Assembly: GCA_026398235.1 (NCBI GenBank)
Contig: JAPLTE010000020.1
Coordinates: forward strand, 1-48,025
Length of the DNA: 48,025 nt
Reading direction: 5' to 3'
Source: Verrucomicrobiota bacterium
Lineage (GTDB): Bacteria; Verrucomicrobiota; Verrucomicrobiia; Chthoniobacterales; Chthoniobacteraceae
In this document: piece by piece, positions 1 to 48,025 of the stretch
How the letters are laid out: each line of letters starts with the position of its first letter
How positions within the stretch are numbered: position 1 is the stretch's first letter
Position numbers and translations under genes: made by a program
The notes under the pieces: generated by a model
Seen by the model: the letters and a program-made list of their open reading frames with translations, nothing else
What the model was told of the DNA's origin: nothing
Database searches by the model: none

Positions 1-135
1 ACACCGGCCAAGGAACTGGACGCTCATTACGAAGAAATTCTTTCCATGCTTGTTACCATGATCAATTCTCCTGAAAAATGGACGCCGACCCCCTCTCCGC
101 GTCCCCGCGTCTCCCCTTCTCCGCGTCTTTCTTAA
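1..135 (+). CDS. 3' end of an unidentified gene (partial)
   Basis: Frame 1 is open from the window edge to a TAA at 133-135, giving 44 residues. The first 27 (TPAKELDAHYEEILSMLVTM and the next seven) look like the helical end of a globular protein. The last 17 are Pro/Ser/Arg repeats (TPTPSPRPRVSPSPRLS) encoded by a CT-rich low-complexity tract, so the tail was probably added by intergenic repeat DNA. It ends 2 nt before the folK start and is probably co-transcribed with folK-panB. The family cannot be named from this fragment. Confidence 0.55.
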   Translation, partial: TPAKELDAHYEEILSMLVTMINSPEKWTPTPSPRPRVSPSPRLS

Positions 136-137
136 GT

Positions 138-635
138 ATGCATTGCGGAATAGCTCTCGGCTCGAACCTCGGCGATCGGCTTGCACAGTTGCGGGCCGGG
201 CAAGCCGCCGTGGCGGAACTCCATACCGGCTCCCAAGCGCCGCTCGTTTCGCCGATTTACGAAACCGAGCCGGTCGATTGCGCACCCGGCACGGAGCCGT
301 ATCTTAACGCTGTGATGGAGATCGAATTTGACGGCGAGCCCACCGCGCTTTTCCACGCGCTCCAGCAGATCGAGCGCGCCCAGGGCCGCCCTGCTGACCA
401 TGGCCATAACGCCCCGCGCACGCTCGACCTCGACCTTCTTTACGCAGGGGATTGCACGCTCCAAAGTGACGAACTCACCCTGCCCCACCCCCGGCTCACC
501 GCCCGGCGTTTTGTCCTGCAACCGCTCGCGGACATCCGACCCGAGTGGATCCTCCCCGGCTCGGAAAAAACCGTCGCGCAACTCCTGGCTGGTCTTCCCC
601 CCATTCCCAGCGTCACAATGGCACTCCTGCAATGA
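138..635 (+). CDS. folK: 2-amino-4-hydroxy-6-hydroxymethyldihydropteridine pyrophosphokinase (HPPK)
   Basis: Transfers pyrophosphate from ATP to the pterin precursor in folate synthesis, in the cytoplasm. The 165-residue product has the family landmarks in order: N-terminal GIALGSNLGDR, the QQIERAQGR segment, the PRTLDLDLLYAG signature carrying the magnesium-binding aspartates, and HPRLTARRFVLQPLADI near the end. The frame is open from 78, but I chose the ATG at 138 because homology starts there (MHCGIALGSN) and the upstream part is low-complexity sequence that overlaps the previous gene. The stop overlaps the panB start as ATGA, so translation of the two is probably coupled. Length is normal for HPPK. 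Confidence 0.93.
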   Translation: MHCGIALGSNLGDRLAQLRAGQAAVAELHTGSQAPLVSPIYETEPVDCAPGTEPYLNAVMEIEFDGEPTALFHALQQIERAQGRPADHGHNAPRTLDLDLLYAGDCTLQSDELTLPHPRLTARRFVLQPLADIRPEWILPGSEKTVAQLLAGLPPIPSVTMALLQ

Positions 636-1393
636 ACACCCGTCTCGAACCGCTTCTCACCGCCAAAGTGCGCGGCCACAAAATCGCGATGCTCACGGCC
701 TACGATTACCCGAGCGCTCGGTTGCTTGATGAAGCGGGCGTGGATGCGCTGCTCGTCGGCGATTCGCTCGGCATGGTCGTTCTTGGCTACCCGGATACCA
801 CACTCGTCACAATGGAGGAGATGCTCCACCACACGCGTGCCGCCGCCCGGGGCGTCCAACGCGCCGCCCTCATTGCCGACCTCCCGATCCACACTTACGA
901 CACCCCGGAACAAGCGCTCGCCAACGCCCGGTTGCTCATGAATGCCGGGGCGGATGCCGTGAAGCTCGAAGGTGGCGTGAGCCACGCTCCCCAAATCGCC
1001 GCCATCACCGGTGCGGGCATTCCGCTCGTCGCCCACATCGGCATGTTGCCCCAGAGCGTGCGCGAAGAAGGTGGTTACAAGATCAAAGGCAAAACGCCCG
1101 AAGCGGTTCAATTGCTTCTGGACGACGCCCGCGCCGTGGAAGCCGCAGGGGCCTGTGCTGTCGTGATGGAACTCGTCAAGCCGGACGCGGCGCATGCCAT
1201 CACCGCCGCGTTGCGCATCCCCACCATCGGCATCGGTTCCGGGCCGGACTGCGATGGCCAAGTGCTTGTGCTCCATGATTTGGTCGGCCTCTTCCCGTGG
1301 TTCACCCCGAAATTCGCCAAACCCCTGGCCACCGCCGGAGCGGAAATCCGCAACGCCGCCGCCGCCTACGTCGCGCAGGTGCACGGGCAGTAA
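632..1393 (+). CDS. panB: 3-methyl-2-oxobutanoate hydroxymethyltransferase
   Basis: First committed step of pantothenate synthesis: adds a hydroxymethyl group from methylenetetrahydrofolate to 2-oxoisovalerate. The 253-residue protein begins MNTRLEPLLTAKVRGHKIAM and shows the PanB barrel signatures LTAYDYPSA, VDALLVGDSLGMVVLGY (metal-binding Asp), ADLPIHTY, GADAVKLEGG, PLVAHIGMLPQS and TIGIGSGPDCDGQVLVLHDL. The ATG overlaps the folK stop. Pairing folate (folK) and pantothenate (panB) synthesis is sensible because PanB consumes a folate cofactor. No Shine-Dalgarno sequence is evident, and coupling to folK may supply ribosomes. Confidence 0.95.
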   Translation: MNTRLEPLLTAKVRGHKIAMLTAYDYPSARLLDEAGVDALLVGDSLGMVVLGYPDTTLVTMEEMLHHTRAAARGVQRAALIADLPIHTYDTPEQALANARLLMNAGADAVKLEGGVSHAPQIAAITGAGIPLVAHIGMLPQSVREEGGYKIKGKTPEAVQLLLDDARAVEAAGACAVVMELVKPDAAHAITAALRIPTIGIGSGPDCDGQVLVLHDLVGLFPWFTPKFAKPLATAGAEIRNAAAAYVAQVHGQ

Positions 1394-1417
1394 CCGTGAA
1401 TGGCGCGCTTGGCAATT

Positions 1418-1544
1418 TAGACAGGATTAACATGATTGACATGATTTACAGGATTTTTCGGATCGGGTGCCACAAAGGCTCACCGGCCTTTGTAGGTTGC
1501 GGGAGTAATCCTGATAATCCTAAAAATCATGTTAATCCTGTCTA
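1418..1544. repeat. Inverted repeat of the ACAGGATTAACATGATT type with an inner hairpin
   Basis: The 20-nt arms at 1418-1437 and 1525-1544 are perfect reverse complements. The left arm is tagacaggattaacatgatt, and it continues as loosely repeated 8-10 nt steps (catgattga, catgattta, caggatttt). An 8-bp stem with a 6-nt loop lies at 1472-1479/1486-1493. A further fragment, aaatcctgtcct, is near 1597. The element fills most of the 229-nt panB-prmA gap. No promoter is convincing here. Confidence 0.8.
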
Positions 1545-1622
1545 ACAATTTCGCAGCTCCGCAGCTCGCACATTAAGAAAATCAAAAAACTCCCGTAAAT
1601 CCTGTCCTCTAAAAATAGCCCC

Positions 1623-2468
1623 ATGCTCACCTGGAGAAAACTGACCTCTGCCAAATGGGAAGACGCCTGGATCGAACGCCTGCAATTTGTCGGCGCCACC
1701 CGCTTGATTGTCGTTCGCCTGCCCAGCCGCAAATCGCTGCGCATCGAAGCCTACGCCCTCACGCGCAAGGAAGCCGATGCCTTGGTCGCGCAATTCGGCG
1801 GCCAAATCCGGGAGATCAAAGACAAACCGATCAGCGAACCGGTCGCGCGCAAACCGCTCGCCATCCGGGACCGTCTCTGGGTGGTCGATAGCGCCGAAAC
1901 CGCCAAGCAACTGGACGGCTCACGGCCTACGCTGATCATCCCGGCCGCCATGGCTTTTGGAACCGGCGACCATGCCACCACCGCCTCCTGCCTGCGGCTT
2001 TTGTGCGACCTCGCGGACCAACAAACCGCGCCCTGGGATTTCCTCGATCTCGGAACCGGCAGCGGCATCCTGGCCCTCGCCGCGCGCAAACTCGGCGCAC
2101 GCAAGGTGGAGGGGTGCGACTTCGACCCGCACGCCGTCCGCACCGCCAAAGAGAACGTCGCGCGCAACGCCGCCGGGCCGATCCCGATGCGCAAAACCGA
2201 CGTGCTCGCCTGGACTCCCACGCGCACCTGGGACGTCGTTGCCGCAAACCTCTTCAGCCAGGTGCTCATCCAAGCCGCCGATTCCATCGCCGCCGCCGTC
2301 CGGCCTGGGGGTTCCCTCATTCTTTCCGGCATCCTCCTCATCCAGGAGCAGGAAGTCACCGCCGCCTTCCGCAAACGCGGCTTTGCCTTCCAGAAAGTGG
2401 TGCGCAAAGGCAAATGGGTGAGTTTGCTGGCGGGGAAGCGGTCAGGCGGAGTGCAACTTCGTGGATAA
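1623..2468 (+). CDS. prmA: Ribosomal protein L11 methyltransferase
   Basis: SAM-dependent enzyme that methylates ribosomal protein L11. In the 281-residue product, residues 1-90 form the small N-terminal substrate domain and the rest is a class I methyltransferase: the PrmA signature PAAMAFGTGDHATT, SAM motif I LDLGTGSGILALAA, CDFDPHAVRTAKENVARN (acidic ribose-binding residue), and the NPPY-position NLFSQVL, where PrmA proteins usually have ANIL. The C-terminal RSGGVQLRG looks like an unconserved tail. It starts with ATG, and the leader CTAAAAATAGCCCC has no Shine-Dalgarno. It sits alone between two repeat-bearing gaps. Confidence 0.93.
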   Translation: MLTWRKLTSAKWEDAWIERLQFVGATRLIVVRLPSRKSLRIEAYALTRKEADALVAQFGGQIREIKDKPISEPVARKPLAIRDRLWVVDSAETAKQLDGSRPTLIIPAAMAFGTGDHATTASCLRLLCDLADQQTAPWDFLDLGTGSGILALAARKLGARKVEGCDFDPHAVRTAKENVARNAAGPIPMRKTDVLAWTPTRTWDVVAANLFSQVLIQAADSIAAAVRPGGSLILSGILLIQEQEVTAAFRKRGFAFQKVVRKGKWVSLLAGKRSGGVQLRG

Positions 2469-2634
2469 GCACCTTCCCCATTGCAACTTGGGACAAGAAA
2501 AGAAGCTCTCTGGAGTTCATTTCCTGATTTCCTGAGCGCCGGATGGGTTTTTCTTCTTCTACGAAAAAGACGTTGACGCCCGGCGCACCCCCCCGTTAGC
2601 TTTATTCCGAAAATTTTACAGAAAAAAACCACCC

Positions 2635-2688
2635 TGCCTACGCTGGTTTGCCCTGAAAAACACCCTTTTCAGGCAGTCGGCGCAGGCA
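2635..2688 (+). promoter_or_regulatory. Stem-loop in the leader of the NDK-like gene
   Basis: An outer stem pairs 2635-2644 with 2679-2688 (one A-C mismatch). It encloses a perfect 8-bp hairpin, 2652-2659 with 2666-2673 (cctgaaaa/ttttcagg). The structure ends 10 nt before the ATG at 2699, where it could limit ribosome access. The rest of the 2469-2698 gap holds a TTTCCTGATTTCCTG repeat near 2520-2534 and an isolated TTGACG at 2573 with no good -10 at standard spacing. Confidence 0.4.
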
Positions 2689-2698
2689 ATTTTCATCT

Positions 2699-3862
2699 AT
2701 GGCCGAAGAACTTTCCTATGTGCTCGTCACTCCGTACTCGATCCGCAAATCGCGTACCGGTGGCATTATTTCTCGCCTGATCTCCCGCACCGGACTCGAT
2801 CTCATCCGCGCCCGCATGTTTGCGCCGAGCAAGGAACTCGTGGAAACCTACGCCTCGACGCTCGTCACGGACGCCGATCCCCGCCACCACGCCACGCAGG
2901 AGTTGATCCGCGATTACGTGCTGAAAAATTTCCTGCCCAACACCGCCGACGCAAAGCCGCGCGTGCTCTTGCTGGTGTTCTGTGGCGAAAACGCCGTGGC
3001 GAAACTCCGCTCTGCGGTCGGTTCCATCGCCCCGGGACGGCCTTCCGGCGAGAACATCCGCGACACGTACGGCGATTACATCACGGACGCCGCCGGGAAT
3101 GTGGTCTATTTTGAACCCGCCGTGCTCTGCCCGCCCGATGCCGTTGCCGCCGAGCGCAATCTCAAACTTTGGGCGCGTTACTCGGACACCGATGGCGGCG
3201 TCCTCGAAGGCATCTCAGCGCACCCCGAGCAAGTCGAGCGGACTCTGGTGCTCATCAAGCCGGACAATTTCCGGTTCCCAAACGCCCGGCCCGGCGGCGT
3301 GATCGACGTCTTCTCGCGCGCCGGTTTGACCATTGTCGGCGCGAAAGTCCATTTCATGAGCGTCGCCCAAGCCTGCGAATTCTACGGCCCGGTGCTCGAC
3401 GTCTTAAAGAACATTTTCCGCGACCGCACCGCTCCCATTGCACGGCTCGCGATCGAGCAGGAGCTCGGCATCCAGCTCAACGACGCAGTGCAAAAGCAGT
3501 TGGGCGAAATCCTCGGCCCGATCAATGGCCAGCAGAACTGGGAATCCATTGTCCAATTCATGTCCGGCTGCAAGCCGAGCGAATGCCCGCCGGAACGCCG
3601 GGAAGAGCCCGGCACGGAAAAATGTTTCGCCCTCGTGTACGAAGGGGTCGATGCCGTCCGCAAAATCCGCGAGGTCCTCGGGCCCACCGACCCGTCCAAA
3701 GCCCCTCCCGGATCGATCCGCCGCGAATTCGGCCAGACCATCATGGTCAACGCCGCGCACGCTTCGGATTCCGCCGAGAACGCCCGCCGCGAATTCAAAA
3801 TTGTGAAAATTGACGAAAACAATTTGAAGCCGTTTGTCGAATCGTTCTACGGATCTCTCTAA
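2699..3862 (+). CDS. Tandem nucleoside diphosphate kinase-like protein with an inactive N-terminal domain
   Basis: The 387 residues contain two NDK folds, more than twice the usual 140-150. The C-terminal domain (about 185-380) keeps the key sites: TLVLIKPD (ATP-site lysine), GPTDPSKAPPGSIRREFG, and VNAAHASDSAENA with the phosphate-accepting histidine at residue 354. The N-terminal domain keeps the fold (YVLVTPYSI, GRPSGENIRDTYGDYI) but has Thr for the lysine and NVVYFEP where NVIHGSD is expected, so its catalytic His is Tyr. I infer one active and one structural or regulatory domain. The product would balance NTP pools. No other ndk is in the window. The start follows a leader stem-loop and lacks a Shine-Dalgarno. 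Confidence 0.85.
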   Translation: MAEELSYVLVTPYSIRKSRTGGIISRLISRTGLDLIRARMFAPSKELVETYASTLVTDADPRHHATQELIRDYVLKNFLPNTADAKPRVLLLVFCGENAVAKLRSAVGSIAPGRPSGENIRDTYGDYITDAAGNVVYFEPAVLCPPDAVAAERNLKLWARYSDTDGGVLEGISAHPEQVERTLVLIKPDNFRFPNARPGGVIDVFSRAGLTIVGAKVHFMSVAQACEFYGPVLDVLKNIFRDRTAPIARLAIEQELGIQLNDAVQKQLGEILGPINGQQNWESIVQFMSGCKPSECPPERREEPGTEKCFALVYEGVDAVRKIREVLGPTDPSKAPPGSIRREFGQTIMVNAAHASDSAENARREFKIVKIDENNLKPFVESFYGSL

Positions 3863-3907
3863 ATCTCACCCTGCTGCAACATCTCAAAAATCGAACCTAA
3901 ATTATCT

Positions 3908-5071
3908 ATGGACATCGCCTCACGCGCCACCATCCTCACCCCGTCGCTCACCCTCTCCATCGACAGCAAAGCCAAGGCGATGAAGGCCGATGGCCTGGAC
4001 GTTTGCAGCTTCGGCGCCGGAGAGCCCGACTTCGACACGCCCGACCACATTAAAGCCGCCGCCATGGCCGCCCTCGATGGCGGGTTCACCAAATACACCC
4101 CCAGCTCGGGCATCCCGAAACTGCGCGAGGCCATTTCCGAAAAATTCCTGGCCGATAACGGCCTGGATTACAAGCCGCACCAAGTGATCGTTTCCAACGG
4201 CGCCAAGCATTCCTGCTTCAACGCCATTCTCGCCACGATCGAACCCGGTGACGAAGTGATCATCCCCGCCCCGTATTGGTTGAGCTACCCCGAAATGGTG
4301 CGCTTGGCAGGCGGCGAACCGGTTTTTGTCCAGACCACCGAAGAAAACGGCTGGAAGATGACCGCCCAGCAGTTCGAGGACGCGATGACCCCGCTCACCA
4401 AGATGGTCATCATCAACACCCCCGGCAACCCGACCGGTGCCGTCTATACCCGCGCTGAACTCGAAGCCATCGTGGCCGTGGCCGAAGAGGAAGGAATCAT
4501 CATTCTCTCCGACGAAATTTACGAGAAGCTCACCTATGATGACGTCAAGCACGTCTCGGTTGCCTCGCTTTCTCCCGAAGCCTACGATCTCACCATCACT
4601 ATCAACGGCTTCTCCAAAGCGTACGCGATGACCGGTTGGCGTTTGGGCTACCTCGGCGCTCCGGAGTCGATCGCCCGCGCGATTGATTCCCTTCAGAGCC
4701 ACAGCACATCCAACCCCTGCTCGTTTGCCCAGCAGGGCGGCATTGCCGCGCTCAAAGGCGACCAGCAAGCAGTCACGGATATGCGCGAGGAATTCCAACT
4801 GCGCCGCGATTACATGTTCAGCCGTCTCTCGGCCATCAAGGGGATCTCGGTGGTCAAGCCGCAGGGCGCCTTTTACATGCTCGTGAATATCTCGAAGCTC
4901 TCGCTCACCTCGCAGAACTTCGCCGATCGGCTCCTGAGCAAAGCCAATGTGGCCGTGGTCCCCGGAATCGCCTTCGGCGACGACCGCACCATCCGCTTTA
5001 GCTACGCGACCAGCATGGACGTGATCAAGAAGGGCCTCGACCGGTTCGAGGAATTCTGCCGCACGCTCTAA
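3908..5071 (+). CDS. aspC: Pyridoxal-phosphate aspartate aminotransferase, class I (Ib subgroup)
   Basis: Interconverts aspartate/2-oxoglutarate and oxaloacetate/glutamate; Ib-type relatives may also use prephenate, which sequence reading cannot settle. The 387-residue protein has CSFGAGEPDFDTPDHI, KYTPSSGIPKLREAI, the cofactor-ring segment VSNGAKHSCFN, PAPYWLSYPEM, INTPGNPTGAVY, SDEIYEKLTYD and the Schiff-base lysine (about residue 237) in GFSKAYAMTGWRLGYLG. The C-terminal arginine that binds the substrate carboxylate lies in DDRTIRFSYATS. Length is normal. The ATG follows TTATCT with no Shine-Dalgarno. A strong terminator lies directly downstream. Confidence 0.93.
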   Translation: MDIASRATILTPSLTLSIDSKAKAMKADGLDVCSFGAGEPDFDTPDHIKAAAMAALDGGFTKYTPSSGIPKLREAISEKFLADNGLDYKPHQVIVSNGAKHSCFNAILATIEPGDEVIIPAPYWLSYPEMVRLAGGEPVFVQTTEENGWKMTAQQFEDAMTPLTKMVIINTPGNPTGAVYTRAELEAIVAVAEEEGIIILSDEIYEKLTYDDVKHVSVASLSPEAYDLTITINGFSKAYAMTGWRLGYLGAPESIARAIDSLQSHSTSNPCSFAQQGGIAALKGDQQAVTDMREEFQLRRDYMFSRLSAIKGISVVKPQGAFYMLVNISKLSLTSQNFADRLLSKANVAVVPGIAFGDDRTIRFSYATSMDVIKKGLDRFEEFCRTL

Positions 5072-5092
5072 ACCAGCGTATTTCGAAAATTC

Positions 5093-5129
5093 AACACCCT
5101 CGTGGGGCAACCTGCGAGGGTGTTTTTTT
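5093..5129 (+). terminator. Rho-independent terminator of the aminotransferase gene
   Basis: A perfect 10-bp stem, 5093-5102 (aacaccctcg) with 5115-5124 (cgagggtgtt), is followed by a T run ending at 5129. It lies 21 nt after the aminotransferase stop. Confidence 0.9.
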
Positions 5130-5186
5130 GTGCGCCGGCCTCTTTTTTCCCCTTTCTTTTTGGAAAAGTTGATCGAATTTAACACG

Positions 5187-5624
5187 ATGAAACGCTTCTT
5201 TCTCACTCTCGCCGCCATTCTCACCGTAGGTTCCTTCGCTTGCGCCGACGAATGGCTCACCGACTACGCCAAGGCGCTGGCCCAGGCTAAAGCCCAAAAC
5301 CGCCCGGTGCTCATCGACTTCACCGGCTCCGACTGGTGTGGCTGGTGCATGAAACTGGACAAAGAGGTGTTCAGCCTGGAGGACTTCAAGAGCTATGCGG
5401 CCCAGAAGCTGGTTTTGCTCAAGATCGATTTCCCCCGGCGTAGGGCACTCGCTCCGGCGGAGACCATGCAGAATCAAAAGCTGGCCAACCAATACAAGGT
5501 GGAAGGTTTTCCGACGGTGATTGTTCTAAACCCGGACGGCACCAAAGCGGGCCAACTCGGATACCAACCGGGCGGCCCCAAAGCGTTCATTTCGGCGCTG
5601 GAAAAAGTGGCGCCCAACCCCTAG
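5187..5624 (+). CDS. Exported thioredoxin-fold protein
   Basis: The 145-residue protein starts with a signal peptide (MKRFFLTLAAILTVGSFACA, cut probable before DEW) and continues as a thioredoxin domain with the CxxC site DWCGWCMKLD and the cis-proline region VEGFPTVIVLNPDG. It resembles the thioredoxin_7/DUF255-like family, in which W-C-G-W-C is common. The expected role is disulfide reduction or exchange outside the cytoplasm; the substrate is unknown. The frame is open from 5130, but the ATG at 5187 is chosen because it opens the signal peptide and the earlier part overlaps the terminator. It stands alone, after a terminator and 79 nt before the next gene. Confidence 0.88.
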   Translation: MKRFFLTLAAILTVGSFACADEWLTDYAKALAQAKAQNRPVLIDFTGSDWCGWCMKLDKEVFSLEDFKSYAAQKLVLLKIDFPRRRALAPAETMQNQKLANQYKVEGFPTVIVLNPDGTKAGQLGYQPGGPKAFISALEKVAPNP

Positions 5625-5703
5625 CGGAGGCTGCGAAATTGCGTTGCCCATCGTGCGTTTGACGAGGTAGAGTCAACTGCGACCTTCCGGATCGCAATTG
5701 ACC

Positions 5704-6291
5704 ATGAAGCGCTACAAAACTTATCTCATCTTTGGCCCTCCCGGCAGCGGCAAGGGGACTCAAGGAACGACTCTCGGCTCCCTACCCCAATTTTTCCATT
5801 GCGCCTGTGGGGATGTCTTCCGCTCCCTGGATACCCAGACGGAGCTCGGCCAGTCTTTTCTTTATTTTTCAGGCAGGGGGGAACTGGTTCCCGACGAACT
5901 CACGATCCAGCTCTGGAAGGTGAGGATCGCCGATTGCGTAAATTCCCACCATTTTAACCCGAAACAAGCGGCATTGGTGCTCGACGGCATTCCCCGCAAC
6001 GTCCATCAAGCGGAGATCATGGAAGAGATGATCGATGTGCGCAAAGTGTTCCATCTCCATTGCGCAAACCGCGAGGCGCTCATCAAACGGCTCCAGCGCC
6101 GGGCCCTCAAGGACAACCGGCTCGATGATGCCAATGAAGAGGTGATCCGCGAGCGGTTGGAGGTTTATGAGAATCTCTCCAAGCCGCTCCTGGAATATTA
6201 CGGCAAAAAGATCACCCATACGATTGACGCCACCCAGTCGCCGGTCAAAGTGCTCGGGGAAATCATCAACATCATCAATCAGGGCGAATAA
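5704..6291 (+). CDS. Short-LID adenylate kinase family protein
   Basis: The 195-residue P-loop nucleoside monophosphate kinase has Walker A GPPGSGKGTQG, the NMP-binding segment CGDVFRSL and GELVPDELTIQLW, LVLDGIPRNVHQAEIM (adk consensus DGFPR has Ile for Phe) and RLQRRALKDNRLDDANEEVIRERL. The LID is short and has no zinc cysteines, unlike the Cys4 LID of the adk in the ribosomal cluster at 32840. The enzyme probably phosphorylates AMP or another NMP; substrate is uncertain. The start is the ATG at 5704 rather than a TTG two codons earlier. It is 9 nt upstream of fmt and likely co-transcribed with it. Confidence 0.82.
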   Translation: MKRYKTYLIFGPPGSGKGTQGTTLGSLPQFFHCACGDVFRSLDTQTELGQSFLYFSGRGELVPDELTIQLWKVRIADCVNSHHFNPKQAALVLDGIPRNVHQAEIMEEMIDVRKVFHLHCANREALIKRLQRRALKDNRLDDANEEVIRERLEVYENLSKPLLEYYGKKITHTIDATQSPVKVLGEIINIINQGE

Positions 6292-6300
6292 ACCCAGCCC

Positions 6301-7242
6301 ATGCGCGTCCTTTTTCTAGGTACCGGCGATGTCGGGTTGCCCGCGTTGCGCTGGCTCTTGCGGGAGCACGACGTGGTGGCCGTGGTGACGCAGCCGGATA
6401 AACCGGTCGGCCGCAAACAGGAACTCACGCCGCCTCCCACCAAACGCCTCGCGCTCGAACACGGCGTGCCGGTGTTGCAGCCGAAGCGGATTCGCGAACC
6501 TGCCGCCGTGGCGGAACTGGCCGCTCTCCAGCCGGAGGTGATTGTTGTCATGGCCTATGGGCAGATCCTCCCCAAAGCGATCCTCGACCTCCCGCGTCTG
6601 GCCTGCCTCAACCTGCACGCCTCGTTGCTCCCTGCACACCGGGGAGCCGCGCCGATCCAGGCGTCGATCCTGGCAGGCGATCGCGAGAGCGGCATCGCTG
6701 TCATGTGGATGGACGAGGGGCTCGACACTGGAGACATTATGCTCCTGCGCCCTTTGCTGATTCGGCGGCGCGAAACCGGCGGGACCTTGCATGATCGACT
6801 GGCCGATCTCGCTCCCGAAGCGCTCGCCGAGGCGATGCAAATGCTGGCCCTCGGCACAGCCCCGCGCTTTCCGCAAGACGCCGCACGGGCGACCTACGCC
6901 GTCAAACTTTCGCGCGCAAGCGGAGTCATCGACTGGAATGCGACCGCGCGAGGCATCGAGCGCCAAGTGCGTGCAATGAACCCGTGGCCCGCCTCCTCCA
7001 CGCTGCTGCCCGATCCCGCCGGAGGTGTCCCGCGCAAGCTCAAGGTTTTTTCGGTCATCCCGTTTCGGCGGGCAAGTGGCGAACCGGGCACCGTTTTACG
7101 TGTCGATCCACGCGGGATTCTCGTCGCCGCAGGCGAAGGGGCCGTGCTGCTCCGGGAGGTGCAACTCGAAGGTAAACGCCGCATGCCGGTCCACGACTTC
7201 CTCCCCGGCCACCCCATCGCGCTGGGAACACGGCTACAGTAG
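6301..7242 (+). CDS. fmt: Methionyl-tRNA formyltransferase
   Basis: Formylates the initiator Met-tRNA using 10-formyltetrahydrofolate. The 313-residue product has the N-terminal hydrolase fold: MRVLFLGTGDVGLPAL, VVTQPDKPVGR, MAYGQILPKAILD, the catalytic segment LNLHASLLPAHRGAAPIQ (Asn and His) and MDEGLDTGDIM (catalytic Asp). From about residue 205 it has the tRNA-binding OB-type C-terminal domain beginning with AARATYAVKLSRASGVIDW and including VRAMNPWPASST. Length is typical. def is not adjacent. It probably shares a transcript with the kinase gene upstream. Confidence 0.95.
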   Translation: MRVLFLGTGDVGLPALRWLLREHDVVAVVTQPDKPVGRKQELTPPPTKRLALEHGVPVLQPKRIREPAAVAELAALQPEVIVVMAYGQILPKAILDLPRLACLNLHASLLPAHRGAAPIQASILAGDRESGIAVMWMDEGLDTGDIMLLRPLLIRRRETGGTLHDRLADLAPEALAEAMQMLALGTAPRFPQDAARATYAVKLSRASGVIDWNATARGIERQVRAMNPWPASSTLLPDPAGGVPRKLKVFSVIPFRRASGEPGTVLRVDPRGILVAAGEGAVLLREVQLEGKRRMPVHDFLPGHPIALGTRLQ

Positions 7243-7283
7243 GAACGTAAGGAGTGCCGTCCCCACCATTTTTCTTCTTCTGG

Positions 7284-7307
7284 AAATCTGCGATCATCTG
7301 CGTAATA
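7284..7307. repeat. AATCTGCG-type short-period repeat
   Basis: The tract aaatctgcgatcatctgcgt and its flank is built from steps of atctgcg. A similar tract at 16816-16845 reads aatctgtgt, aatctgcga, aatctgcgg in direct succession. It lies between fmt and the glycosylase gene. Confidence 0.55.
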
Positions 7308-7312
7308 TCCTT

Positions 7313-7393
7313 TCGCAAAGCCTCCGGGCTCCGCATTCAGACTTCGCTGCGCTCCGTAAAAAACAAACTGCTACGCAGTAAGGCGGTCTGCGG
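7313..7393. repeat. Dispersed intergenic repeat, copy 1
   Basis: This 81-nt tract aligns with the reverse complement of about 43498-43578 through shared blocks (tcgcaaagc, gggctccgca, cgctgcgctccg, gtaaggcggtc). Its last 29 nt (7365-7393) match the reverse complement of 44444-44472 at 28 of 29 positions. It contains the palindromic actgctacgcagt. All three copies are intergenic. Confidence 0.8.
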
Positions 7394-7411
7394 ACTCCTC
7401 TCTCTCTGCCT

Positions 7412-8026
7412 TTGAAATCCACCGCCAAACTCCAAGCCCACGTAAAAGACCTCCTCGGCTGCACCCGCTGCCCCGCGATGCACAAGCCGGTCATTTCCGG
7501 AGCGCCGGTGCTGAGCAAGGTGCTGTTGGTGGGCCAAGCGCCGGGTGTGAAGGAGCCGATCCTGGGCCGCCCGTTCGCGTGGACCGCCGGGAAGACGCTT
7601 TTCCGCTGGTTTTCCGAGCAATGCGGAGTCGATGAAGCCACTTTCCGCAGCACGGTTTACATGGCGGCAGTTTGCCGCTGTTTTCCGGGCAAAAACGCGC
7701 ACGGGGGCGACCGCGTTCCCGCTCCCGCTGAAATTACGGAGTGCGGCGGCTGGCTTGATGCCGAACTGCGCATTCTCAAACCGGAGCTGGTGATTCCCGT
7801 GGGCAAACTGGCCATCGCCCAATTTCTCCCCGTCGGGCCGCTGGTGGAGATGATCGGAAAAACTTTTCGCGCCCAACGCGCAGGGGTCGCTTTCGACCTC
7901 GTGCCGCTTCCCCACCCGAGCGGAGCCTCCCCGTGGCACCGCACCGAACCGGGCCGCAGTTTATTGCACCAAGCGCTGGGCAAGATCGCCCAACATCCGG
8001 CGTGGAAACAAAGAGTGTCAGGCTAG
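7412..8026 (+). CDS. Uracil-DNA glycosylase superfamily protein, family-4-like
   Basis: Removes uracil from DNA in base-excision repair. The 204-residue protein has the iron-sulfur cysteine pattern of families 4 and 5 (C17 and C20 in GCTRCPA, then C88 or C90 in VCRCFPG, and C111), motif 1 VGQAPGVKEPILGRPF, TAGKTLFRWF, and motif 2 PLPHPSGASPW. GQAPG differs from the canonical GEAPG. The only plausible start is the TTG at 7412, as no ATG lies near. The last residues (KQRVSG) are encoded by the first unit of a tandem repeat that continues past the stop, so the natural tail may have been replaced. It is monocistronic. Confidence 0.85.
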   Translation: MKSTAKLQAHVKDLLGCTRCPAMHKPVISGAPVLSKVLLVGQAPGVKEPILGRPFAWTAGKTLFRWFSEQCGVDEATFRSTVYMAAVCRCFPGKNAHGGDRVPAPAEITECGGWLDAELRILKPELVIPVGKLAIAQFLPVGPLVEMIGKTFRAQRAGVAFDLVPLPHPSGASPWHRTEPGRSLLHQALGKIAQHPAWKQRVSG

Positions 8027-8097
8027 TAAGTCTCAGGCCGGAAAGAGTTTCAGGCCGGTGTCAGGCCAGAAAGAGGTGTCAGGCCGGAAAGACGCAT
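8011..8097. repeat. Imperfect tandem repeat with TCAGGCC core
   Basis: About five degenerate units of 10-18 nt share tcaggc(c), often followed by ggaaaga (for example tcaggccggaaagagt, gtcaggccagaaagaggt). The first unit is inside the 3' end of the glycosylase gene. This tract and the hairpin at 8106-8141 fill most of the 245-nt gap before rnhA. Confidence 0.75.
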
Positions 8098-8105
8098 TGA
8101 TTACT

Positions 8106-8141
8106 CTCATTAACACCGGGCTGAAGCCCGGTGTTAATGAG
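8106..8141. repeat. Perfect 16-bp palindrome with TGAA loop
   Basis: The arms ctcattaacaccgggc (8106-8121) and gcccggtgttaatgag (8126-8141) are exact complements around tgaa. The GGGCTGAAGCCC centre recurs in the palindromic element at 41198-41385. It could end transcription from both sides in this convergent gap (glycosylase and rnhA), although it has no long T run. Confidence 0.85.
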
Positions 8142-8271
8142 ACCTGCACCTCCACCGGAGATATTCCGTGTTCCAGGAAGACGCCACCCTGCCAGCTTCG
8201 CGAAGCAAGATTCAACTGGGGGCCATTACCGGCATCGCGAATCGAGATTCAACCGGGGACCCTTACCGGCG

Positions 8272-8802
8272 TTAAAGTGAAAACAATGCTTCTGCGGCAA
8301 CCGCTGCACCTTCCGACTTGCGCTTGAACTCTTCCAGAAGTGCCTTCAACTGCTCGGGCCGGTGCCGCTGGCGCACTTGGGCGATCGCCTCCCCGGCTAA
8401 GACGTCGCATCGCTCGTTGTGCTCGTGCCCGGCATGGCCTTTCACCCATCGCCAGTCGATTTTGTGCCCCCTCGTCGCGGCATCCAATGCTCGCCAGAGA
8501 TCGTCGTTTTTCACCGGCGTTTTGCCCCGCGTCTGCCAGTTGCGCGCCTTCCAGCCGACGATCCATTCGGAGATCCCTTTGCGCAGATATTCCGAGTCGG
8601 TGTAAAACGCGATCTCGCACGGCTCCTTGAGCGCGGTCAATCCCCCGATGGCAGCCATCAATTCCATCCGGTTATTGGTGGTCGCGGGCTCGCCGCCGCT
8701 CACTTCCTTGGTGCGCCCGTTCCAAAGCAACACCGCCGCCCAGCCTCCCGGGCCGGGATTCCCCTCGCAACCGCCGTCCGTATAAATAGTGACACGTTTC
8801 AA
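8272..8802 (-). CDS. rnhA: Ribonuclease HI
   Basis: Degrades the RNA strand of RNA-DNA hybrids, including R-loops and primers. The 176-residue protein carries all catalytic residues: D9 in [15 protein letters not shown]47 in NNRMEL, D69 in YTDSEYL, H123 in [14 protein letters not shown], and D133. The basic-protrusion region [20 protein letters not shown] is present. Beyond the usual 155 residues there is a charged tail ([18 protein letters not shown]). It is divergent from the exported protein gene at 8939 and has no partner. Confidence 0.95.
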
Positions 8803-8938
8803 TGGAAAATAAATCGGCCCGCAGGGTGGCCCGAATCCGGGTGCTTGTCGAGGCCGACCCGGAAGAAAATCTCAGGCAAAAGCGCAAACTCTCCGCTTGC
8901 GGATTCTTCAACCCGGTCGAGGTTTCACGACCTGCATC

Positions 8939-9802
8939 ATGCCCATTTCCGATTCGCCACTGCATCAAATGCCCGACCCCGTCGTGAACGCGTTCCTTTC
9001 TCCCTGCCTGCCCCTGTCGCGGCCCTCTTTATCCGCCCGGCTGCTGCCCGCACTGGCCCTCCTGGCGGCGCTTTTCTTCTCGATGATCGCGCGGGGTGCC
9101 GATTGCAACGCGCTGGTCCTTGCGCAAGTGCAGGCGATGCCGCGGGGCGGAACCTATGCGGCCAACCGACTCGCCATGGAGCGGTTCGCTTCCGCCGTGA
9201 GTGTCCGCAATGGGACGCTTTCCGTGCAAGCCGCCCTCGCCGTTCCGAACTTTTGTTCGGAAGCCACCTACCTCGTTTTTTTAAAAACCATCGCCGCGCA
9301 ACAAACGCTCGATCCGACCGTGCTCGACGCCCTGCTCGTCCGGGGGCAACCCGATGGGCAGGGTGTCTGGGGTCGCTGGAATGCAAACGGTCCCGGCACC
9401 GCGTGTCTCTTCCGTGAACTCGGGCTGGGCCGCAATTTTGACGATTTTGAGCAGGCCCGTCCTGGCGATTTCATGAAAATTTTCTGGTCCTCCGAAGTGG
9501 GCAGCCGTGAGCGGGGCCACTCCGTCATTTTCCTGGGCCGCGAACGGCGCGACGGAGTGGAGACGGTGCGCTTTTGGTCGAGCAATTCCCCGGCGGGGTT
9601 CGGGGAAAAAACCGTGCTGCGCAGCAAGATCGCCTACGCGATTTTCTCACGCCTGGAGCACCCGGAAGCGCTCAGTCGTCCCTTGTCCCGTGCCGACGCC
9701 TACCTCGCGCGGCTCAATACCGTCCGCTCCTCGGCCAACGAGGCCCGCATAAAAACGGGGATCCAATGGATCCGGAAATCAGGGAATCAGGAAAATTTGT
9801 AA
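8939..9802 (+). CDS. Exported protein of unknown function
   Basis: The protein has 287 residues if translated from 8939, or 277 from the ATG at 8969; the second may be better because it leaves a cleaner signal peptide. A hydrophobic stretch LLPALALLAALFFSMIA ends at RGADCN, a probable signal peptidase I site. The mature part has SVQAALAVPNFCSEATYLVF, ARPGDFMKIFW and RERGHSVIFLGRER. The GD..K..W plus GHSV..LG pattern is reminiscent of CHAP or NlpC/P60 peptidoglycan hydrolases, with Cys in TACLF or NFCSEA as possible nucleophile. This is only a hint. The C-terminal KSGNQENL is encoded by a dispersed GGAAATCAGG repeat. Confidence 0.75.
   Translation: MPISDSPLHQMPDPVVNAFLSPCLPLSRPSLSARLLPALALLAALFFSMIARGADCNALVLAQVQAMPRGGTYAANRLAMERFASAVSVRNGTLSVQAALAVPNFCSEATYLVFLKTIAAQQTLDPTVLDALLVRGQPDGQGVWGRWNANGPGTACLFRELGLGRNFDDFEQARPGDFMKIFWSSEVGSRERGHSVIFLGRERRDGVETVRFWSSNSPAGFGEKTVLRSKIAYAIFSRLEHPEALSRPLSRADAYLARLNTVRSSANEARIKTGIQWIRKSGNQENL
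9774..9794. repeat. GGAAATCAGG repeat, in the gene's 3' end
   Basis: The tract ggaaatcagggaatcaggaa encodes the last residues of the exported protein. An inverted relative, tttcctgatttcctgg, lies at 9845-9860, and others are near 2520-2534, 18649-18659 and 43624-43656. The rest of the 154-nt gap has a short agccat/atggct hairpin and nothing else I recognise. Confidence 0.65.
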
Positions 9803-9956
9803 GGTTCTTGTAAATAGAAGAGAGCCATCCCGGCATGGCTGTCCTTTCCTGATTTCCTGGAGTCGGCTTTTTTCAGGTCCGGCGTTTTCCGTGCTTTCTA
9901 AACCGCGGCGAGAAGGTTAAACAGGGGCTCAGCTTCCCGCCGCCCTTCCCCGCTGC

Positions 9957-10634
9957 ATGAAACCCAAAATCTTGATCGCAGATGATGAGCCCGATGTGGT
10001 GGAGCTCGTTGCCGCCAATCTCCGCACGGCCGGCTTTGAGGTCCTCAAGGCGGAGGACGGCCCCTCGGCGCTGGCCGTTGTTCGCGAACAAGCTCCGCAG
10101 CTTCTCATACTCGATTTGATGCTGCCGGGAATGTCCGGCCTGGAGGTTTGCCGCGTGCTCAAAGGCGATTCGGCGACGTCCGCAATTCCCATCGTCATGC
10201 TCACCGCAAAGGCGGAGGAGGTGGACCGCATCGTCGGGCTGGAACTCGGCGCGGACGATTACGTAACGAAGCCGTTTAGCCCGCGCGAGTTGGTGCTGCG
10301 CGTCAAAAGCGTGTTGCGGCGCAACCAGAACGAGCCTTCCGACGGGCTTCTGAGCCTGGAGGACATTGTGCTGGATCGTAAACGGATGCAAGTCCTGGTC
10401 GAGGGCAAACCGGTCGATTTCACGGCCACAGAACTCAAGCTCCTCACGCTGCTCATGGAGCGCCGGGGACGCGTGCAGTCCCGCGAAGTGTTACTCAATG
10501 ACGTGTGGGGATACGAAAGCGTGATCGACACCCGTACCGTGGATACGCATGTGCGGCGGGTCCGGGAAAAGCTCGGGGCCAGCGCGGATTGCATTGAAAC
10601 AGTTCGCGGATTTGGGTATCGCATCGCGCAATGA
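9957..10634 (+). CDS. OmpR/PhoB-family response regulator
   Basis: The 225-residue protein combines a receiver domain (1-120) and a winged-helix DNA-binding domain (about 130-225). The receiver has acidic DDEPD at 9-13, the phosphoacceptor D53 in LILDLMLPGMSG, the TAKAEE switch and K105 in DYVTKPFSPREL. The output domain has FTATELKLLTLLMERRGRVQSREVLLNDVWG and the recognition segment DTRTVDTHVRRVREKLG. Closest in style to PhoB, so phosphate control is possible, but no pst or pho transport genes are adjacent. Its stop overlaps the kinase start (ATGA). Confidence 0.93.
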   Translation: MKPKILIADDEPDVVELVAANLRTAGFEVLKAEDGPSALAVVREQAPQLLILDLMLPGMSGLEVCRVLKGDSATSAIPIVMLTAKAEEVDRIVGLELGADDYVTKPFSPRELVLRVKSVLRRNQNEPSDGLLSLEDIVLDRKRMQVLVEGKPVDFTATELKLLTLLMERRGRVQSREVLLNDVWGYESVIDTRTVDTHVRRVREKLGASADCIETVRGFGYRIAQ

Positions 10635-11911
10635 ACTGGGTGCTCGTCAGTGCTTTTTTGATTCTGGCGATTCTCTCGCTGCGCCAACGCCGGAGGACAC
10701 GCGAAGAATGGCGGCAGATTGGGCGCATCATTGAGGCAATCGGGGAGGGGAGCCGCCCGAAGAGCTTTATTTTGCATGGCGAAAAAGCATTGCAGCAGAT
10801 CGGCATCGGCCTGGAGAAATTGGCGGATCAACGGGACCGCTTGGAAAGCCAGATTTCCCGCGAGGGGTTCAACTTGCAGGCGATCCTGGCCAGCATGGTG
10901 GAGGGAGTGATGGTGGTGGACGTGGACGGGGTGATCCGGCTGGTGAACGATTCGTTGCTGGCCCTGTTCGACCTGAAAACCACACCGGTCAACCGGGGTG
11001 CGCTGCATACGTTGCGCGATGCCGCCATCGAAGCGGTATTACGCAAGGCGCTTGCCACGGGGGAGGTGCAATTCCGTGAAATCGAGATGATTGCCTCGAA
11101 GCGCCACCTGGCCCTGAGCGCCGCCCCGGTGCGCGACAGCGCGGGGGCCGTCCTGGGGGTCGCGGCGACCTTTCACGACATCAGCCGCGTCAAGCAACTT
11201 GAAGAGGTCCGGCGCGATTTCGTGGCCAATGTTTCCCATGAATTGCGCACGCCGCTTTCGATTTTTCAAGGGTATGTCGAGATGTTGCGCGAAAACCCGG
11301 AGTTGCCGCGCGAAGAGATCTCAAGCACGCTCCAAGTGCTCTCCAAGCATTCCACGCGACTGAACGCTTTGGTGGAGGATTTGTTGTCCATTGCCCGGCT
11401 GGAATCCCGCCAGGATGGACTCAAGCTCGCTCCCTGGGATGCGGCACGGTTTTTGAGCAGCGTGGAGGAGGATTGGCGGCTTAAATTCCAGGCGCAGGAA
11501 GTGCGGTTTTGCATCGAAATTGCGCCCGATCTGCCGTCGATTTGCGTGGATCATTTCAAGCTGGAGCAGGTGTTCAATAACTTGCTTGAGAACGCATTGA
11601 AATACACGCCGGCGGGCGGGAGCGTCACCCTCCGCGCCGCACAGGCCCCCGCCAGCGGGGAGCTCTCCGGAACGGACGTGGAGATTCGGGTGATCGATAC
11701 CGGCAGCGGAATCCCGGCTGCTGATCTGCCGCACATTTTTGAGCGGTTTTACCGGGCCGACAAAGCCCGCAGCCGCGCCTTGGGTGGCACGGGACTCGGC
11801 CTCTCTATCGTCAAGCACATCGTGCAAATCCACGGCGGAAGCGTCCGGGCGGAGAGCGTGGTCGGCAGCGGGTCGAGCTTTATCATCCGGCTGCCGGGTG
11901 CAACGGCCTGA
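10631..11911 (+). CDS. PhoR-like sensor histidine kinase
   Basis: The 426-residue membrane kinase is partner of the regulator just upstream. It has a single N-terminal membrane segment (residues 1-17), a linker helix, a PAS domain (about 82-185, VDGVIRLVNDSLLALFDL through VAATFHDISR), HisKA with H203 in VANVSHELRTPLS, and HATPase_c with the N box FNNLLENALKYTP, G1 DTGSGIP and G2 GGTGLGLSIVKHI. There is no periplasmic sensor loop, so the signal is probably internal or passed by a partner, as for PhoR with PhoU/Pst. The 4-nt overlap points to translational coupling. Confidence 0.93.
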   Translation: MNWVLVSAFLILAILSLRQRRRTREEWRQIGRIIEAIGEGSRPKSFILHGEKALQQIGIGLEKLADQRDRLESQISREGFNLQAILASMVEGVMVVDVDGVIRLVNDSLLALFDLKTTPVNRGALHTLRDAAIEAVLRKALATGEVQFREIEMIASKRHLALSAAPVRDSAGAVLGVAATFHDISRVKQLEEVRRDFVANVSHELRTPLSIFQGYVEMLRENPELPREEISSTLQVLSKHSTRLNALVEDLLSIARLESRQDGLKLAPWDAARFLSSVEEDWRLKFQAQEVRFCIEIAPDLPSICVDHFKLEQVFNNLLENALKYTPAGGSVTLRAAQAPASGELSGTDVEIRVIDTGSGIPAADLPHIFERFYRADKARSRALGGTGLGLSIVKHIVQIHGGSVRAESVVGSGSSFIIRLPGATA

Positions 11912-11942
11912 GGAAGTCGGCGCTTTTTTGAGCGCGTGCTGG

Positions 11943-11978
11943 AAAACCGAACATCGGTTCTCATGGAGAGAACCTTTT
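11943..11978. terminator. Bidirectional terminator between the kinase gene and lysC
   Basis: Two small hairpins abut. On the plus strand, 11956-11962 (ggttctc) pairs with 11968-11974 (gagaacc), followed by tttt. On the minus strand, the stem formed by 11945-11950 and 11954-11959 (aaccga/tcggtt) is followed by a short T run. T runs are short, so strength is uncertain. Confidence 0.5.
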
Positions 11979-11995
11979 GCGCCTTTTTGCGGCTC
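11971..11995. repeat. GCCGCAAAAAGGCGCAAAA repeat (minus orientation)
   Basis: The reverse complement reads gagccgcaaaaaggcgcaaaagg. Near-identical runs occur at 15734-15764 and 16725-16753, and a looser inverted pair at 17393-17458. It overlaps the kinase/lysC terminator region. Confidence 0.7.
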
Positions 11996-12000
11996 AGTTC

Positions 12001-13221
12001 CTACACCGCGCTCAGCCCGAAGGCTTCATGGACGAGGTTGGCGGCTTCGGCGACCCGGGTTTCTTCGAGGACGACGGCGATCTTGATTTCCGAAGTGGAG
12101 ATCATCTGGATGTTGATATTTCCCTGGCTGAGCGCCTCAAACACTTTTGCCGCAACGCCCGAGTGGGAGCGCATGCCGATGCCGACGACGCTCAGTTTGG
12201 CGATGCCGTCTTGCGCGGTGATGCCTTTGCCGAGCCCCTCGGCGAGCGGCTCCAGCACTTTTTGGGCTTTGGGAAGCTCGTCTTTATTGAGCGTAAAGGA
12301 GATGTCGGTGGTGCCTTGCAGCGAGACGTTTTGGACAATCATATCCACGGCGATCCCCGCGTCGGCGATGGCCTTGAAGACGCGCGAAGCGATGCCGGGG
12401 GTATCGGCCACTTGGAAGATGGTGACTTTGGCTTGGTTGCGTTCGATGGAAACGCCACGGATGACAACTTGCTCCATGCTCATGGTTTCTTCTTTCACGA
12501 TGGTTCCCGGGTTGTTGTTGAATGAACTGCGCACCTCAAAGGGGACGCCGAATTTTTTGGCGAACTCGACCGAGCGCGATTGCATGACTTTGGAGCCGCT
12601 GCTCGCCATTTCCAGCATCTCGTCGTAGGAGAGTTCGTTCATTTTGCGGGCGGTTTTCACCACGCGCGGGTCGCAGGTGAAGACGCCTTCCACATCGGTG
12701 AAAATCTGGCACAGATCGGCCTTGATGGCCGCGGCGATGGCGATGGCTGTGAGATCCGAGCCGCCCCGGCCGAGGGTGGTGGTCTGGCCATCGTCGGTTT
12801 CGCCCTGGAACCCGGCGACGACCACGATGTTGCCTGCATCGAGAAATTGATGAACCCGCGCGGGTGTAATGTCGCGGATCTTTGCCTTCGTGTGAACGCC
12901 GTCGGTGACAATACCGGCCTGCGCTCCGGTGAGCGAGACGGCTTGGTGTCCCAGGCTTTGGATCGCCATGGCGGTCAGGGCGATGGTGGTCTGTTCTCCC
13001 GTGGCCAGCAGCATATCCATTTCCCGCTCAGGCGGGGGGAGATCGCCGCAGACTTCGCGAGCCAGCTTGATCAAATTATCCGTAACGCCCGACATCGCCG
13101 AGACGACAACGACAACTTTGTGGCCCGCCTCTTGCGTGGCGACAACCCGGCGGGCGACGTTGAGGATGCGGCTGGGATCGCCGACCGACGTGCCGCCATA
13201 TTTCTGGACAATGACACTCAT
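12001..13221 (-). CDS. lysC: Aspartate kinase
   Basis: Phosphorylates aspartate, the entry step to lysine, methionine, threonine and diaminopimelate. The 406-residue protein opens with VQKYGGTSVGD, has VVVVSAMSGVTDNL, LLATGEQTTIALTAMA, FQGETDDGQTTTLGRGGSDLTA, and the regulatory half with two ACT domains (about 265-400; QVADTPGIASRVFKAIADA and GIGMRSHSGVAAKVFEALS), so feedback inhibition by lysine and/or threonine is expected. The size matches the alpha form of the overlapping alpha/beta type; the internal GTG or ATG that would give a beta subunit was not resolved. It follows the polyprenyl synthase gene by 44 nt and is likely co-transcribed. Confidence 0.95.
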   Translation of the reverse strand: MSVIVQKYGGTSVGDPSRILNVARRVVATQEAGHKVVVVVSAMSGVTDNLIKLAREVCGDLPPPEREMDMLLATGEQTTIALTAMAIQSLGHQAVSLTGAQAGIVTDGVHTKAKIRDITPARVHQFLDAGNIVVVAGFQGETDDGQTTTLGRGGSDLTAIAIAAAIKADLCQIFTDVEGVFTCDPRVVKTARKMNELSYDEMLEMASSGSKVMQSRSVEFAKKFGVPFEVRSSFNNNPGTIVKEETMSMEQVVIRGVSIERNQAKVTIFQVADTPGIASRVFKAIADAGIAVDMIVQNVSLQGTTDISFTLNKDELPKAQKVLEPLAEGLGKGITAQDGIAKLSVVGIGMRSHSGVAAKVFEALSQGNINIQMISTSEIKIAVVLEETRVAEAANLVHEAFGLSAV

Positions 13222-13265
13222 GGAGAGCCGGGGAGTTTCTTTGGGAGAGCCGGGGTTGTCAATCC

Positions 13266-14282
13266 TTACGCGAACTGCTTCAAAAGCCGGTCGACGGATT
13301 TGCAGAGGTCTTGCAGGCCTGTGCGGAATGGGGTCGCCGGGACGACTTCGAGCGCTTCAACGGCTTCCTTGAGGAGACCGCTTGCGGTGGAAATGGCGCT
13401 TGCGAGCGCGCCGGAACTGCGGGTGGCCGTAATGACGTCGCTGACTTCCTGGCCCGAGAGGATGGCGCGGGTCCAGCGGGCGCAATCGGTTTTGGACGCG
13501 TTGCGTAACAGGAGCAGCACCGGGAGGGTGAGCTTGCCTTTGCTGAGGTCGCTGCCGAGGCTTTTGCCCGCTTTGGATTCCTCGCCTGCGATGTCCAGGC
13601 AATCGTCATAAATCTGGTAGGCAGTGCCGAGCTTGAGCCCGTAAGCATGCAAGGCGGCGGCCGCTTCGGGCGTGCTTTCGTTGAGCATCGCACCGAGCTC
13701 TGTGGCCGCGGCAAAGAGCGCGGCGGTCTTCATCTCGATGATTTTGAAATAGTCCGCCACGCTCAGGTCAAAGTCGAACCGGCGCTGGGTCTGGATGATT
13801 TCCCCCGAGCAGACCTCGGCGGAAGCCTGGGCAATATGACGGGCGATTTCGCCGTTGTTAAACTGAGTGGAAAGCTTGAGGGCATGGGCGAACATGCAGT
13901 CGCCCAAAAGCACGCTGAGGGTGTTGCCCCATTTGGCGTTGGCCGTGGGCTGGTTGCGGCGGAGGTCTGCGCCGTCGATAATGTCGTCGTGCACCAGCGT
14001 GGCGGCATGGATGAGTTCCATGATCACGGCCAGGTCGATATGCTGTTCGCCGATGCCGCCCGTGGCTCCTGCGGAAAGCAGGGTGAGGGCGGGGCGGAGC
14101 CGTTTGCCGCTGGATTCGCAGGCATAGGCAACGTAGCTCTCCACGGCGGGATCGAACGCGCGCGCCTGGGCCCGGATGCGTTCCTCGACAATGCCGAGGG
14201 GCTCGGAGATGAGCTCGAAAGCGGCTTTAATCTCTTTCGGGATAATTTTGGCGTTCAGATCAGGCCTCGGCAGGTTTTTCAC
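13266..14282 (-). CDS. ispB: Polyprenyl diphosphate synthase
   Basis: Trans-prenyltransferase that builds the quinone side chain by adding isopentenyl diphosphate units. The 338-residue protein has GKRLRPALTLLSA, the first aspartate-rich motif LVHDDIIDGADLRR, WGNTLSVLLGD, KTAALFAAATELG and the second aspartate-rich motif YQIYDDCLDIAGEE, then GKSLGSDLSKGKLTLPVLLLL. Length and motifs fit octaprenyl/heptaprenyl synthases; chain length cannot be read here with confidence. Upstream member of the minus-strand pair with lysC. The symbol is by family. Confidence 0.88.
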   Translation of the reverse strand: MKNLPRPDLNAKIIPKEIKAAFELISEPLGIVEERIRAQARAFDPAVESYVAYACESSGKRLRPALTLLSAGATGGIGEQHIDLAVIMELIHAATLVHDDIIDGADLRRNQPTANAKWGNTLSVLLGDCMFAHALKLSTQFNNGEIARHIAQASAEVCSGEIIQTQRRFDFDLSVADYFKIIEMKTAALFAAATELGAMLNESTPEAAAALHAYGLKLGTAYQIYDDCLDIAGEESKAGKSLGSDLSKGKLTLPVLLLLRNASKTDCARWTRAILSGQEVSDVITATRSSGALASAISTASGLLKEAVEALEVVPATPFRTGLQDLCKSVDRLLKQFA

Positions 14283-14420
14283 GGGGTGTCAAAAATAGGG
14301 ATCAGGGCACGAAAGTCAATCCACAGCGGGAGGTGATTGGGTTGTGAACGGAAAATACAGCCATTTTTATGAAAACTGCTGGCAAAATCCGCGCTGACAC
14401 ATTAACTAAAACAAACCCCC

Positions 14421-15722
14421 ATGCCTTTCCCAAAGAGCAATAGCCGCGCCATCCGTGTGGTTCAACAAAAGCTTTTCAATTCCCGTTTTTTTACGATCTC
14501 GGTGCTGTTTCATCTTGTGCTCCTGGTTGCGCTGGGCGGCACGGTCATCATGAAGCAGGCTACTGAACCGCCGGATTTTACCGGGGGCGATGGCGATTCA
14601 AAATTCGTCCAAAACGAAGCGGCCATCGTCCCACCTCCGCCCCCGCCTCTGCCGGACACGCCTGCCTTGACGCCCACGACGCAAAATAATACTGCGCTCG
14701 ATGCGATCACCACCGCGGCGCCGACGATGTCCGCCTTCCAGCTTCCGACGGTGGTTCCCGTCGCCCCTCCCGCGGCGGTCGAACCCGCCAAGATGACAGC
14801 CTCCCCGGTGCCGGCCAACCCCCAGCAGCTTACCACGGCCCAGGCAAAACGGATTCGGGATTTCACCAACAATTGGTCCAAACCGGTGAAAGGTTTTGGG
14901 GGATTGGGCAGTTCGGTCAAAGAACGGCAATTCCAGTTCGTCGCCTATCTGGCCAAATATCAAGGCGGGGACTGGGCTTCAACGAACATTGTGAAAGACG
15001 GGAAAATCGTCAAAGGCAGCTTGCCCAATCTGCTGTATTTCATGAACAAACTTTCGAAAGGCCGGATCAAGGCGGACACTGTTCCAGAGCCTTTGGACCT
15101 TTCCAACTGGGAGCAGGAAGTCAGCGTCAAAAAACCGCCGTTTATTTTCTTCACCGGCCATCGTGATTTCGTCCTGACGGACGCGGAAGTCGATTGCCTC
15201 CAGAAATACGTGCAAAGCGGCGGGTGTATTTGGGGCGACAGTTCGCTGCCCGGCCGCCATTCTCGTTTCGATCTGGCTTTCCGGCGTGAAATGCGCCGGG
15301 TGATTCCGGACTTGGATAAGGAATGGGAAGTGTTGCCGCCCAATTATCCAATGTTTACGAAGAATCTTTATTACGCGGAGATCACTGCGCCCACCACCGG
15401 GGTGAACCATTACAAAGAACCGGTGTACGCGCTGCGGTTTGGGGGGGAAGTGGCGATCATTTACACCGCGAACGATTACGGCGACATGTGGCGACTGGCG
15501 TTAACACAGGTGGGGGACAAGCTCGAAATTGACAAGACTCTCATGGAGGGAACCTCGATATATAAATTCACCGACAACGCGGTCTTTGCTCGGATGGAGA
15601 TTTATTACCGGGGAATGGAGCTGCCCAAAATCATCAACTCGTATAAATTTGGCACCAACGTGGTGATCCATCTCCTGACCCGGTGGGAAGACCGGATCAA
15701 AGCGATTCCGCAGGGGCTGTAA
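14421..15722 (+). CDS. Membrane-anchored DUF4159 protein with proline-rich linker
   Basis: The 433-residue protein has an N-terminal cytoplasmic basic stretch, one membrane segment at about 26-45 (ISVLFHLVLLVALGGTVIM), a Pro/Thr/Ala-rich linker (about 70-140, with a run of six prolines) and a DUF4159 domain from about 165 to the end: KPPFIFFTGHRDFVLTDAEV, YVQSGGCIWGDSSLPG, FRREMRRVIPD and RFGGEVAIIYTANDYGDMW. DUF4159 is related to class I glutamine amidotransferase-like folds found next to MoxR/BatA-type and TonB-like genes. The N-terminal anchor plus proline linker is TonB-like in layout. Function is unknown. No partners of that type are adjacent. Confidence 0.85.
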   Translation: MPFPKSNSRAIRVVQQKLFNSRFFTISVLFHLVLLVALGGTVIMKQATEPPDFTGGDGDSKFVQNEAAIVPPPPPPLPDTPALTPTTQNNTALDAITTAAPTMSAFQLPTVVPVAPPAAVEPAKMTASPVPANPQQLTTAQAKRIRDFTNNWSKPVKGFGGLGSSVKERQFQFVAYLAKYQGGDWASTNIVKDGKIVKGSLPNLLYFMNKLSKGRIKADTVPEPLDLSNWEQEVSVKKPPFIFFTGHRDFVLTDAEVDCLQKYVQSGGCIWGDSSLPGRHSRFDLAFRREMRRVIPDLDKEWEVLPPNYPMFTKNLYYAEITAPTTGVNHYKEPVYALRFGGEVAIIYTANDYGDMWRLALTQVGDKLEIDKTLMEGTSIYKFTDNAVFARMEIYYRGMELPKIINSYKFGTNVVIHLLTRWEDRIKAIPQGL

Positions 15723-15733
15723 GCCGGGGATTA

Positions 15734-15764
15734 GCCACAAAAAGGCGCAAGAGGCGCAAAAAAG
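15734..15764. repeat. GCCACAAAAAGGCGCAAGAGGCGCAAAA repeat
   Basis: Member of the A-rich GCGCAAAAA family with a 9-11 nt step, also found at 11971-11995, 16725-16753 and 17393-17458. It begins 11 nt after the DUF4159 gene. Confidence 0.7.
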
Positions 15765-15789
15765 TATCGGCAAACAAGAAGCGGCCTCG

Positions 15790-15838
15790 TTCCCAAGCTC
15801 CAGCTTGGGAATGCACTTGTCTTTGAGGCTCCAGCCTC
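15790..15838. repeat. Two consecutive hairpins sharing a GCTCCAGC centre
   Basis: Hairpin 1: 15790-15798 (ttcccaagc) with 15803-15811, loop tcca. Hairpin 2: 15825-15829 (gaggc) with 15834-15838, loop tcca. Both lie in the convergent gap between the DUF4159 gene and gluQ and may act as a transcript end for either side. Confidence 0.75.
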
Positions 15839-15869
15839 GAAACGCAGCCAGCGAATGGCGACTGTTGGC

Positions 15870-16715
15870 TTATGTCCATTCCTGCCGCAGCGCTTCGGGT
15901 TCGGCCCCCCGGGCGCGCAATGCGCGCAGGCTCAACGCGCCGTGGCGTTTGGCAAGACGCACGCCGGTTGCCGGATCCACCAGCAACGGCGCATGATAGA
16001 AAGCGGGCGGGGCGAAGCCGAGCGCCCGGTAAAGCAAGAATTGGCGGAAGGTCGAGAGTAGCAAATCCGCCCCGCGCACCACTTCCGTGATGCCCATGGC
16101 CGCGTCGTCGGCCACTACGGCGAGTTGATAAGCGGGAAGGCCGTCCCGTCGCCAGACCACGAAATCGCCAAAATCGACTCCGGCCACGGCGGTTTGGTCT
16201 CCCAGAGCCCCATCGGTGTAGGTCATCCGTTCGCCGTGGGGCACGCGGAAACGCCAGTGCACATTTTGTAATCCCAAAGGTGCGATCGGGTCGCCCGGCT
16301 TGGGTCGGCAGAAGCCGGGGTAGTGGGGTTCTTCCTCCCCGGCGTGGGGCGCACCGAGGGCGCTGAGCACATCGCGCCGAGAGCAGCGGCACGGATAAAT
16401 AAATCCGCCCGCGCGCAGCCGTTCCAGCAGGTCGCGATAGAAACCCATGCGCTCGCTTTGGATGTACGGAGCAAAGGGACCGCCGCAGTCCGGGCCTTCG
16501 TCCCAGGAAAGCCCGAACCATCGCAGATCCTCATAGAGCGCTTCCGCGAAAGCCGGTTTGCAGCGGGCCGTGTCAATATCTTCCACGCGCAGAAGGAGCT
16601 TGCCGCCTGTTTGCCGCGCCCGCTCCTGGGCGATCCAGAACGTCCGCGCGTGCCCGAGATGGAGGAACCCGGTGGGCGAGGGGGCGATACGGCCGCGATA
16701 GAGAGGAGGCGTCAC
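15870..16715 (-). CDS. gluQ: Glutamyl-Q tRNA(Asp) synthetase
   Basis: Truncated glutamyl-tRNA synthetase paralogue that attaches glutamate to queuosine-34 of tRNA(Asp). The 281-residue product has the HIGH site in RIAPSPTGFLHLGHART, LRVEDIDTARCKP, the zinc site YPCRCSRRD...YPGFCR, DGLPAYQLAVVADDAAMGIT and a KMSKS-like LAKRHGALSLR close to the end; the anticodon-binding domain of true GluRS is missing, as expected for GluQ. The frame is open much further upstream, but homology starts at VTPPLYRGR, so the GTG at 16715 is chosen. The upstream part overlaps repeats and recO. Confidence 0.9.
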   Translation of the reverse strand: MTPPLYRGRIAPSPTGFLHLGHARTFWIAQERARQTGGKLLLRVEDIDTARCKPAFAEALYEDLRWFGLSWDEGPDCGGPFAPYIQSERMGFYRDLLERLRAGGFIYPCRCSRRDVLSALGAPHAGEEEPHYPGFCRPKPGDPIAPLGLQNVHWRFRVPHGERMTYTDGALGDQTAVAGVDFGDFVVWRRDGLPAYQLAVVADDAAMGITEVVRGADLLLSTFRQFLLYRALGFAPPAFYHAPLLVDPATGVRLAKRHGALSLRALRARGAEPEALRQEWT

Positions 16716-16724
16716 GAAGGAATA

Positions 16725-16753
16725 GCCGCAAAAAGGCGCAAAAAACGCAAAAA
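16725..16753. repeat. GCCGCAAAAAGGCGCAAAAAACGC repeat
   Basis: Another copy of the GCGCAAAAA family, directly upstream of gluQ on its minus-strand leader side. It is the cleanest copy, with three successive steps. Confidence 0.7.
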
Positions 16754-16815
16754 GAAAAGCCCGTTTTTGCGGGTAGCCGCAAGGGAGCGGGACGATCCCG
16801 TTCGGCCGAGCAGAA

Positions 16816-16845
16816 AATCTGTGTAATCTGCGAAATCTGCGGATA
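16816..16845. repeat. AATCTGCG 9-nt repeat
   Basis: Three direct steps (aatctgtgt, aatctgcga, aatctgcgg) plus ata. It ends 12 nt before recO. A looser relative is at 7284-7307. Confidence 0.7.
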
Positions 16846-16857
16846 GTCTTTTGGCAA

Positions 16858-17385
16858 ATGGAAAGCACCGCCGCCCTTTTGCTTCGGCGCACGAAGTTTT
16901 CAGACACGAGCCTCATTATTACCTGGCTCACGCGCGACTTTGGAAAAATAAAAACGATCGCCAAGGGGGCGTTGCGGCCCAAGAGCCCGTTTGCGGGCAC
17001 GCTCGATCTCTTTTTCGAGACGGAAATCGCGTTTGCGCGAAGCGGCCGCAGCGAAATCCATACTTTGCGCGAAGCCGCGCTGCGGAATCCCTTTGAGGGG
17101 TTGCGCAAGGAATACGCGCGGGTGGAGCTTGCGGCTTATTTTGTGGAATTGCTGGAGCTCTTGATCGAGCCGGAGCATCCCGTGCCGGAACTGTTCGATT
17201 TGCTGCACCGCGCGCTCGCCTATTTGGAAGGGGCCACACCGGAGCGCCGCGTGCTGCTGCATTTCGAGAATGAATTGGCGCGCTTGCTTGGGATTCACGA
17301 CGAGGGGAACGCCCACACGGCTCTTGCGCGCACCTGCCACCACATGCCGGAGTCCCGGCGGCGGCTCATGGAGAAGCTGGGGTGA
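16858..17385 (+). CDS. recO: DNA repair protein RecO, short form
   Basis: RecO helps load RecA on single-stranded DNA bound by SSB. The 175-residue protein has the N-terminal OB fold (STAALLLRRTKFSDTSLIITW, FGKIKTIAKGALRPKSPFAG, LDLFFETEIAFAR) and the helical middle (ARVELAAYFVELLELLIEPEHPVPELFDLL). It ends at about the point where the C-terminal zinc-binding region of longer RecO proteins (about 240 residues) would continue, and shows no Cys4 finger. The reading frame is clean, so this looks like a natural short form. It is divergent from gluQ, with repeats between. Confidence 0.8.
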   Translation: MESTAALLLRRTKFSDTSLIITWLTRDFGKIKTIAKGALRPKSPFAGTLDLFFETEIAFARSGRSEIHTLREAALRNPFEGLRKEYARVELAAYFVELLELLIEPEHPVPELFDLLHRALAYLEGATPERRVLLHFENELARLLGIHDEGNAHTALARTCHHMPESRRRLMEKLG

Positions 17386-17392
17386 GCTATTT

Positions 17393-17458
17393 CGCGCAAA
17401 AAGCACAAAGGACGCAAAGAGGAAGAGATGCTGTCTTTTCCTTTGCGTTCTTTGCGCG
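17393..17458. repeat. Inverted repeat after recO (GCGCAAA family)
   Basis: Stem cgcgcaaa (17393-17400) with tttgcgcg (17451-17458), and a second stem cgcaaag (17413-17419) with ctttgcg (17441-17447). It begins 7 nt after the recO stop and could end the recO transcript. Confidence 0.7.
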
Positions 17459-17475
17459 AATCCAAAAAATCGCGC

Positions 17476-17589
17476 CTATTGATCCTCGTTTTTGCAGACC
17501 CACCAGAGGCTGGTGAGCAGGGTGCCGGCGAAGATCGAAAAGGCGGTAAAGGAGAGCATAAAAGTGCCCCGGATTAAAGCAGCGCCCAT
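17476..17589 (-). CDS. Possible small single-span membrane protein
   Basis: A 37-codon frame starts MGAALIRGTFMLSF and ends WWVCKNEDQ. About residues 11-31 (MLSFTAFSIFAGTLLTSLWW) form a convincing membrane span followed by a short charged tail. The frame also continues upstream to a TTG at 17616, which would add MCSDKPRCG with two cysteines. No Shine-Dalgarno is visible, but most genes here lack one. It lies on the same strand 34 nt after the UVR-motif gene and may share its transcript. No family recognised; chance is not excluded. Confidence 0.4.
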   Translation of the reverse strand: MGAALIRGTFMLSFTAFSIFAGTLLTSLWWVCKNEDQ

Positions 17590-17623
17590 GCCGCAGCGGG
17601 GCTTATCGGAACACAAAATGCAG

Positions 17624-18367
17624 CTATTTCGCGTCGCGGAAGGCGCGGATGGCGTCGCGCAGTTCCGCCGCGCGTTCGTATGCTTCCGTGGCGACCGCCC
17701 GATCCATTTCGCGTTGCATGATTTCGAGCTTGGAAAGCGGCCGCTTGCTCTGGAGTTCCTCCAGCCATTCGTTGAGGAATTCCACCTCGGAGCAAGTATC
17801 CGTGGGCTCGGGACGCTCTTTGAGAAAGGCGACGATCTGGTCCCGCCCGCGCTCGATCTGGCGCAGGGCGGCAGGGATGTCGTCGCGCGCGAGTTCCAGT
17901 GAAGCTTTGGCGCGGGTGCGCATCATCAGGACATACGGCCGGAACTGTTCAAACGACCACGCCATCTCCTCGCGCTCTGCATATTTTGAGACCAGCGAAA
18001 AAAGGTTCAGGTTGTGCTGGGTGTCGCGCAGGACCCCGGCGAAATCTTCCAATTGAAAAAGGGCGAGATAGCGGTGGTAATATTGCACTCCCTCCTGGTG
18101 GAGTTCGTTGCACTCCTCCGGGCCTAAACTGTAGGAGGCTCCGGCGGCTTCGGCTTCGTCGGCCTGTTCGCGGTGCCAGTCCAGCAGCGAAACGCTTCCG
18201 TGCGGGTGCATGCCGTCGGGACGACCCACGGTTTCCATCTGGATGAGGCCCAGATCGAGGCGGAGCTGAATTTTTTCCGTGCCGTCGGTCCCTATGATTT
18301 TGCGGACGCGAATCTGCCCGGGTTCGTGCGGCCACCCTTCGAGAAGCGTGTTTAAATCCAAATTCAT
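17624..18367 (-). CDS. UVR-motif protein of unknown function
   Basis: The 247-residue protein starts MNLDLNTLLEGWPHEPGQI; the frame is open to 18427 but homologous-looking sequence starts at this ATG. The N-terminal half is a compact domain (VRKIIGTDGTEKIQLRLDLG, HPHGSVSLLDWHREQ). A helical middle follows (about 95-190), and the C-terminal PLSKLEIMQREMDRAVATEA plus YERAAELRDAIRAFRD is a UvrB/UvrC-type UVR helical hairpin. UVR motifs mediate protein contacts in UvrB/UvrC, McsA and Clp partners. There are no zinc cysteines as in McsA. Function is unknown. The gene is divergent from the ribosomal cluster. Confidence 0.8.
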   Translation of the reverse strand: MNLDLNTLLEGWPHEPGQIRVRKIIGTDGTEKIQLRLDLGLIQMETVGRPDGMHPHGSVSLLDWHREQADEAEAAGASYSLGPEECNELHQEGVQYYHRYLALFQLEDFAGVLRDTQHNLNLFSLVSKYAEREEMAWSFEQFRPYVLMMRTRAKASLELARDDIPAALRQIERGRDQIVAFLKERPEPTDTCSEVEFLNEWLEELQSKRPLSKLEIMQREMDRAVATEAYERAAELRDAIRAFRDAK

Positions 18368-18452
18368 GGCGGTTATCGAAGCGTGAAATCGAGCGAAAAC
18401 AAGCAGGAAAGCGGCGCAAAAGCGCAAATTCGATAAATATTACAAATCGTCC

Positions 18453-18481
18453 TTGCAGGTGGGTAGTCTCTGCCGTATAAA
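18453..18481 (+). promoter_or_regulatory. Sigma-70-type promoter of the ribosomal protein cluster
   Basis: TTGCAG (18453-18458), a 17-nt spacer and TATAAA (18476-18481) make the best -35/-10 pair in the region. Start of transcription would be near 18488, leaving a leader of about 220 nt before rpsL. A weaker pair, TTGCGC and TACAGT with 16 nt between, lies near 18557-18584. Confidence 0.65.
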
Positions 18482-18532
18482 AACCCTCCCGCCGTATTTG
18501 AGCCCTGTTTCAGATGCCCGGGGAGGCGAAAA

Positions 18533-18700
18533 ATGCAGTTGGCGCGGAAAAAATCCTTGCGCCATAGCTTGGTTCGTCTACAGTTCGCGCTCCCCGCAAC
18601 CAGTAGTGGATGTGGAATCCCTGCTGAGAAGCGGGTTTTTAGTCCCCGGAAATCAGGGACTATGGGAGCGGTTTTGAGTTTTGAAATGCGGTTTTTTTGA
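18533..18700 (+). CDS. Candidate 55-residue leader ORF upstream of rpsL
   Basis: ATG at 18533 is preceded by GGGAGG with 6 nt spacing (GGAGG at 18522-18526), one of the few strong Shine-Dalgarno sites in this cluster. The product [18 protein letters not shown] and on is basic at the start and ends EMRFF with a TGA at 18698-18700, 7 nt before the rpsL ATG. The ORF covers two predicted stem-loops (18541-18563 and 18641-18661). It could be a leader peptide that couples to rpsL or senses ribosome state. No family is recognised, and a frame of this length can occur by chance in GC-rich DNA. Confidence 0.35.
18541..18661 (+). promoter_or_regulatory. Stem-loops in the rpsL leader
   Basis: Stem A: ggcgc at 18541-18545 with gcgcc at 18559-18563, extendable by gga/tcc. 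Stem B: agtccc at 18641-18646 with gggact at 18656-18661. Either might be part of autogenous control of the cluster; no match to a known ribosomal leader motif could be made by eye. Confidence 0.35.
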
Positions 18701-18707
18701 ATTTAAC

Positions 18708-19124
18708 ATGCCAACGATCAACCAGCTTGTCCGCAAGGGACGCAATAAGGTGACGGTGAAGTCCAAATCACCGGCGCTCGTGAATTGCCCGCAGCGCCGT
18801 GGGGTGTGCGTGCAGGTGATGACCCGTACGCCCAAGAAACCGAACTCGGCACTCCGTAAAGTGGCCAAGGTTCGGTTGACCAACGGCCAGGAAGTCATCG
18901 CCTATATCCCCGGTGAAGGTCACAACCTTCAGGAGCACTCGATTGTGCTCGTTCGCGGCGGTCGCGTGAAAGATCTTCCCGGCGTCCGTTATCATATCGT
19001 GCGCGGCACCCTCGACGCCCTCGGCGTGGATGGTCGTCGCCGGTCCCGCTCCAAATACGGCGCCAAGCGTCCGAAACCCGGTCAAGAAGCCGCAGCCAAA
19101 GGCAAGGGCGGTAAAAAGAAATAA
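18708..19124 (+). CDS. rpsL: 30S ribosomal protein S12
   Basis: S12 sits in the decoding centre and controls accuracy. The 138-residue protein starts [12 protein letters not shown]; the frame opens earlier at 18681 but the family start is this ATG. The streptomycin-site lysines are wild type ([13 protein letters not shown] and [13 protein letters not shown]). [10 protein letters not shown] and [14 protein letters not shown] are canonical. A short KGKGGKKK-type tail extends beyond the usual 124 residues. It is first gene of the cluster and has no Shine-Dalgarno (ATTTAAC before the ATG). Confidence 0.98.
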
Positions 19125-19130
19125 TTTCCT

Positions 19131-19604
19131 ATGTCTCGTCGTCGCAGAGTCATCAAAAAAACAGAGAAGTTTGACAGCCGCTATGGCAGCCCTTTGGTCG
19201 CCCGCCTGATCAACACCATCATGGAGAGCGGTAAGAAATCGATCGCAGAGAAGATCGTTTACGGCGCCATTGAAAAGACCCGCGAGGGTTCCGACGCGGT
19301 CGATCCGCTCGAGACGCTCAATAAGGCGATCGACAACGTGAAGCCTCGCCTGGAGGTGAAGTCCCGCCGTGTGGGTGGCGCTACTTACCAGGTTCCGATG
19401 GAGGTTCCTGCCCCTCGTCAGATGGCTCTCGCCATGCGCTGGATTGTGACTTTCGCCCTCAAGCGCAAGAGTGTTCCGATGATGGACGCGCTCGCCAGCG
19501 AGCTCAAAGAAGCGGCTGCCGGACAGGGCAACGCTATTAAAAAACGTGACGACACGCACAAGATGGCCCAGGCCAACCGCGCGTTCGCACATTTCCGATT
19601 CTAA
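19131..19604 (+). CDS. rpsG: 30S ribosomal protein S7
   Basis: S7 nucleates assembly of the 30S head and contacts tRNA in the E site. It has 157 residues, opening MSRRRRVIKKTEKFDSRYGS, with VARLINTIMESGKKSIAEKI, ETLNKAIDNVKPRLEVKSRR, GGATYQVPMEV and the C-terminal DDTHKMAQANRAFAHFRF. Length is standard. It begins 6 nt after rpsL. In other bacteria S7 can repress the str operon by binding between rpsL and rpsG, but the 6-nt gap here leaves no room for such a site. Confidence 0.98.
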   Translation: MSRRRRVIKKTEKFDSRYGSPLVARLINTIMESGKKSIAEKIVYGAIEKTREGSDAVDPLETLNKAIDNVKPRLEVKSRRVGGATYQVPMEVPAPRQMALAMRWIVTFALKRKSVPMMDALASELKEAAAGQGNAIKKRDDTHKMAQANRAFAHFRF

Positions 19605-19619
19605 CCCATTTTATTCGCC

Positions 19620-21773
19620 GTGGCCGCACCTGCTTCCAATCCCAATTCACCAGACCGGGCTTATCCGCTCGACCGGACCCGCAACATCGGGATCGCCGCA
19701 CATATCGATGCCGGCAAGACGACGCTCACCGAGCGCATCCTGTTTTATACCGGGATGATCCATAAGATCGGTGAAGTGCATGAAGGCACGACCGCCACCG
19801 ACTGGATGGAGCAAGAGCGCGAACGCGGCATCACCATCACCTCGGCTGCCACCACGTGTTTCTGGATGCAGCGCAAGGAAGAAGGCGTTGTCAAACTTTT
19901 CTCGGGCGTCAAGAACCGCGTCAATATCATCGACACTCCTGGCCACGTGGATTTCACGGCGGAAGTGGAGCGCTCCCTGCGCGTGCTTGATGGTGCCGTC
20001 GCCGTGTTCTGCGGCGTGGCGGGTGTGCAGCCCCAGTCTGAAACGGTCTGGCGTCAGGCCACCAAGTATGGCGTGCCTCGCATCGCGTTCGTTAACAAGA
20101 TGGACCGCACGGGTGCGAATTTCGAAAACGCTCTCAACGACATGCGCACCAAGCTCGGTGCAAATGCCTGGCCGATTTTGATTCCGCTCGGTAAAGAGGA
20201 TTACCTCAAGGGGCAGTTGGACGTCATTAACAAGAAGGCGATCGTCTATTCCGATAACGATCAGTTCGGCTCCACCTACACAGTTGAGGAAATTCCCGCC
20301 GAGCACAAAGAGATGATCGACAATGCCTACGAGGAACTCGTGAGCGCCGTGGCCGATCTCGACGACGAGGTGGGCACGCTCTTCCTTGAGGAGAAGCCGA
20401 TCAGCATCGAAGCGCTCAAGCAGGGCATTCGCCGCCTCACCATCGCCAATAAATTTGTCCCGGTTGTCGGCGGTTCCGCCTTCAAGAACAAAGGTGTCCA
20501 GTATCTCGTCGACGCGGTCGTGGATTACCTCCCGAGCCCGCTCGAAACGCTCCCGGCTCACGGCCAAAACCCCGATACCGGTGAAGAGATTCTGGTCAAG
20601 GCGGACGACAATGCGAAATTCTGTTCCCTGGCATTCAAGCTTTGGAGCGATCCGTTCGTCGGCAAGCTCGTTTTCTTCCGCGTTTACTCCGGCAAGCTTG
20701 CCAAGGGTGACAACGTTTACAATCCCCGCACCAACAAGCGCGAGCGCATCAGCCGCCTCATCCAGATTCAGGCCGACAAGCGCGAAGACATCGACGTTTG
20801 CTACTCGGGCGACATCGCCGCGATTGTGGGCATCAAGAATATCACCACAGGCGACACCCTTTGCGACGAAGATCACCCGGTGATCCTCGAACCGCCGACT
20901 TTCCCTGACACGGTTATCTCGATGGCAGTGGAGCCGAAGACCAAGATCGATCAGGAAAAAATGTCGATCGCTCTCCAGCGCCTTGCTGAAGAAGATCCCA
21001 CCTTCCGGGTCCGCACTGATGAGGAGACCGGCCAGACCATCATCGCAGGCATGGGCGAGTTGCACCTCGAAATTATCCGCGACCGTATGTTGCGCGAGTT
21101 CAAGGTGGAAGCCAACTCCGGCAAGCCGCAGATCGCTTACCGCGAAACCATCACCGGCGAAGCCGTCGGCGAAGGCAAGCTTGTCAAGCAGTCCGGTGGT
21201 CGCGGTCAATACGGCCATGTGGTCGTGCGGGTCGCCCCGAACGAACGCGGCAAGGGCATCACCATCGAGAACAAAACAGTGGGCGGCTCGATCCCGAAAG
21301 ATTTCATCCCTGCTGTCAAGAAAGGCCTCGAAGAGGCGGTTCTCAACGGCGTGGTCGGCGGCTACCCGGTCATCGACGTCAACATCGACATTATTGACGG
21401 ATCGTTCCACGAAGTCGACTCCAACGAAATGGCGTTCAAGATGGCGGCCATCTTCGCGGCCAAAGACGGCTTCAAGAAAGCCAAGGCGATCTTGCTTGAG
21501 CCGATCATGAAGGTCGAAAACCTCACTCCCGAGGAATACCAGGGCGATATTTTGGGCGATCTCAACCGCCGCCGCGGCCGCATCCAGAGCATGGAAGCCA
21601 AGGGCAACCTCTCTGCGGTTCACGCGGAAGTGCCGCTTGCGGAAATGTTCGGCTACTCCACGGCGATCCGTTCGCTCTCCAAGGGGCGTTCCTCCTACTC
21701 GATGGAGCCGTCTCACTTTGAACAAGTCCCCGCGAGCGTCCTCGCTGCGGTTCTCGACCAGAAGGGCTCTTAA
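19620..21773 (+). CDS. fusA: Elongation factor G
   Basis: GTPase that drives ribosomal translocation and, with RRF, recycling. The 717-residue protein has G1 [11 protein letters not shown]2 [12 protein letters not shown]3 [12 protein letters not shown]4 [12 protein letters not shown] and G5 [11 protein letters not shown], followed by domains II-V including [19 protein letters not shown] and [12 protein letters not shown]. The start is a GTG at 19620 that gives a Pro/Ser-rich N-terminal extension ([20 protein letters not shown]) before the usual RNIGI; no later start is better. tuf, normally next, is absent, and rpsJ follows after 30 nt. Confidence 0.97.
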
Positions 21774-21803
21774 TTTAACCGAAACTTTTACCGAAACTTT
21801 TTT

Positions 21804-22115
21804 ATGACAAACGGCCAACGAATTCGCATTCGGCTTAAAGCTTTCGACTATCGGATGCTCGATCAATCCTCCCTGGATATCGTCGAGACAGCCAAACGCA
21901 CCGGTGCCAAAGTGGCGGGACCGATCCCGCTTCCGACCCGGATCGAAAAATTCACCGTAAACCGCTCTCCGCACGTGGACAAAAAGTCCATGGACCAGTT
22001 CGAAATCCGCACCCACAAACGGTTGCTGGACATCATCGAACCGACCGCAAAGACGGTGGACGAACTCAAGAAGCTGAACCTCCCGGCGGGTGTTGATATT
22101 ACCATCAAGATCTGA
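21804..22115 (+). CDS. rpsJ: 30S ribosomal protein S10
   Basis: S10 (NusE) is a 30S head protein that also joins antitermination complexes with NusB. The 103-residue product has [43 protein letters not shown] and [16 protein letters not shown] followed by [11 protein letters not shown]. Length is standard. It follows fusA directly by 30 nt with a T-rich leader (ACTTTTTT) and no Shine-Dalgarno. Its position opens the S10 section of the cluster without an own promoter that I can see. Confidence 0.98.
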
Positions 22116-22141
22116 CCGGTGTTCATGAACTAGGAACCGCA

Positions 22142-22792
22142 ATGAAATACGGACTGTTAGGAAAAAAAATCGGGATGACCCGAGTGTACGACGAGAAGGG
22201 GAAGATCACCCCCGTGACCGTCGTCGCCGTGGGCGGCAATACGCTGCTCCAGGTCAAAACGATCGAAAAGGACGGCTATTCGGCCATCCAGGTCGGGTTT
22301 GACACCCAGAAGGAATCGCGTCTGCCCAAAGCGCAGCTCGGCGTCTTCAAAAAAGCCGGCTCTGAGCCCAAGAAGCTCGTCGGTGAATTCCGCCTCCTTG
22401 CCACCGAGAAGGTGGAAGGCGATCTCAACCTGACGGCCAGCCATTTCCAAGTGGGCCAGATCGTGGACGTGATTGGCCAATCCAAGGGCAAAGGGTTCCA
22501 GGGCATCGTGAAGAAACACGGCGCAGACGGCCAGCCCGCCTCGCACGGTTCCATGATGCACCGCCGCCCCGGTTCCATTGGTTGCCGTTCCACTCCCGGC
22601 CGCATCTGGAAGAACCAGAGCATGCCCGGCCACATGGGCGATGAACGTAAGACCGTTCAAAATCTTCAAATTGTTGCCGTGCGCGAAACCGAACAGGTTC
22701 TCCTGATTCGCGGCGCTATTCCGGGAGCCAACGGCGGTTATGTCGTTGTCCGCCCCGCCAAGAAATCCCCACTTCCCGCGGAGGTTAAGTAA
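22142..22792 (+). CDS. rplC: 50S ribosomal protein L3
   Basis: L3 starts 50S assembly and reaches the peptidyl transferase centre. It has 216 residues with LLGKKIGMTRVYDEKGKITP, GQIVDVIGQSKGKGFQG, the central loop KKHGADGQPASHGSMMHRRP and GRIWKNQSMPGHMGDERKT. AGGA lies 10 nt before the ATG, one of the few ribosome binding sites in the cluster. Its stop overlaps the rplD start (TAATG). Confidence 0.97.
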   Translation: MKYGLLGKKIGMTRVYDEKGKITPVTVVAVGGNTLLQVKTIEKDGYSAIQVGFDTQKESRLPKAQLGVFKKAGSEPKKLVGEFRLLATEKVEGDLNLTASHFQVGQIVDVIGQSKGKGFQGIVKKHGADGQPASHGSMMHRRPGSIGCRSTPGRIWKNQSMPGHMGDERKTVQNLQIVAVRETEQVLLIRGAIPGANGGYVVVRPAKKSPLPAEVK

Positions 22793-23403
22793 TGAGCGCA
22801 AAGGTTCTTTCAGTTAAAGCAGCCAAGACGGCGAACATCGTCGTCATCGAAAACGGCATCGGCACCCAGGCAGTCCATGATGTGGTCGTGGCCATGAGGG
22901 CAGCCCGCCGCAGCGGCACCGCCTGTGTGAAAACAAAGGCAACCGTCAGTGCTTCCGGAGCCAAGCCGTGGCGCCAAAAAGGAACCGGACGCGCCCGCGC
23001 CGGTTACAAGTCGTCGCCCGTTTGGGTCGGCGGTGGCGTGGTGTTCGGCCCCAAACCGCACGATTATTCCAAGAAAGTGACCAAATCGGTCCGCCGCCTG
23101 GCGCTCCGCAAGGCGCTCAGCTCGCGCATCGTGGCGGGAGACGTTCTGGTGGTCGAGAATTTCGCGATCCTCGAGCCCAAAACCAAAGCTTTTGTCGGGT
23201 GGGTCAAAGAGAATGTCGGCGTGGAAAAGACGCTCATCGTCGCCACCGATTTCGATGAAACCACCTTCATGGCCGCGCGCAACGTGCAGCCGACCCGGTT
23301 GATCACGGCTGCCGACGTGAACACCGAAGACCTTCTGGCCTACAAGAAGATCGTCATCACCACAGAGGCGCTGGCCAAACTGGCAGAAAGGACGCAGAAA
23401 TGA
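22792..23403 (+). CDS. rplD: 50S ribosomal protein L4
   Basis: L4 lines the exit tunnel. In the 203-residue protein the tunnel loop is clear: ATVSASGAKPWRQKGTGRAR and the following VWVGGGVVFGPKPHDYSKKV, then LALRKALSSRI. GGAGG at the end of rplC is 8 nt before the ATG, so re-initiation is well supported. In gamma-proteobacteria L4 represses the S10 operon from its leader; whether this holds here is not known, since the cluster starts at rpsL. Its stop overlaps the rplW start. Confidence 0.97.
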   Translation: MSAKVLSVKAAKTANIVVIENGIGTQAVHDVVVAMRAARRSGTACVKTKATVSASGAKPWRQKGTGRARAGYKSSPVWVGGGVVFGPKPHDYSKKVTKSVRRLALRKALSSRIVAGDVLVVENFAILEPKTKAFVGWVKENVGVEKTLIVATDFDETTFMAARNVQPTRLITAADVNTEDLLAYKKIVITTEALAKLAERTQK

Positions 23404-23684
23404 ACGAGCCGCACGATTTGATTCAGACGATCGCCTTCACCGAGAAGGCAACCATCCTCAGCGACACCCTTGGGAAATACGTTTTCCGGGTGGCCCCGCA
23501 TGCGAACAAGCTCCAGATCAAGCACGCCGTGGAGAAACTCTTCGGCAAGACTGTGACGGACGTGAACACCTGCAACTACGCTGGCAAGAAACGCCGCGAA
23601 CGCCGCGCCGACGCGGGTCGCACCGCCCACTGGAAGAAAGCCATCGTAACCCTGAAAGCCGGGGAGAAGATCGAACTGGCGTAA
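23400..23684 (+). CDS. rplW: 50S ribosomal protein L23
   Basis: L23 sits at the tunnel exit and docks trigger factor and SRP. The 94-residue protein reads DLIQTIAFTEKATIL, FRVAPHANKLQIKHAVEKLF, VTDVNTCNYAGKKRRERRAD and WKKAIVTLKAGEKIEL. It is standard in size. AAAGGA lies 7 nt before the ATG, and the start overlaps the rplD stop (ATGA), so translation is coupled. Confidence 0.97.
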   Translation: MNEPHDLIQTIAFTEKATILSDTLGKYVFRVAPHANKLQIKHAVEKLFGKTVTDVNTCNYAGKKRRERRADAGRTAHWKKAIVTLKAGEKIELA

Positions 23685-23705
23685 GCAGCACCGAGAATAC
23701 TGATT

Positions 23706-24548
23706 ATGGCACTCAAAACTTTCCGTCCCCTTACCCCGGCAGCCCGCTTCAAGGCGATGCCCGCGTTTGAGGAGATCACCAAGTCCAAGCCCGAAAAGAG
23801 CTTGCTTGTCACTTTGAAGAAAACCGGCGGCCGCAACAACCGCGGACGCATGACCTCGCGCCACATCGGCGGCGGTCACAAGCAAAAATATCGCATCATC
23901 GACTTCAAGCGCTCCAAGCGTGACGCTGCCGCCGAAGTGATCGGGATCGAATACGATCCGAACCGCACGGCCCGCATCGCGTTGATCCAATACGCAGACG
24001 GCACAAAGAGCTACATCCTGGCTCCCGTCGGTTTGACGGTTGGCATGAAGGTCATTGCCGGCGAAAACGCCGCTCCCGAAGTGGGCAACGCCCTGCCTTT
24101 GAAGAGCATTCCGCTCGGCTCCGACATCCACAACGTGGAACTGATGCCCGGCAAGGGCGGCCAGATCGCCCGCAGCGCAGGGCAGGTAGCCGTGCTGAGC
24201 AACCGGGAAGCCGGCTACGCCCTGGTGAAGATGCCCTCCGGCGAGATCCGCAAAATTCACGAAGAGGCTTACGCCACGATCGGTCAGGTCGGCAATGTCG
24301 ATCACATGAACGTTTCGTCGGGCAAAGCCGGTCGCACCCGCTGGTTGGGTCGCCGTTCACATGTCCGCGGTATGGTGATGAACCCGGTCGATCACCCGAT
24401 GGGTGGCGGTCAGGGTAAATCCAAGGGCGGTGGCGGACGCCATCACCCGATGAGCCCGTGGGGGCAGCTTGCGAAGGGGTTCAAGACCCGCCGCAAACAC
24501 AAGGAAAGCAACAATTTCATCGTTCAACGCCGTAACGCCAAAAAGTAG
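23706..24548 (+). CDS. rplB: 50S ribosomal protein L2
   Basis: L2 binds 23S rRNA near the peptidyl transferase centre and helps subunit joining. The 280-residue protein has [64 protein letters not shown] and [20 protein letters not shown]. The near-universal NPVDHPHGGGEG reads [12 protein letters not shown]: the first histidine (H229 of E. coli) is kept, the second is Met, and Glu is Gln. The C-terminal [17 protein letters not shown] is normal. Confidence 0.97.
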
Positions 24549-24551
24549 TAT

Positions 24552-24830
24552 ATGGGAAGATCACTAAAAAAAGGGCCGTTCGTTGAGCTTCATCTGCTCG
24601 AAAAAATCGACAAGATGGCAGCCGCCGGAGTCAAGAAGCCGATCAAAACCTGGTCGCGCCGCTCGATGATCACGCCGGATTTTGTTGGGCACACGTTCCT
24701 TGTGCATAACGGAAAAATTTTTAACTCGGTGTTTGTGACGGAGAATATGGTGGGTCACAAACTCGGCGAATTTTCGCCGACCCGCGTGTTTAAGAAACAC
24801 GGGGCGCACACCGCGAAGGTGACGAAGTAA
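24552..24830 (+). CDS. rpsS: 30S ribosomal protein S19
   Basis: S19 pairs with S13 in the 30S head. It has 92 residues: [57 protein letters not shown] and [16 protein letters not shown]. It starts 3 nt after rplB. In almost all bacteria rplV follows; here an unrelated exported coiled-coil gene begins 3 nt after the stop. Confidence 0.97.
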
Positions 24831-24833
24831 TTT

Positions 24834-25622
24834 ATGCTGCGTCCTGCTTTAACGGCAGGCGTGGTGATCCTGGCGCTCACAAATGGGTGGGCTGCCACGG
24901 GGGGTGGTTCTTTCTCAGATTCAGACATAGAAGTTTCGGAAGCGAAAGTGACGCTTCAGACAGTGGTCGCCGAGAACGAAGTTCTCAAGCGGCAACTGGC
25001 CGAAGCGCAGGGAGCGATCCAATCGCTCACTGACAGTCTCGCCGTGTCCAACAGCGAGGCGGAAGTTTTCCGGAGGGAGGCGGCAGAGCTCAAGCTGCGC
25101 ATGACGGCGCTCGGAGTCGATGGACTCAGCGGCGACAAGAGCAAGCTCGAGCAGCGACTCCTTAAGGCGGTCCGCGATCTCCAGCTCGTCCAAGGCGAGA
25201 AGGACAAGCTGGCCGACGAATTGGTGCAACTCAGCGAGGCGGTTTTACGCTACACAAAAGGAGCGACAACCGAGGATGCCGAGGCGCGGATGGCGTTGGA
25301 AGCGCGGTTGCGCAGTGTGGCGGAAGCGCTCGGAATCCCGGGGAACGGGGCCGAGAGCAAAGCGTCCGCACCGGCAGGCAGCCTGACCGACGGGATGGTG
25401 GTAAGCATCAAAGAGGAACTTTCCCTGGTGGTGGCCAATGTAGGCAGCCGACAGGGGGTGCGCGTGGGAATGCCGTTCAAGGTCGTGCGGGAGGATCATT
25501 TGATCGGAACCGTGCGGGTGGTGGACGTGCGGGAGAAAATTTGCGGGGCCGTGATTCAAAGTCTGGATTCAGAGAAGAATAAAATAAAAGTGGGTGACCG
25601 CCTGATGGTGGATGCCCGGTGA
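24834..25622 (+). CDS. Exported coiled-coil protein inserted in the S10 section
   Basis: Function unknown. The 262-residue protein has a signal peptide (MLRPALTAGVVILALTNGWA, likely cut before ATGGG), a long coiled coil at about 35-160 with heptads rich in Leu, Glu and Lys, a Pro/Ala/Ser linker near 165-185, and a C-terminal beta-rich domain (GMVVSIKEELSLVVANVGSR through CGAVIQSLDSEKNKIKVGDR). The last part, with pattern G-x-R-x-G-V-x-V-G-M, resembles the SH3-like or MreC/FlgT-type C-terminal barrels; that is only a hint. It lies 3 nt after rpsS and 12 nt before rplV, on the same strand, so it must be co-transcribed with ribosomal genes. Base and codon use look like its neighbours. Confidence 0.88.
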   Translation: MLRPALTAGVVILALTNGWAATGGGSFSDSDIEVSEAKVTLQTVVAENEVLKRQLAEAQGAIQSLTDSLAVSNSEAEVFRREAAELKLRMTALGVDGLSGDKSKLEQRLLKAVRDLQLVQGEKDKLADELVQLSEAVLRYTKGATTEDAEARMALEARLRSVAEALGIPGNGAESKASAPAGSLTDGMVVSIKEELSLVVANVGSRQGVRVGMPFKVVREDHLIGTVRVVDVREKICGAVIQSLDSEKNKIKVGDRLMVDAR

Positions 25623-25634
25623 AATTTAACTAAC

Positions 25635-26051
25635 ATGCAGATCCTATCGACAACCAAATATGCGCACATCTCGGCCTTCAAAGCCCGGGAAGTGGCGCGT
25701 GAAATTCAGGGCTTGCCCGTCGCGGCGGCGCTCGACCTCGTCGCGTTCAGTCCGAAGAAGGCAGCGGCCCTGATCGCCAAGACGCTCAAGAGCGCGATCG
25801 CCAACGCAGAGAACAACAACAACCTGCGTGCGGAAAGCCTTGTCGTCAAAGAAGCAAGGATCGGCGAAGGCCCCACGGCCAAACGCTTCCAACCGAAGGC
25901 GCGCGGCAGTGCCGGACCCATCCTCAAACGCTCGTCGCACATCCGCATTGTGCTGACCGACGAGGTGGAAGTGGCCCAGCGCGAAGTCCGCAAAAAGACC
26001 GCCCCAAAAGCGGCAACCAAGTCAACCAAGGCCGCCAAGGCCGCCAAATAA
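25635..26051 (+). CDS. rplV: 50S ribosomal protein L22
   Basis: L22 lines the exit tunnel beside L4. The 138-residue protein has [51 protein letters not shown], the loop [20 protein letters not shown] and [17 protein letters not shown]. Beyond the usual 110 residues it has a Lys/Ala-rich tail ([19 protein letters not shown]). Its leader, AATTTAACTAAC, has no Shine-Dalgarno. Confidence 0.97.
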
Positions 26052-26053
26052 TT

Positions 26054-26716
26054 ATGGGACAGAAAGTTAATCCAATCGGCTATCGCCTCGCAGTCAATCG
26101 CGACTGGCGTTCGCGCTGGTATGCCTCTCCGAAGGATTTCCCCGATTTCCTCCACGCGGACCTCAAAATCCGTGGGTACGTCAAGAAGAAGCTGGCCCAG
26201 GCCGCCGTCGCGAAAGTCGTGATCGAGCGCGCATGGAACAGCCTTCGGGTGACGATCCACACGGCCCGCCCCGGCATCGTGATCGGACGCAAAGGCTCCG
26301 AGATCGAGAAGATGACCGAAGAGATCGGCACCATGTCCAATGGCAAGCAAGTGAAGATCGACATCCAGGAGATCAAGACTCCGGAACTCGACGCCCAATT
26401 GGTGAGCGAGAACATCGCCCTCCAGATCGAACGCCGCATCTCCTTCCGCCGCGCCATGAAGAAAGCCGTCCAGACGACGATGGACTTCGGAGCGATGGGA
26501 ATCAAAGTGCGCTGCGCCGGCCGTTTGGGCGGAGCGGAAATTTCCCGCGCTGAACGTTATCACGAGGGCAAAGTGCCCCTCCACACCTTGCGCACCCCGA
26601 TCGACTACGGCTTCTCGGAAGCCAACACCGTTTACGGAAAAATCGGCGTGAAAGTCTGGCTGTGCAAACCCGAAGCCGCACCGGTGGAAGCCGCGCAGCC
26701 TGCAAAAAGCGCTTAA
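26054..26716 (+). CDS. rpsC: 30S ribosomal protein S3
   Basis: S3 lies at the mRNA entry and helps unwind mRNA. The 220-residue protein has [20 protein letters not shown], the KH-type site [57 protein letters not shown] and [20 protein letters not shown] with GVKVW. It ends in an Ala/Pro-rich tail ([12 protein letters not shown]). It starts 2 nt after rplV. Confidence 0.97.
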
Positions 26717-26751
26717 CCCCCGATAACCTGAATTTTTAGAGGAGACACCTT

Positions 26752-27183
26752 ATGCCATTGATGCCAAAACGCGTGAAGTACCGGAAGACGCAGCGGGGAA
26801 GCCGCTCCGGAGTTGCTTCGCGCAATGTGACCATCGATTTTGGAGCCTACGCGTTGCAGACCCTGGAACGCGCCTGGATCACCAATACCCAGATCGAAGC
26901 CGCCCGTGTTGCGCTTACCCGCAATATGAAACGCAAAGGCAAGCTCTGGATCCGGATTTTTCCGGACAAATCCGTCACCGCCCGCCCGCCGGAAACCCGA
27001 ATGGGTAAAGGCAAAGGCCAGCCGGAATATTGGGTGGCCGTGGTTCGTCCCGGCAACATCCTTTTCGAGTTGGACGGTGTATCCGAAACCGTGGCCCGCG
27101 AGTCCCTGCGTCTCGCTGCGACCAAACTTCCCATCCGCACCAAATTCCTGTCCCGTCACCGCGCAGTCGCCGCAGCCGCTTAA
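26752..27183 (+). CDS. rplP: 50S ribosomal protein L16
   Basis: L16 helps place tRNA in the A and P sites. The 143-residue protein reads [80 protein letters not shown] and [20 protein letters not shown] stands 7-8 nt before the ATG, the best Shine-Dalgarno of the whole cluster, after a 35-nt gap that is longer than its neighbours. This might mark a translation re-entry point. Confidence 0.97.
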
Positions 27184-27191
27184 GCCCTGGT

Positions 27192-27389
27192 ATGAAAATC
27201 AAAGAAATCAAAGAACTGAGCGTGGACGAGCTCCAGGCCCGCAAGCGCGAGCTCAACAAGGAGGGGTTCAACCTCCGGCTGCAACAGCAAACCGGCCAGC
27301 TTGAAAAACCGAGCCAGATCCGCTCCATCCGCCGCGAAATCGCCCGGATCGAAACGGTCCTCTCCCAGCGCAGCGGCCAAACAGCATAA
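27192..27389 (+). CDS. rpmC: 50S ribosomal protein L29
   Basis: L29 sits at the tunnel exit next to L23. It has 65 residues: MKIKEIKELSVDELQARKRE, LNKEGFNLRLQQQTGQLEKP and IRSIRREIARIETVLSQR. The frame is open from 27030, but the family start is the ATG at 27192, 8 nt after rplP. Its KIKEIKELS...QTGQLEKP...R..IARI pattern is canonical. Confidence 0.96.
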   Translation: MKIKEIKELSVDELQARKRELNKEGFNLRLQQQTGQLEKPSQIRSIRREIARIETVLSQRSGQTA

Positions 27390-27401
27390 GCACCTCTCCA
27401 C

Positions 27402-27680
27402 ATGACTGAGAATCCTACCGCAGCAACCGAAACCGCCCGCAATTTGCGCAAGACCCGCGTGGGTCAGGTGGTTTCCAGCAAAATGAACAAGACCGCCGTC
27501 GTCGAGACGGTGACGCGCGTTCCGCACGCCAAATTTGGCAAAATCGTCAAGCAGGTGAAGAAATTCCATGCGCACGACGAAGAGAACAAGGCGCAAGTGG
27601 GCGATATGGTCCGCATTATGGAGACGCGCCCCATCAGTAAATTAAAATGCTGGAGGATTGTTGAAATCCTCAAACATTAA
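27402..27680 (+). CDS. rpsQ: 30S ribosomal protein S17
   Basis: S17 is an early 16S rRNA binder with an OB fold. In 92 residues: [60 protein letters not shown] and [10 protein letters not shown] 15-residue N-terminal part ([15 protein letters not shown]) precedes the usual start RKTRVG. It begins 12 nt after rpmC. Confidence 0.97.
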
Positions 27681-27706
27681 TGTAATCTCGCTACCCCTTT
27701 CGCACT

Positions 27707-28072
27707 ATGCTCCAGATCCGAACCAGAATTGACGTCGCCGACAACACAGGCGCCCGCATGGCCAAGATGATTGGCGTGATCGGCAAGCCGACCAAGGTCG
27801 CGCGCGTCGGCGACATCATCACCGCGCACATCCGCGAAGCCTCACCCGGCGGCACGGTGAAAAAAGGCGACGTAGTGAGAGCTGTTATCGTTCGCACCCG
27901 GCAGGCTGTTCGTCGTGAAGACGGCTCCTATCTCCGCTTCGACAACAACGCGATGGTCATCATCGACAAAGACTTGAATCCGCGCGGAACGCGCATCTTC
28001 GGCCCCGTCGCTCGCGAACTGCGCGAACGCAATTTCATGAAGATCGTCTCCCTCGCTCCCGAAGTATTATGA
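27707..28072 (+). CDS. rplN: 50S ribosomal protein L14
   Basis: L14 forms an intersubunit bridge and binds the silencing factor RsfS. The 121-residue protein has [80 protein letters not shown] and [20 protein letters not shown]. Length is standard. Its stop overlaps the rplX start by ATGA. Confidence 0.98.
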
Positions 28073-28392
28073 TCCAAAAATTTCACGTTAAGAAGGGCGA
28101 CCAGGTGCAAGTGATTTCCGGCAACCACAAGGGCGCCGTGGGGAAAATCCTCCAGGTTCTCCCGAAAAAAAGCCAAGTGCTGATTGAAGGCGTGCGCTTG
28201 ATCAAAAAGCACACCCGCAAATCCCAGGAACAACCCCAGGGAGCGATCATCGAACGGGAAGGGCCGATCCAGGTTTCCAACGTGAAGATCGTTGAACCGA
28301 AAGAAGCCAAACCCGCGAAGGCAACCAAAGAAGTCAAGCCGAAGGCAAAAGCGAAGCCCGCAGCCAAGGCAAAGAAGGAGAAGGCGGCGTAA
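28069..28392 (+). CDS. rplX: 50S ribosomal protein L24
   Basis: L24 starts assembly of the large subunit. The 107-residue protein shows the KOW motif [20 protein letters not shown] with [38 protein letters not shown] and [12 protein letters not shown] tail of about 29 residues is nearly only Lys, Ala and Pro ([20 protein letters not shown]). It is translationally coupled to rplN. Confidence 0.96.
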
Positions 28393-28408
28393 CCGCCCTG
28401 TATAGCAT

Positions 28409-28987
28409 ATGGCAGTAGAATTTTACACAGAATATAAGGAACGGGTCATTCCTGCGCTCAAAGATAAGTTGGGCTACAAGAACCTGCATCAAGTGCCGCA
28501 CGTCCAAAAGGTCGTCGTGAACACCTGCGTCGGCTCCAGCTCCGACGTGAAGCAGGCGCTCGAAGACGCGAAGGCCGAACTGGCCCTCATCACCGGCCAG
28601 AAGCCGTCTGAGACCCGCGCCAAGAAAAGCATTTCCAACTTTAAGCTGCGCGACAAGCAGGCGATCGGCGCGAAGGTGACTCTGCGCGGAGCCCGCATGT
28701 ATGAGTTTTTGGAACGTCTGATCAAGACGGCCCTTCCGCGTATCCGCGATTTTCGCGGCATCTCGCCGAAGGCATTTGATGGTCAGGGCAACTACACGCT
28801 GGGCGTAACCGACCAGAGCATTTTCCCTGAAGTGGAACTCGACAAAATCAAAAGAAACGTCGGGTTTGATATTACAATCGTAACCAGCGCCACCACGAAT
28901 GCGGAGGCCAAGGCATTGCTGGTTGAACTGGGAGTCCCGTTCACCGACAAGGCGAAGAAACCCGCCGCAGCCCCAGCGAGCGCCTAA
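28409..28987 (+). CDS. rplE: 50S ribosomal protein L5
   Basis: L5 binds 5S rRNA and bridges to S13. The 192-residue product has YKERVIPALKDKLGYKNLHQ, VPHVQKVVVNTCVGSSS, LALITGQKPSETRAKKSISN, IGAKVTLRGARMYEFLERLI, PRIRDFRGISPKAFDGQGNY and GVTDQSIFPEVELDKI. It ends with an Ala/Pro tail (KKPAAAPASA). rpsN (S14), normally next, is missing, and rpsH starts 6 nt later. Confidence 0.97.
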   Translation: MAVEFYTEYKERVIPALKDKLGYKNLHQVPHVQKVVVNTCVGSSSDVKQALEDAKAELALITGQKPSETRAKKSISNFKLRDKQAIGAKVTLRGARMYEFLERLIKTALPRIRDFRGISPKAFDGQGNYTLGVTDQSIFPEVELDKIKRNVGFDITIVTSATTNAEAKALLVELGVPFTDKAKKPAAAPASA

Positions 28988-28993
28988 ACTATT

Positions 28994-29392
28994 ATGAGCA
29001 ATTTGTCCGATCCCATCGCCGACTTTCTGACCCGCCTGCGCAACAGCGCCCTGGCGAAGAAAGCCGAAACCAACGCTCCCTATTCGAAAATCAAGGTCGA
29101 GATCGCCCGTCTCCTCAAGCAGGAAGGCTACATCGCCGGTTACGAAGTGGATACCACCGGGGCCTTCCCTGAAATTCGCGTGGTGAATAAATACGTCAAC
29201 CGCACCTCGGCCATCACCGGGCTCAAGCGGGTCAGCAAACCCGGTCTTCGCCGTTACGTCGGTTCCCAGGAAATTCCCCGGGTGCTCGGCGGACTCGGGA
29301 TTTCCATCCTCTCCACGCCTCGCGGGGTCATCACCGGACGCGAAGCCAAGAAACAGAATGTCGGCGGCGAATTGCTCGCCTACGTTTGGTAA
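28994..29392 (+). CDS. rpsH: 30S ribosomal protein S8
   Basis: S8 organises the central domain of 16S rRNA and in E. coli represses the spc operon. The 132-residue protein reads DPIADFLTRLRNSALAKK, YSKIKVEIARLLKQEGYI, KRVSKPGLRRYVGSQEIPRV, GGLGISILSTPRGVITGREA and QNVGGELLAYVW. Length is standard. It follows rplE directly since S14 is absent. Confidence 0.97.
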   Translation: MSNLSDPIADFLTRLRNSALAKKAETNAPYSKIKVEIARLLKQEGYIAGYEVDTTGAFPEIRVVNKYVNRTSAITGLKRVSKPGLRRYVGSQEIPRVLGGLGISILSTPRGVITGREAKKQNVGGELLAYVW

Positions 29393-29406
29393 TCCACTAA
29401 ATTTGT

Positions 29407-29946
29407 ATGTCGCGAATTGGAAAAAAAGTTATCGATCTGCCCGCAGCGGTGAAGGTCGCCGTCTCGCCTGAGGGCGGGGTTAAAGTCGAGGGCCCCAAAG
29501 GCAAGCTCGAATGGACGCTTCCCAAGCAGATCAAAGCGCGGATTGAAAATTCTACCGTTGTCGTGGAGCGCGAGAGCGAGCTGCGCAACGTGCGCGCCTT
29601 GCACGGGCTTTCCCGCGCGTTGGTCGCCAACATGGTGACGGGCGTCTCCACGGGGTTCGTCAAGGATCTCGAAATTCACGGGGTCGGTTTCAAGGCAGCG
29701 GTGCAGGGCAAAGCTCTGAACCTCAGCCTCGGATTCTCCCACCCGGTGCTCTTCCCGATTCCTGAAGGAATCAAGGTGACAGTCACCGAGAACACCAAAA
29801 TCAAGATCGAAGGGGTCGACAAAAAAGTGGTCGGCCAGGTCGCGGCAGACATCCGCGCGTATTACCCGCCGGAGCCTTACAAAGGCAAGGGTGTGCGTTA
29901 CGCTGGCGAACATCTCATCCGCAAGGAAGGCAAAACCGTTCAATAA
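29407..29946 (+). CDS. rplF: 50S ribosomal protein L6
   Basis: L6 lies by the factor-binding site. In 179 residues: MSRIGKKVIDLPAAVKVAVS, VEGPKGKLEWTLPKQI, RALHGLSRALVANMVTGVST, LEIHGVGFKAAVQGKALNLS, LGFSHPVLFPIPEGIKVTV and PPEPYKGKGVRYAGEHLIRK. It is canonical in length and motifs, 14 nt after rpsH, with leader CTAAATTTGT and no Shine-Dalgarno. Confidence 0.98.
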   Translation: MSRIGKKVIDLPAAVKVAVSPEGGVKVEGPKGKLEWTLPKQIKARIENSTVVVERESELRNVRALHGLSRALVANMVTGVSTGFVKDLEIHGVGFKAAVQGKALNLSLGFSHPVLFPIPEGIKVTVTENTKIKIEGVDKKVVGQVAADIRAYYPPEPYKGKGVRYAGEHLIRKEGKTVQ

Positions 29947-29949
29947 TTT

Positions 29950-30306
29950 ATGGCTTCTCTGGAAAAAATTAAAATGCGCCATGTCCGGCTCCGGAAACGG
30001 ATCGTCGGAACGGTTGAGCGCCCCCGGTTGGCAGTTCATTTCTCGGGCAAGAATATCTATGCCCAGGTGATCGATGACGTCACGGGCCGCACGCTTGCGG
30101 CTGCTGCGACGACTGAAAAAAGCCTCGAAGGCGACAAATCGCTGCGCGCCAATTGCGCGACGGCGGTGACGATCGGCAAATTGGTGGCCGAGCGCAGCAA
30201 AAGCGCCAACGTCAGCAAAGTCGTATTTGATCGCGGTGGTTTCCAATACCACGGCAAAGTAAAAGCGCTGGCCGACGCCGCGCGCGAAGCCGGACTAGAT
30301 TTCTAA
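29950..30306 (+). CDS. rplR: 50S ribosomal protein L18
   Basis: L18 carries 5S rRNA with L5. The 118-residue product has [74 protein letters not shown] and [20 protein letters not shown]. Standard length. It starts 3 nt after rplF, with TAATTT before the ATG. Confidence 0.98.
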
Positions 30307-30308
30307 TT

Positions 30309-30860
30309 ATGGCACCTCCTAATCAACGTAAAGGCGATCGCCGCGACCGGAACCGGGAATCCAACGAACCGAAGTCGGATCTCACCGAAAAAGTCGTATT
30401 CATCAACCGATGCGCCAAGGTCGTCAAAGGCGGCCGTCGCTTTAGCTTTAGCGCCCTGATCGTTACGGGCAACAAGGCGGGCAAGGTCGGCTACGGGTTC
30501 GGCAAAGCCAACGAAGTCTCCGAAGCGATCCGCAAAGCCTCCGATGCCGCCAAGAAAGATCTCGGCGCCGTGGCGGTTTTCAACAACACCATTCCTCACG
30601 AAGCGATCGGCGAATTCGGCGGCGGACGCGTCCTGTTGCGTCCGGCATCGCCCGGAACCGGCGTGATCGCGGGCGGCGGCGTCCGTGCGGTCATCGAAGC
30701 AGCCGGAATCAAGGACGTGCTTGCCAAGTCCCTCGGTTCCAGCAATCACGCGAACGTCGTCAAGGCGACCATCGCCGCGCTCAAGTCCCTGCGGTTGCGC
30801 GAAGAAATTTACAAAATCCGCGGCTTCTCCAAGAAGGAAGTTGCCGTTACTGAAGCTTAA
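30309..30860 (+). CDS. rpsE: 30S ribosomal protein S5
   Basis: S5 helps accuracy and mRNA unwinding. The 183-residue protein has [80 protein letters not shown] and [20 protein letters not shown]. The N-terminal part is Arg/Asp/Asn-rich ([16 protein letters not shown]). rpmD (L30), which normally follows, is absent; rplO starts 3 nt later. Confidence 0.97.
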
Positions 30861-30863
30861 GCC

Positions 30864-31316
30864 ATGAATCTTGAAACATTGAAGCCTCGTCCGGGGTCCA
30901 AGCATCGCGTCAAGCGGCTGGGCTGCGGCGAAAGTTCCGGGCACGGCAAAACCTCCGGCAAAGGTCACAAAGGCCAGAAGGCCCGTTCGGGCGGTTCCAT
31001 CCGTCTCGGGTTTGAAGGCGGCCAGATGCCCCTCATCCGGCGTTTGCCCAAGCGCGGATTTAACAACGCGGAATTCAAGACGGTTTGGGCGACGGTGAAT
31101 GTCGGCCAACTCAACGCATTCGAAGAGGGCGCAACCGTCAACGAAGCGGCGCTTTTGGAGAAGAAACTCATTCGCGGCATCTATGACGGCGTCAAGGTTC
31201 TCGCGAGCGGGGAACTGACGAAGAAACTCGTGGTCGCTGTGGACAAACTCAGCGCCGCAGCCGTGGAAAAAATTCAAAAAGCAGGCGGCAGCGTGGAAGC
31301 TGTTGCGGCTAAGTAA
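30864..31316 (+). CDS. rplO: 50S ribosomal protein L15
   Basis: L15 is a late-assembly 50S protein. The 150-residue product has LETLKPRPGSKHRVKRLGCG, SSGHGKTSGKGHKGQKARSG, RLGFEGGQMPLIRRLPKRGF and LIRGIYDGVKVLASGELTKK, ending KIQKAGGSVEAVAAK. It is standard in size and precedes secY by 18 nt. Confidence 0.97.
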   Translation: MNLETLKPRPGSKHRVKRLGCGESSGHGKTSGKGHKGQKARSGGSIRLGFEGGQMPLIRRLPKRGFNNAEFKTVWATVNVGQLNAFEEGATVNEAALLEKKLIRGIYDGVKVLASGELTKKLVVAVDKLSAAAVEKIQKAGGSVEAVAAK

Positions 31317-31334
31317 GCGGGAGCGCTCGCTTGC

Positions 31335-32840
31335 ATGATCTCCGCCTTCACCAACACATTTAAGATTCCGGAACTCCGGAATCGGGTGCTTTTCACATTG
31401 TTGCTTCTGGTGGTGGTCCGCCTCGGTGCGGCGATCACCTGTCCCGGGGTCGACGCCTCCGTGCTTCACGAGTGGTTTAACCACGAGGCCAAGCAGTCGG
31501 CGGGCGGCAGCAGTTTCGCGGCGCTCTTTAATCTGTTCAGCGGCGGAGCGATGGAGAATTGCGCGATCTTTTCGTTGGGCGTCATGCCCTACATTAGCGC
31601 GTCGATCATGATGCAGTTGCTGACGGCGGTCATCCCGCAGTTGGCGAAACTCTCCAAGGAAGACGGTGGACGGCAGAAGATCATGCAGTACACCCGCTAC
31701 GCGACCATCGCCCTTTGTGCGGGCCAGGGTTACGCGCTGGCAATGACTTTTCAGAACCCCAGCGCCAACCCGTTCCTTCCCGGCATCGCCGACACGATCG
31801 CCCGGCTCGGACGGCATTTGGTGGTCAATGAAGGGTTCGGATTTGTCGTCCCCGCCGTGGTGGCACTCACCGCCGGGACGATGCTCCTGATGTGGATCGG
31901 CGACCAGATCACCGAACGCGGAATCGGCAACGGGATGTCCTTGATCATTACGATCGGCATCGTGGCGCGCCTGCCCGCAGGGTTGATCCAGGTGTGGCGC
32001 ACCTTTATCCCCACCGAAGGCCACAACGTGCAGCCGATGACGCTGGTGGCAATGATCGCCTTCTTCGTATTCGTGGTGGCCGCGGTCATCTGCGTCACCC
32101 AGGCGCAGCGCAAGATCGCCGTGCAATACGCCAAGCGCGTGGTGGGCCGCAAGCAGACCGGCGGCGGCACGCAATATATGCCTTTGAAAGTGAACTACGC
32201 GGGTGTGATGCCGATCATCTTCGGCCAGGCGCTCCTGATGTTCCCTTCTCAGATCGCCCAGATCCCGTTCCTCAAACAATATGACTGGGTGCAGCGGATC
32301 GCGGCGAGCCTCGTGGACGGACCGGTGCATTACACCGTTTATGCGGCGATGATTTTCTTCTTCAGCTACTTCTGGGTGGCGACGCAGTTCCAGCCCCAGC
32401 AGATCGCCGAGGATCTCAAGAAATACGGCGGCTATATCCCTGGCGTTCGCCCGGGCAAGCCGACAGCCGACTACCTCGACTTTGCCATGACCCGCCTCAC
32501 GTTTGCCGGCGCGGTGTTCCTGACGATCATCGCGATTCTGCCGCAGATGCTCACCCGTTCCCTCGGGGTTCCCTATATGGCGGCCTCGTTCTTCGGCGGC
32601 ACCAGCTTGCTGATCATGGTCGGCGTCGTGCTCGACACGATGCGCCAGATCGAAACGCACCTCATCCAGCGCCATTACGACGGGTTCCTGCGCAAGGGCC
32701 GCCTGCGTGGCCGCTTCGAACGCACCCCCTCCGGCCTTGGTGAGGCAGTGCAGCAGGGCGCGCTGGTTTGGCCGTTTGTCGCTGTCGCCGCCTTGGTGCT
32801 CATCGCCGTGGTGCTCTTCCTGGCGCGCGGGTATCACTAG
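31335..32840 (+). CDS. secY: Protein translocase subunit SecY
   Basis: Channel of the Sec translocon in the inner membrane. The 501-residue protein has ten membrane segments: the first near 20-35 (NRVLFTLLLLVVVRLGAAI), the plug/TM2 region NLFSGGAMENCAIFSLGVMP with YISASIMMQLL, SKEDGGRQKIMQYTRYATI, WIGDQITERGIGNGMSLIIT, the cytosolic loop QRKIAVQYAKRVVGRKQTGG, YMPLKVNYAGVMPIIFGQAL, and the C5 loop GGYIPGVRPGKPT. It is longer than the usual 430-440, mainly through the first periplasmic loop, a longer loop near 150-170 and others. The stop overlaps the adk GTG (TAGTG). Confidence 0.96.
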   Translation: MISAFTNTFKIPELRNRVLFTLLLLVVVRLGAAITCPGVDASVLHEWFNHEAKQSAGGSSFAALFNLFSGGAMENCAIFSLGVMPYISASIMMQLLTAVIPQLAKLSKEDGGRQKIMQYTRYATIALCAGQGYALAMTFQNPSANPFLPGIADTIARLGRHLVVNEGFGFVVPAVVALTAGTMLLMWIGDQITERGIGNGMSLIITIGIVARLPAGLIQVWRTFIPTEGHNVQPMTLVAMIAFFVFVVAAVICVTQAQRKIAVQYAKRVVGRKQTGGGTQYMPLKVNYAGVMPIIFGQALLMFPSQIAQIPFLKQYDWVQRIAASLVDGPVHYTVYAAMIFFFSYFWVATQFQPQQIAEDLKKYGGYIPGVRPGKPTADYLDFAMTRLTFAGAVFLTIIAILPQMLTRSLGVPYMAASFFGGTSLLIMVGVVLDTMRQIETHLIQRHYDGFLRKGRLRGRFERTPSGLGEAVQQGALVWPFVAVAALVLIAVVLFLARGYH

Positions 32841-33490
32841 TGAAAACGCGGATCGTTTTGTTGGGCCCGCCGGCTTCCGGCAAGGGGACGCAAGCGGAGT
32901 TCCTCAAAAATCGGTACGGGATCGCCTCCATTTCACCCGGCGCAATGTTGCGCGAAGAGATGCGCCTGGGGACTCCCCTGGGCATTGAAGCTGACCGCAT
33001 GACTCGCGATGGGTCGATGGTTCCCGACGCGATGGTGATCCAGCTCGTCGGCCACTGGCTGAGCGCCCATCCCGACGGATTTGTTTTTGACGGGTTCCCG
33101 CGCACCGTCGGCCAAGCGGATGCCCTGGAGCAAATGCTCGCCGAATGGCACGCCCCGTTGGACGCTGTTTTATTTTTTGAGATTACCCCGGAAACCGCTT
33201 TTGAGCGCGTGCTCAACCGTCTCACCTGCAGCCGATGCGGACGCAGTTTCGCGACAGGGCTGCATCTTGCTGCCGGGCAAACGCGCTGTCCCGAGTGTGG
33301 CGGCGAGTTGATTCGCCGCAGCGACGACACGCCCGAGGCGCTTGAGCACCGGATTGCCGAATACCGCGAGAAAACCCAGCCGCTTGTGGAATATTACAAA
33401 AAGCGCGGCTTGCTTTGGACCGTGAACGCGACGGGAACCCCCGCCGAAGTATCCGCTGAAATCACCGCGCTATTGGAGGATGCGTCATGA
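32840..33490 (+). CDS. adk: Adenylate kinase with zinc-finger LID
   Basis: Converts AMP and ATP to two ADP. The 216-residue protein has Walker A LLGPPASGKGTQAEFL, SPGAMLREEMRLGTPLG (the more usual SxGDML is changed), GSMVPDAMVIQLV, FDGFPRTVGQADALE, and a LID with four cysteines (LTCSRCGRSF...QTRCPECGG), so it should bind zinc. RSDDTPEALEHRIAEYREKT is canonical. The GTG at 32840 is chosen over an in-frame start inside secY. It is the second adenylate kinase in the window; the paralogue at 5704 has a short LID without cysteines. Its stop overlaps the next ORF (ATGA). Confidence 0.95.
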   Translation: MKTRIVLLGPPASGKGTQAEFLKNRYGIASISPGAMLREEMRLGTPLGIEADRMTRDGSMVPDAMVIQLVGHWLSAHPDGFVFDGFPRTVGQADALEQMLAEWHAPLDAVLFFEITPETAFERVLNRLTCSRCGRSFATGLHLAAGQTRCPECGGELIRRSDDTPEALEHRIAEYREKTQPLVEYYKKRGLLWTVNATGTPAEVSAEITALLEDAS

Positions 33491-33714
33491 TGATGCCATT
33501 ATTTTTTGCGAATACCGGGGGTATCGCTGCGCTCAACCCCCGGCTAATGTCTTCAAACTCTCCGGGTTTGCGCTCCGAATTGCGACTTGAGCGACTTGAG
33601 CGACTTGAGCGACTTGAGCGACTTGAGCGACTTGAGCGACTTGAGCGACTTGAGCGACTTGAGCAGTTTCGTTTCCAGCTTGCGCTTCCGGGAGCCCGCC
33701 GGGCTGCGGTGTAA
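33487..33714 (+). CDS. Candidate small protein with nine RLE tripeptide repeats
   Basis: This 75-codon frame starts ATGATGATG at 33487, overlapping the adk stop. GGAGG at 33475-33479 gives a good ribosome binding site 7 nt upstream. The product is MMMPLFFANTGGIAALNPRL and on, then nine consecutive Arg-Leu-Glu units from the minisatellite, then QFRFQLALPGARRAAV; it ends 13 nt before map. The repeat part would be a charged, possibly helical rod. Against coding: the region also contains an intergenic-type palindrome (33515-33543), the repeat leaves five of six frames open, and no family is recognised. Confidence 0.35.
   Translation: MMMPLFFANTGGIAALNPRLMSSNSPGLRSELRLERLERLERLERLERLERLERLERLEQFRFQLALPGARRAAV
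33515..33543. repeat. Palindrome upstream of the minisatellite
   Basis: Perfect 8-bp stem ccgggggt (33515-33522) with acccccgg (33536-33543) around a 13-nt loop. It has the look of the GC-rich gene-end palindromes elsewhere in the window. Confidence 0.7.
33583..33663. repeat. 9-bp minisatellite, nine perfect copies
   Basis: The unit cgacttgag is repeated nine times without any change (81 bp), then breaks at cagtttcg. The unit length is a multiple of three, so copy-number changes would not shift a reading frame. It lies between adk and map inside the ribosomal cluster. Confidence 0.98.
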
Positions 33715-33727
33715 TTATCCACTCATT

Positions 33728-34492
33728 ATGATTCCCATCAAAACCGCCAAGGAAATAGAAAAAATGCGGATCGCCGGTCGGGCGGCCGCCGAGGTGCTGG
33801 AACGCACGGCGGCGCTGGTCCGCCCCGGCATCACCACCAAGGAAGTGGACGAGGCGGCGGCGCAATTCATGTTGGAATCCGGTTGCCGGAGCGCTTTTCT
33901 CGGCTATCGCGGGTTTTCCGGGAACATTTGCATTTCCGTAAACGAAGAGGTGGTCCACGGGATCGGCGGCTCGCGCAAAATTCAATACGGCGATATCGTC
34001 AAGCTCGACATCGGGGTAATCAAAGGCGGCTGGGTCGGCGACACCGCGACGACCGTTCCGGTGGGCGTCATCGATCCCGCCGTCCAAAAGCTGCTGCAAG
34101 TGACCGAGGAATCGTTGCGAATCGCAATCGGGTTTGCCGTGGAAGGCGGGCGGCTGGGAGACATCGGCGCGGCGGTGGAAGAACACGTCGCGGCATATGG
34201 ATTCACCGTGGTGCGCGAATTTGTCGGGCACGGCGTCGGGCGCAAGCTGCACGAGGAGCCCCAAGTGCCCAATTATGGGAAACCGCGCACCGGGCCTCGG
34301 CTCAAGGCCGGAATGACTTTGGCGATCGAGCCGATGGTCAACATGGGCGTGTGCGGCGTGCGGATTTTGGAAGATGGCTGGACAGTGGTCACCGCAGACG
34401 GTAAGCCTTCCTCGCATTTTGAGCACACCGTCTTGATTACGCGCGGAGAACCCGAGATCCTCACATGGAGAGAAAAGATTCCATCGAAGTAG
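33728..34492 (+). CDS. map: Methionine aminopeptidase, type I
   Basis: Removes the initiator methionine from new proteins. The 254-residue enzyme has [53 protein letters not shown] and [29 protein letters not shown] (the first two metal Asp), [20 protein letters not shown] (metal His), [12 protein letters not shown] (metal Glu) and [19 protein letters not shown] (metal Glu). The frame extends upstream through the minisatellite as Ser-Asp-Leu repeats, but the ATG at 33728 matches the family start. Its 3' end overlaps infA by 28 nt. Confidence 0.96.
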
Positions 34493-34683
34493 AAGGGAAC
34501 GTGGTCGAGTTGCTCCCGAACAGCATGTTTCGGGTGGAGCTGCCCAACGGCCATCGCGTTTTGGCGCATGTTTCAGGAAAAATGAGATTACACTTCATTC
34601 GGATCTTGCCAGGCGACAAAGTTCTGCTAGAAATGTCCCCTTACGACCTGTCCAAGGGGCGAATAACCTTTCGGCAAAAGTAA
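34465..34683 (+). CDS. infA: Translation initiation factor IF-1
   Basis: IF-1 occupies the A site during initiation. The 72-residue OB-fold protein reads [60 protein letters not shown] and [10 protein letters not shown]. The start lies 28 nt inside the map gene, which fits the family length exactly; there is no later start that would keep IEVEG. A hairpin with a T run lies 12 nt after the stop. Confidence 0.95.
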
Positions 34684-34694
34684 TGATTTGAAAG

Positions 34695-34734
34695 TCGCTC
34701 TCGGGAAGAGTTGGTTTTCCCGGGGCGCTTTTTT
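34695..34734 (+). terminator. Terminator-like hairpin between infA and rpmJ
   Basis: cgctctcgggaa (from 34696) pairs with ttcccggggcg (to 34727) with one bulged C and some G-U pairs, followed by six T (34729-34734). It could partly end transcription of the upstream block before rpmJ-rpsM-rpsK-rpsD. No strong promoter was seen in the 66 nt between it and rpmJ. Confidence 0.6.
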
Positions 34735-34800
34735 GTCCCCAAATTCGCCCCTCAAAAGGCCTGAAAATTTAGCAAACAAAGCGAGAACAACAGCCAGAAT

Positions 34801-34914
34801 ATGAAAGTGAGAGCATCGGTAAAAAGAATGTGCGAGGCTTGCAAGATCGTCAAACGCAAGAACGTCGTCCGCGTACTCTGCAAGAACGCCCGGCACAAGC
34901 AACGCCAAGGTTAA
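34801..34914 (+). CDS. rpmJ: 50S ribosomal protein L36
   Basis: L36 is the smallest 50S protein and binds near the 5S/23S rRNA region. The 37-residue product starts [20 protein letters not shown] and ends [11 protein letters not shown]. The zinc ligands are present (C11, C14, C27, H32), so this is the zinc-binding form. It begins 117 nt after infA and precedes rpsM by 18 nt, the usual order. Confidence 0.96.
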
Positions 34915-34932
34915 TTTTAGAAAAAACAGCAT

Positions 34933-35316
34933 ATGCCACGACTACTCGGAGTTGAAATTCCCGGCGACAAACGCATCGAAGCCTCGCTGCCCTACATCTA
35001 CGGCATCGGGCCGTCCTGGGCCAAAAAAATCCTCGAACAGGCCAACATCAATGGCAACGTTCGGGCCAAAGACCTTTCGGTTGAGCAGATCAACCAGATC
35101 ATCCAGGCCATCACCGCCAACAATCTTTTGATTGAAGGCGATCTGCGTCGGGATATTCAGAGCAATCTGAAGCGCCTCCAGGCGATCAACAGCTATCGCG
35201 GCATCCGCCATCGCCGGGGACTCCCCGTGCGTGGCCAGCGCACCGGCACCAACGCCCGCACCCGCAAGGGGCCGCGCAAGACCGTCGGCGTGCAGCGCGC
35301 GAAGGACAAAAAATAA
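34933..35316 (+). CDS. rpsM: 30S ribosomal protein S13
   Basis: S13 bridges to L5 and contacts P-site tRNA with its tail. In 127 residues: [80 protein letters not shown] and [18 protein letters not shown]. The fold and length are normal. Its ATG follows CAGCAT without a Shine-Dalgarno. Confidence 0.98.
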
Positions 35317-35334
35317 GATTTTAATTTAGATACT

Positions 35335-35943
35335 ATGGCAGAAGAACCAAATGCACCCGTGACACCTGTCACCCCGGAATCAACTCCCGAGGCGACTGCT
35401 CCGGTGGCTCCCGAAGCGGCAACCCCGGCGGCAACGCCGGCAGTAGAAGGGGCCGCGAAAAAGAAGGCGCCGAAGGCGTCCAAGAAAACAGCAGCAGCCG
35501 CAGCGGCCGCTCCTGAAGTCAAGAAAGAGGAAAACTTCTCTCTTGATCCCAATGTGATCGAGCCGGTCAAGATCATCAAAGCCAAAGGCGCCAAGAACGT
35601 GCACACCGGCATTGCGCACGTCCAGGCGAGCTTCAATAACACCATCGTCAGCATCACCGACCTCAACGGCGCGGTGATCGGCTGGTCGAGCGCAGGCAAG
35701 GCTGGCTTCCGCGGTTCCCGCAAGAGCACCGCCTATGCCGCCCAGATGGTGGCCCAGGACGCCTGTCGCCAGGCCATGGGGCATGGACTTAAAGAAGTCG
35801 AAGTGCGGGTCAAAGGGCCGGGGGCAGGACGCGAGTCCGCCGTTCGCGCCATGCAAGCCATCGGCCTCGATATCACTGTGATCCGGGACGTGACGCCGGT
35901 TCCCCACAACGGCTGCCGTCCGCCGAAACAACGCCGCGTCTGA
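35335..35943 (+). CDS. rpsK: 30S ribosomal protein S11 with a long N-terminal extension
   Basis: S11 lies in the platform near the E site and mRNA exit. The conserved domain is at about 78-202: [80 protein letters not shown] and [17 protein letters not shown]. Before it is a 75-residue extension, first Pro/Thr/Ala/Glu-rich, then Lys/Ala-rich ([20 protein letters not shown]). Most S11 proteins have 125-130 residues; no later ATG would remove the extension while keeping the domain. Confidence 0.96.
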
Positions 35944-35960
35944 TCTGAAAGAACTTTTTT

Positions 35961-36572
35961 ATGGCTCGTTATACTGGTCCTAAATCCAAAATCAGCCGCC
36001 GCTTTGGCGTCGCCATCTTCGGCCCATCCAAGGCCTTGGAACGCAAGAACTACGGCCCCGGCATGCACGGTCCCAAGGGATCGCGCCGCAAGCAATCCGA
36101 ATACGCGCTGGCGCTCGCCGAAAAGCAGAAACTCCGTTATCAATACGGCGTTCTCGAACGGCAGTTCCGCCGCTATTTCCAGACCGCGTTGACCCGTCGT
36201 GGCGTCACCGGCGAAATCCTCCTCCAGCTTCTGGAGACCCGTCTGGACAATGTTGTTTACCGGCTCGGCTTCGCGAACTCCCGTTCGGCGGCCCGTCAGT
36301 TTGTCTCCCACGGTCACATCACCGTGAACGGCAAAAAGGTGGACATCTCCTCTTACAACGTCCGGCCCGGCGACAAAGTTGCCGTCAAGGACAAGCCGGC
36401 TTCCCGCAGCCTCGCGGCCCGGTTCCTCGAGCTCACCCAGATCGCCCCGATCCCCGATTGGCTCGTGGCAGATAAGGAGAACTTCGCGGGCACCGTGGAG
36501 CGCATCCCAACCCGGGACGAGATCGCGCCGATCGTCAACGAACAGTTGATCGTCGAGCTCTACTCGCGCTAA
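35961..36572 (+). CDS. rpsD: 30S ribosomal protein S4
   Basis: S4 begins 30S assembly and often represses its own operon. The 203-residue protein starts MARYTGPKSKISRRFGVAIF, followed by KNYGPGMHGPKGSRRKQSEY, KLRYQYGVLERQFRRYFQTA, and the S4 RNA-binding domain LETRLDNVVYRLGFANSRSA, RQFVSHGHITVNGKKVDISS. It lacks the N-terminal zinc cysteines. It is last in the cluster; rpoA and rplQ, expected next, are absent. Confidence 0.98.
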   Translation: MARYTGPKSKISRRFGVAIFGPSKALERKNYGPGMHGPKGSRRKQSEYALALAEKQKLRYQYGVLERQFRRYFQTALTRRGVTGEILLQLLETRLDNVVYRLGFANSRSAARQFVSHGHITVNGKKVDISSYNVRPGDKVAVKDKPASRSLAARFLELTQIAPIPDWLVADKENFAGTVERIPTRDEIAPIVNEQLIVELYSR

Positions 36573-36590
36573 GCGGTTTCCATACTCACC

Positions 36591-36628
36591 AAGAAGGCCG
36601 AGGGGAAATCCTCGGCCTTCTTGCTTTT
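36591..36628 (+). terminator. Rho-independent terminator of the ribosomal cluster
   Basis: A perfect 13-bp stem, 36591-36603 (aagaaggccgagg) with 36610-36622, loop ggaaat, then TGCTTTT. It is 18 nt after the rpsD stop. The following stretch to 36880 holds only a promoter candidate. Confidence 0.93.
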
Positions 36629-36824
36629 CGAGAGGGGACGGGATCGGAATGGAGGGGCGCTTTCAAAATAAAACAACCGGGGAGTGGCGCGCGATCGTTT
36701 TGAAGGAACGGCCCCTTTTTGGCAGAGGAATATGCGCACAACTACGTATTGCAATTGATCGTGTTTATACGTAAAAATACCACCAATGGATTTCCATGCT
36801 GCACCTAAACCCATCATCAAAACC

Positions 36825-36852
36825 TTGTTTGCTCCTGATTCTGCGGTAAAAT
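36825..36852 (+). promoter_or_regulatory. Candidate promoter of the Cache sensor gene
   Basis: TTGTTT (36825-36830), 16-nt spacer, TAAAAT (36847-36852). Transcription would start near 36859, about 22 nt before the ATG at 36881. The region 36629-36880 is AT-richer than its surroundings and has no ORF or RNA gene that I recognise. Confidence 0.45.
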
Positions 36853-36880
36853 AATTGTCCCCTCCAGAGATAGATTCCCC

Positions 36881-38893
36881 ATGTCGTTCCCAAGCGTCAA
36901 CACTATCCGCCTCCGCCTGATCTTGCTGATCATGCTGGGGATGCTTCTGTGTGCAGGAGCCGTGGTGTTTAACGCCGTGATTGATCGCAACCGCAAGGTG
37001 AAAGCTCTTCAGGCGGAAACGGCGAGGGCCGCGAAAGCTTCTGCCGAAAACGTCAGCCGCCTGCTGGGAAACGCACAGCAATTACTGGCTACGCTGGCCG
37101 CCAAGGAAGCCGTGACCAAAATGGACGGAACCGCAGCCAGCGCGGTATTTGCAGAACAACTCCAGCAGTCCAAAATGTATCTGAATTTTGGGATCGCTCA
37201 GCCCGACGGGTTGATCGTGGGCAGCGCACTGCCGCGCGAGCGCCCGATTTATCTCGCAGATCGCTCTTACACGGCGCGGGTGCAAAAGAAACACGATTTT
37301 TGCATTGGCGATTTTCTGCGGGATGAAAGCACCGGCAAGCCCACCCTGAATTTTGGCTTTCCCCTTCCGGTCCGTCCCGGTGAAATTCCTCCAGGCATCG
37401 TCTATGCCTCGCTGGATCTGAGCGTGCTCAACGACTGCATTTCCACGGCGACTCTTCCTGTCAATTCGGTGATTCTCGTGACTGACCGAATGGGGATTTA
37501 TCTTGCCAGGCATCCCGATTTGGAAAGTTGGGTGGGGACAAAATCGCGTGCGTGGGAATTGATGGAAATCAGGGGAGATGAACGGACCGGCTTCATCGAA
37601 AGCACTGGCGCGGATTTGATTCCCCGGACCTATTACAACACGCCCGTGCCCGGCAGCGACAACAGCCTTTTTGTGGCAGTGGGCATTTCCAACGCGGCCA
37701 TTCTCGCGGAATGCAAAACCGCGCTGTTGCACAACTTGTACTGGATTGCGGGATGGGGCGTGCTTGCGCTGGTGGGGGCATGGTACTTGAGCCACCTGAT
37801 GCACTCCTTTTTGAGATACATTCGCCAAAAGGGGGAAACCACCCGGAAGGTGGTGGAGGAAGCGAGGGCCGAGCAAGAAGAAGAGCCCACGCAGAGTTCA
37901 TCGCAAGAGGCAATACCCAACGCCGAGATTGCTGCCGTAGTGCCTGAAGTTGCGCAAGAGAGCGAGCCTGAACAGCGGATTGTGGCGGAGGAAAGGAGCC
38001 CCCTCGCCGAACCCAACGAGGCCAGGCAGGAAACAGCGCCGGATGGGGAGGCTGCGCATTGGATCTTGGCGGGGACAATGATCCCGCAGATCGCATTAAA
38101 CGGCTTTGTGGAGGAACCCTCCAAACCGGCAGAGCCCACGCGGCGACTTGCACCGGAAGAATTGATCGCCACTGCCGCCGCTGAAAACGGTGAGACCGTA
38201 GCGCAGGAGCAATCGCCCCCGCCCGCCGAGATCCTTAAAAAAGCGCAAGAACTGTTGCGTCAATCGACGCCGACCCAGCGGATTGCGCCAGAAGAATTGG
38301 AACCCATTGCGCAACCAAGCCCCATCACAGCCCCTTCAATCACTCGTTCCCGTATCAACCCCACACTGAATATGAATGCCACCTCCAATCCCCATGACGG
38401 CACGCCCGAACTCAACCAGTTGGCGCAAAGTTTCGAGTCCATGTCCACAGTCTTGCGAGAGCATAACGAGCGGTTGGAAAGGGCGGTGAGGGAGCAGACC
38501 GCCGCAGTCACTGCCGTGGATGAGGCTTGGGAGCAGGAAATTGCCCGGCATCGCCAGGCAGAAATTGCGCTCAAAGCCAGGAGGATCGAGCAAGAGCAAG
38601 TGATCCGGCAATTGCAGGAAGCGCTCGATCAGGTAAGGTCGATCACGGGCCTCCTGCCTGCTTCCGGCGACAGCCGGAGGAATGATAAAGGGCGTTGGAA
38701 TCAGCCCGTGGAATCCCATCCCACGGTGCATAACGGCGCACAAACTTCCAATGGCTATGCTCCGGAATCCGCAAAAAAGGCCGATTTGAAAATCGATCGG
38801 CCCCCGGCCCCCACACGGCTCAACGGCTTCGATGCGGGCCCGCTCTATTTTGCGGACTTGAAGATCGAAGTGCCGCCCAAGCCAACTGCGTAG
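36881..38893 (+). CDS. Cache-type membrane sensor with a degenerate C-terminal cysteine motif
   Basis: The 670-residue protein has membrane segments at about 9-35 and 283-305, flanking a periplasmic ligand-binding region that looks like a double Cache domain (SAENVSRLLGNAQQLLATLA, LADRSYTARVQKKHDFCIGD, GIVYASLDLSVLNDCIS, VILVTDRMGIYLARHPDLES). After TM2 comes a long Glu/Pro/Ala-rich, low-complexity stretch (about 330-510), then a coiled coil. The end, LQEALDQVRSITGLLP and NDKGRWNQPVES, matches the GLLPxCxxCKKIRDDxGYWNQxE tail of many PAS and response-regulator proteins in this phylum, but all cysteines are replaced by Ser or Ala. No kinase, GGDEF, HD-GYP or methyl-accepting domain follows, so its output is unknown. 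Confidence 0.85.
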   Translation: MSFPSVNTIRLRLILLIMLGMLLCAGAVVFNAVIDRNRKVKALQAETARAAKASAENVSRLLGNAQQLLATLAAKEAVTKMDGTAASAVFAEQLQQSKMYLNFGIAQPDGLIVGSALPRERPIYLADRSYTARVQKKHDFCIGDFLRDESTGKPTLNFGFPLPVRPGEIPPGIVYASLDLSVLNDCISTATLPVNSVILVTDRMGIYLARHPDLESWVGTKSRAWELMEIRGDERTGFIESTGADLIPRTYYNTPVPGSDNSLFVAVGISNAAILAECKTALLHNLYWIAGWGVLALVGAWYLSHLMHSFLRYIRQKGETTRKVVEEARAEQEEEPTQSSSQEAIPNAEIAAVVPEVAQESEPEQRIVAEERSPLAEPNEARQETAPDGEAAHWILAGTMIPQIALNGFVEEPSKPAEPTRRLAPEELIATAAAENGETVAQEQSPPPAEILKKAQELLRQSTPTQRIAPEELEPIAQPSPITAPSITRSRINPTLNMNATSNPHDGTPELNQLAQSFESMSTVLREHNERLERAVREQTAAVTAVDEAWEQEIARHRQAEIALKARRIEQEQVIRQLQEALDQVRSITGLLPASGDSRRNDKGRWNQPVESHPTVHNGAQTSNGYAPESAKKADLKIDRPPAPTRLNGFDAGPLYFADLKIEVPPKPTA

Positions 38894-38966
38894 TACAAAG
38901 AGAAACACGATTGTCCCGCGAATCTAGGATTGCCGGTTTGGCGGAGTCGGGCATACTCAGCGGAGC

Positions 38967-40022
38967 ATGAAATTCATCGAGACCGTTTTCTCGAAACTGC
39001 AACGCCACCCGAAACGCATCGTTTTCCCCGAAGGAACGGAGCCGCGTGTCTTGCACGCTGCTGCTGAGATGGTGAAGCTCAAAATCGCGGCCCCCATCCT
39101 GCTCGGCAACGTCGAGGAAATCGAGCGGATTGCCCTGGCGGAAGGGGTCAACCTGGCGCGGGTTGGTTTGATCGACCCCGCGACCGGCAGCGACCTGCCG
39201 ATGTTCTGCCAATGGCTCACCCGGCTCCAGCGCTATCGCAATCTCGGGCCGGGCGAGGCGGAAGGGTTCCTCACCAACCCGAACTACTTCGCCGCGATGA
39301 TGATCCAGCACGGCCAGGCCGACGGATTGGTCGGTGGCGTAAGCGGCTTTGCCGGTTCGCTTTTGCGCCCGCTCTTCCAGCTCGTCAAGCCGCTGCCGGA
39401 CGTCTCCTTTATTTCCAGTTGCATGGTGATGGCATTGGATGATCCCCAATTCGGTGAAAGCGGCGTGCTGTTTTTTGCGGATTGCGCCGTCATTCCCGAA
39501 CCGACCGTGCCACAACTCGCGCAGATCGGCGTCCAGGCGGGCAAGCTCTGCGCCCAACTCACAGGAGTTCGGCCACGTGTGGCGTTCCTGAGCTTTTCCA
39601 CCAAGGGCAGCTCCAAACATGCTTCGGCAGAGAAAATGAACGCCGCGACCGCGCAGGCACGCAAAGCGGCGGAAAGCGCCGAAATGGACATGGAGATCGA
39701 CGGCGAATTGCAGGCCGACACGGCGCTTCTCCCTCATCTCGCCAAGGTCAAGGCACCGAGCAGCCTTGTGGCGGGCCAGGCGAATGTGTTGATTTTCCCG
39801 GACCTCAACAGCGGCAATATCGCCGCCAAACTCGTCGAGCATCTGGCGGGAGCCGAAGCCTACGGGCAGATTTTGTTGGGCCTTTCCAAACCGTGCGCCG
39901 ATCTCTCCCGCGGCGCGACCGTCGAGACGATCGTCGGGGCCGCGGCGATCGTGGGGCTGCAAGCCATCGCCTATCGCAGCCTTTATCCACCGGACGGATC
40001 GGACGATCAACCGGAAATTTGA
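38967..40022 (+). CDS. pta: Phosphate acetyltransferase, catalytic half only
   Basis: Converts acetyl-CoA and phosphate to acetyl phosphate and CoA. The 351-residue protein is the PTA_PTB catalytic domain: QRHPKRIVFPEGTEPRVLHA, FLTNPNYFAAMMIQHGQADG, LVGGVSGFAGSLLRPLFQLV, FADCAVIPEPTVPQLAQIGV, RVAFLSFSTKGSSKHASAEK, EIDGELQADTALLPHLAKVK, ANVLIFPDLNSGNIAAKLVE and SRGATVETIVGAAAIVGLQA. Long Pta enzymes such as that of E. coli carry an N-terminal BioD-like/DRTGG part; here that part is the next gene. No ackA is in the window. Confidence 0.93.
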   Translation: MKFIETVFSKLQRHPKRIVFPEGTEPRVLHAAAEMVKLKIAAPILLGNVEEIERIALAEGVNLARVGLIDPATGSDLPMFCQWLTRLQRYRNLGPGEAEGFLTNPNYFAAMMIQHGQADGLVGGVSGFAGSLLRPLFQLVKPLPDVSFISSCMVMALDDPQFGESGVLFFADCAVIPEPTVPQLAQIGVQAGKLCAQLTGVRPRVAFLSFSTKGSSKHASAEKMNAATAQARKAAESAEMDMEIDGELQADTALLPHLAKVKAPSSLVAGQANVLIFPDLNSGNIAAKLVEHLAGAEAYGQILLGLSKPCADLSRGATVETIVGAAAIVGLQAIAYRSLYPPDGSDDQPEI

Positions 40023-40032
40023 GCGCAATCCC

Positions 40033-41151
40033 GTGAACACCGTCACCCCTCGACTCTTCATCGCTGCGACCCAGCAAAACGACGGCAAAACAACCTCCGC
40101 CCTCGGGTTGTTTTCCGTGCTCAAAAAACGGGTGGGGCGCATTGGATTCATCAAGCCGGTGGGCCAGCGTTTTGAAGAGGTGGACGGCAAACGCATTGAT
40201 GAGGACACGGTGCTGATCGACCGGACGTTTGGCGTGCAGACGCCGATTGAGGACATGAGTCCCATCGCGATCGAGCCGGATTTCACCCGCCGCTACATCG
40301 ATAACGCCAACAACGATCATCTTGTGCGGCGGCTGCAACATTCCTTTGACCGCGCCTGTTGGGAAAAAGAGTTCTGCATCATTGAAGGCTCGGGGCACGC
40401 GGGGGTCGGCTCCGTGTTTGACCTTTCCAACGCAAGGGTGGCCAAGTTGCTCGGCAGCAAGGCGCTGCTTGTCACCAAGGGAGGCATCGGCAAGCCCATC
40501 GACGAAGTCGCCCTCAACAAGGCGCTCTTCGACAAGGAGGGCGTCGAACTGGTTGGGGTGATCATCAATAAAATTCACCCGGAGAAATACGACTTCGTAA
40601 AAGACTTTTGCCAGCGCGGCCTTGCCCGGCTCGGCATCGAGCTTCTCGGCGCCATGCCCGACGAGCCAATCCTCTCCAATCCCACGCTCAACGAAGTCTG
40701 CAAACAGGTGCGCGGACGCTTTGTCAATTCCCGCTCCGAAGCCCATCGCAAGGTCGAGCGCAGCATCATCGGCGCGATGAATTCGAGCCATGTCATGGAG
40801 CAATTCACGCCGGGCACGCTGGTCGTCACCCCTGGCGACCGCGAGGACATCATCCTGGCCGCCCTCTCCACGGTGGCCCTCATGGAGCCCAAAACCAAAG
40901 GGCTCACCGGCCTGGTCCTTTCCGGCGACATGCTGCCGCACCCGACCGTGCTCAACCTGATCGCGCAGTCTGCTCTGCCGGTGATCGCCAGCCCGATGGA
41001 CAGCTATTCGGTGGCGAACGCGATCCACACGATGACCATCAAAACGTTGCCGGGCGATTTCGAAAAAATCCACCGCATCCAGGAGATGGTGGAAGAATAC
41101 GTCAACGTGGATCGGGTGATTGAAAAAATCGGGCTGCCGGAAAAAGTCTGA
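40033..41151 (+). CDS. BioD-like P-loop and DRTGG-domain protein (regulatory half of Pta)
   Basis: The 372-residue protein matches the non-catalytic part of long phosphotransacetylases. Residues 1-210 form a dethiobiotin synthetase-like P-loop domain (LFIAATQQNDGKTTSALGLF, GFIKPVGQRF, FCIIEGSGHAGVGSVFDLSN, ALLVTKGGIGKPIDEVALNK, VGVIINKIHPEKYD). Residues 215-330 form a DRTGG domain (AMPDEPILSNPTLNEV, FTPGTLVVTPGDREDIILAA, GLVLSGDMLPHPTVLNLI). It starts with GTG at 40033, 10 nt after pta. The order is opposite to that in the fused enzyme. I infer that it regulates Pta; an independent nucleotide-dependent role is possible. Confidence 0.88.
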   Translation: MNTVTPRLFIAATQQNDGKTTSALGLFSVLKKRVGRIGFIKPVGQRFEEVDGKRIDEDTVLIDRTFGVQTPIEDMSPIAIEPDFTRRYIDNANNDHLVRRLQHSFDRACWEKEFCIIEGSGHAGVGSVFDLSNARVAKLLGSKALLVTKGGIGKPIDEVALNKALFDKEGVELVGVIINKIHPEKYDFVKDFCQRGLARLGIELLGAMPDEPILSNPTLNEVCKQVRGRFVNSRSEAHRKVERSIIGAMNSSHVMEQFTPGTLVVTPGDREDIILAALSTVALMEPKTKGLTGLVLSGDMLPHPTVLNLIAQSALPVIASPMDSYSVANAIHTMTIKTLPGDFEKIHRIQEMVEEYVNVDRVIEKIGLPEKV

Positions 41152-41197
41152 TACCATTTCTTCTAAATAAACGGACTACCTTTGGCGTTTTTTTTCA

Positions 41198-41385
41198 GCG
41201 CCGAAGGCGCGGCCCCATACCAGCCTTGGGCAACGCCCAAGGATTTCCAGAAAACAACACCCAGGGCTGAAAGCCCGCACCATCCCAAAAAGGTGTGCTA
41301 TGGTGCGGGCCTTCAGCCCTGCCTGAATCCTCTCCTACAACCCAGCCCTTCGGGCTGGGCTGGTATGTTCTCGCGCCTTTGGCGC
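41198..41385. repeat. 188-bp inverted repeat with nested palindromes
   Basis: Ends gcgccgaaggcgc (41198-41210) and gcgcctttggcgc (41373-41385) are self-palindromic. The arms are inverted copies: cataccagcc, cagggctgaa and gcccgcacca occur in the left arm and, inverted, in the right arm. Inner hairpins include cttgggcaacgcccaag (41226-41242) and cccagcccttcgggctggg (41341-41359). It fills most of the 302-nt gap between the DRTGG gene and ligA, which converge. It has no ORF. Confidence 0.88.
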
Positions 41386-41453
41386 TCAAGAGTCCAATAA
41401 TTTGCAAGAGTTTCTTCGTCAGATGGCCCGACGTGGAGGCGATTTTGGTATGC

Positions 41454-43487
<2,034 letters not shown>

Positions 43488-43497
43488 TTAAAACGAA

Positions 43498-43578
43498 TCA
43501 GGACCGCCTTACCGCGATAGCGGTTTCGTGAGAGCGGAGCGCAGCGCAGCCCATTTGCGGAGCCCCGAGCTTTGCGAG
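43498..43578. repeat. Dispersed intergenic repeat, copy 2 (inverted relative to copy 1)
   Basis: The reverse complement aligns along its length with 7313-7393, with indels and scattered substitutions; accgcgatagcggt replaces actgctacgcagt as the central palindrome, so the palindrome is kept while its bases change. It lies between mazG and ligA. Confidence 0.75.
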
Positions 43579-43623
43579 GGGATAAGCCAGGAAGCCAGGA
43601 AAAGGACCGAAAGGCGTATTCAT

Positions 43624-43656
43624 CTTTAATTCCTGGTTTCCTGGTTTCCTGATTTC
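43624..43656. repeat. TTCCTGGTTTCCTGGTTTCCTGATTTC repeat at the mazG 3' end
   Basis: About three and a half 9-nt steps (ttcctggtt). It overlaps the mazG stop and encodes its last residues, SGNQETRN. Related tracts are at 9774-9794, 9845-9860 and near 2520-2534. Confidence 0.75.
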
Positions 43657-44426
43657 TCCTTTCCCTTGATCTCGTCCCAGATGGCGTCCATTTCCGCCAG
43701 GGTGCATTCTTCGGGTTTGCGGCCACGCTCTTTCAAGGCAACTTCGAGCGCTTGAAAGCGCTTGCTGAATTTGCCGGTGGCGCGCCGGAGCGCCACCTCG
43801 GGTTCCACTTTGATTTTGCGCGCGAGATTCACGGCGGCAAAAAGCAGGTCGCCCAATTCCTCTTCGATCTTGTCGTGCGCGCCGTGCTCCAAGGCCTCTT
43901 CGGTCTCGGCGAGTTCTTCGCGGATTTTGCCGATCACCTGCACCGGCGATTCCCAATCGAAGCCGACGCGCGCCGCTTTTTTGGTGACCTTCTCCGCGTG
44001 CAGGAGCGCGGGGAGCGCCCCGGAGACGCCATCGAGCGCGGAAGTGTGGGTGTTGCCTTTTTCGGCCCGCTTGATTTCCTCCCACCGTTGCAAGACCGCG
44101 CCGGTATCGGCGGCTTTCACCTCGCCGAACACGTGGGGATGGCGGCGGATCAGCTTGGCATTGAGTCCGCTGGCGACATCGTTGAAGGTAAAGCGCCCGG
44201 TTTCAGCGGCCATCTGGCTGTGCATGACGACCTGGAGCAGCAGATCGCCGAGTTCCTCGCAGAGATGGGCGTCGTCGGCCCGCTCGATGGCCTCCACGGT
44301 TTCATACGCCTCTTCGATCAAGCAGCCGCGCAGGCTGGCGTGCGTCTGTTCGCGGTCCCAAGGGCAGCCATCGGGAGCGCGGAGGCGGGCGACAATGGCG
44401 CGAAGTTCGTCAATCGGTGTGGTCAT
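43626..44426 (-). CDS. mazG: Nucleoside triphosphate pyrophosphohydrolase MazG
   Basis: Hydrolyses (d)NTPs to monophosphates and may lower (p)ppGpp-linked stress. The 266-residue protein has two MazG domains: the first with LRAPDGCPWDREQTHASLRG, CLIEEAYETVEAIE and CEELGDLLLQVVMHSQMAAE, the second with KIREELAETEEAL and KIEEELGDLLFAAVNLARKI. HPHVFGEVKA and RWEEIKRAEKG link them. The true end is probably near MDAIWDEIKG; KEKSGNQETRN beyond comes from the repeat. It lies upstream of ligA on the minus strand. Confidence 0.94.
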   Translation of the reverse strand: MTTPIDELRAIVARLRAPDGCPWDREQTHASLRGCLIEEAYETVEAIERADDAHLCEELGDLLLQVVMHSQMAAETGRFTFNDVASGLNAKLIRRHPHVFGEVKAADTGAVLQRWEEIKRAEKGNTHTSALDGVSGALPALLHAEKVTKKAARVGFDWESPVQVIGKIREELAETEEALEHGAHDKIEEELGDLLFAAVNLARKIKVEPEVALRRATGKFSKRFQALEVALKERGRKPEECTLAEMDAIWDEIKGKEKSGNQETRN

Positions 44427-44443
44427 GGCTGGAAGGAATATAT

Positions 44444-44472
44444 CCGCAGACCGCGTTACTGCGTAGCAGTTT
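44444..44472. repeat. Dispersed intergenic repeat, partial copy 3
   Basis: The reverse complement equals 7365-7393 at 28 of 29 positions, including actgctacgcagt. It sits between mazG and the COG0523 GTPase gene. Confidence 0.85.
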
Positions 44473-44524
44473 ATTTTCCCAAAACGCGGGTCTGGCTAGA
44501 GCCTTCGAAAGGATGGGCTCCATT

Positions 44525-45631
44525 TTACTGCGGCGACGAGAACCGATGCGTGGGGTTCGGCTTTCCGGGGCGAAAATGCTCCAGGTGATCGAGCGTGGCC
44601 TGCATTCCGGGGAATGCGGCAGCGCTGGCAGCGATGGCTTCGCGGACGACGCCCCCAAGCGTGTTCGGATCGGCCTCGGCGCGCAGGTTCACAATCAGTT
44701 GGGCGCTTTCCACCGGGCCATCCAGGTGGAGAGAAAGTTCGGGAACGAAATCGTTGCGCACGAGGTTGATCGCCGCGATGTCGCCCAGGCCCGTATCGGG
44801 GCTCAGCGTGATTTTGAGGTGGGCGACTTCCGCATTTTGGAGGCGGCACTGGATTTCTCCCGCGAGCCGTTTGAGAAAGAGGTTGGCATCGAATCCGCCG
44901 GGAGCCGCGGCTTGAATGGTGCCATTGAGCCAGCCCAGCAGCGCTTCGCCATCGGCATAGGTCTCGTAATCGACTTCCATTGCCGCTTGCGCGGTCTGCT
45001 CACTGCTGGTGAGGCGGGCAAACCAAGTATCCAGATTGATCTCGTCGCGGGCGGAGGCGGCGATGATTTCCTTTCCGGGATAGTGCGCTGCAAGGGCGGT
45101 GCGCAATGCTTCCAAGCGGGCCGGCTCGAGCAGATCGCATTTGTTGATGACGACCAAGTCGGCGTCTTCGATCTGCTTTTTGTAAATATAAACGACCTTG
45201 GCGGAGAAATTGCCGCCGGGCTCCACGCCAAGCACCCGCAAGGCGCGCACCGGGTCGAGCAGCACGCTCACGGGGGCGATGGTGAACGCCTCCCCATAGA
45301 GGCGGCGCAGCGGGTAGGTAACGGTCGCCGCGAGATCAGTGCAACTTCCCACAGGCTCGGCGATGAACACCTCGGGCCGGGCGCTGGCAGTCAACTTCTG
45401 CGAAGCTTCGAGGAGCGAATTGAACCGGCAGCAAAAGCAGCCGCCGGGAATTTCCTCAGTCGCAAAGCCTTGGGAGCGCAACAGGGCGGTATCGACAAGG
45501 TTGCTCCCCTGGTCGTTGGTGATGAGGCCGACGCGCAATCCCTGCGCGCTCAAATGCCGGGCGAGCTTCGCGACGGCGGTGGTTTTTCCTGCCCCGAGGA
45601 ATCCGCCGAGCATGATGTAGCGTGCTTTCAT
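44525..45631 (-). CDS. COG0523/CobW-family GTPase (putative metal chaperone)
   Basis: The 368-residue P-loop protein starts MKARYIMLGGFLGAGKTTAV (Walker A), with LITNDQGSNLVDTALL, the metal-binding GGCFCCRFNSLLEAS (the family CxCC motif), EPVGSCTDLAATV and GTPase specificity motif VVINKCDLLEPARL. The C-terminal part (about 230-368) differs from the usual CobW C-terminal domain and lacks a His-rich stretch. Family members insert or deliver Zn, Co or Ni; the client is unknown. The frame is open to 45736, but the ATG at 45631 starts the conserved part and overlaps the channel gene's stop (ATGA). Confidence 0.88.
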   Translation of the reverse strand: MKARYIMLGGFLGAGKTTAVAKLARHLSAQGLRVGLITNDQGSNLVDTALLRSQGFATEEIPGGCFCCRFNSLLEASQKLTASARPEVFIAEPVGSCTDLAATVTYPLRRLYGEAFTIAPVSVLLDPVRALRVLGVEPGGNFSAKVVYIYKKQIEDADLVVINKCDLLEPARLEALRTALAAHYPGKEIIAASARDEINLDTWFARLTSSEQTAQAAMEVDYETYADGEALLGWLNGTIQAAAPGGFDANLFLKRLAGEIQCRLQNAEVAHLKITLSPDTGLGDIAAINLVRNDFVPELSLHLDGPVESAQLIVNLRAEADPNTLGGVVREAIAASAAAFPGMQATLDHLEHFRPGKPNPTHRFSSPQ

Positions 45632-46401
45632 GGAGCAACCGGCTGGGCAGCGGGGGCCGGGCTCACGCGGGGAATCCCTTCTTTGGCGAACTCGGCGTTG
45701 ATGGCGATGGCCAGATCGCTGCGAATCTGTGTCCATTGCTCAAAATGATCGGTCCACGCGACCAACTGGAATTGCATGCTCACGGTTCCGAGGTCAATCA
45801 GCAGCGCCTTGGGGGCGGGCTTTGCGGCCACCAATAGATGGGCGCTCGCGATACGGGTGAGGATTTCGAGCACCCGGCACGGATCAACCCCGCACGCAAC
45901 GCTGACCGGGATCTCGATGCCGCGCCGCCGATTGGAAAGGGTCCAGTTGGTGACTTGATCCGAGATGAGTTTACCGTTGGGCACGATAATCTCCGAGCCG
46001 CTGCCGGTGCGGATAATACTCGCGCGGATGCCGATATGGTCCACCGTTCCTGAAGCATCGTTCATTTGCACTACATCGCCGACTTTGACCGGGCGCTCGA
46101 AGAGCAGGATGATCCCGGAGACGAAATTGTTGATGATGTTCTGCAACCCAAATCCCAGGCCCACGCCAAACGCGCCGACCAGGATGTTGAACTTCGTCAT
46201 GTCGATCCCCGCCGCCGAAGCCGCCACATAAAAGCCGACGAGCAACACGGCGTAATGGAGCATGGTGGAAACGGCATAAGAGAGTCCGCGTTCCATTTGG
46301 ATCCGGGGATAAAAATCCTCCTCCAATACGAAGCGCAAAAACCGGGAGATCAGGAAGGCAGCCGCCGCGACGCAACCGAAGGCGAGGATTTGGCCCAGCA
46401 A
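45628..46401 (-). CDS. MscS-family channel, C-terminal part (downstream of frameshift)
   Basis: The 257 residues from a TTG at 46401 hold the MscS core: two membrane segments (LAFGCVAAAAFLISRFLRFV and LSYAVSTMLHYAVLLVGFYV), the pore helix and beta entry FNILVGAFGVGLGFGLQNII, NNFVSGIILLFERPVKVGDV, GTVDHIGIRASIIRTGSGSE and IIVPNGKLISDQVTNWTL, then the alpha/beta domain and a Pro/Ala tail. The frame stays open upstream to about 46470 and encodes DRWRNWKSCAAIASLLVVWH and KIGEEWQRDFTL, which would be another membrane segment, but has no start codon there. I infer that it is one gene with the next entry. Confidence 0.85.
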   Translation of the reverse strand: MLGQILAFGCVAAAAFLISRFLRFVLEEDFYPRIQMERGLSYAVSTMLHYAVLLVGFYVAASAAGIDMTKFNILVGAFGVGLGFGLQNIINNFVSGIILLFERPVKVGDVVQMNDASGTVDHIGIRASIIRTGSGSEIIVPNGKLISDQVTNWTLSNRRRGIEIPVSVACGVDPCRVLEILTRIASAHLLVAAKPAPKALLIDLGTVSMQFQLVAWTDHFEQWTQIRSDLAIAINAEFAKEGIPRVSPAPAAQPVAP

Positions 46402-46432
46402 GGTAAAGTCCCTTTGCCATTCCTCGCCGATT

Positions 46433-47986
46433 TTATGCCAGACGACGAGCAGCGATGCGATGGCGGCGCACGATTTCCAGTTCCGCCAGCGGTCCTGTGG
46501 AGAGTCCGCCCAGGATCAGGCCATCGGCGATCCGGGTTGCGGCATAGAGGACCACCGCGAGATAGGCGCTTTGCAGCGCGGCATCCCCCAGCAGATTGGC
46601 GAGACTCACGCAGCCGGCGACATTGGCCAGAAACGAAACGGAAAAAACCCCCAGCATCAGGCGCGCCCCCGCGAGCGTCACCTTGGAAAGGCGCGCGTCC
46701 TCCTTACGCAGAGCGTCTAATTGCCCGGAGCGCAACAGCCACAACAGCGCGACTGCGCCGGTCGCCATTTCCGCCACAAAAAGCAGCCGGGCGAGGATGG
46801 GCAGCGCGGCGGCGGCTTTGCGCAACTGGTCGATGAAATAAAAGACCACCATCGCGTTGAGCACCGGAAAGAAATGGCGGCCCACCACGCGCCGCAGGAT
46901 GAGGATGGCCGGAATGAGCGCGGCAGCGCCGCCAAGGGCGGTCAGAAGCGGAGGAGCCTTCGGGTAGATCCAGTTTGCGGCGGCCAGCGAGAACGCGAGC
47001 GCCATGGAAACCGGCACTTCAAAAACCAGGGAGGCGCGCTTGAGGCGCGGTTCGTCATCGGCCCGGGCGCGTACCCGCCGTCGAGCCCAGAGGAGCCCTG
47101 TCAGCAGCACCGCGAACACGATGCCGTGAATGAGAAAAGTGGCCGATTGGGTTTTGGCGTAGGTGGAGAGGGCGGTCCATTGCGTGGTCCATGCGGTGTG
47201 GCTTTCCTGTGCCAGGTCAAATCCCGCGCTCAGGCGCACCGACTCGCTCCAGATCGGCACGTTCCAGAGCGGCACGCTTTCGGATACAAAAAGCCGGGCC
47301 ACGGCTTTTGGGCGCGCTTGTTTGATCCGCTCGCGCAAATCGTTCACTTGCCGTTCCTGTTCTTCGGCCAGGGTGAGCAGCCCCCACATTTCCGCCCGCC
47401 GCTTTTGCACCATCGCGTGGGTGCGTTGCGCCGCTGTGCTCAGCGCCTCCATCCGTTCGCGCAAGGCGCGCAGCGTGCCTTTGTCGGTCTTGGCCGCCTC
47501 GGCTTTTTGCGTCCAATCCTTTTGCAATTCATCGAGACGTTTGAGTTGCCCCTCATACCGCGCCACCCGTTCGGTCAAAGCCCGCTTGGAGGCGGCGAGC
47601 GCTTCGCTGAGGTTCAGCCAGCGGACTTCCAGATCGCGCACCGTTTCCAGTGATGGGCCGGCAGTGAGCGTTTTTGCGCTTTCCGTCAGGCGCAAGTCGA
47701 TCTCCCGGAACAAAGTCGCGGCTGAACCGTTGGGGGCGGAAAGCGCCTCTTCGGTTTTGAGCACCCCGTCGATTTTACCCCGCTCCTCTTCGGCGGCGAC
47801 AATTTGGGCGGTGAGATCCGCCAGCGACAATGGGGTCGCGCTGGGCACCGGCGTCGGAAGGGCCGCCGGGGTGGGCGTTGCAGCAGGCAGCAGCGGCAAG
47901 GGATCCGCATTTTCTGCCTTTGTGGCGGGGCTAAAGAACAGGACCGCCCCCAAGGCGACCCAAAGGGTGTAGGGAAATTTCTGCAT
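46433..47986 (-). CDS. MscS-family channel, N-terminal part (upstream of frameshift)
   Basis: The 517-residue product has a signal peptide (MQKFPYTLWVALGAVLFF to about ATKA), a Pro/Ala/Thr stretch, a periplasmic helical, coiled-coil region (about 60-230, LKTEEALSAPNGSAATLFRE, LRERMEALSTAAQRTHAMVQ), then several membrane segments (about 285-500, for example ATFLIHGIVFAVLLTGLLWA and VPVSMALAFSLAAANWIY). It ends ELEIVRRHRIAARRLA at a TAA. In multi-span MscS proteins the R-RHR segment leads straight into the core, which here is in the +1 frame. Either a frameshift mutation, a sequencing error or programmed shifting is possible. Together the two parts would make about 785 residues. Confidence 0.8.
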   Translation of the reverse strand: MQKFPYTLWVALGAVLFFSPATKAENADPLPLLPAATPTPAALPTPVPSATPLSLADLTAQIVAAEEERGKIDGVLKTEEALSAPNGSAATLFREIDLRLTESAKTLTAGPSLETVRDLEVRWLNLSEALAASKRALTERVARYEGQLKRLDELQKDWTQKAEAAKTDKGTLRALRERMEALSTAAQRTHAMVQKRRAEMWGLLTLAEEQERQVNDLRERIKQARPKAVARLFVSESVPLWNVPIWSESVRLSAGFDLAQESHTAWTTQWTALSTYAKTQSATFLIHGIVFAVLLTGLLWARRRVRARADDEPRLKRASLVFEVPVSMALAFSLAAANWIYPKAPPLLTALGGAAALIPAILILRRVVGRHFFPVLNAMVVFYFIDQLRKAAAALPILARLLFVAEMATGAVALLWLLRSGQLDALRKEDARLSKVTLAGARLMLGVFSVSFLANVAGCVSLANLLGDAALQSAYLAVVLYAATRIADGLILGGLSTGPLAELEIVRRHRIAARRLA

Positions 47987-48025
47987 GGAGAAAACACGGT
48001 GTATCCAGCGATCCGGCTCCGAAGT
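47987..48025. other. Upstream end of the window, nothing recognised
   Basis: The 39 nt upstream of the channel gene on the minus strand show no clear promoter or coding frame. Confidence 0.4.

Follow-up and report, generated by a model that had tools for sequence, protein, structure and literature searches.

Few gene neighbourhoods in bacteria are as stable as the junction between rpsS and rplV, which encode ribosomal proteins S19 and L22. Why, then, should the gene for an exported protein lie inside it? In the window (the whole stretch of 48,025 nucleotides analysed here, from a Chthoniobacteraceae (Spartobacteria) genome), an otherwise standard S10-spc run reads fusA, rpsJ, rplC, rplD, rplW, rplB, rpsS, X, rplV, rpsC, rplP and onwards to secY, where X is our label for a protein of 262 residues encoded at 24834-25622 on the plus strand, from an ATG start. 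Upstream, rpsS (24552-24830, plus strand) ends 3 nt before X; downstream, rplV (25635-26051, plus strand) begins after a gap of 12 nt, and secY (31335-32840, plus strand; Pfam SecY E=2.6e-108) follows in the same ribosomal gene run. The first-pass annotation had described an exported coiled-coil ORF at this place, and we found all of its parts: the ORF itself, the gaps of 3 and 12 nt, a hydrophobic N-terminus, the helices and a beta domain. Elsewhere in the window, at 38967-41151, a phosphate acetyltransferase gene is followed by a separate gene for an AAA_26/DRTGG protein.

X is more than a chance ORF. Against six relatives its dN/dS is 0.12-0.19 (Nei-Gojobori), which indicates a real gene under purifying selection, and its homologues occupy the equivalent slot in other genomes. 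The gene is also present in the cultured Chthoniobacter flavus Ellin428. Our preferred reading, to which we give a probability of roughly 0.55, is that X is an ancestral S10 operon component of Verrucomicrobiota, acting as a growth-coupled envelope adaptor in the periplasm or at the inner membrane. The location and the fold of X are well supported by sequence and by structure prediction; the adaptor role and the growth coupling are our inference.

A homologue was found in 44 of the 57 first relatives, and at all 30 loci fetched from these it sat between rpsS and rplV. Several relatives that gave no match carried a diverged version of 160-180 residues in the same slot; in others rpsS adjoined rplV or was followed by a gap with no ORF, and some assemblies had no rpsS. 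The slot was likewise filled in most families of the wider samples (78 rpsS loci from across the class and 53 more from across the phylum), other classes included. Altogether, 139 of the 179 genomes sampled have X at rplV, spread over 57 of 78 families in the phylum; these counts are not unbiased frequencies, as genomes were picked to span genera and both matches and non-matches were included. This is a syntenic position in or beside the S10 operon across lineages, which answers the question, raised by the first-pass annotation, of whether the position is conserved in Verrucomicrobiota or confined to one strain. A single narrow-pattern scan over all genomes led to close relatives, and as far as sampled X is specific to one phylum.

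The gene also stays with rplV where the operon has come apart: in genomes with rpsS and rplV at separate places, X lies directly upstream of rplV in 21 of 23. Families in which the operon is split after rpsS are f59, f64, f69, f70, f75, f81, f83, f84, f85, f91 and f98 (loci L236-L312, other classes), and in split-operon families X mostly heads the part that contains rplV, the break falling upstream of X and not between X and rplV. X is absent from about 20 sampled families, some of them free-living lineages with genomes of 4-7 Mb, and is therefore not indispensable to the phylum. Two reduced, single-contig genomes of 900 kb (L044 and L045, family f7) have rpsS-rplV spacers of 148 and 313 nt with no convincing ORF, possibly what is left of a decayed X; G143, a larger genome from their genus, retains an X-like ORF in the slot.

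To follow the inheritance of X, we compared it with its ribosomal neighbours. Among 106 homologues, distances between the C-terminal domains follow those of rpsS+rplV (Mantel r 0.64, 0/999 permutations). The presence of X is clustered on the rpsS+rplV tree: presence and absence take 15 changes, whereas shuffled labels need about 44 (label long) or about 34 (label none). Distant homologues elsewhere in the genomes fall into one separate clade (support 93), and hence the slot genes and the rplV-linked genes form one family. The simplest history that these sequences suggest begins with a single ancestral insertion upstream of rplV and continues with vertical descent and repeated loss. Since X is widespread at rplV and is retained beside it in split operons, it is an ancestral passenger of the S10 operon that was later lost in those roughly 20 families. 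This vertical inheritance is also the reason to agree with the earlier statement that X is not a mobile element.

Given the short gaps on both sides of X and the lack of a promoter between the genes, co-transcription with the S10 genes is strongly indicated, and X is likely carried on the S10 mRNA together with rpsS and rplV. The first-pass annotation went further in holding that the output of X must be tied to ribosome synthesis. A promoter scan in and near X gave promoter-like matches at chance level, none of them separating X from the cluster. Terminator-like matches were somewhat above those in shuffled sequences and mostly on the minus strand; the sole plus-strand match is weak and lies inside X, at 24894-24908. 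The gene hence shows no sign of the promoter and terminator of its own that, according to the first-pass annotation, would have set it apart from the cluster. That annotation had also held that X matches its neighbours in style, which is not fully so. Measured against the ribosomal set, X has a codon adaptation of 0.53; all 20 neighbouring cluster genes score higher (0.58-0.76), and two non-ribosomal ORFs in the window have much the same value as X (0.51-0.53). Because of this lower codon adaptation, the protein is probably made well below ribosomal-protein levels from the shared message; with the lowest value in the cluster, a high abundance of X becomes less credible.

The main rival to our reading holds that X is an ordinary constitutive envelope protein. 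Its gene would have entered the S10 operon in the ancestor of the phylum and stayed because rearranging this operon is costly, its position carrying no regulatory meaning and any coupling to growth being incidental and unnecessary for what the protein does. The weak codon adaptation of X fits this, as do the repeated clean losses in many families, which restore rpsS-rplV adjacency (gaps 0-43 nt) and are not obviously tied to lifestyle. However, X has stayed beside rplV where the operon has split, with the breaks upstream of X, and this argues against a gene that is merely locked in place. A further point against it is that we recognised no displaced gene of the X clade: the distant homologues that we looked at in other parts of 12 genomes fall within the paralogue clade, and to take matches elsewhere in genomes without X as a displaced X is likewise unsupported. 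We regard this rival as possible, if on the doubtful side.

What kind of protein is X? Its N-terminal hydrophobic segment (residues 1-20; 24834-24893, plus strand as for all features of X) reads MLRPALTAGVVILALTNGWA|A, with cleavage probable after GWA. Of the 106 homologues, 100 have such a segment, be it a cleavable signal, an uncleaved anchor or a lipobox-like form; several of the six homologues without one resemble start-codon misassignments. Then follows the first long helix of a coiled coil (residues 29-92; 24918-25109), predicted by AF2 with a pLDDT of about 81-87 over residues 41-90. It leads into a conserved helix-turn-helix tip (residues 85-114, ELKLRMTALG..GDKSKLEQRLLKAV; 25086-25175; alignments A1 and A2), where residues A92, L93, G94, L105, E106, R108, L109, L110, A112 and V113 are invariant or nearly so in alignment A1 and G94 is still at least 90% conserved in the class-wide alignment A2. 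In the AF2 model, second and third helices (residues 102-143 and 149-166; 25137-25331) are joined by a flexible linker (residues 167-182; 25332-25379; pLDDT <50 over most of it) to a six-stranded C-terminal beta domain (residues 183-262; 25380-25619), the conserved core of the protein. Modelled in isolation, these 80 residues reach a pLDDT of 94 and a pTM of 0.82.

Across the phylum, the N-terminal export or anchor segment and the 80-residue beta domain are constant, whereas the coiled coil varies. Short forms of 108-130 residues, found in families f21, f42, f46, f48, f51 and part of f24, have lost the coil and consist of the export segment and the beta domain alone; they are homologous to X by profile comparison (probability 98.4, E 5e-15). 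Other members have gained long low-complexity linkers rich in Pro, Ala and Lys behind the signal, of a kind that envelope-spanning proteins often have. As short forms drop the coil and some members gain linkers, the beta domain appears to be the core of the protein and the coil an adjustable part. The version at L176:483-2156 (minus strand) is 558 residues long, with a low-complexity Pro/Ala/Lys-rich stretch of about 300 residues between signal and coil.

The full protein matched no Pfam or NCBIfam family above cut-off, and hence there is no clear assignment to a known family; such an assignment, to a family with an unrelated role, is what the first-pass annotation would have taken as its refutation. 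A PDB profile search gave chance coiled-coil matches only. With Foldseek, FlgT came first for the C-terminal domain, rotary-ATPase N-terminal barrels and MreC were also among the top matches (all with modest E-values), and the early guess of an MreC/FlgT-like barrel was therefore a good one. The best structural match is the C-terminal domain of FlgT from the Vibrio flagellar T-ring (PF16538; PDB 8z5n and 3w1e, probability 1.00, query TM 0.73-0.74, E only 2e-3 to 6e-3). We also compared 57 isolated beta domains with Pfam; 29 gave a weak match to FlgT_C at E up to 0.1 (best E 1.1e-6), and nine to MreC. X itself stays below the FlgT_C gathering score, both in full (E 0.1) and as the isolated domain (19.6 bits against a cut-off of 27).

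Could X then be a diverged MreC or FlgT, at work in cell shape or in the flagellum? FlgT is, like X, a periplasmic protein from a family that bears a signal peptide. However, X is encoded in a ribosomal operon and lacks two of the three FlgT domains, the N-terminal and the middle one, in whose place it has a coiled coil (the model predicts helices over residues 29-166). By these missing domains and a profile score below cut-off, X is not FlgT. MreC (PF04085) shares the whole layout of N-terminal membrane or signal segment, coiled coil and C-terminal beta barrel (2j5u, query TM 0.54), but X has a single small beta domain against an MreC core of 147 positions, and the MreC core profile scores it at 14.5 bits with a cut-off of 28. 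The window's genome encodes a separate, true MreC (G000:C37, E 6.7e-40). MreC went undetected in 12 of 12 sampled genomes of genus g33 (family f15), all of which keep X as far as sampled, while families f20, f28 and f36 have MreC and no X. X is therefore neither the genome's MreC nor a companion of the mre system, and a diverged MreC or FlgT seems a very improbable identity for it. That X does not track MreC also counts against the envelope-adaptor explanation that we favour.

The remaining proposal, that export of nascent X acts in cis, as in SecM, to tune translation of the downstream ribosomal genes and secY to Sec capacity, would suit an exported ORF upstream of a gene run that includes secY, with tight gaps and a link to its downstream and not its upstream partner, but we hold it to be highly unlikely. 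What is conserved at the C-terminus is predicted to fold as a beta domain and is not an arrest peptide (no conserved arrest sequence lies outside this domain, the end of X being the last predicted strand, variable in sequence). In addition, the X-rplV gap ranges from 0 to >100 nt across genomes, no Rfam element was found in the window, and the gene is freely lost.

Other known systems resemble X in part. The N-terminal crown barrels of rotary ATPases (F1/V1 and FliI/EscN type) have a small beta-barrel topology as in X (query TM 0.65-0.72); X, however, has no ATPase domain and is exported, not cytoplasmic. Non-ribosomal genes of the S10/spc/alpha cluster (secY, infA, map, adk and rpoA) are, like X, carried on a ribosomal-protein operon, but these are nearly universal, whereas X belongs to one phylum as sampled, is exported and interrupts the rpsS-rplV junction. 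X is not itself a ribosomal protein; it has no ribosomal profile match, and nearly all homologues bear the export or anchor segment. The PVC signature protein (CT421.2 in Chlamydia) is also lineage-marking, from the same superphylum and of function not known, and is set apart from X by its description as a different hypothetical protein common to Chlamydiae and Planctomycetes (PMC3444138). Within the library searched, we found no relevant account of the gene or of an insertion between rpsS and rplV, in keeping with the first-pass annotation, which knew of no described case.

How might a growth-coupled envelope adaptor work? X would be transcribed as part of the S10 mRNA, translated at a lower level than the ribosomal proteins, and exported or anchored by its N-terminus, facing the periplasm. 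Where present, the coiled coil may oligomerise X and span distance, and the small FlgT-C/MreC-like beta domain may serve for docking to an envelope complex. Placement in the S10 operon would make the amount of adaptor follow the growth rate. The first-pass annotation had likewise suggested a possible link between envelope building and growth rate, or else a periplasmic scaffold. A bolder form of this proposal is that a dedicated envelope adaptor has been wired into the ribosomal operon throughout the phylum, with ribosome production directly setting the capacity for envelope assembly. We consider this bolder form tentative, but if true, it would mean that the envelope is controlled by growth rate, with the FlgT-C/MreC-like domain acting as the effector unit. 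We know of no such control described in other bacteria.

An exported protein fixed between rpsS and rplV across a phylum, and held beside rplV despite operon breaks, is a marker of the Verrucomicrobiota. It also points to a conserved, undescribed envelope factor in cultivable members, through which a link between growth rate and envelope building becomes directly testable. For Verrucomicrobium spinosum, a saturated transposon map is reported to exist (PMC12283558), where the slot could be inspected provided that this species carries X.

The paralogues have the overall architecture of X, being N-anchored coiled-coil proteins with the same C-terminal domain. They differ in forming a separate clade with scattered neighbourhoods and in occurring also in lineages without X; the neighbourhoods examined were uninformative as to function. 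In the window's genome, the second protein with an X-type beta domain is encoded at L314:3914-4816 (minus strand), beside a DUF4912 protein. The loci L317:3878-5514 and L318:3322-4910 hold tandem paralogues that share the N-terminal anchor, coiled coil and beta domain; those at L317 lie near dnaX and a YbaB-family gene.
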